From an uncultured Lachnospiraceae bacterium (lineage in GTDB: Bacteria; Bacillota; Clostridia; Lachnospirales; Lachnospiraceae): 64,000 bases of DNA. The stretch spans positions 62,001 through 126,000 of the forward strand of contig CAKRHP010000002.1 in NCBI GenBank assembly GCA_934339135.1, given 5' to 3'. The first letter of the stretch is position 1; each line of letters begins with the position of its first letter. Position numbers and translations under genes: made by a program. Under the pieces are notes generated by a model, which had not been told where the DNA came from, did no database searches, and was given only the letters and a program-made list of their open reading frames with translations. Positions 1 to 64,000 of the stretch are shown here, one piece after another.

Positions 1-483
1 ACGGTTCCGGATCAGAGGAAATGGACGGGAGGAATCTACCGCCATCGGTGTCAGAACCGGATAAACCTCAGACTTAAAATAGTCGTCAACGAATTTTGCC
101 TGCTTCCGGCTGAGATCCTCATAATGGGAAAGAATCGCAATGCCCTCCTTTTTCAGTGCAGGGATCAGGCTGTTGTTGTAGGTGCGGTACTGATCGTTCA
201 TAAATTCATGGGTGACCTTGCTGATCTCTTCAAGCTGTTTGGCAGGAGTCATGCCGGCAATGTCCTTTTTATTGTATTCTGCGTGAACCATGTCTTTCAG
301 GGAAGCCACACGCACCATATAAAACTCATCCAGATTTGATGCGGTGATGCTTAAGAATTTCAAGCGGTCCAGAAGAGGGATGGTTTTGTCCTGGGCTTCT
401 CCAAGAATACGATAGTCAAAGGAGAGCCAGCTAAGTTCTCTGTTATAAAAATATTCCGGTTTTAAATATGTTGATCTGCTCAT
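1..483 (-). CDS. ppk1: Polyphosphate kinase 1, N-terminal part (runs off window)
   Basis: Only the first 161 codons are present; the gene continues beyond the left edge. The translation starts MSRSTYLKPEYFYNRELSWL and has the PPK1 N-terminal signatures: NRELSWL, PLLDRLKFL, SNLDEFYMVRV and, near the window edge, YPVLTPMAVD followed by PFPLI. PPK1 reversibly makes polyphosphate from ATP; the catalytic histidines lie in the missing part. The ATG overlaps the ppx stop by four bases (ATGA at 480-483), so translational coupling with the upstream exopolyphosphatase gene is likely. Confidence 0.9.
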   Translation of the reverse strand, partial: MSRSTYLKPEYFYNRELSWLSFDYRILGEAQDKTIPLLDRLKFLSITASNLDEFYMVRVASLKDMVHAEYNKKDIAGMTPAKQLEEISKVTHEFMNDQYRTYNNSLIPALKKEGIAILSHYEDLSRKQAKFVDDYFKSEVYPVLTPMAVDSSRPFPLIRNR

Positions 484-2099
484 GATCTGCCTCCGTTCTT
501 TCCTTTAGTGGATTCAGTATGTTTTGGTGTCATCGTTTTCTTCTGCTTCAGGATCGGCTGGATACCGAAGACTTCTTCAAAGAAGTCAGAATGATTCTGA
601 AAAATGCCCTGCTCTAAGGTGATGTCATATAAGGTGCTTCCTGTAATGGTCAGTACCTGACTGCGCAGGGAGGTTGTGATCGCTGTAAATTTCTGTTTGT
701 GGCTTCGATCCATGGCATCTGCCAGACGCAGGATGGCATTGATCTTTGCGATGCGGACGTAATCCTCTTTATCAAAGCTGTCCTGAAGCTGGCTGTATTC
801 CGGAAAATAGTCCCGGAGATAACGTACAGCAGTGGCAACGATCATTCGTTCTTTGTGGGAGATACCGATCAGCTCTGTGGACATGATGATCTTGTAGGAA
901 TTTTCTCCTACATCCTTGAGGTTGATGTAACTGCCACAGTTATGGAGGATCACAGTAAGCTGCAGCAGGAGACGGTCATGCTTTGTCATATTCTGCTGGC
1001 GTTTTACCGCATCAAAGATCTTGAGAGCGGCATTTTCTACATAATCGCCGTGCTGCTTGCTGCAGCCGTAGCGATCCGCAATACTGCGGGCAGTATGGAT
1101 GATGTCATCCAGAAAGCTGTGAGCCGGAGTGATCTTTTCTTTGCGCTCGGCGAAATCGGCTGCCATGCCTTCACAAAGGGTGATTCCGGAAAGCCACATC
1201 TGCTCGGCACCGGTCTCCTCAAAAATATTGTGGTAGATCATAGCTGTCGGAAGCAGCAGGGAAGCCTGATCTACAGTGGTGTTTAACTCCTTTGCCAGAT
1301 CCTCCGGATGCTGGGAGGAGATTGCATCGTAGAATTCATCGTATTCCTGACGGCTGACAGAGTCTTTTTTCTTACCGCGGCTGTCAGTTGGCTGTAAGTG
1401 TCCGAAATTATGGACAGATAAGTATTTCACAAAGGTTCTCAGTTGATTTCCTACAGCAATTATATTTTTGACCTTATGGTCTCTCAGGTACTGCTCGGCA
1501 AAGGTATGCAGATCGTTGGAGATATATTCATATACCAGATTCTGATAGTTATCCGTGTGCTTCTGCATATCCTGTAAAAACTCCTGGATACGGAGAGAAC
1601 CCAGCAGGATATTCTGGGTACAGATCAGATTGTTTTTGTCAAACAGGGAAAGCTGCATACTGCCACCGCCCACATCCACCAGAAGAGTACCCTTCTGGAT
1701 CAGCCGGTGAAAGGAGTTTTCCTGCAGGGCGATAGATTTATAGCACAGATAACGCTGCTCGGAGTTGCTTAGGATCTTGATCCGAAAGCCTGTACGCTGG
1801 CGGACCTGATCCAGCACGATCAGGTTGTTGTCCGCCTCACGGAGAGCACTGGTGCTGGCAATCATATAATCGGAGATCCCGTACTCCTTCATTTTGTCCT
1901 TAAAGCCGTTTAATATGGTACAAAGCTTATCAATGGAATGATAGCTGATATGTTTGGTTGAGTATGTTTCGTATCCGAGACGAGCCGTATGGTGTACATA
2001 ATCAAGCTCCCTGATCCCAAACTTTTTGGAAACCTCATAGATACGCAGCGATGTCTCGTGGGAACCCACGTCGATGGCTGCAAAGGTGGTGATAGCCAT
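480..2099 (-). CDS. ppx: Exopolyphosphatase, Ppx/GppA family with C-terminal HD-like domain
   Basis: 539 residues. The N-terminal half is an ASKHA-fold phosphatase: phosphate-binding motif AIDVGSHETSLRIY near residues 8-21, and LLVDVGGGSMQLSLF near residue 140 as the second nucleotide-phosphate motif. The C-terminal part (about residues 330-510) has the histidine/aspartate-rich helical look of the HD region in long Ppx proteins. Expected role: removal of terminal phosphate from polyphosphate or pppGpp. The ATG is preceded by AAGGAGG at suitable distance. It is the first gene of an operon with ppk1, so synthesis and breakdown of polyphosphate are encoded together. Ppx versus GppA specificity cannot be read from sequence alone. 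Confidence 0.85.
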   Translation of the reverse strand: MAITTFAAIDVGSHETSLRIYEVSKKFGIRELDYVHHTARLGYETYSTKHISYHSIDKLCTILNGFKDKMKEYGISDYMIASTSALREADNNLIVLDQVRQRTGFRIKILSNSEQRYLCYKSIALQENSFHRLIQKGTLLVDVGGGSMQLSLFDKNNLICTQNILLGSLRIQEFLQDMQKHTDNYQNLVYEYISNDLHTFAEQYLRDHKVKNIIAVGNQLRTFVKYLSVHNFGHLQPTDSRGKKKDSVSRQEYDEFYDAISSQHPEDLAKELNTTVDQASLLLPTAMIYHNIFEETGAEQMWLSGITLCEGMAADFAERKEKITPAHSFLDDIIHTARSIADRYGCSKQHGDYVENAALKIFDAVKRQQNMTKHDRLLLQLTVILHNCGSYINLKDVGENSYKIIMSTELIGISHKERMIVATAVRYLRDYFPEYSQLQDSFDKEDYVRIAKINAILRLADAMDRSHKQKFTAITTSLRSQVLTITGSTLYDITLEQGIFQNHSDFFEEVFGIQPILKQKKTMTPKHTESTKGKNGGRS

Positions 2100-2300
2100 A
2101 TCTGAAATCCTCCTTATGGAATTTTCGTCATTATCATTATTGTACGTTATTTTTTACAAAATAACTAGCGTTTTTGGCAGATAATTCGACATTTTACTGC
2201 ACTTTTAAGAGAATTTACCTAAAGTTTACAAAAGGCTGGATTTTTTGTGGGAGAAATAGTATTATTTATAGATATACGATGTTGGAAAGGAAGTACAGAT

Positions 2301-3326
2301 ATGAAGACCGCAGATTTTGATTATGAACTGCCGCAGGAGCTGATCGCACAGGATCCCCTGGAGCAGAGAGACTCTTCGAGACTGCTTATTTTAGATAAAA
2401 GAACAGGGGAACGCACCCATAGGATCTTTCATGACATTATTGATTACCTGCATGAGGGAGACTGTCTGGTGATCAACAATACCAAGGTGATCCCGGCACG
2501 GCTCATCGGAGAGAGAGAAGGCACCGGAGGAAAGGTAGAGGTGCTTCTACTCAAGAGAAAGACGGACAATGTCTGGGAGACACTGGTAAAGCCCGGCAAA
2601 AAGGCAAGACCGGGGATGCGTCTTTCCTTTGGCGGTGGTCTTCTGCATGCAGAGGTACAGGAGGTTGTGGAAGAGGGCAATCGTCTGATCCGATTCGAAT
2701 ATGAAGGGATCTTTGAGGAGATTCTGGATCAGCTGGGACAGATGCCATTGCCACCGTATATTACACATCAGTTGAAGGATAAGAACCGTTATCAGACGGT
2801 TTATGCCAAGTATGAGGGGTCTGCGGCAGCACCGACGGCGGGACTTCATTTTACGGAGGAGTTATTGCAGCAGATTCAGGAGAAGGGAGTCAGGATTGCC
2901 CGTGTGACACTTCATGTCGGACTGGGTACATTCCGTCCGGTTAAGGTAGAGGATGTCACGGAGCATCATATGCACACAGAGTTTTATCACGTATCTCAGG
3001 AAGCAGCGGATATCATCAATGAAACCAAGAAGCAGGGAGGCAGGGTGATCTGCGTGGGTACCACCAGCTGCCGTACCATCGAGTCTGCTGCCGATGAGCA
3101 GGGAGTGGTGCAGGCGAAAGAGGGGGATACGGATATTTTTATTTATCCGGGGTACCGGTTCAAGGTACTGGACTGCCTGATCACCAATTTTCATCTGCCT
3201 GAGTCGACGCTTCTGATGCTGGTTTCTGCATTGGCGGGCAAGGAAAATATTATGGCAGCATATAAAGAAGCCGTAGAGATGAAATATCGGTTCTTCTCCT
3301 TTGGAGATGCTATGTTTATTGAGTGA
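2301..3326 (+). CDS. queA: S-adenosylmethionine:tRNA ribosyltransferase-isomerase
   Basis: 341 residues from the ATG at 2301, the usual QueA length. The open frame extends upstream to 2247, but 2301 has the ribosome site (GGAAAGGAAG just before) and starts with the family N-terminus [17 protein letters not shown]. Family motifs include the SRLL segment, [37 protein letters not shown] and, near the end, [16 protein letters not shown]. QueA moves the ribosyl group of SAM to preQ1 in tRNA, the penultimate step of queuosine synthesis. Divergent from ppx and followed after 95 bases by a lipid-kinase-like gene. Confidence 0.95.
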
Positions 3327-3421
3327 TTTTATAAATATCACGGAAGTCCTGTCCTGAGAAGAGAATCTTTGGGACAGAAACAAAGGAAGCACTGGAGATA
3401 CAGAAAGGATGCGGTGATTGT

Positions 3422-4390
3422 ATGGACAAGCATTATGACGGAGAGCAGAAAAAGCTGCGAAAGACGTTATTATTTATTTATAATCCCATGGCAGGGAAGG
3501 AGCAGATCAAGAATAAGCTGGCAGATATCATCCAGGTGTTCTGCGAGGCTGATTTTATTGTGACACTGATGGCGACCAACCGCCAGAATGATGCCAAAAA
3601 TGCAGTGATCGAGTATGGTTCCCGGTATGATTATGTGGTATGCTCCGGGGGAGACGGTACCATGAATGAGGTAGCCAATGGTATGATGCGCCTTCACGAA
3701 AAGCCGATCTGCGGCTATATTCCGGCAGGAACGGTTAATGATTTCGCATCCAGTCTGCGGATCCCGAAGATCATGCGTCATGCGGCAGAGCTTGTGACAC
3801 AGGGGAAGGTGTTCCGGTGTGATCTGGGCTCCTTTAATGACAAGTTTTTTACCTACGTGGCAGGTTTTGGTGCCTTTACGGAGGTGTCTTACACGACACC
3901 ACAGGAGTGGAAAAACATGCTTGGTAAGACCGCCTATTTTATTGAAGGGCTGAAGCATCTGGCAGAGATCAAGCCTCATCATATGCGTATCACCTATGAT
4001 GATGGTGTGGTTGAGGATGATTTTGTGCTGGGACTTGTAAGCAATTCTGTTTCGGTAGCCGGTTATAAGGCCTATAAAAAAGAAGACATCAAGATGGATG
4101 ACGGTCTCTTTGAGGTGCTGTTTATCCGGGATCTGAAAAATGCACTGGAGCTGCAGGAGGTCTTAAATGCTCTGCTGACAAAGCATCTGGATGCCACAAA
4201 GATGTTCCGCTGCAGCAGCAGACATCTTCATATTGTCTGTGATGATGAGGTACAGTGGACTCTGGACGGTGAGGATGGCGGCAGCTGGGATGAAGTGGAT
4301 CTGTTTAATCATCAGCAGGTACTGCCGATCATCTGTGGAGACGAAGCACTGGAGGATATCTCATCGCAGATGGGCGAGGAGCCGGTGTGA
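3422..4390 (+). CDS. Diacylglycerol kinase-like lipid kinase (DagK/YegS family)
   Basis: 322 residues. The N-terminal diacylglycerol-kinase catalytic domain is clear: FIYNPMAGK near residue 18, the nucleotide-binding loop VVCSGGDGTMNEVANGM near residue 76, and CGYIPAGTVNDFASSL near residue 99. The C-terminal half fits the beta-rich domain of soluble lipid kinases. Expected to phosphorylate diacylglycerol or a related lipid at the membrane surface; the exact substrate is not determined by the sequence. It ends before a strong terminator at 4467. Confidence 0.85.
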   Translation: MDKHYDGEQKKLRKTLLFIYNPMAGKEQIKNKLADIIQVFCEADFIVTLMATNRQNDAKNAVIEYGSRYDYVVCSGGDGTMNEVANGMMRLHEKPICGYIPAGTVNDFASSLRIPKIMRHAAELVTQGKVFRCDLGSFNDKFFTYVAGFGAFTEVSYTTPQEWKNMLGKTAYFIEGLKHLAEIKPHHMRITYDDGVVEDDFVLGLVSNSVSVAGYKAYKKEDIKMDDGLFEVLFIRDLKNALELQEVLNALLTKHLDATKMFRCSSRHLHIVCDDEVQWTLDGEDGGSWDEVDLFNHQQVLPIICGDEALEDISSQMGEEPV

Positions 4391-4466
4391 GATAGGGAAA
4401 GATTTGGAATATATTGGAAACAGATCGGTATATTTAATGAAAGTGCCGGTGTGCAATCAAAGAAAG

Positions 4467-4523
4467 CCTCAGAAAACAAGCTGCCGTAACGGAATGCTGT
4501 TTGTTTTCTGAGGTTGATTTTTT
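4467..4523 (+). terminator. Rho-independent terminator after the lipid kinase gene
   Basis: A 13-bp perfect stem (4467-4479 with 4501-4513) followed by TTGATTTTTT. It ends the queA/lipid-kinase transcription unit and separates it from the convergent sleC 3' part. Confidence 0.85.
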
Positions 4524-4546
4524 GAAGCGGATATTATGGAATTTTT

Positions 4547-5317
4547 TTAAGACAGCTCAGCAATCCGGGATACTCCCACATAAATGTCGCTGATCCGGTA
4601 CCAGGTCGGATAGTCCACGACTCCGGTCTGTGGCAGGTTAAATACTTTCTGGAAAGTACGGACCGCTTCAGCGGTATTTTCTCCGTAAATACCGTCTGCA
4701 GCCACCTTTGGAATTAATGGATATCCTTTAGAAATGGTGTTAAGCTGGTTTTGGAGCTGGCGTACTTTTTCACCGGTAGAGCCGATGGTCAGATCATAGC
4801 CGGGCCAGGAGGATGGAATACCGGAAATCTCCTCAGAAGAATTAATAAAGACGGAATCCCCGTAGAACCGGCGGAGGATCTCAATGGCGGAATAGCCCTG
4901 ATCTCCCAGTGTTTTGGACTCCCACTGGCGCATCCAGCGTGGGCAGGAAACCCGTTTTCCGTCGCAGTATTGTGTGAAAAGAGGTTGCGTAATATTCGGT
5001 CTGGATATATAATTGGAAAATATCGTATCTACTGCCTGGGAGATACTTTCAAAAATATTACGCCCCGGCATATATTTTTGGTCATATGCGGTAGAACTGG
5101 TAATGGTGAAGTCATATCCGCGGTTGCGATACCATTCCGTGTACACGCGGTTTAAGGTGATAGATTGGATTGCCAGGATGTTTGCCAACAGGGTTGCTTC
5201 CGGCCAGGTGGCATAAATTTCACTGGAAGCGACATTTTTGATGTAATCTTTATACTTGACATAATAGTTTTGTGCTCCGGAATCGCTTGGCGGTCCGTCA
5301 TGTACGATTACATATTC
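4547..5317 (-). CDS. sleC: Spore cortex-lytic enzyme SleC, C-terminal part (gene interrupted by element)
   Basis: 256 codons with no start of their own: the frame is open from 5417 but has no ATG or GTG, and the first possible start is an unsupported TTG at 5188. From 5317 it reads EYVIVHDGPPSDSGAQNYY, then a SpoIID-like lytic domain (DYIKNVASSEIYATWPE, then YTEWYRNRGYDFTITSSTAYDQ) and a C-terminal peptidoglycan-binding repeat (GEKVRQLQNQLN; DGIYGENTAEAVRTFQKVF). This is the mature half of a SleC-type cortex lytic transglycosylase. The conserved Glu of SSEIY is the likely catalytic residue by analogy with SpoIID. The missing N-terminal half is at 10902-11396, beyond an inserted element. In this arrangement no active enzyme could be made. 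Confidence 0.85.
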   Translation of the reverse strand, partial: EYVIVHDGPPSDSGAQNYYVKYKDYIKNVASSEIYATWPEATLLANILAIQSITLNRVYTEWYRNRGYDFTITSSTAYDQKYMPGRNIFESISQAVDTIFSNYISRPNITQPLFTQYCDGKRVSCPRWMRQWESKTLGDQGYSAIEILRRFYGDSVFINSSEEISGIPSSWPGYDLTIGSTGEKVRQLQNQLNTISKGYPLIPKVAADGIYGENTAEAVRTFQKVFNLPQTGVVDYPTWYRISDIYVGVSRIAELS

Positions 5318-5333
5318 GGGGGCAGGAGTGAGA
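5306..5333. other. Left junction (attL-like) of the sleC element
   Basis: Contains GATTACATATTC (sleC side), the core GGGG at 5318-5321 and the element arm CAGGAGTGAGA at 5323-5333. The sleC frame remains in phase with the core (CCC GAA TAT on the gene strand). A second shared word, GATTAC, occurs at 5306-5311 and at 10905-10910 and is an alternative crossover that would also stay in frame but drop three residues. Confidence 0.65.
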
Positions 5334-5427
5334 AAGATAGATATTTGAAAAGTGACTGAAGTGTGCTGGGCAGCGATTGTGTCTGAAATTTGAAGTTTGC
5401 AGACGCAGAAAGGAATTTAGGATTTAT

Positions 5428-6702
5428 ATGAAAGAACAATCCTCCCGCAGGGAGTTAAAATGGTCGAGACTGGATAACACAGCCAATCTGTTCCCGGTGA
5501 TCGCCACGGAGCGGATGACCAATGTGTATCGATTGTCTCTGACTTTAGAGGAAGAAATTGATCCAGAATTGTTACAGCAGGCACTGGATAAGATCCTGCC
5601 GTTATTTGATTCTATGAATGTCCGTCTTCGGACAGGGGCATTCTGGTATTATTTTGAGACAAACCGGAAACCGGCACCGAGAGTGGAGCAGGAAAGTGAA
5701 TATCCCTGCCGTAAGATGGAGCCACAACTTAATAACCAGTATTTATTCCGAGTGAGCTACTACAAAAGACGTATCAATTTGGAGGTATTTCATGTACTTG
5801 CCGATGGAATGGGCGGTGTAACTTTCTTAAAAGAGCTGGCATGCCAGTATCTGCGTCTGGCACATCCGGAGATATGTAATGAGGTGGGAGATCATCTTTC
5901 GGAGCAGACTTCGTTAAATACGGAGGATAGTTATCTCAAAAATTTCCGCAAGGGACAGCCGAAGGGGTACAAATCCCAGCCGGCATTTCATATGAATGGA
6001 GAGAAGCTCAGGGATGGTGCGTTTGGTGTGATCCAGGGATATCTTCCTCTGGCGCAGATCAAGGAGGTGGCACATCACAGAAATGTCAGTATTAATGAAT
6101 ATCTGGCAGGAGTTTATGTCTATAGCATATATCGGGAATATCTTCATGGAGCGGTATCGGACAAGCCGGTGGTTCTTTGTGTGCCGGTGAATCTGCGGCC
6201 TTATTTTGAGTCTATTACCACACGGAATTTTTTTGCCATGATCAGTGCAGCATTGTGTCCGGACAAGGAGGATTATACCAGAGATGAGGTAGAGCAGGTT
6301 GTAGTGAAAGCTTTACGGGAGCAGATCAATAAAGAGCATTTGGAAAAGCTGTTTTCTTACAATGTATCCAACCAGAAAAATCTGATGCTGCGGGCAGTTC
6401 CACTGGTATTGAAGAAATTTGTCATGCAGTGGGTTTATCAGGTCAGTGCCAGAGCTACCACCACGACCATGACCAATCTGGGTGTGATGAAGGTTGACAG
6501 GGCATATGAACCATATATCAAACGGTTTGCGGCCATTCTTTCGGTGTCCCAGGGACAAAATACAAAGATGACGGTATGCTCTTATGGAGAAGAGATGGTG
6601 GTTGCATTCTGCACGATCTTAAGAGATGTGTCGGTGCAGAAGCGGTTCTTCCGGGTACTGGCGGAGGATGGCATTGAGGCTGCGGTGGAGAGCAATCTGT
6701 GA
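5428..6702 (+). CDS. Condensation/alcohol-acetyltransferase-like protein (element cargo)
   Basis: 424 residues from the ATG at 5428; an in-frame upstream start at 5377 is possible but has no better ribosome site. Residues 120-131 carry EVFHVLADGMGG, the HxxxDG active-site motif of the chloramphenicol acetyltransferase/condensation superfamily that includes PapA-type acyltransferases and alcohol acetyltransferases. Later segments (CVPVNLRPYF, TMTNLGVM) also fit that fold. Probable acyl transfer to a small or lipid alcohol; substrate unknown. It is first of three tightly packed genes with a zinc-ribbon membrane protein and an alpha/beta hydrolase, suggesting one pathway that makes and remodels an ester. 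It begins only about 105 bases from the element end. Confidence 0.7.
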   Translation: MKEQSSRRELKWSRLDNTANLFPVIATERMTNVYRLSLTLEEEIDPELLQQALDKILPLFDSMNVRLRTGAFWYYFETNRKPAPRVEQESEYPCRKMEPQLNNQYLFRVSYYKRRINLEVFHVLADGMGGVTFLKELACQYLRLAHPEICNEVGDHLSEQTSLNTEDSYLKNFRKGQPKGYKSQPAFHMNGEKLRDGAFGVIQGYLPLAQIKEVAHHRNVSINEYLAGVYVYSIYREYLHGAVSDKPVVLCVPVNLRPYFESITTRNFFAMISAALCPDKEDYTRDEVEQVVVKALREQINKEHLEKLFSYNVSNQKNLMLRAVPLVLKKFVMQWVYQVSARATTTTMTNLGVMKVDRAYEPYIKRFAAILSVSQGQNTKMTVCSYGEEMVVAFCTILRDVSVQKRFFRVLAEDGIEAAVESNL

Positions 6703-6740
6703 AACGGCATTTCGAAACAAAGCGAAGGGGGAGCTGGAGC

Positions 6741-7412
6741 GTGAAATATTGTAAAAGATGTGAGGTTGAGGTCGTGGGAGACCGTGAAGTATGTCCTTTA
6801 TGCAGCAGTGTTCTTCATGTGGATGAAAAGCCTGCCGGACAGGAGGACTCTTTTCCGGACATTGCAGCGAAAAACAAGGTGCGACGGAAGGTATTCTGGA
6901 TCTGTGCGTATATCTGTGTTCTGATCGAAGCACTGCTTTTGGGGTTGAACAGGATATTTTCTCCAGAGGTACGCTGGTCCCTCATTTCCGGTGCGTCAGA
7001 AGCTTATGTGCTTCTCAGCCTGTGGCAGATCCTGAGCCGCAGGAAAGGTCATATTAGTAAGCTTTATTTTCAGGAAGCCGCAGTTTTTCTGCTTTTGTTG
7101 GGGATTGATTATTCCCTTGGTTTTCAGGGATGGTCTGTTAAATATGGATTTCCATGTGTTCTTTTGGGATTTGCAGTAATCATTCTGCTGTGCATGATCA
7201 TCAATTTTGCAAACTGGCAGAATTATCTGACCATGCAGGTATTTATGGCAGCATTTAGTCTGGCATTTTTAATCTATTCCATGATCGGGACTTATGGAAA
7301 TCCCATTCTGGCATGGATCGTTTTTGGAATCTATCTGACATTGTGGGTTATGACAATGCTCATTGGAGGAAGAAAGGCTGAGAACGAGATACGAAGGAAA
7401 TTCCACTTATAG
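6741..7412 (+). CDS. Zinc-ribbon membrane protein (DUF6320-like, element cargo)
   Basis: 223 residues from a GTG at 6741 with GGGGGAG upstream; an in-frame GTG at 6699 overlapping the previous stop is the alternative. Cys4, Cys7, Cys18 and Cys21 form a short zinc ribbon (CKRC and CPLC), followed by about six hydrophobic segments, beginning WICAYICVLIEALLLG. This arrangement is known from conserved Firmicute membrane proteins of unknown function encoded next to acetyltransferase-like and alpha/beta hydrolase genes, as here. Inner membrane location is expected; no catalytic motif is visible. Confidence 0.6.
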   Translation: MKYCKRCEVEVVGDREVCPLCSSVLHVDEKPAGQEDSFPDIAAKNKVRRKVFWICAYICVLIEALLLGLNRIFSPEVRWSLISGASEAYVLLSLWQILSRRKGHISKLYFQEAAVFLLLLGIDYSLGFQGWSVKYGFPCVLLGFAVIILLCMIINFANWQNYLTMQVFMAAFSLAFLIYSMIGTYGNPILAWIVFGIYLTLWVMTMLIGGRKAENEIRRKFHL

Positions 7413-7510
7413 TTTGAGGATAATGAAGAAAGAGACCCGCTTTAAATTGTAATTGTTCTATGGAAGAAAATATTTCGGATGGACAAGTTTTTACAGAAAG
7501 GAGACCGTAC

Positions 7511-8401
7511 ATGAGCGTGAAAGGAAGGATCGTGACGGATATGATCCGTTTTTTTACTGCCCAGAAGATGCTGGGACCCAAGATTCAGGATGGCACTCTG
7601 CGCAAAAATCTGGTGGAAGCACCATGGCACTGTCCGGAGGAATATATTAATCTGCCGATTCATATGAGACAGTTTGAGATGGAGCTTCTGACCCCCAAGG
7701 AAGAGGATTGTGGGGAAGTGATCCTGCAGCTTCACGGGGGCGGATATATTGCAAAGATCCGTAATGCCTACCGGGATTTTGCTGTTCGATACAGTCAGAT
7801 CAGGGGGTATCGTGTTCTGTCGGTAGATTACCGCGTAGCACCGGAGCATCCGTATCCGGCGGCATTTCAGGATGCGCTGGAGGCCTATCGGTGGCTGTTG
7901 TATTCCGGATTTACCGGGGACCGGATCATATTGGCGGGAGATTCTGCCGGGGGAGGTCTGGTGCTGGCACTGGCAATGTATCTCAGAGATCAGGGAATGC
8001 CTCTGCCTCAGAGGATGATCATGATGTCTCCGTGGACGGATCTGACGGCGTCCGGTCCATCTTATGAGGAGAATTATGAGAAAGATCCGCTTTTTGGTAA
8101 TACAAGAGAGAGTATGATCTATAACGGAGAATATGTCGGAAAAGAAAATCCCAGACTGCCGTATATATCACCACTTTTTGGAGATTTTGCCGGGCTGCCG
8201 CCGATGTTGTTTCAGGTGGGAAGCCTGGAAATGCTGCTCAGTGATTCTGTGCTTGCGGCAGAGAAGGCAAAGAAAGCGGGCTGTGATGTGACATTAACGG
8301 TCTATCCGGAAATGTTTCATGTATTTCAGCTTAGTATGGACAGACTTCCGGAGTCGAAGGATGCCTGGGAAGAGATCCGGAAGTTTTTGAGAAAAGAGTG
8401 A
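7511..8401 (+). CDS. Alpha/beta hydrolase, hormone-sensitive-lipase family (element cargo)
   Basis: 296 residues from the ATG at 7511, chosen for AAAGGAG nine bases upstream rather than the frame start at 7460. Oxyanion motif HGGGY at residues 75-79 and nucleophile elbow GDSAGG at 143-148 (Ser145) are typical of HSL-type esterases; YRVAPEHPYPAAFQD follows the family pattern, and a histidine in EMFHVFQL completes the triad. No signal peptide, so cytoplasmic. Likely hydrolyses a short-chain ester or acetyl group. Followed by a terminator at 8431, closing the cargo operon. Confidence 0.8.
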   Translation: MSVKGRIVTDMIRFFTAQKMLGPKIQDGTLRKNLVEAPWHCPEEYINLPIHMRQFEMELLTPKEEDCGEVILQLHGGGYIAKIRNAYRDFAVRYSQIRGYRVLSVDYRVAPEHPYPAAFQDALEAYRWLLYSGFTGDRIILAGDSAGGGLVLALAMYLRDQGMPLPQRMIMMSPWTDLTASGPSYEENYEKDPLFGNTRESMIYNGEYVGKENPRLPYISPLFGDFAGLPPMLFQVGSLEMLLSDSVLAAEKAKKAGCDVTLTVYPEMFHVFQLSMDRLPESKDAWEEIRKFLRKE

Positions 8402-8430
8402 CGGAAGTTAAAATATATCAGAAAAATTAT

Positions 8431-8468
8431 GGGTGTGTCCAGATTTTGGGACATGCCCTTTGTTATTC
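8431..8468 (+). terminator. Terminator of the cargo operon
   Basis: Hairpin 8431-8440 with 8449-8458 (ten pairs, two of them G-T), then TTTGTTATT. It insulates the cargo genes from the recombinase operon that starts downstream. Confidence 0.6.
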
Positions 8469-8505
8469 GTTTGCAGATTTTTTTCGGAAGAGAGAGAAAG
8501 CTTAG

Positions 8506-8535
8506 AGATATTTTTTGTGACAATATCATATATTA
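8506..8535 (+). promoter_or_regulatory. Sigma-E-like promoter of the recombinase operon
   Basis: AGATATT at 8506-8512, a 14-base spacer, then CATATATT at 8527-8534. This matches the mother-cell sigma-E consensus of Bacillus (KMATATT, 14-15 bases, CATACAHT) at most positions. No good vegetative TTGACA/TATAAT pair is seen in the 229-base gap. The predicted start of transcription is about 90 bases before the first gene at 8631. Inference from consensus only. Confidence 0.55.
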
Positions 8536-8630
8536 AGACAAGATCACACAATGAGTCAGAGGGGATTCAAAATTGGAGTTTTTCAGAAGTTTTAAAGTGT
8601 GAAAAGACAGGATATGAGGCAGGAATCAGG

Positions 8631-8801
8631 ATGGAAGAGTATATCTATAAAGGAAATTATGAAGGATATGATGTATATATTGCTTACGCGGAAGAGGGAC
8701 CGACGATAGAAGAAGCCTATGCTCTCTACCGGGAGGCATGCCGCAGTGCGCGGTACCACAGTCTTGTGGAAATGGCAGAGAGTGAGGTGGAACAGGAGTG
8801 A
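8631..8801 (+). CDS. 56-residue protein coupled to recombinase 1; candidate directionality factor
   Basis: 56 residues, acidic overall (MEEYIYKGNYEGYDVYIAYA at the start, EVEQE at the end), with AGGCAGGAA six bases before the ATG. Its stop overlaps the GTG of recombinase 1 by four bases (GTGA at 8798-8801), so the two are probably co-translated. I do not recognise the family. Position as first gene of a recombinase operon, small size and coupling suggest an accessory or directionality factor for excision, but no DNA-binding motif is evident. Confidence 0.6.
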   Translation: MEEYIYKGNYEGYDVYIAYAEEGPTIEEAYALYREACRSARYHSLVEMAESEVEQE

Positions 8802-9973
8802 TACGCTGTGTTTTTTATCTGCGTCTGTCCCGGGAAGACGGAACCGGAGAAAGCAACAGTATACAAAACCAGAGAATGCTATTGCAGCGTTATCTGGAGG
8901 ACAGGGAGGACATGACCTGTGTGGGGGAATGGGTGGATGACGGCTGGAGCGGCAGCAATTATGAGCGGCCGGCATTTCGGAAGATGATGCGGGCGGCAGC
9001 GGCGGGAAAATTTGATTGCATTCTGTGTAAGGATCTGTCCCGCCTTGGCAGGGAGTATATTCAGACCGGACATTTTCTGCGGGAGATCTTTCCAAAAATG
9101 GGAATGCGTTTTATTGCTGTTGCGGATCATTATGACAGTGCTGTCGGTGATTTTATGGAGGAATCTCTGCTGATTCCGGTGATGAATCTTATGAATGATG
9201 CGTATTGCCGGGATATTTCCAACAAGGTACGGTGGCAGCAGAAGACAAAACGTGCTATGGGAGAATATATCGGAGCCTTTGCCTGCTATGGATACCGGAA
9301 AAGTGAAAAAGATATTCATAGGCTGGAACTTGATGAGCCGGCGGCAAAAACGGTAAAGCTGATCTATTTGCTGCGGCTTAGCGGTATGGCAGCAGAAAAT
9401 ATTGCCAGTGTACTAAATAAGGGACACATTCAAAGTCCCTATCAATACAAGCTGGCTGGCGGCAGTCGATATCGAAGCGGGTTTGTAGCGATGAGTTCGG
9501 CTGAAAAGAAAAATAGGGAAAAAAATAATCAGAATCCGGCTAAAGAAAGATTATGGACGCCCCAGACGGTGCGGCGGATCCTGGCCAATGAAATGTATAC
9601 AGGAGTGATGATTCAGGGAAAAGACCGTAAGATCAGCTATAAGCTGGACAAACGGATTCCATTGCCAAAGGGGCAGTGGGCGAGGGTAGAAAATGCTCTT
9701 CCGGTCATTATTCCGAAGTGGATCTATGACATTGTCGAAAATCTGCGTGTGAAAAGAATCCGTTGCAGGAAAGGAAGTGTATTTTGTGACGAACTGGTTG
9801 GATATGGACTGACCGAAGGACAGCAGAAAATATGTGCAGAAGTGATGGGAAAGCTGCTTTGTGATGGGGCTGGTGCCATGTGGCAGAGACGTCTGTTAAA
9901 TGTACTGTTAGTGCGGAACATCAGGATGGATGGGAAGAAAATCTATATTATGTATCGAAGCAGGAGGAAATAA
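8798..9973 (+). CDS. Serine recombinase 1 of the sleC element
   Basis: 391 residues, GTG start overlapping the previous stop. Resolvase catalytic domain at the N-terminus: YLRLSRED with the nucleophile Ser11, and KDLSRLGREYIQTGHFLREIF carrying the active-site arginines. A recombinase domain follows (about residues 165-310), including TPQTVRRILANEMYTGVMIQG. The C-terminal zinc-ribbon and coiled-coil regions of typical 500-residue large serine recombinases appear absent, so the protein is short for the family. Expected to cut and rejoin the element ends through a two-base crossover. A second recombinase follows 46 bases downstream. Confidence 0.9.
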   Translation: MIRCVFYLRLSREDGTGESNSIQNQRMLLQRYLEDREDMTCVGEWVDDGWSGSNYERPAFRKMMRAAAAGKFDCILCKDLSRLGREYIQTGHFLREIFPKMGMRFIAVADHYDSAVGDFMEESLLIPVMNLMNDAYCRDISNKVRWQQKTKRAMGEYIGAFACYGYRKSEKDIHRLELDEPAAKTVKLIYLLRLSGMAAENIASVLNKGHIQSPYQYKLAGGSRYRSGFVAMSSAEKKNREKNNQNPAKERLWTPQTVRRILANEMYTGVMIQGKDRKISYKLDKRIPLPKGQWARVENALPVIIPKWIYDIVENLRVKRIRCRKGSVFCDELVGYGLTEGQQKICAEVMGKLLCDGAGAMWQRRLLNVLLVRNIRMDGKKIYIMYRSRRK

Positions 9974-10019
9974 GTGAAAAGTGGGTGTGGACTGAAAGGA
10001 AAGGAGGGAGGAGAGTTCT

Positions 10020-10922
10020 GTGGAGATCATGACAGGTATTTATGCCAGACTGTCGGTGAAACACGGCGATGATAAGGATCAGAGTCTGGAACAGCAGATT
10101 CGTCTGGCAAAGCAGTGGGTTCAGCAGAAAAATACATTTGCAAACATGAAAGAAAATTGTCGGAATGGGAGAGAAAACGATCAATATACTATATATGATA
10201 CTTATATGGATATGGGGTACAGTGGAACTACCTTTGAACGGCCGGGGTTTCAAAGGTTGCTTGCAGATGCACAGAACGGCAGCATTCAGTGTATTCTCTG
10301 TAAGGATGCGTCACGGATCGGCAGGGATTATCTGAAAACAGGAGAATACCTTGAAAAAATATTTCCCATGCTGGGAGTAAAAGTGATCTGTATCAGCGAT
10401 CCGTACGGTGACACAGAGGATCAATGGAAATATGAAATGCCCGGCAGTTTGTCAGAAAATCTGAGAAATCTGATGAATGAATGGTATGCCCGAGATATTG
10501 GACGGCGGGTACGTCTGATAAAACAACAGAAAAAAGCACAGGGAGAATATCTGGGAAGTGTACCCCCTTATGGATGGAGGATAGACAGGCACGCCGGAAA
10601 GAGAATATTGGTACCGGATGAGCAGTTGAAGGATATTCTGTCTCTGATGGCATCTCTCCGGCATAAAAAGATGTCATATGGACAGATCGCAGATATTCTC
10701 AATCAAAGAGGGATACGGACACCGCAGGAATATCGGCAAAGTGGCAGGGTGTATCGACAAGGATATCCCCGGCAGCAAGCAGGAAATCCAAGCAGGACGA
10801 ATACATTTCCGGAAACCGGCAGATGCTTGTCAGAAGAAGTACCGTCTGAATTAAACTGGGGTGCTTCCGGGGTGCGCCGTATTCTTTTATCGCACACCAG
10901 AGGGGATTACCACACGACTTAA
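10020..10922 (+). CDS. Serine recombinase 2 of the sleC element, 3' end crosses the right junction
   Basis: 300 residues from the GTG at 10020 (AAGGAGGGAGGAG upstream; an ATG at 10029 is too distant). Catalytic domain intact: YARLSVK with Ser12, then KDASRIGRDYLKTGEYLEKIF. It stops early in the recombinase domain, at [10 protein letters not shown], where recombinase 1 continues with YTGVMIQG. The reading frame runs through the core at 10902-10905 and ends inside sleC. In the excised circle the same frame would instead continue into the left end of the element and stop at 5359 (tail GGRSEKDRYLKSD). It is therefore either a truncated partner of recombinase 1 or a protein whose tail depends on the integration state. 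Confidence 0.85.
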   Translation: MEIMTGIYARLSVKHGDDKDQSLEQQIRLAKQWVQQKNTFANMKENCRNGRENDQYTIYDTYMDMGYSGTTFERPGFQRLLADAQNGSIQCILCKDASRIGRDYLKTGEYLEKIFPMLGVKVICISDPYGDTEDQWKYEMPGSLSENLRNLMNEWYARDIGRRVRLIKQQKKAQGEYLGSVPPYGWRIDRHAGKRILVPDEQLKDILSLMASLRHKKMSYGQIADILNQRGIRTPQEYRQSGRVYRQGYPRQQAGNPSRTNTFPETGRCLSEEVPSELNWGASGVRRILLSHTRGDYHTT

Positions 10923-11396
10923 TACAATTTCGCCGGTTTCACTGACATCCTTTACCTCACTTTCCGGGATCTTTGGAGGATAATCTCCGTAAAGGGTATG
11001 AGGGGGAATGACAAAAAGTTCACTGTCGTCGTTGGGTGTTTCGAACTGTGGAATCAATGAAATGTTCTGTAAAGAAATCTGCCCTGACAGGATCTCTGCG
11101 CCGGAAATAACCGTAGGTTCAAAACCGGGAGCCGTGATCTTTAAGTTAAAAACAGAATATGGCTGGGCAGATAAAGGCTCCAGACTGTACTCTAAAGGAG
11201 GTGCAGGAAGATCAATGGTATCTGTCTGACCGTTAGGATCTGTGGTCAGTTCTTCCAGCACTTGTTCCGGCTCATTGCTGTCCGTGATCTGTACCGTTGC
11301 ATTGGAAACGGCACGGGAACTGATCATGGAACTGACATTTACAAGCAGCTGCCCGGTATCCGGACGGTCCTGCTGTGTGGCATATAATTGAGACAT
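10887..11396 (-). CDS. sleC: Spore cortex-lytic enzyme SleC, N-terminal pro-region part (gene interrupted by element)
   Basis: 169 codons with ATG at 11396 and GGAGGAG five bases before it. The first 165 (to 10902) belong to sleC and the last four (SGVR) plus the stop are element sequence. The product has a beta-rich N-terminal domain ([10 protein letters not shown], then [20 protein letters not shown]) like that preceding the catalytic domain in clostridial SleC-type proteins, and ends [10 protein letters not shown]. Adding the 256 codons at 4547-5317 gives a 421-residue protein, close to the size of clostridial SleC (about 430). In C. perfringens the propeptide is removed near residue 150 by Csp proteases, so the break is close to the pro/mature boundary. 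Alone this fragment lacks any lytic domain. Confidence 0.85.
10890..10910. other. Right junction (attR-like) of the sleC element
   Basis: Element arm TCGCACACCAG at 10890-10900, core GGGG at 10902-10905 and sleC sequence GATTACCAC beyond. The arm is an imperfect inverted copy (8 of 11) of the left-end arm at 5323-5333. The 3' end of recombinase 2 lies across this site. Confidence 0.65.
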
Positions 11397-11429
11397 AAAG
11401 CTCCTCCATCATAAAAAGTCATTACATAC

Positions 11430-11456
11430 TATTCTATGTCGGGAAAATGTAGAGGT
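11430..11456 (-). promoter_or_regulatory. sleC: Mother-cell-type (sigma-K/E-like) promoter of sleC
   Basis: On the minus strand: AC (11455-11456), 16 bases, then CATAGAATA (11430-11438). This fits the sigma-K pattern AC-N16-CATAnnnTA and the sigma-E -10 at seven of eight positions. Predicted transcription start lies about 27 bases before the ATG. Consensus match only. Confidence 0.45.
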
Positions 11457-11461
11457 GCGTA

Positions 11462-11490
11462 TTGCCTTATGCTTTCAAAATCAGTATAAT
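11462..11490 (+). promoter_or_regulatory. dut: Vegetative promoter of dut
   Basis: TTGCCT, 17 bases, TATAAT (11485-11490), placed back-to-back with the sleC promoter. Contrast with the sporulation-type elements on the other strand. Confidence 0.7.
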
Positions 11491-11535
11491 GAACGCAGAC
11501 ATTCAAATTTACAACAAGAGAGGATCATAAAAATA

Positions 11536-11970
11536 ATGGAAACAATTAAAATTAAATATTTTACGGACCAGATCGATAAACTGGAGTATATTGACGGTAA
11601 GTCTGACTGGATCGATCTGCGGGCATCGGAGGATGTTACATTAAAGACGGGAGATTTTGCACTGATTCCACTTGGCGTGGCGATGGAGCTTCCGGCAGGA
11701 TATGAGGCGCATATTGTTCCGCGGAGCAGCACATATAAAAATTTCGGCGTGATCCAGGCCAATCACTGTGGTATCGTGGACGGTTCATATTGTGGCGATA
11801 ATGATATGTGGAGAATGCCGGTGATTGCCATGCGGGATACCGAGATCCATGTGAATGACAGGATCTGCCAGTTTCGTATTATGAAAAATCAGCCCCAGAT
11901 CCGGTTTGATGAGGTGGAAAAGCTGACGGGAAAAGACAGGGGGGGCTTTGGCAGTACCGGAAAACAGTAG
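11536..11970 (+). CDS. dut: dUTP diphosphatase (dUTPase)
   Basis: 144 residues from the ATG at 11536; the frame opens at 11455, but that part lies in the promoter. All five trimeric dUTPase motifs are present: DLRA, PRSS, the long motif [16 protein letters not shown] and the C-terminal glycine-rich RGGFGSTG. Hydrolyses dUTP to dUMP and pyrophosphate, keeping uracil out of DNA. Transcribed alone, divergently from sleC. Confidence 0.9.
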
Positions 11971-12052
11971 GGACAGAAGTCTCTTGCTATTTTAGCGTGA
12001 CAATGGTAGAATTACCCCATATATGGTGTTTTTAACAAAACATATAAGCAGT

Positions 12053-12081
12053 TTGATACCTGTGAACGTTTCTATCATAAG
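12053..12081 (+). promoter_or_regulatory. glmS: Possible glmS promoter
   Basis: TTGATA, 17 bases, CATAAG in the 154-base gap before glmS. The -10 is weak (four of six). No glmS ribozyme core was found in this gap. Confidence 0.35.
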
Positions 12082-12124
12082 ATACAGTATGATAAGTTTA
12101 GTATGAATCAAAGGAGATTAAAAT

Positions 12125-13963
12125 ATGTGTGGTATTGTAGGTTATATCGGGAGTAAACAGGCAGCACCGATCCTTTTGGACGGTCTGTCAAAGCTCGAGT
12201 ACAGAGGTTACGATTCTGCCGGGATCGCAGTACGCGATGGAGCAGATAAGGTAAAGATCGTGAAGGCGAAAGGCCGTCTCAAGGGCTTGATCGAAAAGAC
12301 AGACGATGGTCATGCGGTACCGGGAACCTGTGGTATCGGTCATACCAGATGGGCAACCCACGGTGAGCCGTCAGAGACTAATGCACATCCTCATGTCAGT
12401 GATGATGGCAATGTGGTTGGTGTACACAATGGTATTATTGAGAATTATCAGGAGTTAAAGGCAAAGCTTCTGAAGAAGGGATATGAGTTTTATTCTTCTA
12501 CCGATACAGAGGTTGCTGTGAAACTGGTAGACTATTATTATAAGAAATATGAGCATACTCCGGTAGATGCGATCAATCACGCAATGGTCCGTATCCGTGG
12601 TTCCTATGCGCTGGCAATGATCTTTGCAGAGTATCCGGATGAGATCTATGTGGCTCGTAAGGACAGTCCGATGATCATTGGTGTGTCCGATGGAAACTGC
12701 TATGTGGCTTCTGATGTACCGGCTATTTTGAAATATACCAGAAATGTTTATTATATCGGCAATATGGAGATCGGCCGTCTGGCAGATGGCAAGGCAACTT
12801 TCTACAATTTGGATGGTGACGAGATTGAGAAGGAGCTGGTGGAGATCAAATGGGATGCAGAAGCTGCGGAAAAGGGCGGATTTGAGCATTTTATGATGAA
12901 GGAGATCCATGAGCAGCCTAAGGCGATCATGGATACCATGAATTCCAAGCTGAAGGATGGCAGGATCGATCTGTCAGATGTTGGGCTTTCCGAGGAGGAC
13001 ATTAAGGGGATCAATCAGATCTATATTGTTGCCTGTGGTTCCGCTTATCATACCGGTGTTGTGACACAGTATGTCATGGAGGACTTGGCACGGGTGCCGG
13101 TTCGCGTGGAGCTGGCATCTGAGTTCCGTTACCGCAATCCGATCCTGAATAAGGATGATCTGGTGATCGTGGTGAGCCAGTCCGGTGAAACGGCGGATAC
13201 ATTGGCAGGTCTTCGTCTGGCTAAGGAGCAGGGAGTAAAGACCATGGGTATCGTGAACGTGGTTGGATCTTCTATCGCCAGAGAAGCAGATAATGTATTT
13301 TATACTATGGCTGGTCCGGAGATTTCTGTGGCAACCACAAAGGCATACAGCGCACAGCTGATCGCAGGCTATCTGCTGTCGGTAGAGTTTGCGAGAGTGC
13401 GGGGAACCATCACGGAGGAGCAGTATCAGGGATATATTGCAGAGCTGCAGACACTTCCGGAAAAGATTGACAAGATCATTGAAGATAAGGAGCGTATCCA
13501 GTGGTTTGCTTCTAAACAGGCAAATGCCCGAGATATTTTCTTTGTAGGCCGCGGTATTGATTATGCGATCTGTATGGAGGGAAGCCTGAAACTCAAGGAG
13601 ATCAGTTATATTCATTCGGAGGCATATGCGGCAGGCGAGCTGAAGCACGGTACCATCAGTCTGATCGAGGATGGTATTCTGGTGATCGGTTCTCTGACAC
13701 AGGATGCCCTGTATGAGAAGACCATCAGCAACATGGTTGAGTGCAAGAGCCGTGGGGCTTCTCTGATGGGACTGACCAATTTTGGCAACTATTCGATCGA
13801 GGATACGGCGGATTTCGTGGTATATGTACCAAAGACAGACCCTCATTTTGCAGCAAGTCTGGCAGTGATCCCATTGCAGCTTCTGGGATATTATGTATCT
13901 GTGGCAAGGGGACTTGATGTGGATAAGCCGAGAAACCTGGCAAAGAGTGTAACGGTAGAGTAA
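12125..13963 (+). CDS. glmS: Glutamine--fructose-6-phosphate aminotransferase (isomerizing)
   Basis: 612 residues, normal length. Cys2 after the initiator methionine is the glutaminase nucleophile (MCGIVGYIG), followed by LEYRGYDSAGIAV and HTRWATHGEPSETNAHPH of the N-terminal amidotransferase domain. Two sugar isomerase domains follow (VACGSAYHTG; SQSGETADTL; then VGRGIDYAICMEGSLKLKE), ending in the conserved LAKSVTVE. Makes glucosamine-6-phosphate, the first committed step to UDP-GlcNAc and the cell wall. AAAGGAGA precedes the ATG. Single-gene unit closed by a strong terminator. Confidence 0.97.
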   Translation: MCGIVGYIGSKQAAPILLDGLSKLEYRGYDSAGIAVRDGADKVKIVKAKGRLKGLIEKTDDGHAVPGTCGIGHTRWATHGEPSETNAHPHVSDDGNVVGVHNGIIENYQELKAKLLKKGYEFYSSTDTEVAVKLVDYYYKKYEHTPVDAINHAMVRIRGSYALAMIFAEYPDEIYVARKDSPMIIGVSDGNCYVASDVPAILKYTRNVYYIGNMEIGRLADGKATFYNLDGDEIEKELVEIKWDAEAAEKGGFEHFMMKEIHEQPKAIMDTMNSKLKDGRIDLSDVGLSEEDIKGINQIYIVACGSAYHTGVVTQYVMEDLARVPVRVELASEFRYRNPILNKDDLVIVVSQSGETADTLAGLRLAKEQGVKTMGIVNVVGSSIAREADNVFYTMAGPEISVATTKAYSAQLIAGYLLSVEFARVRGTITEEQYQGYIAELQTLPEKIDKIIEDKERIQWFASKQANARDIFFVGRGIDYAICMEGSLKLKEISYIHSEAYAAGELKHGTISLIEDGILVIGSLTQDALYEKTISNMVECKSRGASLMGLTNFGNYSIEDTADFVVYVPKTDPHFAASLAVIPLQLLGYYVSVARGLDVDKPRNLAKSVTVE

Positions 13964-13993
13964 TATATGGTTTATTAAGTGAGTAATAGGATG

Positions 13994-14035
13994 AATCCGG
14001 ATTCTGAAGGATATTTTGGAATCCGGATTTTTTGT
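13994..14035 (+). terminator. Terminator of glmS
   Basis: Perfect 11-bp stem AATCCGGATTC (13994-14004) with 14019-14029, followed by a T run. The longest open-frame start of the next gene (14016) lies inside this hairpin and was therefore rejected. Confidence 0.85.
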
Positions 14036-14063
14036 ATCCTGTTTTGAGAAAGTGCATATATTA
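14034..14063 (+). promoter_or_regulatory. Possible sigma-E-like promoter of the Csp-type protease
   Basis: GTATCCT at 14034-14040, 14 bases, CATATATTA at 14055-14063; a second CATAGAATG follows at 14064. The -10 equals that of the recombinase operon; the -35 is weak. Suggestive only. Confidence 0.35.
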
Positions 14064-14096
14064 CATAGAATGAATCTACATAAAGGAACCCCTATC

Positions 14097-15884
14097 ATGG
14101 AAAATGATGAAAAACTGGATTCGGAATTTCGTTTTGCACTGGATCTCCCGCAGCAGGAGAGGGAGCAGAGCAGTACATTAAATACAGGATACGATGAGGG
14201 CACAGCAACCTGGCGGGTGATCGTGAGGTATTACGGAGATCTGTATGAGGTGGAACGTCAGCTGCCGGGAGTACAGGTGATCCCGCTCTATCACCAATAT
14301 GGGATTGTACGTGTTCCGGAGGGGCAGTTAGAAGCGTTGGCGGCACTGCCGCAGATACAATATATGGAAAAGCCCAAGGAGGTCTACTTTTCTCTGGATG
14401 CAGGGAGAGGGGCCTCCTGTATTCATTCTGTGCAGGGAAATATAAATGCAGACCAGGAGTATCAGACAGGAGATTTAAAGAACGGTCTGACCGGCAGAGG
14501 AGTGATCGTTGGTGTGGCGGATTCCGGGATTGATCTGATGCATCCTTCTTTTCGGAATCCGGATGGAACCACACGTGTTCTGGCACTGTGGGATCAGGGC
14601 GGGACGCCGGATCCATCTATGGAGCTGGAAGCACCGGAAAGATACCGTCAGGGAGTGGAGTGGACAAAGGAGCAGATCGATCAGGTTCTTTTGGGAGAGA
14701 GAACGGACATTTCTCTTCCGGGGGATACCGGCTCCGGCCATGGCACCGCAGTAACGGGAGTGGCAGCGGGAAACGGTGGTGGATCCACGGGGCTTCGTTA
14801 CCGGGGGATTGCTATAGAAAGCCCGATCATTTTTGTGAAGCTTAGTACCGGTGGAGAAGGCTTTTCCAGAACCACGGAGGTGATGGCGGCGCTGGATTAC
14901 ATGGTACGGAAAGCGGAAGCATTTGGAATGCCGGTTTCCTTAAATGTCAGTTATGGCAATAACAACGGGGCTCATGATGGCAGCAGCTTGTTTGAGGGGT
15001 ATATCACGCAGCTGGCAGGTGTCTGGAAAAATGTTATTTCTATTGCGGTAGGCAATGAAGGAGATGCCAGACATCATGCCAGAGTACGTCTGGAAAATGA
15101 ACCCCGGCAGATCCGGTTTGTGATCGGAGCAGGAGAGAGAAATTTAAGTCTGCAGATGTGGAAGCAGTATACGGATGATTTTACGATATTTTTAGAAGCA
15201 CCTAATGGAAAAAGAGTGTTAGTGGAGGACACAAGAGAAGTAAGACGATATGAGCTGCAGGGGACATGGATTTATGTGTATTACGGGGAGCCAACGCCGG
15301 CGCAGATCACACAGGAGATCTATATGGAGTGGCTTCCACCGGAAGGACAGGGAGGCACTTTACAGGAGGGAGTATGGAGCCTGTGGCTGATTCCGGAGAA
15401 GATTACCGGAGGTGTTGTGGAGCTGTGGCTTCCCACTACAGAGCTGATCGGGCTCTCCACAGGTTTTCTGGAGCCGGAGCCGGATACGACCATGACGATA
15501 CCGGCTACAGCCGATGGTATTGTGTCAGTGGGAGCATATCAGGTGTCAAATGACGTGGCAGCTTCGTTTTCCGGACGGGGGGATACCGCTGATGGAAGAA
15601 AGTCACCGACACTTGTGGCTCCGGGGGTAGATGTGGTTACGGCTGCACCCGGCGGAAGGTATGTTGCACGGACAGGAACATCGATCGCAGCTCCTTTTGT
15701 GGCGGGAGCTGCAGCATTATTAATGGAATGGGGGATTGTGCAGGGCAATGATCCCTATCTATACGGGGAGAAGGTAAAGGCGTATCTGATGAAGGGAGCG
15801 AGAAGGCTTCCGGGACAGGAGAGTGTGCCGGATAAAAAAGCAGGCTGGGGAGCACTATGTCTCGCAGCCAGCCTGCCAAAATAA
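14097..15884 (+). CDS. Subtilisin-like serine protease, Csp germination-protease type
   Basis: 595 residues from the ATG at 14097 (AAAGGAA eight bases before). Complete S8 triad: Asp142 in VADSGID, His215 in GHGTAVTGV, Ser529 in GTSIAAPFVAGAAALL, with the oxyanion region LNVSYGNNNGAHDG and AVGNEGDARHH. An insert between His and Ser (about 330-480) fits the jelly-roll domain of clostridial Csp proteases. The N-terminal 130 residues look like the prodomain. In Clostridium, CspB cleaves the SleC propeptide during germination. The proximity of sleC (promoter 2.6 kb away) supports that role here, but Lachnospiraceae often have several such proteases, so the partner is inferred. Confidence 0.8.
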   Translation: MENDEKLDSEFRFALDLPQQEREQSSTLNTGYDEGTATWRVIVRYYGDLYEVERQLPGVQVIPLYHQYGIVRVPEGQLEALAALPQIQYMEKPKEVYFSLDAGRGASCIHSVQGNINADQEYQTGDLKNGLTGRGVIVGVADSGIDLMHPSFRNPDGTTRVLALWDQGGTPDPSMELEAPERYRQGVEWTKEQIDQVLLGERTDISLPGDTGSGHGTAVTGVAAGNGGGSTGLRYRGIAIESPIIFVKLSTGGEGFSRTTEVMAALDYMVRKAEAFGMPVSLNVSYGNNNGAHDGSSLFEGYITQLAGVWKNVISIAVGNEGDARHHARVRLENEPRQIRFVIGAGERNLSLQMWKQYTDDFTIFLEAPNGKRVLVEDTREVRRYELQGTWIYVYYGEPTPAQITQEIYMEWLPPEGQGGTLQEGVWSLWLIPEKITGGVVELWLPTTELIGLSTGFLEPEPDTTMTIPATADGIVSVGAYQVSNDVAASFSGRGDTADGRKSPTLVAPGVDVVTAAPGGRYVARTGTSIAAPFVAGAAALLMEWGIVQGNDPYLYGEKVKAYLMKGARRLPGQESVPDKKAGWGALCLAASLPK

Positions 15885-15892
15885 TTATACTT

Positions 15893-16873
15893 TTATAACA
15901 GTCCCTGTTTCATAAAACCAGCCAGTTCCTCTGCAAAATAAGTAATATAGATATCAGCTCCGGCACGTTTTGCACCAATGGCTGTTTCACAGATAATGGC
16001 ATCCTCATCGATCAGACCGAGACTTGCCGCTCCCTTGATCATGGCATATTCACCGCTGACGCTGTAGGCAGCCATCGGAACATTTGTCCTGTCCTTGATC
16101 TCGCGGATCAGATCACCATAGATCATAGCAGGCTTTACCATAATAATGTCTGCGCCCTCGTTAATATCGGCAAGAGCCTCTTTTATCGCTTCCCGGCGGT
16201 TGTGGTAATCCATCTGATAGGTGCGGCGGTTGCCAAACTGTGGTGCGGAGTCTGCGGCATCCCGGAAAGGTCCGTAGTAAGCAGAAGCAAACTTGACTGC
16301 GTAGGACATGATCGGTGTATTGATGTGTCCATGGGTGTCAAGACACTGGCGGATCGCAGCGATACGGCCATCCATCATATCGGAGGGGGCAACCATATCT
16401 GCTCCGGCCTCGACCTGGGAGAGGGCAATCTTTGCCAGATATTCCAGGGTGGTGTCATTGTCTACGTCATGGTCATGAATGATACCGCAGTGACCGTGGG
16501 AAGTATACTCACACATGCAGACATCACCGATCAGATACATGTCCGGATAATGCTTTTTGGCTTCCCGGAAGGCACGCTGGACAATGCCGTTCTCGTCGTA
16601 TGCCTGACTGCCCGTCTCGTCTTTGTGATCAGGGATGCCAAACAGCATGATCTTGTTGACTCCGGCATCCAGAAGCTGTTCCAGTTTCTCCCCCATACGG
16701 TCTACCGTGTAGCGGTTCTGACCGTACATAGATGGTATTTCTTCGACTTTGTTCTGCCCGTCCATGACAAACATGGGATATACCAGATCGGAGATATCCA
16801 TCTGTGTTTCCTGTACCATTTTGCGGAGACGTTCGTCGGTACGGAGTCTCCGGCCTCTCATAAATTCTGTCAT
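15893..16873 (-). CDS. hemB: Delta-aminolevulinic acid dehydratase (porphobilinogen synthase)
   Basis: 326 residues from the ATG at 16873 (AAAGAGG upstream); an in-frame extension to 16903 has no support. Zinc-site cysteines in DVCMCEYTSHGHCG, the two active-site lysines in SYAVKFASAYYGPFRD and IIMVKPAMIYGD, and the C-terminal SGEYAMIKGA are all present. Condenses two 5-aminolevulinate molecules to porphobilinogen for tetrapyrroles. No other hem gene is next to it. It is convergent with the Csp-type protease gene, only eight bases apart. Confidence 0.95.
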   Translation of the reverse strand: MTEFMRGRRLRTDERLRKMVQETQMDISDLVYPMFVMDGQNKVEEIPSMYGQNRYTVDRMGEKLEQLLDAGVNKIMLFGIPDHKDETGSQAYDENGIVQRAFREAKKHYPDMYLIGDVCMCEYTSHGHCGIIHDHDVDNDTTLEYLAKIALSQVEAGADMVAPSDMMDGRIAAIRQCLDTHGHINTPIMSYAVKFASAYYGPFRDAADSAPQFGNRRTYQMDYHNRREAIKEALADINEGADIIMVKPAMIYGDLIREIKDRTNVPMAAYSVSGEYAMIKGAASLGLIDEDAIICETAIGAKRAGADIYITYFAEELAGFMKQGLL

Positions 16874-16970
16874 TGTAATTATGCCTCTTTTCTGTTTTTG
16901 CAAACACCGCTGATTCCGGATAATTGCAGATTGATTTGTTTTTGACCCTTGTATCTTATTTTAATACTAA

Positions 16971-17007
16971 GAAAGCATGCTTTCCTATGAAGGGAAAACA
17001 TGCTTTT
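16971..17007 (-). terminator. Hairpin terminator overlapping the end of the DtxR-like gene
   Basis: Long hairpin AAAGCATGC-TTTCC (16972-16985) with 16991-17006; it includes the last codons of the DtxR-like gene. The T run is better on the plus strand, so the direction is uncertain, but it separates the metalloregulator from hemB. Confidence 0.5.
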
Positions 17008-17350
17008 TTAATGCTTCAAAGCTTTCTTTACTGATAACATGTTCCATGCGGCATGCATCCTCGGTGGCAATGTCCTCAGGAACTCCAAGCTTTATGAGCC
17101 AGTTTGATATAAGCTGATGTCTTTCGTATATCATCTCTGCAATCTCACGACCCGAGTCTGTCAGATATATGTATCCGGCATCTGTCACGGTGATATGCTG
17201 CTTCTGACGAAGATTTTTCATTGCAATGCTGACACTTGACTTCTTGAAACCAAGCTCTGTCGCAACATCAACAGATCGAACAACCGGCAGTCGTTTGCTG
17301 AGCACCAGGATCGTTTCCAGATAATTCTCAGCAGATTCGGTATTTGCCAT
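16985..17350 (-). CDS. DtxR/MntR-family metal-dependent transcriptional regulator
   Basis: 121 residues from the ATG at 17350, preceded by GGAGG. N-terminal winged helix (SAENYLETILVLSKRLPVVRSVDVATELGFKKSSVSIAMKNL is the region, residues 4-45) and a metal-binding dimerisation part with EDACRMEHVIS. The cysteine in that motif resembles iron-type DtxR rather than manganese-type MntR. The C-terminal SH3-like domain is absent. Probably an iron-responsive repressor. Divergent from the Fur-like gene, with a palindrome between them. Confidence 0.85.
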   Translation of the reverse strand: MANTESAENYLETILVLSKRLPVVRSVDVATELGFKKSSVSIAMKNLRQKQHITVTDAGYIYLTDSGREIAEMIYERHQLISNWLIKLGVPEDIATEDACRMEHVISKESFEALKKHVFPS

Positions 17351-17411
17351 AAATATTTTCCTCCATACCATTTAATCTGTCCGAAATCCCGAACATAATT
17401 CATATAAAACA

Positions 17412-17440
17412 AGTATACCACTTTTAATTTAAGAAAACAA
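17412..17440 (-). promoter_or_regulatory. Promoter of the DtxR-like gene
   Basis: Minus strand: TTGTTT (17435-17440), 17 bases, TATACT (17412-17417). Confidence 0.55.
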
Positions 17441-17462
17441 GAAAAGAAAATGAAAAAAGTTC

Positions 17463-17494
17463 TTGACATCTAATATATGTTAGCGTATACTAAC
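17463..17494 (+). promoter_or_regulatory. Promoter and GTTAG-N6-CTAAC operator of the Fur-like gene
   Basis: TTGACA (17463-17468), 17 bases, TATACT (17486-17491). The palindrome GTTAG-CGTATA-CTAAC at 17479-17494 covers the -10, so bound protein would block transcription. The same GTTAG-N6-CTAAC occurs at 27586-27601 in the feoAB promoter. It resembles DtxR-family (TTAG..CTAA) sites, making the adjacent DtxR-like protein a candidate binder. Confidence 0.65.
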
Positions 17495-17585
17495 TTTTGT
17501 AAGTGATAGATAAGTTATTCTCATTTACAAAATGAAAGAAGCGATTTACTCGAGAGAGTGATTTCCATTGGGGAGGTTTTTCTAA

Positions 17586-18038
17586 ATGATGCAGAAGGAT
17601 TTGATCATTCAAAAGTTAAGAGAACAGGGCTGCCGTATTACAAAACAGCGTTTGATGATCTTAGATATCATTCTGCAGGAGGATTGCTCCTGCTGTAAGG
17701 AAATTTACTATAAGGCATCAAAGCTGGATCATAAGATCGGTTCTGCTACGGTGTATCGCATGATCAATACACTGGAGGAGATCGGAGCGATCAGTAGAAA
17801 AAACATGTATAAGGTTTCCTGTTCTATGGATTGTGCAGCAGACTGTGGTCATGCCTGCACGATTGAGTTAGAGGATGGTTCCAAGCTGCAGTTTTCTGAG
17901 CAGAAGATGAGCCAGATCATCCAGTCGGGCTTAGCTGCCTGCGGATATGCAGTGGAACACAGCGTAAAGGGCTTTACCAAAGGGGCGGTATGTCACCATG
18001 ATGAGCTTACGCTGAAGGAAAGTGCAGGTCTTTTATAA
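17586..18038 (+). CDS. Fur-family transcriptional regulator, atypical cysteine-rich
   Basis: 150 residues; two adjacent ATGs (17586, 17589) follow GGGGAGG. The winged-helix part is clearly Fur-like (GCRITKQRLMILDIIL; IGSATVYRMINTLEEIGAI). Beyond it, the usual HHDH and CxxCG zinc-site pattern is missing. Instead there is VSCSMDCAADCGHAC, plus CSCC early on and a late CHHDE. The protein probably binds metal or senses redox through cysteines, but not in the standard Fur layout. Its promoter carries a DtxR-type palindrome, so it may be part of an iron cascade. Confidence 0.8.
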   Translation: MMQKDLIIQKLREQGCRITKQRLMILDIILQEDCSCCKEIYYKASKLDHKIGSATVYRMINTLEEIGAISRKNMYKVSCSMDCAADCGHACTIELEDGSKLQFSEQKMSQIIQSGLAACGYAVEHSVKGFTKGAVCHHDELTLKESAGLL

Positions 18039-18083
18039 GACTCTGCCAATAATACGCTTACAAGAACATATAACATATGCCAA

Positions 18084-18121
18084 GGGGCAGAGAAATTATT
18101 TGATTTCTCTGCCCCCTCCTT
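18084..18121 (+). terminator. Terminator of the Fur-like gene
   Basis: 13-bp perfect stem GGGGCAGAGAAAT (18084-18096) with 18103-18115, then TCCTTTTAT. Confidence 0.8.
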
Positions 18122-18210
18122 TTATAATATAATGTGATGCAATGGAGCGATCCGTGGCATCAGTCAGGTTTAAAATACTGTTACTTCTAAATATCATAAT
18201 GGAGGCAATA

Positions 18211-19029
18211 ATGATCACCAGTGAAAACAATGCAAAATTAAAGGAAATGATAAAGCTGCAGAAAAATGCCAGACACCGCAAAAAGGAATGCCTGTTTGTG
18301 GCGGAGGGAATCAAGCTTGTACAGGAAGCTGCAAAATACGGAAAGCTACGGCAGGTACTGATCAGGGAAAGTCTGTGGCTTGACAGATGGCAGGAAAAAC
18401 CGGAAAGTGAGATTGCAGAGGAGTTTTCCGGGGAGAACAGGCGTGTAGGGGTGGATGTGGTGCCGGACGATCTGTTTGATCTGGCTGCAGATACCGTGAC
18501 ACCGCAGGGGATACTGGGGATGGTGGATATGCCGTCCTATTCTCAGGAAGAGATCCTTAACAGTCCGGCGGGATTATATTTGCTGTTGGATGATCTGAGA
18601 GATCCGGGCAATCTGGGAACAATGATCCGTACTTCGGAGGCTGCGGGAGTGGCAGGTGTGATCATGAGTAAGGGAACCGTGGATCTTTTTAATCCGAAGG
18701 TGGTCCGTGCCACTATGGGCGCGATTTTCCGTGTCCCGTTTTTATATGTAGATAGTCTGTCCGAAACGATCCGGCAGATGAAGCAAAAAAACATTTCAGT
18801 ATATGGAACGATCCTGGAGGAGAGCAGGGTTTACGATGATCCGGATTATACGAAGCCATCCGGAATCGTTGTGGGCAATGAAGCCAATGGGATCAGTAAA
18901 GAGGTACGGGAAAGTCTCAGCGGAAGGATCCACATTCCCATGGAAGGCAGCGTGGAGTCGTTAAATGCTGCTGTGGCGGCAGCGATAGTGCTTTATGAGG
19001 CGTCCAGACAGAGAAGAAAAACGGACTAA
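18211..19029 (+). CDS. SpoU-family RNA 2'-O-methyltransferase (TrmH/RlmB-like)
   Basis: 272 residues from the ATG at 18211, with GGAGG five bases upstream. SPOUT motifs are present: LLLDDLRDPGNLGTMIRTSEAAGV (motif 1, region 128-151), VGNEANGIS (motif 2) and IPMEGSVESLNAAVAAAIVLYEA (motif 3). The N-terminal SpoU substrate-binding domain contains the KECLFVAEGIKLVQEA segment. Uses SAM to methylate ribose in rRNA or tRNA; the exact target base cannot be assigned. Confidence 0.88.
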   Translation: MITSENNAKLKEMIKLQKNARHRKKECLFVAEGIKLVQEAAKYGKLRQVLIRESLWLDRWQEKPESEIAEEFSGENRRVGVDVVPDDLFDLAADTVTPQGILGMVDMPSYSQEEILNSPAGLYLLLDDLRDPGNLGTMIRTSEAAGVAGVIMSKGTVDLFNPKVVRATMGAIFRVPFLYVDSLSETIRQMKQKNISVYGTILEESRVYDDPDYTKPSGIVVGNEANGISKEVRESLSGRIHIPMEGSVESLNAAVAAAIVLYEASRQRRKTD

Positions 19030-19035
19030 GGTATA

Positions 19036-19064
19036 TTGCTATTTCGGTGGAAATATGCTATATT
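19036..19064 (+). promoter_or_regulatory. Promoter of the NfeD/SPFH operon
   Basis: TTGCTA, 17 bases, TATATT, directly after the methyltransferase stop and 39 bases before the NfeD start. Confidence 0.55.
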
Positions 19065-19102
19065 CATACAAATAAGTAGTATACACCAAGGGAGGTGTTT
19101 TC

Positions 19103-19618
19103 ATGAGCGGTTTATCGGGGATTTTTACATTCCGGTTACAGGAATTGTTTCAGTCGCTCTTTCGTACCGATGACAATTACATTTTTTTCTGGCTGATCGC
19201 ATTGGTGGCGTTTCTGATCATTGAGATCATTACGCTGGGACTGACGACCATATGGTTTGCGGCCGGATCGCTGATCAGTTTTATTGCGGCGTGGCTGGGG
19301 CAGCCCTTGGGGGTACAGCTTGTTTTATTTTTTGTTGTATCATTTGTATTATTGATCTTTACCAGACCGGTTGTTCAGAAACGGCTGAACGGTTCCCGGG
19401 TAAGGACCAATGTCAACAGTATGATCGGGAAAGAGGGAAAGGTGACCGAGTCGATCGATAATTTCAACGAGACCGGACAGATCATAGTTGACGGGATGGA
19501 GTGGACTGCCAGAGCGGCAGAGGAGGACACAAGGATCCAAGCTGGTCAGAAGGTAGTGATACAGGAGATACGGGGAGTCAAAGCAATCGTAGCTCCGGTA
19601 CCTGATGATATGGAATAA
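19103..19618 (+). CDS. NfeD-like membrane protein
   Basis: 171 residues with GGAGG before the ATG. Two or three transmembrane segments (FFWLIALVAFLIIEIITLGL; LVLFFVVSFVLLIFTRPVV) are followed by a cytoplasmic OB-fold domain (GKEGKVTESIDNFNETGQI; VDGMEWTARA; GQKVVIQEIRGVKAIVAP). This is the short NfeD form. NfeD proteins pair with SPFH/stomatin proteins in membrane microdomains, and an SPFH gene is next, 80 bases downstream. Confidence 0.85.
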   Translation: MSGLSGIFTFRLQELFQSLFRTDDNYIFFWLIALVAFLIIEIITLGLTTIWFAAGSLISFIAAWLGQPLGVQLVLFFVVSFVLLIFTRPVVQKRLNGSRVRTNVNSMIGKEGKVTESIDNFNETGQIIVDGMEWTARAAEEDTRIQAGQKVVIQEIRGVKAIVAPVPDDME

Positions 19619-19698
19619 GCTGTATTTCAGGAGAACTTCATTCATCGCATTCTGATCAGATTAATCAGCAATTTATAAAGGAAAGGAATCAATCAAAC

Positions 19699-20628
19699 AT
19701 GGAATTAGCAGTTATTATTTTACTTGTCATTGTAGCAGTTGTTGCAGTATCCTGCATTCACATTGTACCGCAGGCGAAGGCATATGTTGTAGAGCGTCTG
19801 GGAGGCTATCAAAGCACATGGGATGTAGGACTTCATTTCAAAGTGCCGTTTATTGACCGTATCGCCAGAAAGGTAAGTCTGAAGGAGCAGGTGCTGGATT
19901 TTCCGCCACAGCCGGTGATCACCAAGGATAACGTTACTATGAGGATCGATACCCTGATCTTTTTCCAGATCACCGATCCGAAGCTTTACACATATGGTGT
20001 AGAGAATCCCATCATGGCGATTGAGAATCTGACAGCGACAACACTTCGTAATATTATCGGTGAGCTTGATCTTGATGAGACACTGACTTCCCGTGAGATC
20101 ATCAATACAAAGATGAGATCCTCTCTGGATACGGCAACGGATCCATGGGGTATCAAGGTAAATCGTGTTGAGCTGAAGAACATCATCCCTCCACAGCCGA
20201 TCCAGGAGGCAATGGAGAAGCAGATGAAGGCAGAGCGTGAGAAGCGTGAGGCGATTCTGATCGCACAGGGTGAGAAGCAGTCAGCGATCACCGTGGCAGA
20301 GGGTCATAAGGAGTCAGCAATTTTGGAGGCAGAGGCAGAAAAGCAGGCAGCAATCCTGCATGCCGAGGCACAGAAGGAAGCAACGATCCGTGAGGCAGAG
20401 GGTCAGGCACAGGCGATCCTGGCAGTGCAGAAGGCGAATGCCGATGGTATCCGTATGCTGAATGAGGCTTGTGCATCGAAGGAAGTTATCGAGCTTAAGA
20501 GCTTGGAGGCATTTGCAAAAGCAGCAGATGGAAAGGCAACCAAGATCATTATTCCATCAGAGATACAGGGACTTGCAGGAATGGTTAGTTCCGTGACAGA
20601 AATTGCTAAATCTTCCGGAGATAAATAA
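19699..20628 (+). CDS. SPFH/stomatin-family membrane scaffold protein (QmcA-like)
   Basis: 309 residues. One N-terminal membrane segment ([16 protein letters not shown]), then the SPFH/band-7 domain ([55 protein letters not shown]) and a long alanine/glutamate-rich coiled coil at about residues 175-255. Such proteins form large oligomers that organise membrane domains. Operon partner of the upstream NfeD-like protein. AAAGGAA precedes the ATG. Confidence 0.9.
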
Positions 20629-20652
20629 TTATATTTTATTTGAAGAGATTAA

Positions 20653-20687
20653 TTTCCTGCACAGCTCCTGCTGGCAGGAAATTTTCC
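20653..20687 (+). terminator. Terminator after the SPFH gene
   Basis: Hairpin TTTCCTGC-a-CAGC / GCTG-GCAGGAAA (20653-20681) followed by TTTTCC. Confidence 0.65.
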
Positions 20688-20741
20688 GTTTATTATGAAT
20701 TATTCGTAAGGATAAATAATAGAGAAAGGCAGGAAATGATC

Positions 20742-21740
20742 ATGAATTTAGTAGGTAAGAACTTTTTAACATTAAAGGATTTTTCCCCGGAGGAGATTAC
20801 ATATCTGCTGGAGTTGTCCGCAGAGTTAAAGGACAAAAAGAAAAAAGGCATCCCGGTGAATCATTACGTGGGGAAAAATGTTGCTTTGATCTTCGAAAAG
20901 ACGAGTACCAGAACAAGATGCTCTTTTGAAGTGGCGGCTCACGACATGGGGATGGGTGTGACATATCTTGATCCACAGGGTTCACAGATCGGTAAGAAGG
21001 AAAGTATTAAGGATACTGCCCGCGTGCTTGGCAGAATGTTTGACGGTATTGAGTATCGCGGCTTTGAGCAGAGTATTGTGGAGGAGCTTGCAAAATATGC
21101 CGGAGTACCGGTATGGAACGGTCTGACCAATGAGTATCATCCGACCCAGATGCTGGCAGATCTCCTGACGATCCAGGAACATCTTGGCAGATTGAAGGGT
21201 GTGAAGCTGGTATATATGGGAGATGCCCGTTACAATATGGGTAATTCCCTGATGATCGCCTGTGCAAAGATGGGTATGCATTTCGTGGCATGTACCACAA
21301 AGGATTATTTCCCGAATGAGGAGCTGGTGGCACAGTGCCGTGAATATGCGAAGGAGTCCGGCGGTTCTGTGACATTGACAGAGGATGTAGAGAGCGGCAC
21401 GAAGGGAGCTGACGTACTTTATACGGACGTGTGGGTTTCCATGGGTGAGCCGGAGGAAGTATGGGCAGAGCGTATCAAAGCACTTTCTCCATATCAGATC
21501 AATAAAAAGGTAATGGACAATGCAGGTCCACAGGCAATCTTTATGCATTGCCTTCCGGCATTCCATGATCTGGAAACCGGCATTGGCAGACAGGTTTATG
21601 AGAAGTTTGGCATGAGTGAGCTTGAGGTCACAGATGAGGTGTTTGAGTCAGAGGCTTCTGTAGTCTTTGATGAAGCCGAGAACCGTATGCATACCATCAA
21701 GGCGGTTATGGTGGCAACATTGGAGCCGACAACAAAATAA
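20742..21740 (+). CDS. argF: Ornithine carbamoyltransferase
   Basis: 332 residues from the ATG at 20742 (AGGAA seven bases upstream); the frame opens at 20640 but that part lies in a hairpin region. Carbamoyl-phosphate motif STRTRCSFE, the [11 protein letters not shown] motif and the ornithine/carbamoyl motif [10 protein letters not shown] are all present. Forms citrulline from ornithine and carbamoyl phosphate. The MHCLP segment is that of ornithine-specific enzymes. No other arg genes are nearby, so it could be biosynthetic or catabolic. Confidence 0.93.
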
Positions 21741-21755
21741 TAATGGAGTGATTTT

Positions 21756-22757
21756 TTGAAAAAGGAAATACTTCAAATGCTTCGAGGCGCAGGAGAGGAT
21801 TTTATCTCCGGTCAGGTTTTATGCGAAAAGCTGGGGGTTTCGAGGCAGGCGATATGGAAAAATATAACACAGCTTAAGGAGGCGGGGTATCAGATCGAAT
21901 CCCAGCCCAAAAAGGGATATCGTCTGGTAGAGTCAGCCGATAAGCTGGTAGGAGCGGATATTGAGAGTCGTTTGAAGGAGGATTGTCTGTGCCGGAAGGT
22001 AGAATGTCTGGAGCAGGTGGATTCGACCAATACAAGAGCAAAGCAGCTTGCGGAGCTGGGAGAGCCGGAGGGAACTCTGGTGGTAGCTGAGGAGCAGACG
22101 GCAGGCAAGGGTCGGAGAGGTCGTGGCTGGGAATCGGAGCCGGGGATCGGGATCTGGATGAGTCTGATCCTCAGGCCGCAGCTGAAGCCACAGCAGGCAG
22201 CCAGTGTGACTTTGGTAGCGGCTATGGCAGTGGCAAAGGGCATCAGAGAGTGCTGTGCGCTGGAGACCGGGATCAAATGGCCAAACGATGTAGTGATCCA
22301 CGGCAAAAAGGTCTGTGGTATCCTGACAGAGACAAGCTCAGAGCCGGATTATATTCATTATGCAGTTCCGGGGATCGGGATCAATGCCAACACGAAAAGC
22401 TTTCCGGAGGAGCTTGCTGACAGGGCGACATCCATTTATCTGGAAACCGGACGCAAGACTGACCGAAATGCACTGATCGCAGCAGTGATGAATGCTTTTT
22501 CGGATTATTACAAAAAATATCTGGAGACGGCAGATTTATCTCTGCTTCTGGAGGAATATGACCGGATGCTGGTCAATAAGGATCAGGAGGTTCTGGTGCT
22601 TTATGGCATGGCAGAGGAAGCAGATCCGAAGAAGGTGCAGAAGGGAATTGCCAGAGGAATTACTTCTACAGGGGCATTGCTTGTTGATACCGATGAGGGA
22701 ACAAAAGAGATCGTATCCGGAGAGGTGTCGGTACGAGGTGTTTACGGATACGTTTAG
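21756..22757 (+). CDS. birA: Biotin--protein ligase / biotin operon repressor
   Basis: 333 residues from a TTG at 21756 with GGAG eight bases before. N-terminal winged helix (ISGQVLCEKLGVSRQAIWKNITQLKEAGYQI is residues 16-46) gives the DNA-binding repressor part. The ligase domain has the biotinyl-AMP loop GKGRRGRGW near residue 112, then KWPNDVVIHGKKVCGILTE, and a C-terminal SH3-like cap. Attaches biotin to carboxylase carrier proteins and likely represses biotin uptake or synthesis genes. Begins 15 bases after argF. Confidence 0.93.
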   Translation: MKKEILQMLRGAGEDFISGQVLCEKLGVSRQAIWKNITQLKEAGYQIESQPKKGYRLVESADKLVGADIESRLKEDCLCRKVECLEQVDSTNTRAKQLAELGEPEGTLVVAEEQTAGKGRRGRGWESEPGIGIWMSLILRPQLKPQQAASVTLVAAMAVAKGIRECCALETGIKWPNDVVIHGKKVCGILTETSSEPDYIHYAVPGIGINANTKSFPEELADRATSIYLETGRKTDRNALIAAVMNAFSDYYKKYLETADLSLLLEEYDRMLVNKDQEVLVLYGMAEEADPKKVQKGIARGITSTGALLVDTDEGTKEIVSGEVSVRGVYGYV

Positions 22758-22780
22758 AATAATAAAAGAAGGAAGAGACA

Positions 22781-23170
22781 ATGGACGATTTATTTGATGA
22801 TGATATTCTGCAGCCGGCACCGGAGGTGGATGGGATGGTGATACTCAGTGTAGCAAATGCCTACAAAAAGCAGTATTATCTCAATCCGAAATTTGCAAAG
22901 CTGCCGGAAACCATTCAGGAGGAGCTGCAGATCATGTGTGTGCTGTATACGGCGGATGTGGGAGGAATCCTGACTCTTCGTTTTGATGAGGAGGGCAATC
23001 TGCTGTTTCATGTCACATCGGAGGAGGACGACTATTTCTTTGATGAGATTGGCAGTGTATTAAAGATTAAGGAAATCCAGAGGGAGAAGCAGGAGCTTCT
23101 GGAAGCATTAGAGCTGTACTATAAGGCATTCTTTTTAAAAGAAGATATCAGTGGATTGCTGGGTGGATGA
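22781..23170 (+). CDS. Conserved hypothetical protein (DUF6145-like)
   Basis: 129 residues, acidic, no signal or membrane segment. It begins MDDLFDDDILQP and contains FHVTSEEDDYFFDEIGS. It resembles a small conserved family of Lachnospiraceae that lies between birA and coaX. No catalytic motif is visible. Closely spaced with birA (23 bases) and with a ribosome site (AAGGAAGAGA), so probably co-transcribed. Confidence 0.7.
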   Translation: MDDLFDDDILQPAPEVDGMVILSVANAYKKQYYLNPKFAKLPETIQEELQIMCVLYTADVGGILTLRFDEEGNLLFHVTSEEDDYFFDEIGSVLKIKEIQREKQELLEALELYYKAFFLKEDISGLLGG

Positions 23171-23301
23171 TGAAATGATTTTTGAGGCATAATCAAGTAC
23201 GTCCGGTGTTGGAAAGTACTGTGTTTTTGCATCGGGAGATAAGGCATCGCGATAGTGCAGAGATGGAGACAAAATTGTATGAAAATACAGGAGGAAAGGC
23301 A

Positions 23302-24075
23302 ATGTTATTAGCGGTAGATGTAGGTAATACGAATATAACCTTTGGGGTATTTGATGAAGAGGAGATGGTAACCCGCTTTCATTTTTCAGTACGGATATCA
23401 AGAACCTCGGACGAATATGGCAGTATGATCTGTGATATTTTGGAGAGAAAGGGATTTTCAGCAGATTCCATTGATCAGGTGATCGTGGCTTCGGTTGTAC
23501 CTAAGATCATGTATTCTTTTAACAGCGGTATCATTAAGTATCTGGGATGCCATCCGATCATAGTGGGAGCCGGGATCAAGACCGGGATACGGATTGAGAC
23601 AGCCAATCCAAAAGAGGTTGGTCCGGATCGTATTGTGGATGCCGTTGCGGCACATACTTTATATGGAGGTCCGATCATAGTGGCAGATTATGGTACCGCT
23701 ACGACGTATGACCTGGTGACCAAAGACGGAGCATTTTTAGGAGGAGTGATCAGTCCAGGTGTAAAGATATCAGCCAATGCTCTTTGGAATGATACGGCAA
23801 ATCTGCCGGAAATCGAGATCAAGTGTCCGGAGCATGTGGTGGCAAAGGACACCATCACCGCCATGCAGGCGGGGCTTTTCCTTGGAACTGTGGGACAGTC
23901 CCAGTATATCATCAACAAGATCAAAGAGGAGTCAGGGCTTCAGGATATCAAGGTTGTTGCAACCGGCGGACTTGGTAAAATGATCTCTGATTATACAGAG
24001 GAGATTGATATTTACGACAGTGATCTGACGCTGAAGGGGCTGCAGATCATCTTTGAGAAGCAGAAAAGAGCGTAA
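23302..24075 (+). CDS. coaX: Type III pantothenate kinase
   Basis: 257 residues from the ATG at 23302 with GAGGAAAGG before it; the frame opens at 23182 without support. ASKHA motifs: [10 protein letters not shown] near residue 6, [12 protein letters not shown] near 105, and [13 protein letters not shown] near 125, plus [14 protein letters not shown]. Phosphorylates pantothenate, the first step in coenzyme A synthesis; type III enzymes are not feedback-inhibited by CoA. Part of the birA-dusB gene string. Confidence 0.94.
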
Positions 24076-24142
24076 AAGAGATGGAGAATCGTATGTCCGC
24101 AGCATAAACGTCTGAGGGCAGAGAAAGGAATATAAGATTATC

Positions 24143-25117
24143 ATGGAGGATCAGGGATTTCGCATTGGAGAGGTACAGATCCCCGGAAAACTTGTGTTAG
24201 GACCAATGGCAGGGGTAACAGACCTGCCATTTCGTCTGTTATGTAAGGAGCAGGGGGCGGATCTGGTTTATACGGAAATGATCAGTGCCAAGGGCATTTA
24301 TTATAAAAATAAAAATACAGAGCTCCTCTGGATGACGGAGGAAAAGGAACGTCCGCTGGCATTACAGTTATTCGGTTCGGAGCCGGAGCTGATGGCAGAT
24401 ATGGCAGCACAGATCGAAGACAGGGCTTTTGACATTCTTGATATCAATATGGGATGTCCGGTGCCAAAGGTGGTCAACAATGGGGAAGGCTCTGCCCTGA
24501 TGAAAGATCCTGTCCTTGCCGGAAAGATCGTGAAAGCTATCAGCAGCCGGATCCGGAAACCGGTCACCGTGAAGTTCCGGAAAGGGTTTGGAGCAGAGGA
24601 TTGTAATGCGGTAGAGTTTGCAAAGCGTATGGAGGACTGCGGTGCATCTGCTATCGCGGTGCATGGCCGCACCAGAGAGCAGTATTATGGTGGAAAGGCA
24701 GACTGGGACATTATCCGTCAGGTTAAGGAGGCTGTGGAGATTCCGGTGATCGCCAGCGGAGATATTTTCACGCCGGAGGACGCGGCGGCCTGTCTGGCGC
24801 AGACGGCATGTGATGGATTGATGCTTGCCCGTGGTGTCCGAGGCAATCCATGGCTGTTTCATCAGATCCGTCATTATCTGGAAACAGGAGAGAGGGAGGA
24901 GAAGCCGTCCCATGAGGAGATGGTGGCGATGATCCTTCGTCACGCCCGGATGCTCATAGAATGTAAAGGGGAGTTAATGGCCATGAGGGAGATGCGAAAG
25001 CATGTTGCCTGGTATACGGCGGGCTATCCGGGATCTGCGTCTCTCCGCCGGCGTGTCAATGAGATTGAGAAATACGAGGATCTGGAACGTCTTATGAAGG
25101 AAGCCGTAAAACGCTGA
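24143..25117 (+). CDS. dusB: tRNA-dihydrouridine synthase
   Basis: 324 residues. FMN-binding TIM barrel with LGPMAGVTDLPFR near residue 20, then DINMGCPVPKVVNNGEGSALM (the cysteine in MGCP is the catalytic proton donor), VKFRKGF, AIAVHGRTREQYYGGKADW, and IASGDIFTPEDA. A C-terminal helical domain contacts tRNA. Reduces uridine in the tRNA D-loop. DusB-type assignment follows the usual Firmicute form and is less certain than the family. Confidence 0.92.
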   Translation: MEDQGFRIGEVQIPGKLVLGPMAGVTDLPFRLLCKEQGADLVYTEMISAKGIYYKNKNTELLWMTEEKERPLALQLFGSEPELMADMAAQIEDRAFDILDINMGCPVPKVVNNGEGSALMKDPVLAGKIVKAISSRIRKPVTVKFRKGFGAEDCNAVEFAKRMEDCGASAIAVHGRTREQYYGGKADWDIIRQVKEAVEIPVIASGDIFTPEDAAACLAQTACDGLMLARGVRGNPWLFHQIRHYLETGEREEKPSHEEMVAMILRHARMLIECKGELMAMREMRKHVAWYTAGYPGSASLRRRVNEIEKYEDLERLMKEAVKR

Positions 25118-25195
25118 TCTTACAGTGGTTTGGGTGGTCTATGTTCTGAAAATAAATGCGTAATGAGAATGATTTCAAAGAAAATTTGAAAAAAT

Positions 25196-25237
25196 ATCCA
25201 TATTCCTATTGACAAAGTAGGAATATGGATGTATGAT
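25196..25237 (+). promoter_or_regulatory. metY: metY promoter with a perfect 13-bp palindromic operator
   Basis: TTGACA (25209-25214), 17 bases, TATGAT (25232-25237). A perfect inverted repeat ATCCATATTCCTA (25196-25208) / TAGGAATATGGAT (25218-25230) flanks the -35 exactly, with TTGACAAAG as its loop. A bound dimer would cover the -35. The half-site resembles Rrf2/CymR-type sulfur regulators, but no regulator gene is adjacent. Confidence 0.75.
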
Positions 25238-25325
25238 AGGTACATCTTAATAATCATAGTAAACCGATAGGAAAACAAACATAGCTTATCGAGAGAAAAA
25301 GAACATAGAAAGTGAGGATTATCAT

Positions 25326-26633
25326 ATGAGCAAAAAGACATATTCAGAGAGAGCATTAAAATTCGAAACAAAGCAGCTGCACGTAGGACAGGAGCAGGCG
25401 GATCCGGTGACAGATGCAAGAGCAGTACCGATTTATCTGACATCTTCTTATGTATTTCATAACAGCCAGCATGCAGCAGATCGTTTCGGTCTCAGAGATG
25501 CCGGTAATATCTACGGAAGATTAACAAACCCTACCGAGGATACCTTCGAGCAGAGAATTGCCGCTCTTGAGGGTGGTGTGGCAGCTTTGGCAGTCGGTAG
25601 TGGTGCCGCAGCACTTACTTATGCATTCCAGGCAGTAGCACATAAGGGAGATCATATCGTAGCAGCTAAGAATATTTACGGTGGAACCTACAATCTTCTG
25701 GCACACACTCTTCCGGATTACGGCATTGAGACAACCTTCGTAGATCCATTTGATTATGAGGGAATCGAGGCAGCTATCAAGGAGAACACCACAGCAATTG
25801 AGATCGAGACACTTGGTAATCCAAACTCAGAGGTAGTTGATATTGAGCGTATTGCAAATATCGCACATTCTCACAATATTCCATTGATTGTTGATAACAC
25901 ATTTGCAACACCTTATCTGGTACGTCCGATCGAGTATGGCGCAGATATCGTGATCCATTCTGCAACAAAGTTCATCGGCGGTCACGGTACAACCATCGGT
26001 GGTGTGATCGTAGACAGCGGTAACTTTGACTGGACATCCAGTGACAAGTACCCATGGCTGGTAGAGCCAAACGTATCTTACCATGGTGTAAGCTTTGCAA
26101 AGGACTGCGCACCGGCAGCATTTGTCACATATATTCGTGCCATCCTTCTTCGTGATATGGGTGCAACACTTTCTCCTGTTCACGCATTTATCTTCCTGCA
26201 GGGTCTTGAGACATTATCTCTTCGTGTAGAGCGTCACGTAGAGAATGCTCTGAAGGTAGTACAGTTCCTGAAGAATCAGCCGTTGGTTGAGAAGGTAAAT
26301 CATCCATCGGTATCAGAGGATCCGGAGCAGCAGAAGCTTTACAAGAAGTATTTTCCAAATGGCGGCGGTTCTATCTTTACCTTTGAGATCAAGGGTGATG
26401 CCAAGAAGGCTCAGGATTTCATTGATCAGCTCGAGCTGTTCTCTCTGCTTGCCAATGTAGCAGATGTGAAGTCCCTGGCAATCCATCCTGCATCAACCAC
26501 ACATTCTGAGTGCAACGAGGCAGAGCTTCTGGATCAGGGTATTAAGCCAAATACCATCCGTCTTTCTATCGGTACAGAGCACATCGATGATATTATCGAG
26601 GATCTTGCCGAGGCATTTAAGGCAGTTCAGTAA
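25326..26633 (+). CDS. metY: O-acetylhomoserine sulfhydrylase / aminocarboxypropyltransferase
   Basis: 435 residues, the long MetY form of the Cys/Met metabolism PLP-dependent enzymes. It has FETKQLHVGQEQADPVTDARAVPIY at the start (residues 12-36), TNPTEDTFEQRIAALEGG, and the PLP lysine in HSATKFIGGHGTTIGG, ending with HPASTTHSECNEAEL and RLSIGTEHIDDIIEDL. Makes homocysteine or uses sulfide with O-acetylhomoserine. Codon use is strikingly optimised, as in highly expressed genes. Single-gene unit under a palindromic operator. Confidence 0.93.
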   Translation: MSKKTYSERALKFETKQLHVGQEQADPVTDARAVPIYLTSSYVFHNSQHAADRFGLRDAGNIYGRLTNPTEDTFEQRIAALEGGVAALAVGSGAAALTYAFQAVAHKGDHIVAAKNIYGGTYNLLAHTLPDYGIETTFVDPFDYEGIEAAIKENTTAIEIETLGNPNSEVVDIERIANIAHSHNIPLIVDNTFATPYLVRPIEYGADIVIHSATKFIGGHGTTIGGVIVDSGNFDWTSSDKYPWLVEPNVSYHGVSFAKDCAPAAFVTYIRAILLRDMGATLSPVHAFIFLQGLETLSLRVERHVENALKVVQFLKNQPLVEKVNHPSVSEDPEQQKLYKKYFPNGGGSIFTFEIKGDAKKAQDFIDQLELFSLLANVADVKSLAIHPASTTHSECNEAELLDQGIKPNTIRLSIGTEHIDDIIEDLAEAFKAVQ

Positions 26634-26688
26634 TTCAAAGCATATGTGTAAAATTCTCCTATATAAATAAAATGGGTGTATCCCAATA

Positions 26689-26735
26689 AAAGATCCGGCT
26701 GGGTCAATTGATGGCTCCGGTCGGATCTTTGTTGT
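26689..26735 (+). terminator. Terminator of metY
   Basis: Stem AAAGATCCG (26689-26697) with CGGATCTTT (26722-26730), then GTTGTT. The rest of the 298-base gap to the next gene shows only an unclear promoter. Confidence 0.7.
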
Positions 26736-26931
26736 TATAACAAATATTTGGAAAAGTGTAAGAAAAATACTATCTGGGATAGATATGGCGCTGGCCGAAC
26801 TCTATCTCTTTTTTGTTCTGAAAAGTACATAATGCTATTGTTTCCGGTTACATATTGTGTTATGCTTGTAAAATGTCTCGATTTATGGGACGTGCATCAG
26901 TAAATGAAGAAGATAAACAACGAGGAAAAAT

Positions 26932-27381
26932 ATGACCAATCAGAAAAATCAAGAGAATCAAAGAAATCAGGAGACAGATCCGGGACTTCAGGGGAATGAA
27001 CGGATCGAGGCAGCCATTGCAGGACTGCAGCAGGAGGCTTCCCAGGAGCGTCTGGCACATACCCTGACAGTGATCCGGCAGAGAATGAGAGAGGGCGGTC
27101 AGCTGATCATTGCGGTAGAACCACCTAAAGGAGACGGACAGCTCCGGCTCCAGGCAGTACAGACGGAGAATGGACAGAGCTGGTGGACGGTGTTTTCCAG
27201 CTTTGAGGAGGAGCTGAAGGGGAGTGACAGTGTAAAGTCAACTTTTTTGACAGATATGAGGCAGTTGTTTACCCAGGCAGTACAGACGGAGAACATTCAG
27301 GGGATTATCTTAAACCCGTGGAACAGGACATTGATGTTAGACAAAGCTCTGATTCGGGTGATACTGGGACAGAAGAAATAG
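26932..27381 (+). CDS. SseB-like domain protein
   Basis: 149 residues. A hydrophilic, Asn/Gln-rich N-terminus is followed by a domain with LIIAVEPPKGDGQLRLQAV, WWTVFSSFEEELKG, LFTQAVQTENIQGIILNPWN and LMLDKALIRVIL, the pattern of SseB N-terminal-like proteins. Their function in Firmicutes is unknown. The words AVQTEN occur twice (residues 74-79 and 115-120). Cytoplasmic, no partner genes evident. Confidence 0.65.
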   Translation: MTNQKNQENQRNQETDPGLQGNERIEAAIAGLQQEASQERLAHTLTVIRQRMREGGQLIIAVEPPKGDGQLRLQAVQTENGQSWWTVFSSFEEELKGSDSVKSTFLTDMRQLFTQAVQTENIQGIILNPWNRTLMLDKALIRVILGQKK

Positions 27382-27395
27382 TACAGCCGTATTAG

Positions 27396-27461
27396 AAAAC
27401 CGGCAATTCAGATGGAACATTACATATGAATATGTAGTTTCCGTCCGGATTGCCGGTTTTT
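27396..27461 (+). terminator. Terminator after the SseB-like gene
   Basis: 12-bp perfect stem AAAACCGGCAAT (27396-27407) with 27449-27460; the loop holds a smaller hairpin (ACATAT/ATATGT). Ends in TTTTTAG. Confidence 0.75.
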
Positions 27462-27548
27462 AGTGTATTAGGAAATGCTGCATTTCTTTTGTTGTGGCGG
27501 AGAGCCACGTTAAAGAGAATATTTTATTGAGAAATTTTCTAAAACTTA

Positions 27549-27602
27549 TTGACAAAGGGGACATTTTGTATTAGATTATTTGGTGGTTAGAGATTTCTAA
27601 CC
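27549..27602 (+). promoter_or_regulatory. feoAB promoter with GTTAG-N6-CTAAC operator
   Basis: TTGACA (27549-27554), 17 bases, TAGATT (27572-27577). The palindrome GGTTAG-AGATTT-CTAACC (27585-27602) begins eight bases after the -10 and covers the transcription start. Same arms and spacing as the operator at 17479-17494. Fits repression of iron uptake by a DtxR-like protein. The leader to feoA is about 115 bases, with no other signal seen. Confidence 0.7.
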
Positions 27603-27699
27603 AGGGAAAGTGTAGACTGATACACAATAGATACTACTAATTTGAGGTAGAGGAGAATAAGCATAGTTATATAATACAAAGTAAAGAGAGGATTTATTT

Positions 27700-27912
27700 A
27701 TGAGTCTTGATGAAGCAGTTTTGGGAACAGAGTACATTATCAAGGATATTTCAACCGGCGATGAGGAAATGAAATCATTCTTATTTTCACTGGGATGCTA
27801 CAGTGGTGAGCCGATCACGGTTGTATCACGCAAGAAGAGCAACTGCGTTGTGTCAATTAAGGACGGACGTTATAACATTGATATTGATCTAGCGAAGGCT
27901 ATTTTAATATAA
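27700..27912 (+). CDS. feoA: Ferrous iron transport protein A
   Basis: 70 residues, SH3-like FeoA fold: LGTEYIIKDI, LFSLGCYSGEPITVVSRKKSN and IDIDLAKAIL are in the usual order. FeoA is a small cytoplasmic partner of the FeoB iron permease. Followed after 49 bases by feoB, with GGAGG between. Confidence 0.88.
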   Translation: MSLDEAVLGTEYIIKDISTGDEEMKSFLFSLGCYSGEPITVVSRKKSNCVVSIKDGRYNIDIDLAKAILI

Positions 27913-27961
27913 TCATACAATTAAAAACTATAACACATAGTTTGATTAAGGAGGTTTCTTT

Positions 27962-29953
27962 ATGAGAATTGCGTTAACCGGTAATCCCAATAGTGGTAAG
28001 ACCACTATGTACAACGCATTAACGGGAAGAAATGAAAAAATCGGTAACTGGGCTGGTGTTACCGTAGATAAGAAAGAGTATCCGGTCAGGAAAGATCACT
28101 ACAATGGTTCTAAGGAGCTGATCGCAGTCGATCTTCCAGGTGCATATTCTATGTCACCATTTACCTCTGAGGAGAGTATTACAAGTGGTTATGTAAAAAA
28201 TGAGCATCCGGATGCGATCGTCAATATCGTAGATGCAACAAACTTAAGCCGTAGCTTATTCTTTACAACACAGCTTCTGGAGCTGGGGGTTCCGGTAGTT
28301 GTCGCATTGAATAAGAGCGATATTAATGAGAAAAAGGGCAACAAGATTGATGAGAAGACATTGTCTGAGAAGCTTGGCTGTCCTGTGATCAAGACAACAT
28401 CTACAACAGACACCGGTCTGAAGGAAGTGATCCAGACGGCTGCTGATCTGGAAGGAGCCGGACAGAAAGCACCATATGTACAGGGTGATATTAATCTTCA
28501 CGACAAGAAGGAAGTGGAAGCTGCTGACCGTAAGCGTTTCGAGTTCGTAAATGCGATCGTAAAGCAGGTTGAGAATCGTAAGGTTCTTACAAAAGAGAAG
28601 AATGTCGGAGATAAGATCGATGCAGTTTTGACAAATCCGGTATCCGGACTTATCATTTTTGCAGCAATCATGTTCCTGGTATTCTACATATCACAGTCAA
28701 CACTTGGTACATGGCTGGCAGACATCCTTGTAGGATGGATCGAGACATTCCAGAACTGGGTTGGCGGACTGCTTGAGAATGCAAATCCATTCTTGTATGC
28801 ATTGCTTGTAGATGGTATCATTGGTGGTGTAGGTGCTGTAGTTGGTTTCCTTCCACTCGTAATGGTTATGTACTTCCTGATCGCTCTTCTTGAGGATTGC
28901 GGATATATGGCCCGTGCAACTGTCGTTCTTGACCCGATCTTTAAGAGAGTAGGTCTTTCCGGTAAATCCGTTATCCCAATGATCATCGGAACCGGTTGTG
29001 GTATCCCGGCTATCATGGCATGCCGTACCATTCGTAATGAGAGAGAGCGTAGAACCACAGCAATGTTAGCAACCTTTATGCCTTGTGGTGCTAAGCTTCC
29101 TGTAATCGCACTGTTTACCGGTGCGTTCTTCCCACATTCTAAATGGGTAGGACCTTTAATGTATTTTGTAGGCATTCTTTTGATCCTTTTAGGAGCTCTT
29201 CTGGTAAAGGCTGTTACCGGCATGAAGTACAGAAAGTCATTCTTCATTATCGAGCTTCCTGAGTATAAAGTACCAAGTCTTAAAATTGGATGTTTGTCCA
29301 TGTTAAACCGTGGTAAAGCTTATATTAAGAAAGCCGGTACTGTAATCCTTGTATGTAACACTGTTGTTCAGATCATGCAGTCTTTCAACTGGAAGCTGCA
29401 GGTTGTTGCAGAGGGCGCAGAGAGTACTTCTATCCTTGCAAGCATTGCCGGACCGTTTGCAACACTTCTTATCCCTGTTGTCGGTATCGCAGCATGGCAG
29501 CTTGCTGCAGCATCCATCACCGGATTTATCGCTAAGGAGAATGTAGTAGGTACACTTGCAACTGTTTATGCACTGACCAATTTTATCGATACAGATGAGC
29601 TTGCACTGGTAGGTAGTGGTAACAAGGTAGCAATGGCTATGGGTATCACAAAGGTAGCAGCTCTTGCATACCTGATGTTCAATCTTTATACACCACCTTG
29701 TTTCGCAGCACTTGGTGCGATGAACTCTGAGATGCAGAGTGGTAAGTGGCTGTTTGCAGGTATCTGTCTCCAGCTGGCAACCGGATTTACCGTTGGTTTC
29801 CTGGTATACCAGATTGGTACACTGATCACAACAGGTGCTCTTGGAGCAGGATTTGTTGGTGGTCTCATCGCAGTATGTATTTTTGCAGCAGTTATCGTAT
29901 ATCTGATCCAGAAGGCGAACAGAGCCATTGATACGGAGTATCAGCTGGATTAA
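27962..29953 (+). CDS. feoB: Ferrous iron transporter FeoB
   Basis: 663 residues. The N-terminal GTPase has G1 GNPNSGKTT (7-15), GNWAGVTVDKKE, G3 DLPGAYSMSPFTSEE and G4 NKSD. The membrane part carries two Gate/nucleoside-recognition domains with GCGIPAIMACRTI and the cysteine in FMPCGAKLPV, and ends in about eight to ten helices. It imports Fe2+ in anaerobes. Placed with feoA and two small accessory proteins under an iron-type operator. Codon use is uniform and suggests high expression. Confidence 0.96.
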   Translation: MRIALTGNPNSGKTTMYNALTGRNEKIGNWAGVTVDKKEYPVRKDHYNGSKELIAVDLPGAYSMSPFTSEESITSGYVKNEHPDAIVNIVDATNLSRSLFFTTQLLELGVPVVVALNKSDINEKKGNKIDEKTLSEKLGCPVIKTTSTTDTGLKEVIQTAADLEGAGQKAPYVQGDINLHDKKEVEAADRKRFEFVNAIVKQVENRKVLTKEKNVGDKIDAVLTNPVSGLIIFAAIMFLVFYISQSTLGTWLADILVGWIETFQNWVGGLLENANPFLYALLVDGIIGGVGAVVGFLPLVMVMYFLIALLEDCGYMARATVVLDPIFKRVGLSGKSVIPMIIGTGCGIPAIMACRTIRNERERRTTAMLATFMPCGAKLPVIALFTGAFFPHSKWVGPLMYFVGILLILLGALLVKAVTGMKYRKSFFIIELPEYKVPSLKIGCLSMLNRGKAYIKKAGTVILVCNTVVQIMQSFNWKLQVVAEGAESTSILASIAGPFATLLIPVVGIAAWQLAAASITGFIAKENVVGTLATVYALTNFIDTDELALVGSGNKVAMAMGITKVAALAYLMFNLYTPPCFAALGAMNSEMQSGKWLFAGICLQLATGFTVGFLVYQIGTLITTGALGAGFVGGLIAVCIFAAVIVYLIQKANRAIDTEYQLD

Positions 29954-29976
29954 TGATCAGAAAGGGATGATGAGTT

Positions 29977-30153
29977 ATGTCAGGTATGCTTGCTAACATT
30001 ATTTTAATTGTACTTTTAGTTGTGATCGTGGGTTCTGCGGTCTGGTACATTCATAAAGAGAAGAAAAGAGGCGTACATTGTATTGGATGCCCGTCAGCAG
30101 GATCCTGTACACGCTCATGTATGTCTAACAAAAAGAAATCTTTAAAAAAATAA
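29977..30153 (+). CDS. FeoB-associated cysteine-rich membrane protein
   Basis: 58 residues. One N-terminal membrane helix (IILIVLLVVIVGSAVWYI), then a short basic stretch and a cysteine cluster HCIGCPSAGSCTRSC. This is the usual make-up of the small FeoB-associated proteins, which follow feoB in many Firmicutes. AAAGGGATGATG lies upstream of the ATG at 29977. The cysteines may hand over or sense iron at the membrane; the role is inferred from context. Confidence 0.8.
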   Translation: MSGMLANIILIVLLVVIVGSAVWYIHKEKKRGVHCIGCPSAGSCTRSCMSNKKKSLKK

Positions 30154-30162
30154 TGTAAAGAG

Positions 30163-30195
30163 ACTGCAGGGTGATTTTTCATCCTGCAGTTTATA
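30163..30195 (+). terminator. Weak terminator or processing hairpin after the FeoB-associated gene
   Basis: Stem ACTGCAGG (30163-30170) with CCTGCAGT (30183-30190), extended by GTGA/TCAT pairing; only a short T tract follows, so read-through to the next gene is likely. Confidence 0.5.
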
Positions 30196-30223
30196 ACATA
30201 ATAAGATTAAAGGGGATGATGTC

Positions 30224-30589
30224 ATGAATGCACAAACACTTTTAATCGTTGTCATTCTGGTTATCGTACTGATTCCGGCAATCACCAGTACCTGGAAGCA
30301 TATGAAGGGAGAGGGTGACTGCTGTGGCGGACCGAAGGAAAAGCCGGTAAAAAAGAAAATAGACGGACCGAAGCATCGGGAGCTTACCGTGCATATTGAA
30401 GGAATGCATTGTCAGAACTGTAAGAACAGGATTGAGAAGCATCTGGATGCGCTGGACGGAGTCGTGGCAAAGGTTAATCTGAACAAAAAGACAGCGGTCG
30501 TATCCATTTACAAGGAGATGGATGATTCCGTAATACGGGATGTGATCGAGGGTCTGGATTTCACGGTAGTCAGTATGGAATCAAAGTAA
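30224..30589 (+). CDS. Membrane-anchored heavy-metal-associated (HMA) domain protein
   Basis: 121 residues. N-terminal membrane helix (TLLIVVILVIVLIPAI), a CCGG motif near residue 33, and a C-terminal ferredoxin-like HMA domain with metal-binding GMHCQNCKNRIEKHL (CxxC) near residue 60. It looks like a fusion of a small cysteine-rich anchor with a metallochaperone domain. Located right after feoAB, so it may deliver or receive a metal at the inner membrane; copper or iron specificity is not evident. Confidence 0.75.
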   Translation: MNAQTLLIVVILVIVLIPAITSTWKHMKGEGDCCGGPKEKPVKKKIDGPKHRELTVHIEGMHCQNCKNRIEKHLDALDGVVAKVNLNKKTAVVSIYKEMDDSVIRDVIEGLDFTVVSMESK

Positions 30590-30630
30590 ATACCGGCCTT
30601 TTGCCGTAATGGGAAAAAGGCTTTGAAACC

Positions 30631-30674
30631 GGGCAGAAGATGATCCGTGAATGGATTGTCTTCTGCCTGTTTTT
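30631..30674 (+). terminator. Terminator of the feo cluster
   Basis: Stem GGCAGAAGA-TGATCC (30632-30646) with GGAT-TGTCTTCTGCC (30653-30667), then TGTTTTT. Confidence 0.75.
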
Positions 30675-30779
30675 ATGAAAAAAATGTTTGTGACGGATAC
30701 TCGTTGATTCTCTTGGGGGGATATGTTACAATGGATTTTATCGGTTTTTAACGGAAATAATGTAAAAGGAGCAGAAAAA

Positions 30780-32180
30780 TTGAAAAAGAAAAGTAATTTT
30801 AGTGGCCAGATCGGATTTGTTCTGGCAGCAGCAGGAAGTGCTGTAGGAGTGGGAAATCTGTGGCGTTTCCCTTATCTGGTAGCGAGAGACGGCGGTGGCT
30901 TATTTCTGATCATTTACCTTGTTCTTGTGCTTACCTTTGGTTTTACCCTGCTGACGACGGATATTTCCATTGGACGAAAGACGGGGCAGAGTGCCATTAA
31001 GGCGTACGAGACCATGCGTCCCGGCTGGAAAAAGCTGGGCTTTCTGACCTTTATGGTACCGGTGCTGATCATGACATATTATGCGGTCATCGGTGGTTGG
31101 ATCCTGAAGTATTTTATTGTATTTCTTACAGGAGCCAGTGGAGACGCAGCGAAGGATTCTTATTTTACAAGCTTTATCACCAATACCTCTTCGGTATGGT
31201 TTGGACTGATCTTCATGCTGGTAACGGCTTTGATTGTTTACAATGGCGTGGAGGGCGGCATTGAGCGCTGCAGTAAGTTTATTATGCCGGTACTTCTTAT
31301 CATGGTAGTTGGCATTGCAATCTTCTCCCTGACATTGAGATCAAAGGGAGCGGATGGAGTGGTACGGACAGGTCTTGATGGCTTGAAGGTATATATGATA
31401 CCGGATGTGTCGGGTCTGACGGTTTCCAGATTCCTGCAGGTGACACTGGATGCCATGAGCCAGTTGTTCTTCTCACTGAGTGTGTCCATGGGGATTATGA
31501 TCACCTATGGATCCTATGTCAAGAAGGATGTGGATCTGAACAAGTCTGTTGCCCAGATTGAGGTTGTAGATACGGCGGTTGCATTTCTGGCGGGTGTTAT
31601 GATCATACCGGCAATCTATGTATTTTCCGGTATGGATGGTATGTCTGCAGGACCAAGTCTGATGTTTGTGGCACTTCCAAAGACATTTTATGCCATGGGT
31701 ATCGCCGGAAGGGTGATCGGCCTGATATTCTTCCTGCTGGCAGCATTTGCGGCACTGACCTCCTGTATTTCCGTGCTGGAGTCCATTACGGCTAATTGCA
31801 TGGAGATATTACATACAGAGCGTAAGAAAACGACACTGGTGTTAGGTGTGATCTATCTGGGTGCAACAGCAGTGATCGCTTTGGGCTACAGTCTCTTCTA
31901 CCTGGAGATTCCGCTTCCAAACGGAACCACGGGACAGCTCTTAGATATCATGGATTATATCAGTAACAGCTTCCTGATGCCGTTTATCACGATCTTCTCC
32001 ACGATCCTGGTGGGCTGGCTTGTGAAGCCAAAGTGGGTGATCGAGGAAATGGAGCATCCCAATGGGAAATTCTCCAGAAAGCAGCTTTATATTGTGATGA
32101 TCAAGTATGTTATGCCGGTGATCATGGTGATCCTGTTCCTGCAGTCCACGGGACTTCTGGATAGAATTCTTGGTAATTAA
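30780..32180 (+). CDS. Neurotransmitter:sodium symporter (NSS/SNF) family transporter
   Basis: 466 residues from a TTG at 30780, favoured by AAAAGGAG nine bases before; the ATG at 30723 would add 19 residues but has a run of G only two bases away. Family signature GSAVGVGNLWRFPYLVARDGGG near residues 20-41, the sodium/substrate-site region of TM1, followed by about eleven or twelve helices. Bacterial members (LeuT, TnaT) import amino acids with Na+. Substrate not known; the neighbouring polyamine and PII genes suggest nitrogen nutrition. Confidence 0.88.
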   Translation: MKKKSNFSGQIGFVLAAAGSAVGVGNLWRFPYLVARDGGGLFLIIYLVLVLTFGFTLLTTDISIGRKTGQSAIKAYETMRPGWKKLGFLTFMVPVLIMTYYAVIGGWILKYFIVFLTGASGDAAKDSYFTSFITNTSSVWFGLIFMLVTALIVYNGVEGGIERCSKFIMPVLLIMVVGIAIFSLTLRSKGADGVVRTGLDGLKVYMIPDVSGLTVSRFLQVTLDAMSQLFFSLSVSMGIMITYGSYVKKDVDLNKSVAQIEVVDTAVAFLAGVMIIPAIYVFSGMDGMSAGPSLMFVALPKTFYAMGIAGRVIGLIFFLLAAFAALTSCISVLESITANCMEILHTERKKTTLVLGVIYLGATAVIALGYSLFYLEIPLPNGTTGQLLDIMDYISNSFLMPFITIFSTILVGWLVKPKWVIEEMEHPNGKFSRKQLYIVMIKYVMPVIMVILFLQSTGLLDRILGN

Positions 32181-32183
32181 CAC

Positions 32184-32211
32184 TTGACAAGTACTACGTT
32201 TGTGCTATACT
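32184..32211 (+). promoter_or_regulatory. Promoter just upstream of a terminator, ahead of the LuxR-type gene
   Basis: TTGACA (32184-32189), 16 bases, TATACT (32206-32211), starting four bases after the symporter stop. Transcription would begin near 32218 and meet the hairpin at 32237. Confidence 0.65.
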
Positions 32212-32236
32212 TCATACATAATTACATAGTTTGATC

Positions 32237-32280
32237 AAGTACGCAAAGATGTGTCCGCTTCTTTGCGTACTTTTTATTTT
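32237..32280 (+). terminator. Intrinsic terminator between symporter and LuxR-type gene
   Basis: 13-bp perfect stem AAGTACGCAAAGA (32237-32249) with 32260-32272, followed by TTTTTATTTTTA. It lies downstream of the promoter at 32184 and upstream of the gene at 32307, so it can act as an attenuator or yield a short leader RNA of about 60 bases. Confidence 0.85.
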
Positions 32281-32306
32281 TACTGATTTTTGGGAGGTGG
32301 CAGCCA

Positions 32307-33056
32307 ATGAAAAATTTTGAAACAAATGACTGGCTTGTACTCAACAGCATTATTTATAAGATCTACACGACCAACGATTTTGACGGGATGCGCAGACAGT
32401 TTCTGGAACAGATCAAGACAGTGATCGATTTTGACAGTGCTGATTTTTATCTTGCGTCGGCAAAAGAGAGGGAGCGGCTGGAACGGCCGGTTTATTTCAA
32501 CTGTGATGAGGATCTGTCGGATATTTATGAGAGTATTGATTACAGCAGGGGGATTATGTTCAGCGGCCGCAGCATGGTTTATCGGGAGACCGATATCATA
32601 TCTGATGAAAAGAGAGTCAACACAGAGTATTACCGGAGAGTTTACCGGCCCAACAACTGGCATTATGCTCTGCAGATGATCTTTGGCAGGAACAAGTCCT
32701 TCCTGGGTGTGGTGACGTTGTACCGCACCATCGGCAAGGAGGATTTTACCTACGAGGATGTTTTTCTGATGGATATGCTCAAGGATCATATGGCGTACCG
32801 GCTTTATCAGGAAAGAACCCACCAGATGACGGCGCAGGAGAAGCTGACCATGACGGAGGCAGTCAAAAAGTATAATCTGACGAAGCGGGAGCAGACGATC
32901 CTGGGACTTTTGCTGCAGGGAATGGAAAATGCGCAGATCTGTGACCAGCTGTCTATCACGGTAAATACCCTGAAGAAGCATATTTTAAATATCTACCGCA
33001 AATTAGGTATCCGTAACAGAGTACAGATGTTTAAACTGGTCAAGGAACAGGAGTAG
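32307..33056 (+). CDS. LuxR-type transcriptional regulator with GAF-like sensor part
   Basis: 249 residues, GGGAGGTGG before the ATG. C-terminal HTH of the LuxR type: LTKREQTILGLLLQGMENAQICDQL, then ITVNTLKKHILNIYRKLGIRNR. The N-terminal 170 residues (VIDFDSADFYLAS, then YALQMIFGRNKSFLGVVTLYRT) look like a GAF-like ligand domain. No phospho-acceptor receiver domain is seen, so it probably responds to a small molecule. Likely targets are the flanking symporter or the downstream PII/polyamine operon. Confidence 0.8.
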   Translation: MKNFETNDWLVLNSIIYKIYTTNDFDGMRRQFLEQIKTVIDFDSADFYLASAKERERLERPVYFNCDEDLSDIYESIDYSRGIMFSGRSMVYRETDIISDEKRVNTEYYRRVYRPNNWHYALQMIFGRNKSFLGVVTLYRTIGKEDFTYEDVFLMDMLKDHMAYRLYQERTHQMTAQEKLTMTEAVKKYNLTKREQTILGLLLQGMENAQICDQLSITVNTLKKHILNIYRKLGIRNRVQMFKLVKEQE

Positions 33057-33098
33057 TAAATCACCCAAAAGAAGTAGAAAAATGGGGAAAACGTGTTA

Positions 33099-33127
33099 TT
33101 GAAGTGTTGGTTTTATTGTAGTATATT
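33099..33127 (+). promoter_or_regulatory. Promoter of the PII/pot operon leader
   Basis: TTGAAG, 17 bases, TATATT (33122-33127). Predicted start near 33134, only seven bases before a terminator hairpin. Confidence 0.5.
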
Positions 33128-33140
33128 ATTCGCAAGCAAA

Positions 33141-33172
33141 GGGGCTGTTCGAATTTCGAATGGCCTCTTTTT
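33141..33172 (+). terminator. Leader terminator ahead of the PII gene
   Basis: Thirteen-pair hairpin (33141-33167, with G-T pairs; contains TTCGAATTTCGAA) followed by a T run. It is located between the promoter at 33099 and the gene at 33215, the second such arrangement within 1 kb. Confidence 0.65.
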
Positions 33173-33214
33173 GATATTATGAAAGTATTTTTTGATGAAA
33201 AGGAGGGCATTGCG

Positions 33215-33562
33215 ATGAAAGAGATCGTGTTAATTATCAGACCTGAGAAACTGGAAGTATTAAAGAGTATATTAGATGAAAAGAAATGTGGTGGTATGAC
33301 AATCTCCACGGTTATGGGATGTGGAGCCCAGAAGGGAGCCGTGGAAGGAGTCAATGAGATCAAAGGATTCAAAACCAATATCAACCTGCTTCCTAAGGTA
33401 AGAGTGGAGGCAGTAGTTGAGGATTCCAAGGTGGAGGATATTATCGCAGAGGTAAGAGATAAGGTGGCAACGGGTCATGTGGGAGATGGAAAGATCTTCG
33501 TGAGAAACATTGAGGAAGCTATCCGGATCCGTACCGGTGAGCGTGGCAATAAGGTTCTGTAA
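33215..33562 (+). CDS. PII-family nitrogen regulatory protein
   Basis: 115 residues from the ATG at 33215 (AAGGAGG eight bases before). PII features: GAQKGAVEG at the T-loop base, LLPKVRVEAVV, and the C-terminal signature TGHVGDGKIFV with IRIRTGE. The T-loop is about three residues longer than in E. coli GlnB and lacks the uridylylated tyrosine in the usual position. Trimeric PII proteins bind ATP, ADP and 2-oxoglutarate and control transporters or enzymes. Its place before potABCD suggests that it adjusts polyamine uptake. Confidence 0.87.
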   Translation: MKEIVLIIRPEKLEVLKSILDEKKCGGMTISTVMGCGAQKGAVEGVNEIKGFKTNINLLPKVRVEAVVEDSKVEDIIAEVRDKVATGHVGDGKIFVRNIEEAIRIRTGERGNKVL

Positions 33563-33611
33563 TGTGGATGAATTTCGAAACAAAAGGAGTTTGATAAAGA
33601 GGTGATGTGAT

Positions 33612-34748
33612 TTGAAGAACACAATCGTAGATATTAAGGATGTCAATAAAATATATGGGACAAATCATGTGGTGAAGGATCTGAACCTGCAGGTGGAGGA
33701 AGGCGAGTTTTTAACACTCCTTGGTTCCTCCGGATGTGGAAAGACGACAACCCTCCGGATGATCGCAGGTTTTGAGGAGCCGACTACCGGTTCCATACGG
33801 GTGGAAGGAGAACCCATTGAGGATAAGGAGCCGTATGAAAGAAATGTCAACACGGTATTTCAGAGTTATGCATTATTTCCTCATATGACGATTTTTGACA
33901 ATGTAGCCTATGGGCTTAAGATGAAGAAGATACCGAAAAATGAGAGAAAAGAACGGGTGCTCGAGATGCTGGAGATGGTACAGCTTGCCGGATTCGAAAA
34001 AAGATATCCCAGCCAGTTGTCCGGTGGACAGAAGCAGCGTGTGGCGATTGCGAGAGCACTGATCAACCGGCCTAAGGTACTTCTTCTGGATGAGCCGTTA
34101 GGTGCGCTGGATCTAAAGCTTCGTAAGCAGATGCAGTTAGAGTTAAAGCGGCTGCAGAAAAAGCTGAACATCACCTTTATTTATGTAACCCATGATCAGG
34201 AGGAAGCACTTACCATGAGCGACCGGATCGCGATTATGCATGATGGCGTAATGGATCAGATTGGATCGCCTACAGAGATTTATGAGAGACCGGCTACCAA
34301 GTTTGTAGCTACCTTTATCGGAGAGACGAATGTATTTGACGGTACGATCCGTTCCATTGAAAATGGCAGAGTCGTGATAAGCATTGAAAATGGTGAGATC
34401 ACATCCTCCGGCAGCGTAGAGGAGGGAGTAGAGAAAAATACAGGCTTTGCAGTCAATGAGTTTGTGACTGTTTCGGTACGGCCGGAAAAGATGCATTTTT
34501 CTCCGGAGCCGGTGGATGGCTTTAATGTACCGGCGATGGTAAAGGATTATATTTATGTTGGTTCCGTGATCAAATGTATTGCTGTTTTGCCGAATGGCAA
34601 TGAGATCAAAATGGAGAAGTTGGCAGGAGAGGAGCTTCCGGCGATCGGAGAAAAGATCTTTATCTGCTGGGCTCCGGAGGATGCCGTGCTGATACATAGT
34701 CTGGATAACCGTTTCTATCAGAGTATGGAAAATATTAAACTGGCATAA
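33612..34748 (+). CDS. potA: Polyamine ABC transporter ATP-binding protein
   Basis: 378 residues from a TTG at 33612 with AAGAGGTGA before. Walker A LGSSGCGKTTT near residue 40, signature LSGGQKQRVAIARAL, Walker B KVLLLDEPLGALD, and THDQEEALTMSDRIAIMHDG in the switch region. The C-terminal TOBE domain (RPEKMHFSPEP; GSVIKCIAVLPNG) is that of spermidine/putrescine importers. Drives uptake with PotB, PotC and PotD, encoded immediately downstream. Confidence 0.93.
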   Translation: MKNTIVDIKDVNKIYGTNHVVKDLNLQVEEGEFLTLLGSSGCGKTTTLRMIAGFEEPTTGSIRVEGEPIEDKEPYERNVNTVFQSYALFPHMTIFDNVAYGLKMKKIPKNERKERVLEMLEMVQLAGFEKRYPSQLSGGQKQRVAIARALINRPKVLLLDEPLGALDLKLRKQMQLELKRLQKKLNITFIYVTHDQEEALTMSDRIAIMHDGVMDQIGSPTEIYERPATKFVATFIGETNVFDGTIRSIENGRVVISIENGEITSSGSVEEGVEKNTGFAVNEFVTVSVRPEKMHFSPEPVDGFNVPAMVKDYIYVGSVIKCIAVLPNGNEIKMEKLAGEELPAIGEKIFICWAPEDAVLIHSLDNRFYQSMENIKLA

Positions 34749-34799
34749 GGGCAATGAGATATTTTTCGTACCAATATCAAGGAAGAAAGGATGATTTCT

Positions 34800-35666
34800 A
34801 TGACGAAAAAGCGATTTCGGGAAAAAACACTTCCTGCAGCGATCATGGTAGGACCGGTAACCTTATGGCTTATCCTGCTGGTGGCAGTTCCATTGATCTA
34901 TATACTGGTCATGAGCTTTTGCAGTATTGATGAATTTTATAATGTAACATTTCAGTTTACTTTGGACAATTATAAGCATCTGGCAGATGCGTCTTATATC
35001 AAGATCTATGCACAGTCTCTGGTGATCGCCCTGCTGACTACCGTGATCTGCATTCTCGTGGCGTATCCATTTACTTATATTATCGCACGGACAAAGAGCC
35101 GTTTCAAAAGTCTTCTTTATATGCTGGTGATCATTCCCTTCTGGACCAATTCCCTGATCCGTATTTATGGATGGAAATCCTTCCTGGGAACCTCCGGATG
35201 GCTGAACAGTGTATTGATGAAGTTACATATTATATCCCAGCCGTTAGATCTTTTGTTTCAACAGGGAACAACAGTGTTTGGTATGGTTTACTGTCTGTTT
35301 CCGTTTATGGTGCTTCCTCTTTATACGGCGATCGGAAAGCTGGATAGTACCTTGCTTGAGGCCTCCTCAGATCTGGGAGCAAAGGGATGGAAAACATTTC
35401 TTCATGTGGTGCTGCCCCTGACGGCAAGCGGAATTTTTTCCGGCTGCATTATGGTATTTATCCCGTGTCTTGGATATTTCTTTGTATCCAATATCCTGGG
35501 AGGAGGCAATTCCGATGTGATCGGTAATCTGATCGAGCGGCAGTTTAAGAGTGGTAATAACTGGCCTCTCGGAGCAGCGTTGTCCATTATATTGATCGTG
35601 ATCACCCTGGTGCTTGTAAAGCTGTATCAGAAGACCGGTGGTGACATGGATAGTCTGGGGGTGTAG
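34800..35666 (+). CDS. potB: Polyamine ABC transporter permease PotB
   Basis: 288 residues from the ATG at 34800 (AAAGG nine bases before); an ATG at 34791 directly abuts the ribosome site. Six membrane helices and the EAA loop (LLEASSDLGAKGWKTFLHVVLPL) that docks on the ATPase. Spermidine/putrescine permease pattern, with IPFWTNSLIRIYGWKSFLG. Overlaps functionally with PotC, three bases downstream. Confidence 0.92.
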   Translation: MTKKRFREKTLPAAIMVGPVTLWLILLVAVPLIYILVMSFCSIDEFYNVTFQFTLDNYKHLADASYIKIYAQSLVIALLTTVICILVAYPFTYIIARTKSRFKSLLYMLVIIPFWTNSLIRIYGWKSFLGTSGWLNSVLMKLHIISQPLDLLFQQGTTVFGMVYCLFPFMVLPLYTAIGKLDSTLLEASSDLGAKGWKTFLHVVLPLTASGIFSGCIMVFIPCLGYFFVSNILGGGNSDVIGNLIERQFKSGNNWPLGAALSIILIVITLVLVKLYQKTGGDMDSLGV

Positions 35667-35669
35667 AGC

Positions 35670-36470
35670 ATGGGAAGAAAAGCGAGAATGCGGATCAAAG
35701 GCGTATTTGGAAAGATTTTATGCGGCATTGTGTATATCGTGTTGTTTCTGCCGATTGCCGTTGTGGTGGTCAATTCCTTCAATGCAACCACCAGCAAGCC
35801 GTATCTGACCTGGAAGGGATTTACCTTCGACTGGTATTTCAAACTGTTTGACAACACCTCACTGCTGACCGCCTTCGGCAATACCATGATCATTGCACTG
35901 GTAACAACCTTGCTGGCAACTATCATTGGTACGCTGGGTGCGATCGGAATGTACAAATATAAGTTTAAAGGAAAGAGTGTGATCGATGGTCTTCTCTATA
36001 TTCCGGTGGTGATTCCGGAGATCGTCATGGGTATTTCTCTTCTGACCGTTTTTGCAAAGGTTTCGATCCCAAGAGGAATGTTGACATTGATCATTGCCCA
36101 TGTGACATTTTGTGTGCCATATGTGATCTTCAATGTCCGGGCGAGATTATCCGGCTATGATATTTCCATTGAGGAGGCAAGCATGGATCTGGGAGCCAAC
36201 CGATTCCGCACCTTCTGGGAGGTCACGCTTCCGGTATTAAAGCCCGGTATTACAGCGGGCGCACTTCTGGCATTTACGTTATCCATTGATGACGTGATCA
36301 TAAGCTATTTTGTTAACGGCAATACCATGACTTATCCGTTACAGGTTATGGCAAGCATTAAGAGTGGAGTCGCACCGGACGTAAATGCATTATCTTCACT
36401 GATCCTGATAGGTACGATTATTTTCGTAATACTGACGCAGGGCAATCTGTTTAAAAAGAAGATGGATTAA
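35670..36470 (+). CDS. potC: Polyamine ABC transporter permease PotC
   Basis: 266 residues. Membrane helices start at ILCGIVYIVLFLPIAVVVVNSF; the EAA loop reads SIEEASMDLGANRFRTFWEVTLPVLKPG. FTLSIDDVIISYFVNG is typical of PotC. It pairs with PotB to form the membrane channel of the importer. Confidence 0.92.
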   Translation: MGRKARMRIKGVFGKILCGIVYIVLFLPIAVVVVNSFNATTSKPYLTWKGFTFDWYFKLFDNTSLLTAFGNTMIIALVTTLLATIIGTLGAIGMYKYKFKGKSVIDGLLYIPVVIPEIVMGISLLTVFAKVSIPRGMLTLIIAHVTFCVPYVIFNVRARLSGYDISIEEASMDLGANRFRTFWEVTLPVLKPGITAGALLAFTLSIDDVIISYFVNGNTMTYPLQVMASIKSGVAPDVNALSSLILIGTIIFVILTQGNLFKKKMD

Positions 36471-36556
36471 ATCCGCAGAACATGTTTTAGAATGTTTGTA
36501 CCAAAAATGGTACAGGTGAAACAAAAAATGCAGCTTTGAAAGGAATGGTGATTTTT

Positions 36557-37621
36557 ATGATGAGATGTGGGAAAAGAGTAATGAGCGTTATGTTGTCACT
36601 GGCACTGCTTGGAACCTCTGTGAGTCTGACCGGCTGTGGCAGCAGCAAAAAGGCAGAGAACGGAGAGCTGAATCTGTTTATCTGGACAGAATATGTACCG
36701 GATTCCGTGATCAGTGATTTTGAGAAGGAATATGGCATTAAGGTGAACGTATCTACCTTCTCCTCAAACGAAGATATGCTGGCAAAGGTAAAATCTGAGG
36801 ACGAGGGTACCTATGATATCGTGCAGCCGAGTGATTATATGGTAGAGTCCATGATCAAGCAGGGAATGTTAGAAAAGCTGGATCAGGATGCCCTGACGAA
36901 TCTTTCAAACATTGGTAAACAGTATCTGGATCCATCCTACGATCCGGGCAATGTTTATTCTGTTCCTTATCAGGGCGGTGTCGCAGCGATCGGTGTCAAT
37001 ACAGATAAGGTAAAGAAAGATATTAAGGGGTATAAGGATCTTTTTGATGGGTCATTAAAGGGACAGATCGTGGCACTGGATGATTACAGAGCTGTGATCG
37101 GTATGACAGAGAGAAGCATGGGACTTAGCATGAATGAGACGGATAAGGCAAAGCTTTCCAAGGTTTCTGATAAGTTAATGACATTGAAAGACAATATTTC
37201 AGTTTATGACAGTGACAGTCCGAAGTCATCCCTGATCAGTGGGGACTGTAATGTCGGCTACTGCTGGTCTGCAGAGATCGCACTGGCAATGGAGGAAAAC
37301 TCTGCGATCAAGATTGTATTCCCAGAGGAGGGAGCTTATAAGTTTATTGATAACTGGGCCATTTCCAAGGGAGCAAAGAACTTTGATAATGCCATGAAGT
37401 TTATCAACTATATGTGTGATGACAAGGTAGCAGGAAAGGTTATTGAGGAGTTCCCATATCTGAACGTAAATCAGAAGGCGGTAGAGGCAAACAAGGAATA
37501 TAGTGAAAACGAAGCAAAGAATGTGCCGGCGGAGATTTTTGAAAAGGGAGAATATGTGTCAAATCTTGATACGGATACATTAAAGATTTATAACGACATG
37601 TGGAACAAATTGAAAAACTAA
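36557..37621 (+). CDS. potD: Polyamine ABC transporter substrate-binding lipoprotein
   Basis: 354 residues from the ATG at 36557. Lipoprotein signal with lipobox LTGC near residue 26, after VMLSLALLGTSVS. The mature part begins as PotD-type binding proteins do (LNLFIWTEYVPDSVISDFEKEYG), with YDIVQPSDYMVESMIKQGML and VPYQGGVAAIGVN. Membrane-anchored outer receptor for spermidine/putrescine. Last gene of the pot operon. Confidence 0.92.
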   Translation: MMRCGKRVMSVMLSLALLGTSVSLTGCGSSKKAENGELNLFIWTEYVPDSVISDFEKEYGIKVNVSTFSSNEDMLAKVKSEDEGTYDIVQPSDYMVESMIKQGMLEKLDQDALTNLSNIGKQYLDPSYDPGNVYSVPYQGGVAAIGVNTDKVKKDIKGYKDLFDGSLKGQIVALDDYRAVIGMTERSMGLSMNETDKAKLSKVSDKLMTLKDNISVYDSDSPKSSLISGDCNVGYCWSAEIALAMEENSAIKIVFPEEGAYKFIDNWAISKGAKNFDNAMKFINYMCDDKVAGKVIEEFPYLNVNQKAVEANKEYSENEAKNVPAEIFEKGEYVSNLDTDTLKIYNDMWNKLKN

Positions 37622-37740
37622 TTACTGGTTTTGCAGACTCTAGCCGCTGGTTTTGCGGCGGTCTGTGGGCTGAAGTGTGATTACACCGCAAATAGTAATT
37701 AAAATAACGTAAACAGAAATATAAAATGGGAGGATTCATT

Positions 37741-39219
37741 ATGGAAGCAAAAAAAATGTATATTGGCGGGGAATGGGTGACCGGCAGTATGGCAAAGACC
37801 TTTGACGTGATCAATCCGGCAACCGGAGAAGTGATCGACAAGGTGTATGAGAGCAGTGTGGAGGATACCAGACTTGCTATTGCCGCAGCAAAAAGATCAT
37901 TCTACGAAACAAGAGAATGGCGTGATATGGATTCCCAGACAAGGGGAGATATTATATTAAAAATTGCCGATCTGATCGAAAAATATGCCGACGAGCTGGC
38001 GATGATGGACACGCTTGACAACGGAAAACCTCTCCGCGAGGCAGAGGGAGATATCAGTGATGGAATTCACTGCTTCCGGTATTATGCAGGACTCTGCAAG
38101 ACACCCCATGGCGGTGTTTATGAGGTAAATGACGGTTTCGGTAAGATGCATTCCTATGAGACAAGGGAGCCGGTGGGGGTCTGTGCGCAGATCACCCCAT
38201 GGAATTACCCATTCCTGATGTCTGTATGGAAGCTGGCACCGGCACTGGCAGCCGGCAACAGTATTGTGTTTAAGCCAAGTCCAAAGGCACCTCTTTCTAC
38301 GATCCGGCTGTTTGAGATTTTTGAGGAAGCAGGACTTCCAAAGGGTTGTGTCAATCTGCTGCAGGGAGATGCGGAGGTTGGCTCCGAGATGGGCGAGAAT
38401 AAGGATGTGGATATGATCACCTTTACCGGAAGCACCAGAGTCGGCCAAAGCCTTATGCGCGCCGCAGCCACCAATGTCAAGAAGATCGGTCTGGAGCTTG
38501 GCGGAAAGTCACCAAACGTGATCTTTGCAGACGCCGATCTGGATGGTGCAGTAGAGTGGGCCATGATCGGAATCTTCTTTAATCAGGGGGAGGTCTGCTC
38601 AGCCGGTTCCCGTATTATCATTGAGGAAAGTATCCATGATGAATTTGTCAAGCGTCTGAAAAAGAAGGCGGAGGCAATGACCATTGGTAATCCGGTCAAT
38701 AATCCGGATCTTGGTCCGGTGATCACCGAGAAAGATATGGAAAAGATCCTTTCCTACATAAAGAGCGGTGTAGACGAGGGTGCCACGCTGGTAACCGGCG
38801 GAGAGCGTTATACAGAGGGAGAATGTGCCAAGGGCTACTTTATCCGTCCGACGATCTTTGACAACTGTACGCCGGATATGAAGATTGTCCGGGAGGAGAT
38901 CTTTGGACCGGTTGTGACGATCCAGACCTTCAAAACAGAGAAGGAAGCTGTTGATATGGCCAATGATACCATTTATGGCCTGGCGGGCGCAGTATTTACC
39001 TCAGATATTACCAGAGCCCACCGTGTGATCCGTGAGATCCGTGCCGGAATCACATGGATCAACTGCTATAATCCAACCTTCAATGAGGCACCTTGGGGCG
39101 GCTATAAGATGAGCGGTATCGGCAGGGAGCTTGGCGTCCATGGAATGGAGGAGTATCAGGAGGTCAAGCAGATCAACATCAATCTGACGCCGGGGATCGT
39201 AGGCTGGTATGAGCATTAA
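37741..39219 (+). CDS. Aldehyde dehydrogenase (betaine-aldehyde / aminobutyraldehyde type)
   Basis: 492 residues from the ATG at 37741 with GGGAGG eight bases before. NAD-binding and catalytic motifs: TPWNYPFLMSVWKLAPALAAGN, FTGSTRVGQSLM, LELGGKSPNVIFADAD and the catalytic cysteine in FNQGEVCSAGSR, ending in AGITWINCYNPTFNEAPWGG. Oxidises an aldehyde to the acid with NAD(P)+. Next to polyamine uptake, an aminoaldehyde from polyamine breakdown is a reasonable substrate, by inference. Confidence 0.88.
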   Translation: MEAKKMYIGGEWVTGSMAKTFDVINPATGEVIDKVYESSVEDTRLAIAAAKRSFYETREWRDMDSQTRGDIILKIADLIEKYADELAMMDTLDNGKPLREAEGDISDGIHCFRYYAGLCKTPHGGVYEVNDGFGKMHSYETREPVGVCAQITPWNYPFLMSVWKLAPALAAGNSIVFKPSPKAPLSTIRLFEIFEEAGLPKGCVNLLQGDAEVGSEMGENKDVDMITFTGSTRVGQSLMRAAATNVKKIGLELGGKSPNVIFADADLDGAVEWAMIGIFFNQGEVCSAGSRIIIEESIHDEFVKRLKKKAEAMTIGNPVNNPDLGPVITEKDMEKILSYIKSGVDEGATLVTGGERYTEGECAKGYFIRPTIFDNCTPDMKIVREEIFGPVVTIQTFKTEKEAVDMANDTIYGLAGAVFTSDITRAHRVIREIRAGITWINCYNPTFNEAPWGGYKMSGIGRELGVHGMEEYQEVKQININLTPGIVGWYEH

Positions 39220-39255
39220 GGATACCAAATGAGTAAACTTTAGCAAATATGCCAT

Positions 39256-39305
39256 AAAAAGGCGTTTCAAAGCGTGAAAGTTCTACGTTTTGAGATGCCT
39301 TTTTG
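39256..39305 (+). terminator. Terminator of the aldehyde dehydrogenase gene
   Basis: AAAAAGGC (39256-39263) with GCCTTTTT (39297-39304) and further internal pairing (GTTTCAAAGCGT / ACGTTTTGAGAT). Confidence 0.75.
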
Positions 39306-39307
39306 CC

Positions 39308-39336
39308 TTGTAATCAGGGGGAAAATGTGATAAACT
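39308..39336 (+). promoter_or_regulatory. Promoter of the phosphoketolase gene
   Basis: TTGTAA, 17 bases, TAAACT, 38 bases ahead of the ATG and right behind the preceding terminator. Confidence 0.45.
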
Positions 39337-39374
39337 AGCGGACGGAAAAAACAAATGATTTAGGGAGGTAACAA

Positions 39375-41762
39375 ATGTCAGAAAATATTTGTCTTGAGAA
39401 ACAGCCATTATCTCAGGAAATGCTGGACAAGATCGATGCATATTGGCGTGCTGCCAATTATCTTTCTGCAGGACAGCTTTATCTGTTAGATAATCCGCTG
39501 ATGAAAGAGCCATTAACCATGGATCATATCAAAAAGAAGATCGTAGGTCACTGGGGAACCGTACCTGGACAGAACTTCGTATATGTACATTGTAACCGTG
39601 TTATCAAGCGTTACGATCTCGATATGATCCTTTTATCCGGTCCGGGACATGGCGGAAACTTTATGATCGCCAACACATATCTGGAGGGATCCTACAGTGA
39701 GATCTATCCAAATATCAGCGAGGACGAAGAGGGTATGAAGAAGATGTTCAAGCAGTTCTCATTCCCTTGTGGTGTGCCTAGCCACTGTGCACCGGAGACA
39801 CCGGGTTCCATCAACGAGGGTGGTGAGCTTGGTTATTCTATCGCACATGCATTTGGTGCTGTATTTGATAACCCGGATCTCATCGCCACAGTAATCGTTG
39901 GTGATGGTGAGGCTGAGACAGGTCCTCTGGCTACCTCTTGGCAGTCCAATAAATTCCTGAATCCGATCACAGACGGTGCAGTTCTGCCTGTTCTGAACCT
40001 GAACGGATACAAGATCAGTAACCCGACCATCTTCTCCCGTATCTCTCATGAGGAGATCGAGAGCTACTTTGTAGGCTGCGGCTGGGAGCCGATCTTTGTT
40101 GAGGGCGATGATCCAATGACAATGCATAAGCTCATGGCTGAGGCCATGGATCAGGCTGTTGAGAAGATCAAGGCGATCCAGGAGAATGCACGTAAGAACA
40201 ATGATCCGGAGCGTCCAAAGTGGCCAATGATCGTTCTTCGTACACCAAAGGGATGGACAGGTCCTAAGGTTGTAGACGGACAGCAGATCGAGGGATCTTT
40301 CCGTGCACATCAGGTACCGATTACCATGGAGAAGCCGGAAGAGCATCTGCCACTTCTGAAGGCATGGCTGGAGAGCTATCATCCGGAGGAGCTTTTCGAT
40401 GAGAAGGGTACTCTGATCCCTGAGCTGGCTGAGCTGGCACCAAAGGGAGATGCAAGAATGGGTGCGAACCCACATGCAAACGGTGGTCTTCTGATGAAGG
40501 ATTTAAGACTTCCGGACTTCCGTGAGTATGGCATCGAGGTAGATCCTGGTAAGACAAAGGCTCAGGATATGATCGAGCTTGGTGGATATATCCGCGATAT
40601 CTTCGTATTAAATAAAGAGAATCAGAACTTCCGTATCTTCGGACCGGATGAGAGTATGTCAAACCGTCTGTACAAGGTATTTGAGGCAGAGAACAGAGAC
40701 TGGAATGCAGAGCTTCTTGACTCGGATGACTGTCTGGCAAGAAACGGACGTATTATGGATGGTATGCTCAGCGAGCATATGTGTGAGGGATGGCTGGAAG
40801 GTTATCTGCTGACAGGACGCCACGGCTTCTTCGCAAGCTACGAGGCATTTATCCGTGTTGTAGATTCCATGGCTGCACAGCACGCAAAATGGCTGAAGGT
40901 CTGCAACCAGCTTACTTGGAGACGCCCGATCGCTTCTCTGAACTTCATCCTGACATCCAATGTATGGCAGCAGGATCATAACGGATTTACACATCAGGAT
41001 CCGGGATTCCTTGATCATATTGCCAACAAGAAAGCAGACGTTGTTCGTATGTATCTGCCACCGGATACTAACTGTCTGTTATCCTGCTTCGATCACTGCG
41101 TAAAGAGTAAGAATTATGTCAATGCGATCGTTGCATCAAAGCATCCAAGCTATCAGTGGCTCAATATGGAGCAGGCTGTTAAGCATTGCACCCAGGGTGT
41201 TGGTATCTGGGAGTGGGCTAGTAACGATGAAGGCCAGGAGCCGGATCTCGTTATGGCATGCTGCGGTGATACACCGACACTGGAGACAATGGCAGCCGTT
41301 ACCATCCTTCGTGATGAGCTTCCGGAGCTGAAGATCCGTGTGGTAAACGTTGTCGATCTGTTCAAGCTGGAGTCTAATCATAAGCATCCTCATGGACTGA
41401 GTGACAGCGAGTACAATGCAATCTTCACAACAGATAAGCCGGTGATCTTTGCATTCCATGGTTACCCAACACTGATCCACGAGCTGACCTATCGCCGTGA
41501 CAACCAGAACGTATCTGTTCATGGTTATCAGGAGGAAGGTACCATCACAACTCCATTTGATATGAGAGTTCAGAACGAGATTGACCGTTTCAATCTCGTA
41601 AAGGATGCGATCATGCATCTGCCACAGCTTGCAAACCGTGGTTCTTACCTGATCCAGAAGATGAACGACAAGCTTGTAGAGCACAAGCAGTACATCGCTG
41701 AGTATGGTCAGGATCTGGAAGAGGTTCGCGACTGGGAGTGGCATACACCGGATAATAAATAA
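39375..41762 (+). CDS. xfp: Xylulose-5-phosphate/fructose-6-phosphate phosphoketolase
   Basis: 795 residues, the usual length. Thiamine-diphosphate enzyme with [73 protein letters not shown] and, in the second half, [13 protein letters not shown] and [22 protein letters not shown]. Splits ketose phosphates into acetyl phosphate and an aldose phosphate, giving ATP with acetate kinase. Strong codon bias indicates high expression. GGGAGG before the ATG. Confidence 0.96.
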
Positions 41763-41790
41763 TCAAATATAGATTTCGGTAATCTAAATG

Positions 41791-41829
41791 AACCGGCTTC
41801 ATGCATTTGTATGGAGCCGGTTTTTTTGG
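41791..41829 (+). terminator. Terminator of xfp
   Basis: Stem AACCGGCTTCAT (41791-41802) with ATGGAGCCGGTT (41811-41822), then seven or more T. Confidence 0.85.
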
Positions 41830-41872
41830 TGAGTCATAGAAGTTTCAATAAAGAGGGAAACTGAAAATCAAA

Positions 41873-41889
41873 TCTTAAGGAATTCTTAA
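41873..41889 (+). promoter_or_regulatory. Direct repeat TCTTAA, 11-base period, before the lipoprotein/ABC operon
   Basis: TCTTAA at 41873-41878 and 41884-41889, one helical turn apart; a partial third copy (TCTTAC) is at 41900. Direct repeats with 11-base spacing are typical binding sites of OmpR-type response regulators. No such regulator is encoded in the window. Confidence 0.4.
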
Positions 41890-41944
41890 TTTTTTCGTTC
41901 TTACTTTCGTGATAGGATAAGGGAAAAGAGGGGAGGGAATATCT

Positions 41945-43429
41945 ATGAAGAAGAGAGCGTGTCTTATTCTTATACTGTTTGTTGTGGCGGTGTTGGGAGG
42001 CTGCGCCGGTCTCAAACAGAACAAAACCAATGAGAAAGGGAAAAACGTCACAGAGACAGCTGTTAAGAAAGAAAATACAATCGTCTGGGCAGTCCGGGAC
42101 GATGCGAAGGTTTCAAAAAACAATATCCAAAAAACAAATCAGCTCCTTGCAAAGAAGGGCTATGATCTGGCGATTAAGGTAAAAAAATTAGGGGTAGACA
42201 GAACCTATGAGAAACAGGAAATTTATCATAATGCTCTGGAAAAAGCAGTCGAGTTCGGAGAGGTGGATGTGGCGTATGTTGATTCGTGTTATGAAACGGC
42301 CCAGGGGGAGATGGCACAGTATTTAAAGAGCGGTCTTTTTTATCCGTTGAACAAATGGCTTCATTCCGGGGAAGGTAAGGATGTCTATCAGTTGTATGAT
42401 AAGGAGGTCTGGAAGGGCTGCAGTGTTGATGGGAAAAATTATGTTTTCCCAAATGAGATCTATTATGATATTCCGGAAGAAGTAATCGCCTTTCGGAAGG
42501 ACCATGTGTCACAGAAGCTGATCAAATCATGGGACGGAAGCTGGAAGGATCTGTTTCGGATCATGGAAAAGGTCAAATTGTCAAAGGATGAGGTGATGGT
42601 GACCGGCTATCCGATGATGGATTATTTTGAAGGACAGGTGAAAAAGCGGAGATATATGATAGATGATGATATTGTTTATGATATACAGGATCAAACGGTC
42701 CATCAGCCCTTTGAACTGAAGGAGTTTTATGAATATCTGTCTTTTCTGCATAAATGTTATCAAAAGGGTTATATCACTCATGAGATGGAGGATATCTTAA
42801 CCTCCAAGGATGAAATTGAACATCTGGCCCGTGGAGAATATGCTATGGCATGGACGGCAGAGGAGTGTCTGAAACCATCGGAGCATGTCTTTGCAAGAAG
42901 ATCTCTGTGTGTAAGGGGGATTCTTGGAGAAGGTACAGCGGTGTCTGCTTACTCTGACAAGAAGGAGAAAGCGCTGAAGCTTATGAAGATCCTTCGAACG
43001 GACGATGAGATCGCAAATACCCTGATATGGGGCGAAGGGGATGGTAAGAAGCTGTTAGACGGGGATGGCTATGTTAAACAATCCATAGACAGAGTCAGTG
43101 ACCGGTCGGCGTTTGGACTAAACGACGGAATTTTTCAACAGAAGGAAGAGGATGTGACACCGGTAAAGAATATGCGGGAATACCGCAGCAAATGGATTCA
43201 TTATACTCCGAGAACAACTTCCCGTCTGCTGGGATTTTGGCCGGATTACAGCAGCTTTTATGAGGAACTGACAGAATATCAGCAGGTGCTTGGGGAATCT
43301 GTGAATTGTTTTCAGGAGAAGGATTTTGACAGGGCATATCAGGAGGCGGCAGAACGTGTGGCAGAGGCGTGGAAACCGTTGGGAAAGAAACTGCAGCGTC
43401 AGATCAAGGAATGGAAAAATAATAAGTAG
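41945..43429 (+). CDS. Solute-binding-like lipoprotein of an ABC-exporter operon
   Basis: 494 residues. Signal peptide with lipobox VLGGC (cysteine near residue 20), then a charged linker and a two-domain extracellular part resembling family 1 solute-binding proteins (NTIVWAVRDDAKV; EVDVAYVDSCYETAQGEMAQYLKSG; YVFPNEIYYDIPEEVIAFRKD; LARGEYAMAWTAEECL). First gene of a four-gene operon whose transporter looks like an exporter (ABC-2), not an importer. The lipoprotein may therefore sense or present a ligand rather than feed a permease. Family assignment moderate. Confidence 0.65.
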   Translation: MKKRACLILILFVVAVLGGCAGLKQNKTNEKGKNVTETAVKKENTIVWAVRDDAKVSKNNIQKTNQLLAKKGYDLAIKVKKLGVDRTYEKQEIYHNALEKAVEFGEVDVAYVDSCYETAQGEMAQYLKSGLFYPLNKWLHSGEGKDVYQLYDKEVWKGCSVDGKNYVFPNEIYYDIPEEVIAFRKDHVSQKLIKSWDGSWKDLFRIMEKVKLSKDEVMVTGYPMMDYFEGQVKKRRYMIDDDIVYDIQDQTVHQPFELKEFYEYLSFLHKCYQKGYITHEMEDILTSKDEIEHLARGEYAMAWTAEECLKPSEHVFARRSLCVRGILGEGTAVSAYSDKKEKALKLMKILRTDDEIANTLIWGEGDGKKLLDGDGYVKQSIDRVSDRSAFGLNDGIFQQKEEDVTPVKNMREYRSKWIHYTPRTTSRLLGFWPDYSSFYEELTEYQQVLGESVNCFQEKDFDRAYQEAAERVAEAWKPLGKKLQRQIKEWKNNK

Positions 43430-43462
43430 ACCGGTACAAAAGAAATAGGAGGAGGTAATGCT

Positions 43463-44638
43463 ATGAAGGGAAAACGAAAGAAACTTATCGCAGGGGGTGT
43501 CCTTTTGGTGATCCTTGCAGTTGGAGCAGCCGTTGGTGTAAAAAGCTATCAGGACAAAATGAAGAACAGGTTATGGTCTTCAAAATGGGAGGACAGCTTC
43601 TGCAATCTGCACAATAACAATTATATGGCAAACGGCATCCTGCATGAGCAGGACTGCTATATCCGCTTTTGTGATAATGCCTCCGGAAAGGACGATCTGA
43701 TCTGTGTGGATCAGAATTGCAGTCATGAGGCATCAAAGGATTCCTCCTGTGGGGCATATGTTTACGCATCCGGACTGGCAGGCATGGCGATCCGTGGTGA
43801 TCATATCATGTACATTGCAGCATCGAAGGAGGACTATGGAAAGTGTGCGCTGTATGTGGCTGATCTTGAGGGAAAAGAACGGAAAAAGCTTGCAGATCTG
43901 ATGGAAGCGGACCTGATCTGTGACGTGCTGTATCATGACAATATGATATATGTATCTTATCTGCAGATGCAAAAGGATGGACAGGAATCTGACATTTATG
44001 GAATCTATGCCTATGATCTGCAGAAGAGAAAGGGATATGAATTATTCCGAAAAGAGGGGAATAGTTATTGCCCGGATGGAATGGCGATGGGGGATAAATG
44101 GCTCTACATTTCCTATGCATATTCTGACGCGTCTAAGGATGAGATCCTGGCCCACAGTGAGGATCAGCAGTTTGAGAAGGAGCATATGAAAATCTGTGTA
44201 AAGGGAATTGATCCGGTGTCAGGAAAGGAAAAGAAGTCACTGGATGGTTTTGGAAACAATAATGTGCTGTTGTATAAACAGGGATATTTGTTTTACACGA
44301 AGGATCAGGATCTGTATTGTTATTCGGAAGAAAGCGATTCTGTCGAAAAGATCAATGAAAAGGGAGATTATATTGCCATGACAGGAGGTCCGGAAGGAAA
44401 AGCATATTTCAGGGCATTAGATCCCAAAACAGGAAAATTAATATGTGCTGTCTATGATATCGCAGATGGTCGGTGGAGCAGTCAGGTGACAGATCCATTT
44501 TTCCCGGAGGCAGTTTGTGGGGACAATGTCTATGGATCGGACGATTCCGGAAATCTGGCAAGGATATCGTTAAAAGCAATGGAAAAAGGGGATGTCTCCA
44601 AGGTGCATGCGTATGAGTCACAGTGGGATGCAGAGTGA
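43463..44638 (+). CDS. Membrane-anchored extracellular protein, beta-propeller-like
   Basis: 391 residues. N-terminal signal anchor (KLIAGGVLLVILAVGAAVGV), then repeated short strands with aromatic ends (GDHIMYIAASKED, HDNMIYVSYLQ, GDKWLYISYAY, KQGYLFYTKDQDLYCY), suggesting a beta-propeller of the DUF5050 kind. Several cysteines (CVDQNCSHEASKDSSC) may form disulfides or bind metal. I cannot assign a function. It lies 33 bases after the lipoprotein gene with a strong AGGAGG. Confidence 0.6.
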   Translation: MKGKRKKLIAGGVLLVILAVGAAVGVKSYQDKMKNRLWSSKWEDSFCNLHNNNYMANGILHEQDCYIRFCDNASGKDDLICVDQNCSHEASKDSSCGAYVYASGLAGMAIRGDHIMYIAASKEDYGKCALYVADLEGKERKKLADLMEADLICDVLYHDNMIYVSYLQMQKDGQESDIYGIYAYDLQKRKGYELFRKEGNSYCPDGMAMGDKWLYISYAYSDASKDEILAHSEDQQFEKEHMKICVKGIDPVSGKEKKSLDGFGNNNVLLYKQGYLFYTKDQDLYCYSEESDSVEKINEKGDYIAMTGGPEGKAYFRALDPKTGKLICAVYDIADGRWSSQVTDPFFPEAVCGDNVYGSDDSGNLARISLKAMEKGDVSKVHAYESQWDAE

Positions 44639-44686
44639 CCGGGACATTTCATAAAAAGCTGCAATTAGTAAAAAGGGGGGAGAAGT

Positions 44687-46732
44687 ATGCGGCTGTTCAA
44701 ACAGGAATGGAAAAAGTGTACCACAAGAGATGCCTTTTTCATGATATTTCTTTTGTGCTTTTTAGCGGCTCTGTGGGTGGTGTGGTTCCGGGTTTATCAT
44801 ATTTCCTATGGAGATCAGTTTTATCCGGATGAATACCGTAAGATTGTATCCCAGATAAAAGGACGTGAGGGGACACAGAGGGAAGCGTACGTGTCTAAAC
44901 TAAAAGAGGATGCGGATCTGAATTTTGCCAAAAGAGCCGTTGTGAAGGAATGGAATCAGGTGGACGGGTATGAAGCTTATCTGGAAAAAATACAAAATGG
45001 CAGCTCCGGTGGCTTGCGGGGGCTTCAGAGTGATCCTTATCAGGACAGACTACATAAAATATACCATATAAAATATAAAGATCTTACAGCGGAAAGAGTA
45101 CATTTTATCGGAGGAAGGGGAATTTCCCTGTTTTGTCATACGGATGTCATGGATGGGATGATCCTGCTTTTGCTTCTGCTGGTGGTCATTCGTCTGGTGG
45201 TCTGGGAGACAGAATCCGGAATGGGCTGTATCAGTGAGGCAACGCGGAATGGAGCTTATGTATTGACGAGAACGAAATGGCTTGTGGGGATGGCATTAAG
45301 TCTCCCGGTGGCATTCATTCTAATGCTTTATAAGCTGTTTATGTATGCTTCGGCTTACGGATTTACGGAGTGGGGAAGTGCCGTTCAGGCTTTGCCGGCA
45401 TTTTCCGGAGTAAACCGGAATATCAGTGTGGGATGGTTTCTGGTAATTTTTATGGGATACAAGCTGGCGGGATATTTGCTTTTATATACGATATTATTCG
45501 GTCTTTCGATGCTGGGACAGAAAATGATTTCCGCTGTTGTTCTGCAGGCTGGATTTCTGGGTGTTTCCTTCTTTTTCCTTCGTCAGATCCCGCTATCCGG
45601 GTATCTGGCAGGACTACGTTATTTTAGTCCTCTCCAGTGCATTGATCAGGAGTTTTTGCTGGGAGGCTATCGCCCCTTGAAGCTGTTTTCCTATCCGGTC
45701 AGTTATCTGGGAATGTGGCAGGCAATGTCAGTGTTTTTATTTTTGGTGGTAAGCGGTTTTATCTGCACAAGGAGTCTGCAAAGGGAGCAGGGAAAGTGGA
45801 TATCCTCAAATATGGCGCATATTCTGGCGGTATTTCGCAGAAGAAGACCCTATCAGATTCGGAAAAGATCATCTGTTTTCCGGTGGGAGGGAAGGAAGGG
45901 CTTTCTTTATGAAAGAAGCATCTGGCTTCTGGTGATCGCGGCGGTGGGGATTCTGGTTTTATACAGACCTCCTAAGGAACAGATCCTGACGGCGGAGGAG
46001 TCCTGTTACCAGGAGGTGATGAAGAAGCTGGAGGGACCATATACTGCGGGGAAGAAGAAAATGGTGCAGAAGAAGCTTGCAGAGCTTACGAAGCTGGAAA
46101 CAGATGTGCAGAAGAATGGTTCAAAATATACGATGATCGCGATGCAGGTGGCACAGGAAAAATTAGAACAAAAACCGGTGTATCAGAAGATGGAACAATA
46201 TTTAGAATATGTATCCCAAAAGAAGGACACAGGAATTGTCTATGAAAAGGGATGGCTGCTTTTGTGGGGAAGGAAAATTCCCGGGGGATATCTGAAATGG
46301 TGTCAGGTACTGGCGGTGCTTCTGATGGTTCTGATGAGTGCAGGATTGTGGGGAGAGGATCAGTGGCAGCAGACAGAAGTGATATGCAGAGCCAGCCGCA
46401 CCGGAATACGCAGGATCAACAGACAAAAAATGTGGTGGAATATGATATATGGTGTGACCGTGGGAATTCTGGTGTATGTGCCATGGATCTATGCGTGTGG
46501 ACAGACCTATTCTCTGAAAACATGGTCTTTCTCGGCGGCAAGTATTCCTCATTTTAAGAGTGTCCCATTTTTATCTCTGGGAAGCGTGATATTTTGCAGT
46601 TATCTGCTGCGGATTTTTTATCTGATATTGGTTGGATGTGTAACAAAAATGGTACAGAGCAAAGTGAAAAGCCGTAGTCTGACGATCTATGTATCTTTGC
46701 TGCTTGGGCTGATACCGGTTTTATTATTGTAG
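44687..46732 (+). CDS. Large ABC-2-type membrane protein
   Basis: 681 residues, GGGGGGAG before the ATG. Hydrophobic segments: one near residue 20-40, a group at about 150-380 (for example MILLLLLLVVIRLVVW, FLVIFMGYKLAGYLLLYTILF, VLQAGFLGVSFFFLRQI), and a second group in the last third (VLAVLLMVLMSAGLW onward). An extracytoplasmic helical region of about 110 residues separates the two groups (YQEVMKKLEGPYTAGKKKM). It resembles two ABC-2 half-permeases in one chain. Paired with the ATPase that follows after 14 bases. Confidence 0.7.
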   Translation: MRLFKQEWKKCTTRDAFFMIFLLCFLAALWVVWFRVYHISYGDQFYPDEYRKIVSQIKGREGTQREAYVSKLKEDADLNFAKRAVVKEWNQVDGYEAYLEKIQNGSSGGLRGLQSDPYQDRLHKIYHIKYKDLTAERVHFIGGRGISLFCHTDVMDGMILLLLLLVVIRLVVWETESGMGCISEATRNGAYVLTRTKWLVGMALSLPVAFILMLYKLFMYASAYGFTEWGSAVQALPAFSGVNRNISVGWFLVIFMGYKLAGYLLLYTILFGLSMLGQKMISAVVLQAGFLGVSFFFLRQIPLSGYLAGLRYFSPLQCIDQEFLLGGYRPLKLFSYPVSYLGMWQAMSVFLFLVVSGFICTRSLQREQGKWISSNMAHILAVFRRRRPYQIRKRSSVFRWEGRKGFLYERSIWLLVIAAVGILVLYRPPKEQILTAEESCYQEVMKKLEGPYTAGKKKMVQKKLAELTKLETDVQKNGSKYTMIAMQVAQEKLEQKPVYQKMEQYLEYVSQKKDTGIVYEKGWLLLWGRKIPGGYLKWCQVLAVLLMVLMSAGLWGEDQWQQTEVICRASRTGIRRINRQKMWWNMIYGVTVGILVYVPWIYACGQTYSLKTWSFSAASIPHFKSVPFLSLGSVIFCSYLLRIFYLILVGCVTKMVQSKVKSRSLTIYVSLLLGLIPVLLL

Positions 46733-46746
46733 AGGGGGAGAGCGTG

Positions 46747-47616
46747 ATGCTGGAATTACAAAATATCGTAAAAACATATGGAGAAAAAAGAGCATTAGAC
46801 AATTTTTCTTTACAACTGGAGAATGGACTTTATGGACTGCTTGGCGAAAACGGAGCCGGCAAATCCACTCTGATCAAGATACTGACCTGCAATCTGAAAC
46901 AGGATGAGGGCAGCATTTTGATGGATGGAAGAAGTGTCCGTGAAATGGGACAGGAGTACCGGGCAATGATCGGATATCTGCCACAGGAATCGGTGGGATA
47001 TCCGCAGATGCGGGTGGGAGAGTTTATGGAATATGTTGCGGCACTCAAGGGAATTTACGGGGACAGAAAAGGTTTGCAGGATGAGATCATGAGGCTGCTG
47101 GAGCAGGTTCATCTGGAACGGGAGTTTCGGGCAAAGTTTTGTCAGCTTTCCGGGGGAATGAAGCGGCGTCTTCTGTTTGCACAGGCAGTTCTTGGAGATC
47201 CGAAGCTGTTGATTCTGGATGAGCCTACGGCAGGGCTTGATCCCAATGAGCGGATCTCCATGAGAAATCTCATTGCCAGAGAGGCGATGGATAAGATCGT
47301 GATTCTGGCAACACATATTATCAGTGATATTGACTGTGTGGCAGATCATATTATCCTCATGAAGCATGGAAAGAGTATGGGATGCAAACGACCGGAGGAG
47401 TGGATGGATGCCGTGATGGATAAGGTGTGGGAGATTACCTGTGATCCCGGATCGGTAGAGACCTTTCAACAGCAGTATGTGGTTACCGCCATGCGTCAGT
47501 GTCGGGAGGGAATCAACATGCGGATCCTTTCCGAAGAAAATATGGAGTCAGATGGCTGGAAGCATTGTGAGCCGACATTGGATGAAGTGTATTTGTATTA
47601 TTCTTCCGGAAAATAA
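46747..47616 (+). CDS. ABC transporter ATP-binding protein
   Basis: 289 residues from the ATG at 46747; a GTG three bases earlier is too close to the ribosome site. Walker A LGENGAGKSTLIK, signature LSGGMKRRLLFAQAVL, Walker B KLLILDEPTAGLDP and switch histidine in LATHIISDIDCVAD. The C-terminal 80 residues match exporter-type ATPases working with ABC-2 permeases. Last gene of the 41.9-47.6 kb operon. Confidence 0.9.
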   Translation: MLELQNIVKTYGEKRALDNFSLQLENGLYGLLGENGAGKSTLIKILTCNLKQDEGSILMDGRSVREMGQEYRAMIGYLPQESVGYPQMRVGEFMEYVAALKGIYGDRKGLQDEIMRLLEQVHLEREFRAKFCQLSGGMKRRLLFAQAVLGDPKLLILDEPTAGLDPNERISMRNLIAREAMDKIVILATHIISDIDCVADHIILMKHGKSMGCKRPEEWMDAVMDKVWEITCDPGSVETFQQQYVVTAMRQCREGINMRILSEENMESDGWKHCEPTLDEVYLYYSSGK

Positions 47617-47624
47617 AAAGGGCA

Positions 47625-47646
47625 AAACCAGCGTTTTGTTTTTTTA
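47625..47646 (+). terminator. Terminator of the ABC operon
   Basis: CAAAAC/GTTTTG stem with loop CAGC and a run of seven T, nine bases after the ATPase stop. Confidence 0.6.
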
Positions 47647-47670
47647 CACTGCGTTATGAGCATTTTTCGA

Positions 47671-47709
47671 TACAAAAAAAGGGGTGTCCCGGATTCGGGA
47701 CACACCTTT
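47671..47709 (-). terminator. Terminator of pckA
   Basis: Stem AAAGGGGTGTCCCG (47678-47691) with 47696-47709. On the minus strand it is followed by TTTTTTTGT, so it serves the convergent pckA; weak T tract on the plus strand. Confidence 0.8.
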
Positions 47710-47749
47710 CTTGATACTTTGTAAAAATTATCGCATGTCAGCGGAATAA

Positions 47750-49354
47750 TTACAGCTGAGGACCTGCAGAAACAAGTGCCTTACCAGCCTCATTACCCTC
47801 ATACTTAGCGAAGTTCTTGATGAATCTCTCAGAAAGATCCTTAGCCTTAGCCTCCCACTCGGAAGCATCAGCATAAGTATCACGAGGATCAAGGATTCCT
47901 GTATCAACACCGTTGAGCTCTGTAGGAACCTCGAAGTTGAAGTAAGGGATCTTCTTGGTAGGAGCATTTACGATATCACCATTCAGGATTGCATCGATGA
48001 TTCCACGGGTATCCTTGATGGAGATACGCTTACCGGTTCCGTTCCATCCTGTGTTAACCAGGTATGCCTTAGCACCGTTTGCTTCCATCTTCTTAACAAG
48101 CTCCTCTGCATACTTTGTAGGATGCAGCTCCAGGAATGCCTGACCGAAGCAGGCAGAGAAGGTAGGAGTTGGCTCTGTGATTCCACGCTCTGTACCTGCA
48201 AGCTTTGCTGTAAATCCGGACAGGAAGTAGTACTGTGTCTGCTCCGGAGTCAGGATAGATACCGGAGGAAGTACGCCGAATGCATCTGCAGAAAGGAAGA
48301 TTACGTTCTTTGCTGCCGGTGCAGAAGAGATAGGACGTACAATATTCTTGATATGATCAATTGGATAAGAAACACGAGTATTCTCTGTTACGCTCTTATC
48401 AGCGAAATCAATCTTTCCATCATCTGCAACAGTTACGTTCTCAAGGAGAGCGTTACGCTTGATCGCATTGTAGATATCAGGCTCAGACTCGATATCAAGG
48501 TCGATAACCTTAGCGTAGCATCCACCTTCGAAGTTGAATACACCGTTGTCATCCCAGCCGTGCTCATCATCACCGATCAGGAGACGCTTAGGATCTGTGG
48601 AAAGTGTTGTCTTACCTGTACCGGAAAGACCGAAGAAGATTGCTGTGTTCTTTCCGTCAAGGTCTGTGTTTGCGGAGCAGTGCATAGAAGCCATGCCCTT
48701 CAGTGGAAGGAAGTAGTTCATCATAGAGAACATACCTTTCTTCATCTCGCCGCCGTACCATGTATTTACGATAACCTGCTCTTTGCTGGTGATGTTGAAC
48801 ATAACAGCTGTCTCAGAGTTAAGACCTAACTCCTTGTAGTTTGCTACCTTAGCCTTAGAAGCATTGTAAACAACGAAATCCGGCTCAAAGTTCTCAAGCT
48901 CCTCAGCGGTTGGCTTGATGAACATGTTTGTTACGAAATGTGCCTGCCAAGCTACCTCTACGATGAAACGGATTGCCATACGGGTATCCTTGTTTGCACC
49001 ACAGAAAGCATCAACAACATACAGCTTCTTGTTTGAAAGCTCTTTGATTGCCAGCTCTTTTACTGAATTCCAAGCTTCCTGAGAAGCAGGATGGTTATCA
49101 TTCTTGTACTCATCGGAAGTCCACCATACAGTGTCCTTAGAATTCTCATCCATAACGATGAATTTGTCTTTAGGAGAACGACCGGTGTAGATACCTGTCA
49201 TAACGTTCACTGCACCAAGCTCACTAACCTGGCCTTTTTCATAGCCTGTCAGTTCCGGCTTTGTCTCTTCTTCAAAAAGTACCTCATAAGAAGGGTTGTA
49301 AACAATCTCAGTAGTTCCGGTAATGCCATACTTGCTTAAATCAATTTGTGCCAT
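47750..49354 (-). CDS. pckA: Phosphoenolpyruvate carboxykinase (ATP)
   Basis: 534 residues from the ATG at 49354 (GAGGTTAAG upstream); the frame continues to 49669 but that part contains the promoter. Motifs: [15 protein letters not shown] near residue 55, Walker-type kinase loop [16 protein letters not shown] near 238, [23 protein letters not shown] with metal-binding aspartates, and [17 protein letters not shown]. Interconverts oxaloacetate and PEP with ATP/ADP; in fermenting anaerobes it often runs toward oxaloacetate. Heavy codon bias suggests abundant protein. Confidence 0.96.
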
Positions 49355-49496
49355 GTTTCTTAACCTCTTTTCTTTAAATTTGTACGGATTAACCATTTCC
49401 GGCAGGAGCGGAATGCCTCTGTGGATACAGATTTTCTGCAATAGCGGAAATGATGAAACTGTTTCGGAAAGTGACCTGTTTAAGCCACTCTTTTTC

Positions 49497-49525
49497 AGAA
49501 TAACATATAAATTTATGAAAATCAA
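49497..49525 (-). promoter_or_regulatory. pckA: Promoter of pckA
   Basis: Minus strand: TTGATT (49520-49525), 17 bases, TATTCT (49497-49502). It gives a leader of about 135 bases. The remainder of the 361-base gap between pckA and corA shows no other recognisable signal; a corA promoter was not identified. Confidence 0.5.
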
Positions 49526-49715
49526 TACGCTTTTCGGGCAAATTTGCGGCAAATTTCCTTGTAATCTGATAGGATTTTTCAAAAGCGGCAATTTCGGGAG
49601 CGGATGGGATATTTTTGCGGTAAATCGGGTAAAATCTTTCTGTATTGATGTAAATAAAGTGACCGGCAAAGGATATGTGCCGGATGACGGGATATCGGAA
49701 GGGGGCAGATCGTAA

Positions 49716-50645
49716 ATGGCCTGTTATTATAATATAGAAGACGGACTCATAGAGTTTTCCTCGGAAAAGGAAATAAAGCATGAAAGTGGAGAGAGGACAG
49801 AAGCCGCTTTGGCAGTACTCTGTGGGAAAGAAGCGATGAAAAATGTCTTTTTGCAGTCTCTGGGTTATCCGGCAGTGGCCGCCTCTTCCCAAGTTCATTT
49901 CTGTAAGGCGGAGGTACATCTGCATTTTTTATATGGAACGTATCTTTCACCGGTTACGGAAAAGGAGAGAGGACAGTTTACCTTTGTGCTGGCTCCGGAC
50001 CATTTATATCTGATCGAAGAGGGAGAAATGGCAAAAAATATCCTGTGCCGTCTGAAAAAAACATTTCAGAAGAGGGGCGGCACAGGATATGTGTGGGTGG
50101 AGTTTATGGAGCTTTTGCTTAAGGACGATCTGGAGAAGCTTTCGGGGCTGGAGGTGCGTCTGACTCATCTGGAGGATGAGGTGCTGTCCGGTAATATCAG
50201 CCGGTTTGATCAGAAGCTTATCCGGTGCCGGAAGGAAATCCTCCGGTATTCCCATTATTATCTGCAGCTTCAGGATGTGACGGATGTTCTGCAGAAAAAT
50301 GATCTTGGTATCTTTACCGGAGAAGACCTGGCAGGAATCCGTCTGCTGCGGGAAAAGATCGGACGGCTTCATCAGGAAGCCGGGATGCTCCGGGAATATT
50401 CCACCCAGGTCCGGGAGGTATATCAGGCGCAGATTGAGATCCGCCAGAATAAGATCATGAAATCTCTGACCATTGTTACCGCAATATTTCTGCCACTGAC
50501 CCTGATCGCCGGATGGTATGGCATGAACTTTACGGATATGCCGGAGCTTCATTGGAAATATGGCTATCCGGCGGTAGTTGGACTGAGTGCGGTAACGGTG
50601 CTTAGCTCGCTGGCGCTTTGTCATAAAAAGCATTACTTTCATTAA
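49716..50645 (+). CDS. CorA-family magnesium/divalent cation transporter
   Basis: 309 residues. A cytoplasmic N-terminal domain and long helix ([34 protein letters not shown] region, 140-175) lead into two C-terminal membrane helices. The channel motif YGMNF near residue 268 follows [23 protein letters not shown] and precedes the second helix. Mg2+, Co2+ or Ni2+ transport is expected. Convergent with the SGNH gene downstream. Confidence 0.9.
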
Positions 50646-50675
50646 AAATTAAAATGATAACAGCAAGGTATCGTT

Positions 50676-51404
50676 TTATTCCGTGATCATATTTTTCCGG
50701 ACAAACTTTGCAAACTTTTTCTGACCGGTGATGTTCAGATGGATTCCATCCTGATAAAACCAGTCCGGATGCTTTGGACCTTCCTTTGACCAGGCAATGA
50801 CGTGGACGTTATTATTTGCTTTTGCTACCCGGCGGATCGTATTGTTGACGTCTCTTTGTACCGGCAGATTGCGGCCATAGGCATCGATCCAGTAGATGGT
50901 GCGATCCGGTCCGAGATAATCAATCAGTTTCTGACCCGTGGCAGAGTTGAAATTGCCATTGGTGCCCAGAGCAATAATGACGGTGTCTCCAAGATTTCCT
51001 TTTTTATCCATATTCTTGACGATATCCAGAGCCTGAACCACCTGACGGGACACTTTGGCGTCAATGACGGCATTTTTGTACAGCTTTTTGAAGGCAGGGG
51101 CGGCTCCGAGAAAGACGGAGTCGCCGATAACGGATATGGAGGATTGGGAGATGTCGGGAACTCCGGTTGCAGCAGAATGAGTGGCAGCGGTTGTGCCGGC
51201 AGGTGTGTTTTCCGGAGGATTGGCAGGAGTGGCTTCTTCTTTGGCAAGCTCCCGTTCATTTTGTTCAAGCTCAGCTTTTAACTGGGATGCATCTGATGTG
51301 GGAGCATGGTAGATACCATAGGCGGCGATCAGAATAGCAATGACCAGAAGGGCAGAGCCGAAGGATTTTAAGGTGTTCATAAAATGGTTGTTTTTCTTTT
51401 TCAT
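50676..51404 (-). CDS. Membrane-anchored SGNH hydrolase (acyltransferase partner)
   Basis: 242 residues. N-terminal signal anchor (FGSALLVIAILIAAYGIY), a Pro/Thr/Ala-rich linker (about 45-80), then an SGNH fold: SVIGDSVFLGAAPAF with the block I serine, ALGTNGNFNS (block III Asn), and DWFYQDGIHLN with catalytic Asp/His. In OatA proteins this domain is fused to the acyltransferase; here it is a separate gene 36 bases after it. Expected to transfer or remove O-acetyl groups on surface glycans or peptidoglycan. Confidence 0.82.
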   Translation of the reverse strand: MKKKNNHFMNTLKSFGSALLVIAILIAAYGIYHAPTSDASQLKAELEQNERELAKEEATPANPPENTPAGTTAATHSAATGVPDISQSSISVIGDSVFLGAAPAFKKLYKNAVIDAKVSRQVVQALDIVKNMDKKGNLGDTVIIALGTNGNFNSATGQKLIDYLGPDRTIYWIDAYGRNLPVQRDVNNTIRRVAKANNNVHVIAWSKEGPKHPDWFYQDGIHLNITGQKKFAKFVRKNMITE

Positions 51405-51440
51405 GATAATATTACATTCCTTTCTTATGATTATTGATTG

Positions 51441-52427
51441 TTAATGTAAAGCGGTCAGGAGTAAAACGATGACCGGATAATGCCATAAATAGATATTGTA
51501 GCTGTATTTGCCGAGAAAGGCAGCCTGTCCGGCAAGGGGAAGCTCCTGGGGCAGCGTCTTCTGGTTTTCTGTAAAGAGGATCATTACGGCAAAAAAGACG
51601 CTGATCACAAACATTCCGCCCAGATACAGAAAAGGATTACTGCCCTTTACGATCAGAAACAATACCAGCGTGATACCAAGCATTGAGGCGAAGATGGGAA
51701 GTTGTCGCTTCCGGTCCGCCGGTGTACATAAAATGGGATAATTATGACGCAGTGCTCCGAGAAACATGCCGAGACACAGCGTAAAGCCCATGGTATCAGT
51801 TCCGTAATAAACACGGGAGGGGTCGTCTCCGGGATGATAGAGGCAGATCATAGTTGTCAGGGAAAGAAGTGCAGGTGCCAGAAAGAAAAAGCAGGCTCTT
51901 TTTCCACCAAGCCGGTGATAGCACTTCTTATACAAAAAGAAGAGAAGAGGCCAGAGCAGATAAAACTGCATTTCCACTCCCAGAAACCACAGATGGGTAA
52001 AGGGAGAGGCACCGGTGAGCCGGGAAAAATAGGAGGCATCCTGTGCAATCTGCCACCAGTTGTTATATCCCAGAAAGATACTTAAGATCTGCTCCCGGAT
52101 TCCGATCATCTGACGGCTGTGGGTCAGGGTCATCACACAGCAGGTGACCATCACCATCAGAAACAGAGGTGGTATCAGACGGGAGATCCGTTTTTTATAG
52201 TAATCCAGAGCCGGAAAGGTATCCATATCCAGATAAGATATGGAGGTGGTATACATAAGGTATCCGGAAAGAACAAAAAACAGGGGGACACCGAGAAAGC
52301 CACCGGGAAATATGGATGGGATCAGATGGTAGAAGAAGATACCAAGGATCGCAATCCCTTTCAACATATCAAGACCTTTCTTCTTTGGCAGATGCTGTCT
52401 GGATGATTCATTTTTCTGTGTCATCAT
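51441..52427 (-). CDS. Acyltransferase family 3 membrane protein (OatA-like)
   Basis: 328 residues, AGGAGG before the ATG at 52427. About ten membrane helices. Acyltransferase-3 features are GLDMLKGIAILGIFFYHLIP with the conserved histidine near residue 37, FLGVPLFFVLSGYLMY, the Arg-containing RISRLIPPLFLM, and THLWFLGVEMQFYLLWPL. It carries acyl groups across the membrane for O-acetylation. Operon with the SGNH gene matches a split OatA. Divergent from blaI-type genes with shared operator sequence. Confidence 0.87.
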   Translation of the reverse strand: MMTQKNESSRQHLPKKKGLDMLKGIAILGIFFYHLIPSIFPGGFLGVPLFFVLSGYLMYTTSISYLDMDTFPALDYYKKRISRLIPPLFLMVMVTCCVMTLTHSRQMIGIREQILSIFLGYNNWWQIAQDASYFSRLTGASPFTHLWFLGVEMQFYLLWPLLFFLYKKCYHRLGGKRACFFFLAPALLSLTTMICLYHPGDDPSRVYYGTDTMGFTLCLGMFLGALRHNYPILCTPADRKRQLPIFASMLGITLVLFLIVKGSNPFLYLGGMFVISVFFAVMILFTENQKTLPQELPLAGQAAFLGKYSYNIYLWHYPVIVLLLTALH

Positions 52428-52445
52428 GTGTCAACCTCCTGTTGT

Positions 52446-52491
52446 TTTACTTTGTAAACCACACTATACATTTTTGGGTTTAATTTGTCAA
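52446..52491 (-). promoter_or_regulatory. Promoter and operator of the acyltransferase/SGNH operon
   Basis: Minus strand: TTGACA (52486-52491), 17 bases, TATAGT (52463-52468), then GTGGTTTACAAAGTAAA (52446-52462). The last 13 bases, TTTAC-AAA-GTAAA, are a perfect palindrome. GTGGTT-ACAA-GTA also follows the -10 of the blaI-type promoter. Confidence 0.7.
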
Positions 52492-52575
52492 CCATGTTTT
52501 TGAAAAAAAATTAAAAAGAGCATCTGGGGTGCGATTGATTCTCCAAATATAATGGAAACAGAAAAATAAAAGAAA

Positions 52576-52626
52576 GTGGTTGACATCTTAAACTATATAA
52601 TATAGAATGTGGTTGACAATGTAGAA
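52576..52626 (+). promoter_or_regulatory. Promoter and operator of the blaI/blaR1-type operon
   Basis: TTGACA (52580-52585), 17 bases, TAGAAT (52603-52608), then GTGGTTGACAATGTAGAA (52609-52626), closely matching the downstream element of the divergent promoter. GTGGTTGACA occurs twice here (52576 and 52609). Confidence 0.7.
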
Positions 52627-52653
52627 TTATGCTAGAAAGGTTTGGTTAAGAAC

Positions 52654-53058
52654 GTGAAAGAAGAAGTAAAAGTAACGAACAGTGAATGGTACGTTATGAA
52701 CTGCCTTTGGGAACAGAGTCCGTTATCTCTGATGCAGATGGTTCCTCTTTTAAAGGAAAGTGCCGGATGGAGTAAAAGTACAAGTGCTACCATGGTGCGG
52801 CGTATGACAGAAAAAGAACTGATTGGTTATGAAGAGAACGGAAAGGCGAAATATTTCTTTCCGAAGGTTGATAAGCAGGATGTGGTTGTTCAGGAAACCA
52901 GGGATTTTCTGCAGCGCATTTATGACGGCAGCGTGGGAATGATGATGAGTGCCCTTGTCCGTCAGGATGATCTGTCAGCAGAAGATATTCAGGAGCTTCA
53001 GGAAATCTTAAAGGCAGCAGAAAAAAAGACACAGAAAAAACAGAGGAAAAAGAAGTAA
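52654..53058 (+). CDS. BlaI/MecI-family transcriptional repressor
   Basis: 134 residues from a GTG at 52654; a TTG at 52642 in the same frame sits too close to AGAAAGG. Winged helix: VTNSEWYVMNCLWEQSPLSLMQMV, GWSKSTSATMVRRMTEKELIGYEENGKAKYFFPKV is the region of residues 38-72. The C-terminal dimerisation part ends in a lysine-rich tail. Represses until cleaved or removed by its BlaR1-type partner, encoded next. Likely self-regulating through the operators at 52446 and 52609. Confidence 0.9.
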   Translation: MKEEVKVTNSEWYVMNCLWEQSPLSLMQMVPLLKESAGWSKSTSATMVRRMTEKELIGYEENGKAKYFFPKVDKQDVVVQETRDFLQRIYDGSVGMMMSALVRQDDLSAEDIQELQEILKAAEKKTQKKQRKKK

Positions 53059-53085
53059 AGTGAGTGGAAAGGATAAGGCGAGAGA

Positions 53086-54759
53086 ATGGCAGAATTTGGG
53101 TTATGGATGCTTGAGTCATCTCTTCTTGTATTAATGATCCTGGGAATCCGTAAGGTGTTCAACGGAAGGATATGTTATGCAGCAGTTTATGCATTATGGC
53201 TGGTGGCAGCCTTGCGTTTTCTGGTACCGTTCAATATCATTCCGACACCATTCGGCATCGGTACGATGGTGTCAGATACAGTGTCTTCGTGGAAAGCATC
53301 CGAGGCGGAGAAGACAAAAGCAGCAGGATTGTCAGTGAAAGATGCCGATATGGTTTTAAATCCGGATGGACAGAACATTTTATCAAAAACAGCAGGAAAA
53401 AAGACCGCTTTGGATCGTATAAAGCGTCAGAACGGCGGCAATGGAAAAAACATAGAAAAGGTGAAGATTGTGTATTCGGGGAAACATGCACAGCCTTCAT
53501 GGAATGCGAAGCTGAGAAGTCTGCCATGGAGTCGGATATGTATTGCGGGCTGGCTCAGTATCTCAGGTATATTCCTTTTGTTTTTTGTATGGTCTAATGT
53601 CGGTCTGATGCACCGCCTGAAAACGGATCGGAGATATCTGGGACAGCGGGGAAAGGTGGCTGTCTATGGGACGGGAGTGCTGCAGACACCATGTCTGTAC
53701 GGAGTGTTCCGTCCGGTGATCTATCTGCCGGAAAGTCTGCTTGACAGAGAGCAGGAGGAGATTGAGCAGATGGTGCTCCATGAATATGTTCATTATCTCC
53801 ACCGGGATTATATCTGGGCCATGCTTCGGATCCTGTTACTTTCTGTGTACTGGTTTCATCCTTTTGTGTGGGTTGCTGTGAGTTGTTCCAAAAAAGATGC
53901 AGAGATGTTCTGCGATGAGACGGTGATCCGTCTGCTGGGAGAGGACAATCGTCTTGCATATGGATCGCTTCTGATACAGATCGCAGGGGAACATCATTGG
54001 GGGGATTTCCGATATTCCATGATGCCTATGAGCAGAAAGGGACGGGAAATGAGACGAAGGATCCTTGCCATCAGCCAGCCTAAAACCTACTCCAGATGGA
54101 TTGCGCTTCCGGTGGTGGCGGTCGTCAGCATTTCTGTTTTAATGACTTGCAGTACCGGGATTGGCATGGCTATGGGCAGAGATTCCAAAGGGGGAATGGA
54201 ATCAGCAGTGAAGCCGGTCACATCCGGCGGTATGGAAGGATTTCGTACCGATCAGCTCTTAATGGAGAGAATATCGGGACTTTCCGGAATCAATATGACA
54301 CAGAATCCGCTTCTGATGACTACCGGGGGAGAGTTTCAGGTGCAGGTTTCGGTGGAAGGTGCAGGCAAGAACGGCGTGTCGCAGAAGATATCGGATGAGG
54401 ATGCCGTTGTATGCCGGAAACTTTTTGAAAAATATGTCGCTGTATTTACGGAATCTATCAACAGCGGAAAGACCGGGAGGATCAAGCAGGTATTGAGGGA
54501 AGGAACAGATGTGTATGCCCAGCAGACAGCACTGGCCGAAAATTATCATAAAAGGGGCATCAGGGAAAAGGCAAAAAGCTGTGATGTGGTTCTGATCAAG
54601 GTATTAAACGAGTGCACGATTCAGATGAATTCAAGGGAACAGATAAAAGTAACTTATGGGGATAAAACAACAAAGCTTGTGAAGCAAAGTTATTGTTATA
54701 CATGTGAAAAGAAAAATGGACGTTGGATCATTACGGCAATGAATGAGGTGAACGAATGA
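53086..54759 (+). CDS. BlaR1/MecR1-type M56 membrane metalloprotease
   Basis: 557 residues. Several N-terminal membrane segments (LESSLLVLMILGIRKVF; CYAAVYALWLVAALRFLV; WLSISGIFLLFFVW), then the M56 zinc motif HEYVH at about residues 232-236 and the downstream CDETV segment. After a last membrane helix (near 345-360) comes an extracellular domain of about 200 residues that is not the penicillin-binding type. So signal recognition is probably different from classical beta-lactam sensors. Expected to relay a wall signal by cutting the BlaI-type repressor. Confidence 0.85.
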   Translation: MAEFGLWMLESSLLVLMILGIRKVFNGRICYAAVYALWLVAALRFLVPFNIIPTPFGIGTMVSDTVSSWKASEAEKTKAAGLSVKDADMVLNPDGQNILSKTAGKKTALDRIKRQNGGNGKNIEKVKIVYSGKHAQPSWNAKLRSLPWSRICIAGWLSISGIFLLFFVWSNVGLMHRLKTDRRYLGQRGKVAVYGTGVLQTPCLYGVFRPVIYLPESLLDREQEEIEQMVLHEYVHYLHRDYIWAMLRILLLSVYWFHPFVWVAVSCSKKDAEMFCDETVIRLLGEDNRLAYGSLLIQIAGEHHWGDFRYSMMPMSRKGREMRRRILAISQPKTYSRWIALPVVAVVSISVLMTCSTGIGMAMGRDSKGGMESAVKPVTSGGMEGFRTDQLLMERISGLSGINMTQNPLLMTTGGEFQVQVSVEGAGKNGVSQKISDEDAVVCRKLFEKYVAVFTESINSGKTGRIKQVLREGTDVYAQQTALAENYHKRGIREKAKSCDVVLIKVLNECTIQMNSREQIKVTYGDKTTKLVKQSYCYTCEKKNGRWIITAMNEVNE

Positions 54760-54770
54760 TAATATTTCTC

Positions 54771-54799
54771 TTGCCAAATGATCAGGAATCAGTTATTCT
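54771..54799 (+). promoter_or_regulatory. Promoter of the ZTP-riboswitch purine operon
   Basis: TTGCCA, 17 bases, TATTCT, about 15 bases ahead of the aptamer. Confidence 0.45.
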
Positions 54800-54813
54800 A
54801 ATATAGAATGAAA

Positions 54814-54918
54814 ACTTCATGTGACTGACGGAGTAAGCAGGAGTACCTGCGGGAAGCATGAGGAATAGGAAAAGCCGACCGTCTGGGCAGCCGCAAGGGT
54901 TGTTCGGGCGGTTTTTGT
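54814..54918 (+). ncRNA. ZTP (pfl) riboswitch with intrinsic terminator
   Basis: The leader shows the pfl-motif order: TTCATG-TGACTGACGGAGTAAGC, then CCTGCGGGAAGCATGAGGAA (closing stem TTCATG/CATGAGGAA), a short linker, and the highly conserved GCCGACCGTCTGGGCAG (54874-54890). The last part can pair with CGGGCGGT (54905-54912), followed by TTTTTGTTTTTT, to form a terminator. ZTP signals shortage of 10-formyl-THF. The two downstream genes catalyse the last two purine steps, including the formyl-THF step, which fits exactly. Confidence 0.88.
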
Positions 54919-54979
54919 TTTTTGTGGGGTTGTTCCCACAGGATATCATTTTTATTCGTGTGAAGGAAAGGAGCATATT

Positions 54980-55693
54980 ATGCAGAAGTTATCATTACAA
55001 AAGGAACTTACAGGAAATGCGTATCCGGGCAGAGGAATTGTGATCGGCAAGACTCCAAACGGCAAATATGCAGCGACTGCATATTTCATTATGGGTAGAA
55101 GCGAAAACAGCCGTAACCGTGTCTTTGTAGAGGATGGGGAGGGAATCCGTACCCAGGCATTTGATCCATCCAAGCTCAGTGATCCAAGCCTGATCATTTA
55201 TGCACCGGTTCGTGTTCTGGGGAACAAAACCATCGTGACAAACGGAGATCAGACTGATACGATCTATGATCTGATGGACAAGCAGCAGACATTTGAGCAG
55301 GCACTCCGCACCAGAGAGTTTGAGCCGGATGCTCCAAATTATACACCGAGGATTTCCGGTATTATGCATGTGGAGAACGGAGAGTACAATTATGCGATGT
55401 CCATTCTGAAAAGCAATAATGGCAATCCGGATGCCTGCAACCGTTATACCTTTGCCTATAGCAATCCGGTAGCAGGAGAGGGACATTTCATCCATACTTA
55501 TATGGGCGATGGCAATCCGCTTCCAAGCTTTGAGGGAGAGCCAAAGCTGGTGGAGATGATGGACGATATGGATGCCTTTGCAGAGATGCTCTGGAGCAGT
55601 CTGAATGAGGACAATAAGGTATCCCTGTTTGTTCGTTATATTGATATCGCGACAGGAGAGTGCAAGTCACGTATCATCAATAAAAATAAATAA
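54980..55693 (+). CDS. purO: IMP cyclohydrolase, PurO type
   Basis: 237 residues, GAAAGGAG before the ATG. Matches the archaeal-type IMP cyclohydrolase family: YPGRGIVIGKTPNGKYAATAYF, IMGRSENSRNRVF, PSLIIYAPVRV and NYTPRISGIM. It closes FAICAR to IMP, the last purine step. In most bacteria this activity is the N-terminal part of bifunctional PurH; here it is a separate, unrelated protein paired with a free-standing transformylase. Controlled by the ZTP riboswitch. Confidence 0.87.
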   Translation: MQKLSLQKELTGNAYPGRGIVIGKTPNGKYAATAYFIMGRSENSRNRVFVEDGEGIRTQAFDPSKLSDPSLIIYAPVRVLGNKTIVTNGDQTDTIYDLMDKQQTFEQALRTREFEPDAPNYTPRISGIMHVENGEYNYAMSILKSNNGNPDACNRYTFAYSNPVAGEGHFIHTYMGDGNPLPSFEGEPKLVEMMDDMDAFAEMLWSSLNEDNKVSLFVRYIDIATGECKSRIINKNK

Positions 55694-55774
55694 TATGTTT
55701 GCAAATCCATGGAAAACGCATAGATGAACGAAAAGATAAATATAACAAAATAATATCAGGAAAGGATAACAATC

Positions 55775-56950
55775 ATGAAAGAATTAGAATTAAAATACGG
55801 ATGTAACCCAAATCAGAAACCTTCCAGGATCTATATGAAGGAGGGGGAGCTTCCAATTGAGGTGCTCAACGGAAAGCCGGGATATATTAATTTTCTGGAT
55901 GCATTTAACGGCTGGCAGCTTGTCCGCGAGTTAAAGAAAGCAACCGGACTTCCGGCAGCAACCTCTTTCAAGCATGTATCTCCTGCCGGTGCAGCAGTGG
56001 GACTTCCGCTGTCCGATGTGCTGGCAAAGATTTACTGGGTAGATGATCTCGGAGAGCTGACTCCTCTTGCAGCAGCTTATGCGAGAGCCCGAGGTGCAGA
56101 CAGAATGTCTTCTTACGGTGATTTCATTGCACTTTCTGATGTCTGTGATGTCTGTACTGCCAAAATGATCAAGAGAGAGTTTTCCGATGGTATCATTGCA
56201 CCGGGCTATGAGCCGGAGGCACTGGAGCTTCTCAAGGAGAAGAAAAAGGGCAATTATGCGATTATCCGGATCGATGAGAATTATGAACCGGATCCGATCG
56301 AGCATAAAGAGGTATTTGGTATTACCTTCGAGCAGGGAAGAAATGAGTTAAATATCGACAAGGATTTCTTCAGCAATGTGGTAACAGAGAATAAGGATAT
56401 TCCGGATTCTGCAAAGATTGATATGGCGATCGCAATGATCACACTGAAATATACACAGTCCAATTCTGTCTGCTTTGTCAAGGATGGACAGGCAATTGGA
56501 ATCGGAGCAGGTCAGCAGTCCAGGATACATTGTACCAGACTGGCAGGCAGCAAGGCGGATAACTGGCTGTTAAGACAGTCTCCACAGGTGCTGGGACTTC
56601 CTTTTAAGGAGGGCATGAAGAGAGCTGACCGTGATAATGCCATTGATCTTTATATCGGAGAGGATTACATGGATGTACTGGCAGACGGCGAATGGGAGAG
56701 AGTATTTACCGAGAAGCCTCCGGTATTTACAAAGGAGGAGAAGGAAGCATGGCTTTCCAAGGCAACTGACGTGACTCTTGGCTCCGATGCGTTCTTCCCA
56801 TTCAGTGATAATATTGAGCGTGCATTCCGAAGCGGTGTGAAGTATATTGCACAGCCGGGTGGATCGATCCGTGATGGAGAAGTGATCGAGGCATGTAACA
56901 AACATGGCATCGCCATGAGCTTTACCGGTATCCGTTTATTCCATCATTAA
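55775..56950 (+). CDS. AICAR formyltransferase (stand-alone PurH transformylase)
   Basis: 391 residues. It corresponds to the transformylase part of Pur[16 protein letters not shown] at the start, [17 protein letters not shown] (the KH motif used in catalysis), [41 protein letters not shown] and [30 protein letters not shown]. The MGS-like cyclohydrolase domain of PurH is absent. Adds formyl from 10-formyl-THF to AICAR. Operon with purO under the ZTP riboswitch. Confidence 0.92.
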
Positions 56951-57033
56951 AAACGACAGCGGCCGGTATTTCGATAAAAATTGATGGAATGATCCGGCAG
57001 ATCAATACTTAAACGGAAAGGTGATGGAACATC

Positions 57034-57507
57034 ATGGGATATCGTACCGTGGATGAGTGGGAGAACTTTGAATTTCAAGATGCAGACATTGGACAGATCC
57101 ATATGCAAAATGGTCATCTTTATCTGGAACTGGGATATGTTACGATCCTGCCGGATAATTCCTGTAACCGGGATATCCGTAAGATGGGAACCAATGAGCT
57201 GACGTTGCAGCTTCAGCATGTAGAGATTGACCGGATCGTAGAGGAAGGTTACAAGCTTTACGATGCCGATGGTAATTTTACCAAAAGCGTGGAGGATCAG
57301 GAACTGGCCCCGGAGGAGTATCCGAAATGGATGGAGGATATGGCGGGAGGAGCAGTCTATCAGATCCTTCGCAGAACGGCAGAAGGAGAGCTTCCATATG
57401 AGTATGAAATATATCTGGATGCCAATGAGAAAACATATCTGGCAAAGGTATATGCCAAACACGATGTGGAAGTATGGGAACGGTTTATGAACCGTCATTC
57501 CGATTGA
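57034..57507 (+). CDS. Hypothetical protein
   Basis: 157 residues, acidic, soluble. Starts MGYRTVDEWENFEFQDADIG, contains MQNGHLYLELGYVTILPDNSCNRD and ends ERFMNRHSD. AAAGGTGATGG precedes the ATG. I do not recognise the family. It follows the purine genes by 83 bases and may be co-transcribed with them. Confidence 0.6.
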   Translation: MGYRTVDEWENFEFQDADIGQIHMQNGHLYLELGYVTILPDNSCNRDIRKMGTNELTLQLQHVEIDRIVEEGYKLYDADGNFTKSVEDQELAPEEYPKWMEDMAGGAVYQILRRTAEGELPYEYEIYLDANEKTYLAKVYAKHDVEVWERFMNRHSD

Positions 57508-57610
57508 TTTAATGAACCTTCGTACAATAGCATAAAAGCTCATATCAGGAGTTTCTTTAAAACTCCGTTATGCACAGAAATCGTGCACAGATATGCAGAT
57601 ATATTGATAT

Positions 57611-57641
57611 AAAGAGTTTCCTTTTGTGAAACTCTTTATTC
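57611..57641 (+). terminator. Terminator after the hypothetical gene
   Basis: Ten-bp perfect stem AAAGAGTTTC (57611-57620) with GAAACTCTTT (57628-57637), then ATTCT. Confidence 0.6.
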
Positions 57642-57689
57642 TCTCAAAGGAAAAGTGAGGATAATTCTAACAGAGGGGTTTTGATTATT

Positions 57690-60398
57690 ATGAATAAAAA
57701 ACGATTGTGTATTGGTATATTGGCGCATGTCGATGCGGGGAAAACAACATTGTCGGAGGCAATGCTTTATACTTGTGGGATGATCCGCAAATTTGGCCGG
57801 GTGGACAGCAAAGATGCCTTTCTGGATACCTACGAGTTAGAGAGAGAACGGGGGATCACAATCTTTTCGAAACAGGCGATGCTTCGTACGGATGATCTGG
57901 AGATATCGCTGTTAGATACCCCGGGACATGTGGATTTTTCGGCTGAGATGGAGAGAACCCTTCAGGTGCTGGATTATGCCATTCTCGTGGTGAGTGGTAT
58001 GGATGGAGTGCAGGGACATACCAGAACACTCTGGAAGCTTTTGGAGCGTTATCAGGTGCCAGTCTTTGTTTTTGTAAATAAAATGGATCAGCAGGGCACG
58101 GATCAGTCTGGTCTGATGGCAGAAATAAAAGAAAAATTATCGGATAACTGTACGGATTTTGGGACAGATCACAAGGGCAGCATTTATGAAAGTGCTGCTC
58201 TTTGTGAAGAATCTTTATTGGAACAATATCTGGAGCATGGGAATATTTCAGATGACGAAATTGCAAGGCTGATCTGCGAGAGGCAGATTTTTCCGTGTTA
58301 TTTTGGATCCGCACTGAAAATGGATGGTGTGAAGAGTCTGTTGGATGGGATCAGAAATTATGGTATGTGTCCTAAATTTGGTACAGAATTTGGTGCAAGG
58401 GTGTTTAAAATCCTCCGGGACACTCAGGGAAATCGTCTGACATATGTCAAGATTACCGAAGGAGCATTAAAGGTCAGGGATGTACTTTCTTATCTGCCGA
58501 AAAATGCCGGGGACGGGCAGATTGCAGAAAAGGTCAATCAGATCCGGATATATTCCGGAGAAAAGTATGAGACGGTGGATGTGGCAGAGGCAGGCTGCGT
58601 CTGTGCACTGACAGGACTGACAGGAACATATCCCGGTGAGGGACTTGGCATGGAGAAGGATTCTCCGGAGCCTGTTCTGGAGCCGGTACTGACGTATCAG
58701 ATGATCCTTCCGGAGGAGGTTCATCCGGCGGCGTTTCTGCCGAAACTGCGGATACTGGAGGAAGAGGATCCCATGCTGCATGTTCTGTGGTCTGAGGAGC
58801 TGCAGGAGATTCAGGTGCAGGTAATGGGACAGGTGCAGCTTGAGATCCTGCAGAGACAGATTAAGGAACGGTTTGATGTGCTGGTCGTTTTTGGGGCAGG
58901 AAAGATCGTATATAAAGAAACCATTGCAGATCGTGTAGAGGGCATCGGACATTTTGAACCGCTTCGCCATTATGCAGAGGTTCATTTGATCCTGGAGCCG
59001 GGAGAACCCGGAAGCGGGATGCAGTTCCTTCTGGGCTGCAGTGAGGAGATGCTGGATAAAAACTGGCAGCGTCTGATCCTGACGCATTTGGAGGAAAGAA
59101 CACATAGAGGTGTCCTGACCGGATCTCCATTGACCGATGTGAAGATTACAGTAGCAGGTGGCAGGGCTCACCTCAAGCATACGGAGGGGGGAGACTTCCG
59201 ACAGGCAACCTACCGTGCCGTGCGTCAGGGGCTGATGCAGGCGCAGTCTGTTCTGTTGGAGCCGTATTATGATTTTGTATTGGAGCTGCCATCAGAGCAT
59301 GTGGGACGGGCTATGACAGATATGAGTCAGCGGGAAGCGGAAACAGAGGCTCCGGAGATTCATGGAAGCCATGCACTGCTGAAAGGAAGAGGACCGGTAT
59401 CTACTCTTTGGGATTATGCGAAAGAGGTGGCGGCCTATACCAGGGGAGAGGGAAGCTTTTCCTGTGTCGCAGGGGGCTATGGTCCCTGCCACAATGCCCA
59501 GGAGGTGGTGGATGAGATCGGTTATGTGCCGGAGGAGGATCTGGCCAATCCCACAGGATCTGTTTTTTGCAGTCACGGCTCCGGGTTTTATGTAGAATGG
59601 GATAAGGTGCCACAATATATGCATGTGGAGAGTGTGCTGGATGCGGCAGAGGGGACTTTGGACGAGGAATCCGTCTGGCGGGAGTACCAGATGCGCCACA
59701 GCCGGGAACAGGAGAACTCTGAGCAGTGGATCGGTGTGGACGAAGTGGACCGGATCTTGGACAAAACCTTTTATGCAAACAGAAAAGAGGGATTTACTCC
59801 TCATAAGGGAATTGCCCATCGGAAGAATCGGCAAGTGAAGCAGGCGCAGGTCCGGGAATATGGACAGGGAAGTGCAAAACCGGCAGCCAAAAAAGAAAAA
59901 TATTTTCTGGTAGACGGTTATAATGTAATCTTCGCCTGGGAAGAATTAAATGAGCTTGCCAAGGTGAGTATTGACGGGGCAAGAGGAAGACTGATGGACA
60001 TTTTATGTGATTATCAGGGTGTCCGGAAGTGCAATCTGATCGTGGTATTTGATGCGTACCGTGTCAAGGGACATCCTACGGAGATATACGATTATCACAA
60101 TATTCATGTGGTTTACACAAAGGAAGCGGAAACGGCAGATCAGTTTATCGAGAAATTTGCCCATGAGAATGGCAAAAAATACGATGTGACTGTGGCAACC
60201 TCAGATGGTCTGGAGCAGATCATTATCCGGGGACAGGGGTGTGGTCTGATCTCGGCCAGGGAGTTTGAGAAAGAAGTGACTGCTGTAAAAAAAGGCGTTG
60301 TTTCCAGACTGCAGGAACAGAAACAGAGTGGACATACATTGATGGACAGCCTGTCGGAGGATTCCAGAAAAGAACTGAATACACTGAAAAAACAGTGA
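57690..60398 (+). CDS. TetM/EF-G-like ribosomal GTPase fused to a YacP/Rae1-like NYN nuclease
   Basis: 902 residues from the ATG at 57690. GTPase motifs: AHVDAGKTT (G1), ERERGITIFSK (G2), LDTPGHVDFSAEMERTL (G3), NKMD (G4), GSALK (G5). EF-G-like domains II to V follow, closer to TetM-type ribosome protection proteins than to EF-G. After a charged linker (about 690-735), residues 737-902 form a NYN/PIN-like domain: FLVDGYNVIFAWEEL, ARGRLMDILCDYQG, LIVVFDAYRVKG, YTKEAETADQFIEKF and VATSDGLEQIII. This equals the whole YacP/Rae1 protein, a ribosome A-site mRNA nuclease in Bacillus. Resistance to tetracycline is not implied. Confidence 0.87.
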   Translation: MNKKRLCIGILAHVDAGKTTLSEAMLYTCGMIRKFGRVDSKDAFLDTYELERERGITIFSKQAMLRTDDLEISLLDTPGHVDFSAEMERTLQVLDYAILVVSGMDGVQGHTRTLWKLLERYQVPVFVFVNKMDQQGTDQSGLMAEIKEKLSDNCTDFGTDHKGSIYESAALCEESLLEQYLEHGNISDDEIARLICERQIFPCYFGSALKMDGVKSLLDGIRNYGMCPKFGTEFGARVFKILRDTQGNRLTYVKITEGALKVRDVLSYLPKNAGDGQIAEKVNQIRIYSGEKYETVDVAEAGCVCALTGLTGTYPGEGLGMEKDSPEPVLEPVLTYQMILPEEVHPAAFLPKLRILEEEDPMLHVLWSEELQEIQVQVMGQVQLEILQRQIKERFDVLVVFGAGKIVYKETIADRVEGIGHFEPLRHYAEVHLILEPGEPGSGMQFLLGCSEEMLDKNWQRLILTHLEERTHRGVLTGSPLTDVKITVAGGRAHLKHTEGGDFRQATYRAVRQGLMQAQSVLLEPYYDFVLELPSEHVGRAMTDMSQREAETEAPEIHGSHALLKGRGPVSTLWDYAKEVAAYTRGEGSFSCVAGGYGPCHNAQEVVDEIGYVPEEDLANPTGSVFCSHGSGFYVEWDKVPQYMHVESVLDAAEGTLDEESVWREYQMRHSREQENSEQWIGVDEVDRILDKTFYANRKEGFTPHKGIAHRKNRQVKQAQVREYGQGSAKPAAKKEKYFLVDGYNVIFAWEELNELAKVSIDGARGRLMDILCDYQGVRKCNLIVVFDAYRVKGHPTEIYDYHNIHVVYTKEAETADQFIEKFAHENGKKYDVTVATSDGLEQIIIRGQGCGLISAREFEKEVTAVKKGVVSRLQEQKQSGHTLMDSLSEDSRKELNTLKKQ

Positions 60399-60474
60399 TA
60401 CTGTAATGAAGAGGATGGAGAGGGAATCCTTAAAACAGAATATTTGCAGACGGAATGCCGGAAGGAGGATGGAT

Positions 60475-61404
60475 ATGGAGCAGGATAAATTGTTACAGGT
60501 ACAGCAGGCAGTGAATCAGGTCATTCAGGGAAAAGAGGATGTGGTACAGAAAGTTTTTGCAGCAATGATCGCCGGAGGCCATATTCTCATGGAGGATATT
60601 CCCGGAGTCGGAAAAACAACATTAGCTACTACTTTTGCAAAAACTCTGGAACTTACGTATCACAGGGTACAGTTTACACCCGATGTGCTGCCAAGTGATA
60701 TTCTGGGATTTTCCATGTATCATAACAAGACAGGAGAGTTTGAATTTCATCCGGGTTCCATTTTTTGTAATCTGTTTCTGGCAGATGAGATCAACCGGAC
60801 GTCGCCGAAAACGCAGTCAGCACTTTTGGAAGTTATGGAGGAACGGCAGGCGAGTGTGGAGGGCAAAACCTGGAAACTGCCGGATCCGTTTTTTGTGATC
60901 GCAACACAGAATCCAAGTGGTTCTTCCGGTACACAGCTTTTGCCGGAATCCCAGCTGGATCGTTTTATGATCTGTCTTTCCATGGGATATCCGTCTCACA
61001 GGGATGCGGTTTCTATTTTGAAGGGGGAAGTCTGGAAAAAGACAGATAAAAGGCAGAGGGTACTTAGCATTGAGGAGTTGAAGGATCTGCAGAGAGAGGT
61101 CGAGCAGATTTATGTCCATGATGAGATTTATGAGTATATTGTTTCTTTAGTAGAGGAAACCAGAAAACCGGGATATTTTGCGGAGGGAGCCAGTCCCAGA
61201 GCAGCGATCGCACTGCTTCGTATGGCACGGGCAATGGCGCGCCTTGCCGGAAGGGATTTTGTGACAGCACGGGATGTACAGTGTGTATTGAAGGATGTAC
61301 TGGGACATCGTGTGAAACCGGGAGCCAGAGCAAGGGCAGAGGGGAAAAGCGTGGAGGAATGTATCCATGAGCTGATCCTTCATGTGAAAAGTCCCCGGAG
61401 TTAG
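60475..61404 (+). CDS. MoxR-type AAA+ ATPase
   Basis: 309 residues from the ATG at 60475 (GGAAGGAGG six bases before); the frame opens at 60406. Walker A MEDIPGVGKTTLATTFAKTL, then VQFTPDVLPSDILGFSMY, Walker B NLFLADEINRTSPKTQSALLEVMEERQ (region) and sensor IATQNPSGSSGTQLLPESQLDRF. The C-terminal lid ends in ASPRAAIALLRMARAMA and an RDV segment. MoxR proteins act as chaperones for partners such as DUF58 and transglutaminase proteins, both encoded next. Confidence 0.93.
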   Translation: MEQDKLLQVQQAVNQVIQGKEDVVQKVFAAMIAGGHILMEDIPGVGKTTLATTFAKTLELTYHRVQFTPDVLPSDILGFSMYHNKTGEFEFHPGSIFCNLFLADEINRTSPKTQSALLEVMEERQASVEGKTWKLPDPFFVIATQNPSGSSGTQLLPESQLDRFMICLSMGYPSHRDAVSILKGEVWKKTDKRQRVLSIEELKDLQREVEQIYVHDEIYEYIVSLVEETRKPGYFAEGASPRAAIALLRMARAMARLAGRDFVTARDVQCVLKDVLGHRVKPGARARAEGKSVEECIHELILHVKSPRS

Positions 61405-61413
61405 GAGGCACTT

Positions 61414-62469
61414 ATGATGAATAAATCTCATTTGCGTTTTCGATGGGCACATTTCGCCGGTTATCTGTTGGTGTTTGTGGGAGATGTGGGTGCATTTTTT
61501 GTGCTGCGGAGCTATTTTCTTCTGATGACGGCTGTGGTTCTGATTTTTGTGGGAATTATATCCATATACGGAATGCTTTATCTGGCAGGAAATCTGCAGA
61601 TAAGATTGTATCTGTCCGGACAGAAGATCGTTTTGGGGGAGGAATTAGAGTTTCGGGTCAAGCTGCTTCACCGGGCGCATTATTTTGCGTTGAACTGCAT
61701 ACTGGCAATGGAGGCGGAAAATGTATTTCGGGAGAGCAGATCCTTCTGGGAGATTTCCATGCCGGTGCATCAGGGCGGTGTTTCGAAGGTGGTTCTGCCG
61801 TTAAAAGCAGAGCATCTTGGAAAGTATGAGATACGCTGTAAAAAGGTAAATATCCGGGATCTTTTGGGAATTATGGAGGCGATGGTGCCGGTTGAAGCTT
61901 ATTGTGAAATGACGGTGCTTCCGGAGATTGACAAAACAGATGCGGTGGAAACCTCCGGTTTTCTGGCGGGAATGTCAGAGACGGAGGAGAGTATGGAAAA
62001 AGGGTATGATTTTTCAGAGGTTCAGGATATCCGGGAATATATTCCGGGAGATAAGCTGCGGGATATTCACTGGAAGCTTTCTGCAAAGCAGGGAGAACTG
62101 ATGGTGAAGGAGCGGATCAGTGTGTCCGGTTCACAGATGGTCATACGGATCGCATTGTCTCGGGAAAAGGAAATATCGGAGCTTTTGCTGCAACGTGCCG
62201 GAAATGTGGCGGCCTCCTTTGTACATCAGAATCTGCCGGTATGTCTGTTGGTATGGAACGGGCAGCAGTATGCATTTGATGAATATGTCTGCGATGACAT
62301 GGAAGAACTTCAAAGAGCATTTGCACGGATCCTTTCTATGTCGTTATCTGTCCGGGTGAATGAACAGCAGACGTTATATTTAAAAAACAGCTATCCGTTT
62401 TTACGGACATATCTGAGTATTGAAAATGAGGATTCCCAGGTACAGGTGGTGATGAAAGATAATGTTTGA
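61414..62469 (+). CDS. DUF58 domain membrane protein
   Basis: 351 residues. Two N-terminal membrane helices (FAGYLLVFVGDVGAFFVL; LLMTAVVLIFVGIISIYGML), then the DUF58 core with DFSEVQDIREYIPGDKLRDIHWKLSAKQGELMVKE around residues 205-240. Function of DUF58 is unclear; with MoxR and transglutaminase genes it forms a widely conserved triplet. Confidence 0.9.
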   Translation: MMNKSHLRFRWAHFAGYLLVFVGDVGAFFVLRSYFLLMTAVVLIFVGIISIYGMLYLAGNLQIRLYLSGQKIVLGEELEFRVKLLHRAHYFALNCILAMEAENVFRESRSFWEISMPVHQGGVSKVVLPLKAEHLGKYEIRCKKVNIRDLLGIMEAMVPVEAYCEMTVLPEIDKTDAVETSGFLAGMSETEESMEKGYDFSEVQDIREYIPGDKLRDIHWKLSAKQGELMVKERISVSGSQMVIRIALSREKEISELLLQRAGNVAASFVHQNLPVCLLVWNGQQYAFDEYVCDDMEELQRAFARILSMSLSVRVNEQQTLYLKNSYPFLRTYLSIENEDSQVQVVMKDNV

Positions 62470-64000
62470 TGGATGGAAAGAGATGGGTGGTAGAAGACAT
62501 TCGAAAAATAATCTGCAAAACAGTGATAACCGGAAAATGGATTCTATGACATTAACAGAGGGACTGACGATCTGCCCGGATCAGCTGCCGAAGGAAAAGC
62601 GATTAGAAACGCTTTTTGTAAAAGGTTTTGTGGTGTATCTTCTGGTTATGGGAGTGATGGGGGCGTATCTGTCTTCTTTGAATGTGGAATTTTCCTGGCC
62701 TGTCATGCACATTCTGGTGCTTTTATGTTCTTTGTACTGTGCTTCCTTATATTACAGTAATCTGTGGCAGAATACAGGATATCTTCTCTTGTTGGCAGGA
62801 ATCGCGGCGGGGGGATATTTTTTGGGCAAATATATCAATAGTGGTTTTTATTCTGTTGCCAATGATATGTCGGAAGCGGCATCCGAGTTTTTTCAAAGTA
62901 ATGCCATGCGTTCTTATGGGGAGCAGATTGGAAACCGGTACGCAGCGATCACGATTTCTATGAGTTATATCGGTTGTATCTGCTGTGTTTTGGTAAATAT
63001 TATGGTTTCCAGAAAAATGCGATGCGGTATGGTCGTACTTCTGGAGGCTGGGGCTTTGGCAATGCCATTATATTTGGAGAAAGAACCGTCATTTTTGTAT
63101 ATGGTCATGAACTTGGCGGGGATTCTCGTATGTTTTATGATTCGGGGAAATGGACATTATCGATTGACTTTTCAGAACAATGCCTATGAGTGGGATGACC
63201 GGAAAAAACGGTTTGCATATGTATATGATGTCAGAAGTATGGCAAGGACAGTACTCTCTGTTATTGTGTTCTGCATTGTGGTTCTGGGAGCCGGATCCGT
63301 CATATATCCCGGAGCGCTCCACAAGTCTGTTCGTGGAACAAGTAATCTGAAAAAAAGAACCATGGAAACAGCGAAAAATGTATCCATGCTGGGTCTGGCA
63401 GGTCTGTTTAATTTTTATCCCAATACGGGTGGTTTGACGAATGGTACTCTGGGAGGAGTCAACGCGGTTCGTTATGATTATGAGACAGATCTTACGATAC
63501 GATTTGCACCGTATACACAAAACCGGATCTATCTGAAAACATTTACGGGATGTGATTATATGCCCTATAACAACCGCTGGAGGAGACAGACGGATTCCTA
63601 TGGAAATCAGGTTCCGGAGCAATCGGATACCACCACGGCATTGATGAAGAAAAATTATCAAAAACATAAAAAGAAGACGGGGAAAGGCCATATTTTTGTG
63701 AAAAATGTGGCGGCAGCATCGGGAGTATATCTGCCATATTATTCAGAAGAAATAAATAAGGAGATATTCCCGGGAACGCAGCAGGAGTACACTTTTTATC
63801 CGTCTCTGTCGGGAAAGGCCATCGGTGTAACAGAGGCTGCCCGGCAGGAGGCACAGGCCGACTGGCTTAATATTTCTGAGGAAAATCAGGCAGAGATTGA
63901 AAAGCTGTGCCAGGAGGCGGGACTGTCCCCGGAGGATAGTGTCCCCAATAACGTACAGAAACTGGCACAGTATTTTCAGGAAAATATTCCATATTCTTAT
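62462..64000 (+). CDS. Transglutaminase-type membrane protein, N-terminal part (runs off window)
   Basis: Open from the ATG at 62462, overlapping the DUF58 stop by eight bases, to the window end (513 codons). About six hydrophobic segments between residues 55 and 280 are followed by an extracytoplasmic region. The last visible residues, NVQKLAQYFQENIPYSY, are where the transglutaminase-like domain typically begins, so the catalytic cysteine is beyond the edge. The start is uncertain; an ATG at 62483 is an alternative. Confidence 0.8.
   Translation, partial: MFDGWKEMGGRRHSKNNLQNSDNRKMDSMTLTEGLTICPDQLPKEKRLETLFVKGFVVYLLVMGVMGAYLSSLNVEFSWPVMHILVLLCSLYCASLYYSNLWQNTGYLLLLAGIAAGGYFLGKYINSGFYSVANDMSEAASEFFQSNAMRSYGEQIGNRYAAITISMSYIGCICCVLVNIMVSRKMRCGMVVLLEAGALAMPLYLEKEPSFLYMVMNLAGILVCFMIRGNGHYRLTFQNNAYEWDDRKKRFAYVYDVRSMARTVLSVIVFCIVVLGAGSVIYPGALHKSVRGTSNLKKRTMETAKNVSMLGLAGLFNFYPNTGGLTNGTLGGVNAVRYDYETDLTIRFAPYTQNRIYLKTFTGCDYMPYNNRWRRQTDSYGNQVPEQSDTTTALMKKNYQKHKKKTGKGHIFVKNVAAASGVYLPYYSEEINKEIFPGTQQEYTFYPSLSGKAIGVTEAARQEAQADWLNISEENQAEIEKLCQEAGLSPEDSVPNNVQKLAQYFQENIPYSY

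Follow-up and report, generated by a model that had tools for sequence, protein, structure and literature searches.

A putatively excisable, recombinase-encoding interval within sleC of Lachnospiraceae

Known intervening elements and the interruption of sleC

The closest described counterpart of the locus studied here is the skin element of sigK (B. subtilis; skinCd in C. difficile), an interval in a mother-cell sporulation gene which carries its own serine recombinase and is removed with precise rejoining of the gene, as described in the cited part of PMC5025042. The gin element in gerE of B. cereus ATCC10987 is known from experiment. It comprises a non-phage interval of 28.6 kb with several serine recombinases, imperfect inverted repeats around a 9-bp common core and an additional factor, GirX (as far as PMC5595907 is drawn on here). 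For the yin element in yabG of C. botulinum V73, split and excised forms were found together; in the part of PMC10747680 cited, it is prophage-like and reported as unique to one strain. YabG processes pre-pro-SleC in C. difficile, and the target of yin thus acts on the same pathway as SleC. Moreover, sporulation-specific gene reconstitution by excision is described for SPbeta in spsM and vfbin in spoVFB, which are prophages or prophage-like and target spore-surface and dipicolinate genes (PMC10747680, PMC5595907, both in part).

We place the interruption of sleC reported here, as a new variant, in this skin/gin class of sporulation gene-intervening elements. Like skin, it lies in a mother-cell sporulation gene and allows precise rejoining; unlike skin, it targets a germination enzyme instead of a sigma factor, encodes paired recombinases, contains no recognised phage genes at the site described below and carries genes which are native to the locus in relatives. 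With gin it shares the non-phage interval, the several serine recombinases and the imperfect inverted repeats, whereas it is smaller (5.6 kb), has a CCCC core, offers only a candidate counterpart of GirX and was recognised by comparison. As with yin, both split and joined forms occur, but the gene affected is a different one. The preliminary description of this DNA knew of no element in sleC, and our literature search likewise found no report of an excisable one.

The split itself, the selection on both halves, the inverted-repeat att arms and the precisely joined public genes were observed directly. Taken together, they make it probable that sleC carries an interruption which is site-specific and reversible and works like the sigK skin element. 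Growing cells would then have a split sleC and could not produce the complete enzyme. The pair of serine recombinases from the interval would recombine two att sites with a CCCC core, possibly with a 56-aa protein as directionality factor; the 5.6 kb would leave as a circle and an uninterrupted sleC of 421 codons would be restored. Excision would most likely take place during sporulation in the terminal mother cell, where sleC is expressed, and we propose that the germ line keeps the split form for this reason.

The split gene and its interval

The window, i.e., the whole stretch of 64,000 nucleotides analysed, contains the following features at the locus:

4547..5317, minus strand: sleC 3' half, 256 codons plus stop, first codons GAA TAT (EYVIV), SpoIID and PG_binding_1 domains; identical to residues 166-421 of P0001
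5318..5322, no strand: att core at the 3'-half end, GGGGG on the plus strand; shared run
5318..10901, no strand: putatively excisable interval, 5,584 bp; joined form in P0001 and P0002
5428..6702, plus strand: acyltransferase-like protein; weak, below-cut-off match to the wax ester/DGAT family
6699..7412, plus strand: DUF6320 protein (Pfam)
7460..8401, plus strand: alpha/beta hydrolase (Abhydrolase_3, Pfam)
8631..8801, plus strand: short ORF of 56 aa, acidic (pI 4.3), which overlaps the start of recA; candidate directionality factor
8798..9973, plus strand: serine recombinase 1 (recA, 391 aa), Resolvase and Recombinase domains (Pfam)
10020..10922, plus strand: serine recombinase 2 (recB, 300 aa), Resolvase (Pfam); its 3' end extends past the att site and overlaps the 5' half of sleC
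10902..10905, no strand: att core at the 5'-half end, GGGG on the plus strand and CCCC on the sleC strand; shared run
10902..11396, minus strand: sleC 5' half, 165 codons, last codons ATC CCC (VVIP); identical to residues 1-165 of P0002
11430..11438, minus strand: CATAGAATA, -10-like box of sleC, presumably of sigma-E/K type

The two minus-strand frames are the halves of one SleC-type gene; in the window translations the 5' half ends with SRVVIP and the 3' half begins with EYVIVH. Coordinates, frames and lengths given in the preliminary description, including the distance of 5,584 bp with serine recombinases, were confirmed, as were the ribosome site GGAGGAGCTTTATG and the sporulation-type promoter box CATAGAATA retained by the 5' half. 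The architecture of PG_binding_1 and SpoIID domains (Pfam) is of the SleC type. In the profile search no model named SleC matched, and SleB and others matched weakly, below cut-off; the gene name is therefore an assignment from domain architecture. Two Resolvase-family genes provide the interval with its own site-specific recombinases, and no phage structural genes were recognised among those frames of the site-A interval of the window which were scanned with Pfam and NCBIfam. The pair resembles CcrA/CcrB of the SCC cassettes as two adjacent serine recombinases with weak sequence kinship, but the best scores against the CcrA/CcrB models were 44-47 compared with curated cut-offs of 700-900, the target differs and no cassette genes were seen.

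Conservation of the split and joined forms of sleC

Because sleC is split at the identical codon in 11 of the 80 closest loci (site A), the interruption is more than a chance event. Gene order is the same in six of the seven loci with both halves on one contig, the window included; the remaining one (L019) has the same order with a single recombinase only. One further candidate, L073/L121, was rejected as a split gene, being an intact gene at a contig break.

Purifying selection on both sleC halves is strong. Among the split genes, the 3' half had a median dN/dS of 0.040, from the 14 of 66 pairs that were unsaturated, and the 5' half one of 0.142, from 6 of 45 pairs; for intact genes the values were 0.083 and 0.183, respectively (5 of 91 pairs each). 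As described initially, the halves are free of stops: none occurred prematurely in 10 5' halves and 12 3' halves. These data largely contradict the view that an insertion killed sleC and that the halves are decaying remnants or two separate proteins, which we consider very improbable. In its favour, databases list the 3' half on its own as a protein of 214-289 aa, and in four of 12 split loci the element end preceding this half contains an in-frame start codon; two further loci have one inside the first 30 codons of this half. However, in six of the 12, including the window (no ATG, GTG or TTG), neither the upstream sequence nor codons 1-43 of the 3' half provide an in-frame start, although these codons look conserved, and joined genes exist.

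Joined genes were found in public sequences. P0001 and P0002 (421 aa) each differ by one residue from the two halves of the window and are, judged by sequence, the joined product of what is, at this difference, the window's species; joining at the shared GGGG had been predicted to give exactly this frame of 421 codons. A relative whose intact sleC carries TAATCCCCGAATATG at the joint, for which a search had been suggested, was also detected, and its locus (L005) reads GTAATCCCCGAATATG. A sister species shows both forms: over 213 residues the joined P0003 is identical to P0106, which is 214 aa long, is present on 99 contigs and starts where the split frame of the window starts. Both states are also held by one MAG (G010), with the element end on contig L013 and the joined gene on L119, which are identical across the 58 bp they have in common. 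The joint was visible in only one of the 11 site-A genomes. P0001-P0003 and L119 thus restore the frame precisely, as natural sequences rather than as an observed reaction.

That the split or the joined form is misassembled seems extremely improbable, although the data are mostly MAGs and the database contains proteins that resemble chimeras. We excluded P0005, P0006 and P0010-P0013 from the joined proteins; they are, by reading, likely chimeras because their 5' parts look like those of other species and the switch falls within a conserved stretch. In contrast, P0001-P0003 and L119 join at the 4-bp run, not within a conserved stretch, and in the predicted register, and the split recurs in the same order in separate genomes, including a 1.5-Mb contig of the named strain Butyribacter intestini TF01-11.

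The joined forms could stem from element-free strains, which counts against developmental excision, and the P0003 contig, with 30 kb, is long for a rare excised form. Such findings would be expected from a population polymorphism, in which a mobile element enters and leaves sleC by chance between strains instead of developmentally, and split strains germinate poorly or via other enzymes. We regard this as unlikely: the halves in the site-A lineages stay under strong purifying selection across loci whose recA proteins are only 43-67% alike, and the joined protein therefore seems to be needed while the split is inherited.

Putative recombination sites, sporulation-type boxes and recurrence

In the reconstructed attP, whose register was chosen for symmetry, inverted repeats flank the short common core; the arms matched at 70 of 112 positions over seven loci, compared with a random mean of 28 and a maximum of 46 in 2000 trials. 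A pattern search for the circle joint gave no exact match in the 11 site-A genomes and two places with two mismatches. Among viral contigs it gave four matches, of which one was inspected (L188) and looks unrelated. The 14 loci with recA relatives in viral contigs all showed at most 45% identity, and hence no close copy of the element was found there.

The box CATANNNTA, which we take to be the sigma-E/sigma-K -10 consensus, was present in the 150 bp preceding sleC in 22 of 34 picked loci, compared with 3.4 expected from mononucleotide shuffles. Upstream of the recombinases it was not enriched (5 of 21 versus 3.5 expected), which would fit the polymorphism between strains. The interrupted frame is that of a sporulation/germination gene, a role taken from work on C. 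difficile, where sleC is a sigma-K mother-cell gene according to the cited part of PMC3789822.

Within the Lachnospiraceae, sleC is interrupted at four positions (sites A to D) by four recombinase lineages. Three are distantly related serine recombinases, 21-34% alike from site to site and 36-65% within sites C and D, the fourth is a tyrosine integrase; serine or tyrosine recombinases were present in the 10 intervals scanned from sites B-D. An interruption was carried by 34 of the 258 sampled genomes with a sleC match; in 16 of these, the two halves share a contig. In the control genes QueA (382 genomes) and SpoIVA (258) none was seen, a few partial matches aside. At site D the joined P0236 was found on 18 contigs beside the split P0184 on 74, whilst the 120 best matches listed for one site-D species included no joined form, which counts against developmental excision. 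The state changed 23 times between split and intact on the SleC tree. The latter number and the occurrence of P0236 beside P0184 again speak for chance gain and loss between strains.

The genes of the interval have a different bearing on that explanation. In several intact relatives the hydrolase, DUF6320 and acyltransferase genes directly adjoin the 3' side of sleC, and their tree follows that of sleC; a single site-A clade for the trio was rejected (p-AU 7.6e-8). Due to this position and the common history with sleC the trio is not ordinary mobile cargo, which argues against a mobile element that comes and goes by chance. Of the skin-like intervening element described previously, the layout of a putatively excisable interruption is supported, but the interval is not simply foreign. 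We could conceive of no simple inversion yielding a trio placed between the sleC halves.

Returning to developmental excision, we lean slightly towards a wider reading, in which programmed DNA elimination has convergently made sleC its hotspot, with four lineages at four positions locking the gene until excision in the mother cell, and in which the site-A interval has become a chromosomal, host-owned developmental switch and not a parasite. As part of the chromosome, this interval would take three genes of the locus with it from every mother cell. How the spores of gut commensals germinate matters for their transmission and for therapies based on spores. Should excisable DNA lock sleC in more than a tenth of the sampled Lachnospiraceae with this gene, genome surveys would misread it as broken or hypothetical. 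Since four recombinase lineages occur in sleC and none in the two sampled control genes, one could then also test the long-standing question of whether skin-like elements have been selected as timing devices or are parasites that the host tolerates. In the QueA control, matches in two pieces about 100 bp apart were rejected as splits; both pieces lie in one open frame and they thus represent loops.

The interrupted sleC gene and its closest relatives

The preliminary description had placed two halves of one sleC gene on either side of an interval carrying serine recombinases, and its coordinates, codon numbers and spacing were all confirmed. The features are as follows:

10902-11396, minus strand: sleC 5' half, 165 codons, ending in SRVVIP
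4547-5317, minus strand: sleC 3' half, 256 codons, starting with EYVIVH, with SpoIID and PG_binding_1 domains
Interval between the halves, 5,584 bp: two plus-strand serine recombinases (recA, 8798-9973; recB, 10020-10922), genes for an alpha/beta hydrolase, a DUF6320 protein and an acyltransferase-like protein (the trio), and an acidic ORF
Small acidic ORF in the interval: 56 aa, pI 4.3, overlapping the first recombinase

The domain make-up of the 3' half is one which we take to be that of SleC. The recB frame terminates within the sleC 5' half (10902-10922), and in an excised circle it would run further, giving about 307 aa and an altered tail. Elsewhere in the window a ZMP/ZTP riboswitch was found at 54811-54895 on the plus strand (Rfam RF01750, E 1e-06). 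In the literature covered, which omits most subscription papers, no description of an interrupted sleC was found; the publications joining sleC with an intervening element concern yabG and sigK.

The 3' half was searched against the genomes of 84,980 species, one per species, which confirmed 420 relatives. Among the best 80 of these, 11 carry the split at the codon seen in the window (site A), four carry one at another position (site B), and 65 are intact; among the latter, L073 is truncated by a contig break and was omitted from the tree. Both halves were located on one contig in six of the 11 site-A relatives, whereas in four (L006, L007, L008 and L013, the last with a joined form) the 5' half lies on a different contig of the same genome, and in L001 the 3' half alone was found. 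That both halves are free of stops had been claimed for the window; the same was found in 10 5' halves and 12 3' halves of split loci, none of which contains a premature stop. In split genes the median dN/dS was 0.040 for the 3' half, from 14 unsaturated pairs out of 66, and 0.142 for the 5' half, from 6 out of 45; in intact genes it was 0.083 for the 3' part and 0.183 for the 5' part (5 unsaturated of 91 pairs each). Six of the 12 split loci, including the window, have no in-frame start for the 3' half upstream or before codon 44; in four an in-frame start lies within the element end and in two further loci (L008, L019) it falls inside the first 30 codons. Even so, all 12 loci seem to conserve codons 1-43. 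Read most simply, the sequences suggest that selection acts on the joined SleC protein. The split at site A is old and has been retained.

Joined forms of SleC

A joined SleC of 421 aa had been predicted, and proteins of exactly this length exist. Among 5.8 billion proteins searched, P0001 and P0002 (both among the best 120 of 7995 matches) differ from the window's halves at a single residue each, P0001 at residue 40 and P0002 at residue 157 of the 3' half. The joint bases which the preliminary description had proposed to look for in intact relatives are present in L005. In a sister species, the 214-aa protein P0106, found on 99 contigs, has its start at the in-frame TTG with which the split frame of the window also begins, a position which suggests that it is the split form; the joined P0003, from one contig, has no mismatch to it over 213 residues. 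The metagenome-assembled genome G010 contains the element end on one contig (L013) and the joined frame VVIP-EYVIV on another (L119), identical across the 58 bp they have in common; a pattern search found the joint in this one of 11 site-A genomes. At a further split position, site D, 316 residues are common to P0184, a split form, and P0236, a joined one. These joined sequences would fit excision within a clone and element-free strains alike. Some database SleC proteins (P0005, P0006, P0010-P0013) resemble chimeras between species with the switch inside a conserved stretch, which calls for caution with protein catalogues.

The trio genes and recurrence of the split

In the site-A loci the trio lies between the sleC halves. 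It is found directly 3' of sleC, in convergent orientation, in the intact loci L005, L010, L012 and L015 and in the site-B loci L026, L028 and L032. It was not found in the fetched flanks of L009, L016, L017, L018, L020 and L033 (short for L017, L018 and L020) or of the more distant loci among L021-L048; the acyltransferase occurs somewhere in 22 of the 23 genomes searched. The trio tree agrees with the sleC tree, and the site-A loci L013 and L014 group with the intact L012 and L015 (100/100). A single site-A clade for the trio was rejected (p-AU 7.6e-8). The interval is part of the sleC locus, and since the trio adjoins sleC in intact relatives and its tree matches that of sleC, excision would delete genes otherwise inherited with sleC. 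The trio may first have arrived together with the interval and then persisted, or it may have been engulfed. Besides its split locus, genome G004 carries a second, full-length SleC (L124, on G004:C19; 61% to L005) and, at G004:C61:26153-27415, another copy of the acyltransferase gene; these may be paralogues or contamination.

In a sample of 397 genomes from the family of genome G002, 258 match SleC among the matches listed, a few of them in the peptidoglycan-binding stretch only. Among these matches 34 of the 258 genomes have a split sleC. The split is at site A in three of them, while in 11 it falls at site C (around residues 227-229 of L005 SleC) and in 20 at site D (around residue 293). 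The count is based on 43 and 63 re-searched genomes and, for the rest except G002, G003 and G006, on the long matches listed. Some genomes (G160, G059, G180, G220, G244) were counted as split from a single half with other sequence beyond, and G181 was included despite an additional intact copy. Not counted were G218, with a 3' half and an intact copy, and G068, a contig-edge case. Both halves are on one contig in 16 of the 34. As controls, QueA (382 of 397 genomes, 29 odd ones re-searched, with partial matches such as those in G349 and G291 not assigned) and SpoIVA (258 of 397, 10 odd ones re-searched) showed no element split visible by eye; apart from G138, the odd SpoIVA genomes are accounted for by contig edges, by a frameshift or by a single open frame. 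By the strict count, sleC (16/258) differs from QueA (0/382; Fisher, p 4e-7) and SpoIVA (0/258; p 2e-5), these p values being too small because the genomes are related. On a SleC tree of 111 rows the split state changes 23 times, with a possible minimum of 4 and a shuffled mean of 43.9.

The scanned site-C and site-D intervals carry serine recombinases, and the site-B interval of L032 a tyrosine integrase, which weakly matches a Tn916-type domain. Serine recombinase identity is 21-34% between sites, 39-48% within site D and 36-65% within site C. A divergent SleC-like gene, L181 (35-46% to L005), is also split at site C, by a 2 kb interval with its own serine recombinase. Some site-C and site-D intervals span 14-24 kb and hold other genes (L135, L139, L130/L131), and in one site-D interval an 858-aa frame lies next to the recombinase (L133 1133-3709).

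Attachment sites and putative control of excision

In the reconstructed site-A attP, inverted-repeat arms flank a C run and match at 70 of 112 positions across seven loci, compared with a random mean of 28 and maximum of 46 (2000 trials), the register of the real arms having been chosen for symmetry. The att core would lie within the C run, so that attB would retain ATC CCC GAA in frame. The constitutive recombinase of skinCd awaits a mother-cell directionality factor (PMC5025042), and sleC of C. difficile is a sigma-K gene (PMC3789822). From this analogy and from the sigma-K control we infer that the sleC interval would be excised in the mother cell. The box CATANNNTA occurs upstream of sleC in 22 of 34 picked loci (3.4 expected) and is not enriched upstream of the recombinases (5 of 21; 3.5 expected); sequence support for the putative mother-cell excision is limited to the promoter of sleC itself. 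In the window, L002, L003, L004, L011, L117 and L118, a small acidic ORF (pI 4.1-5.2) terminates at the start of recA; L014 and L019 have none at this position. The versions of the window, L002, L003 and L004 look alike, those of L011, L117 and L118 less so.
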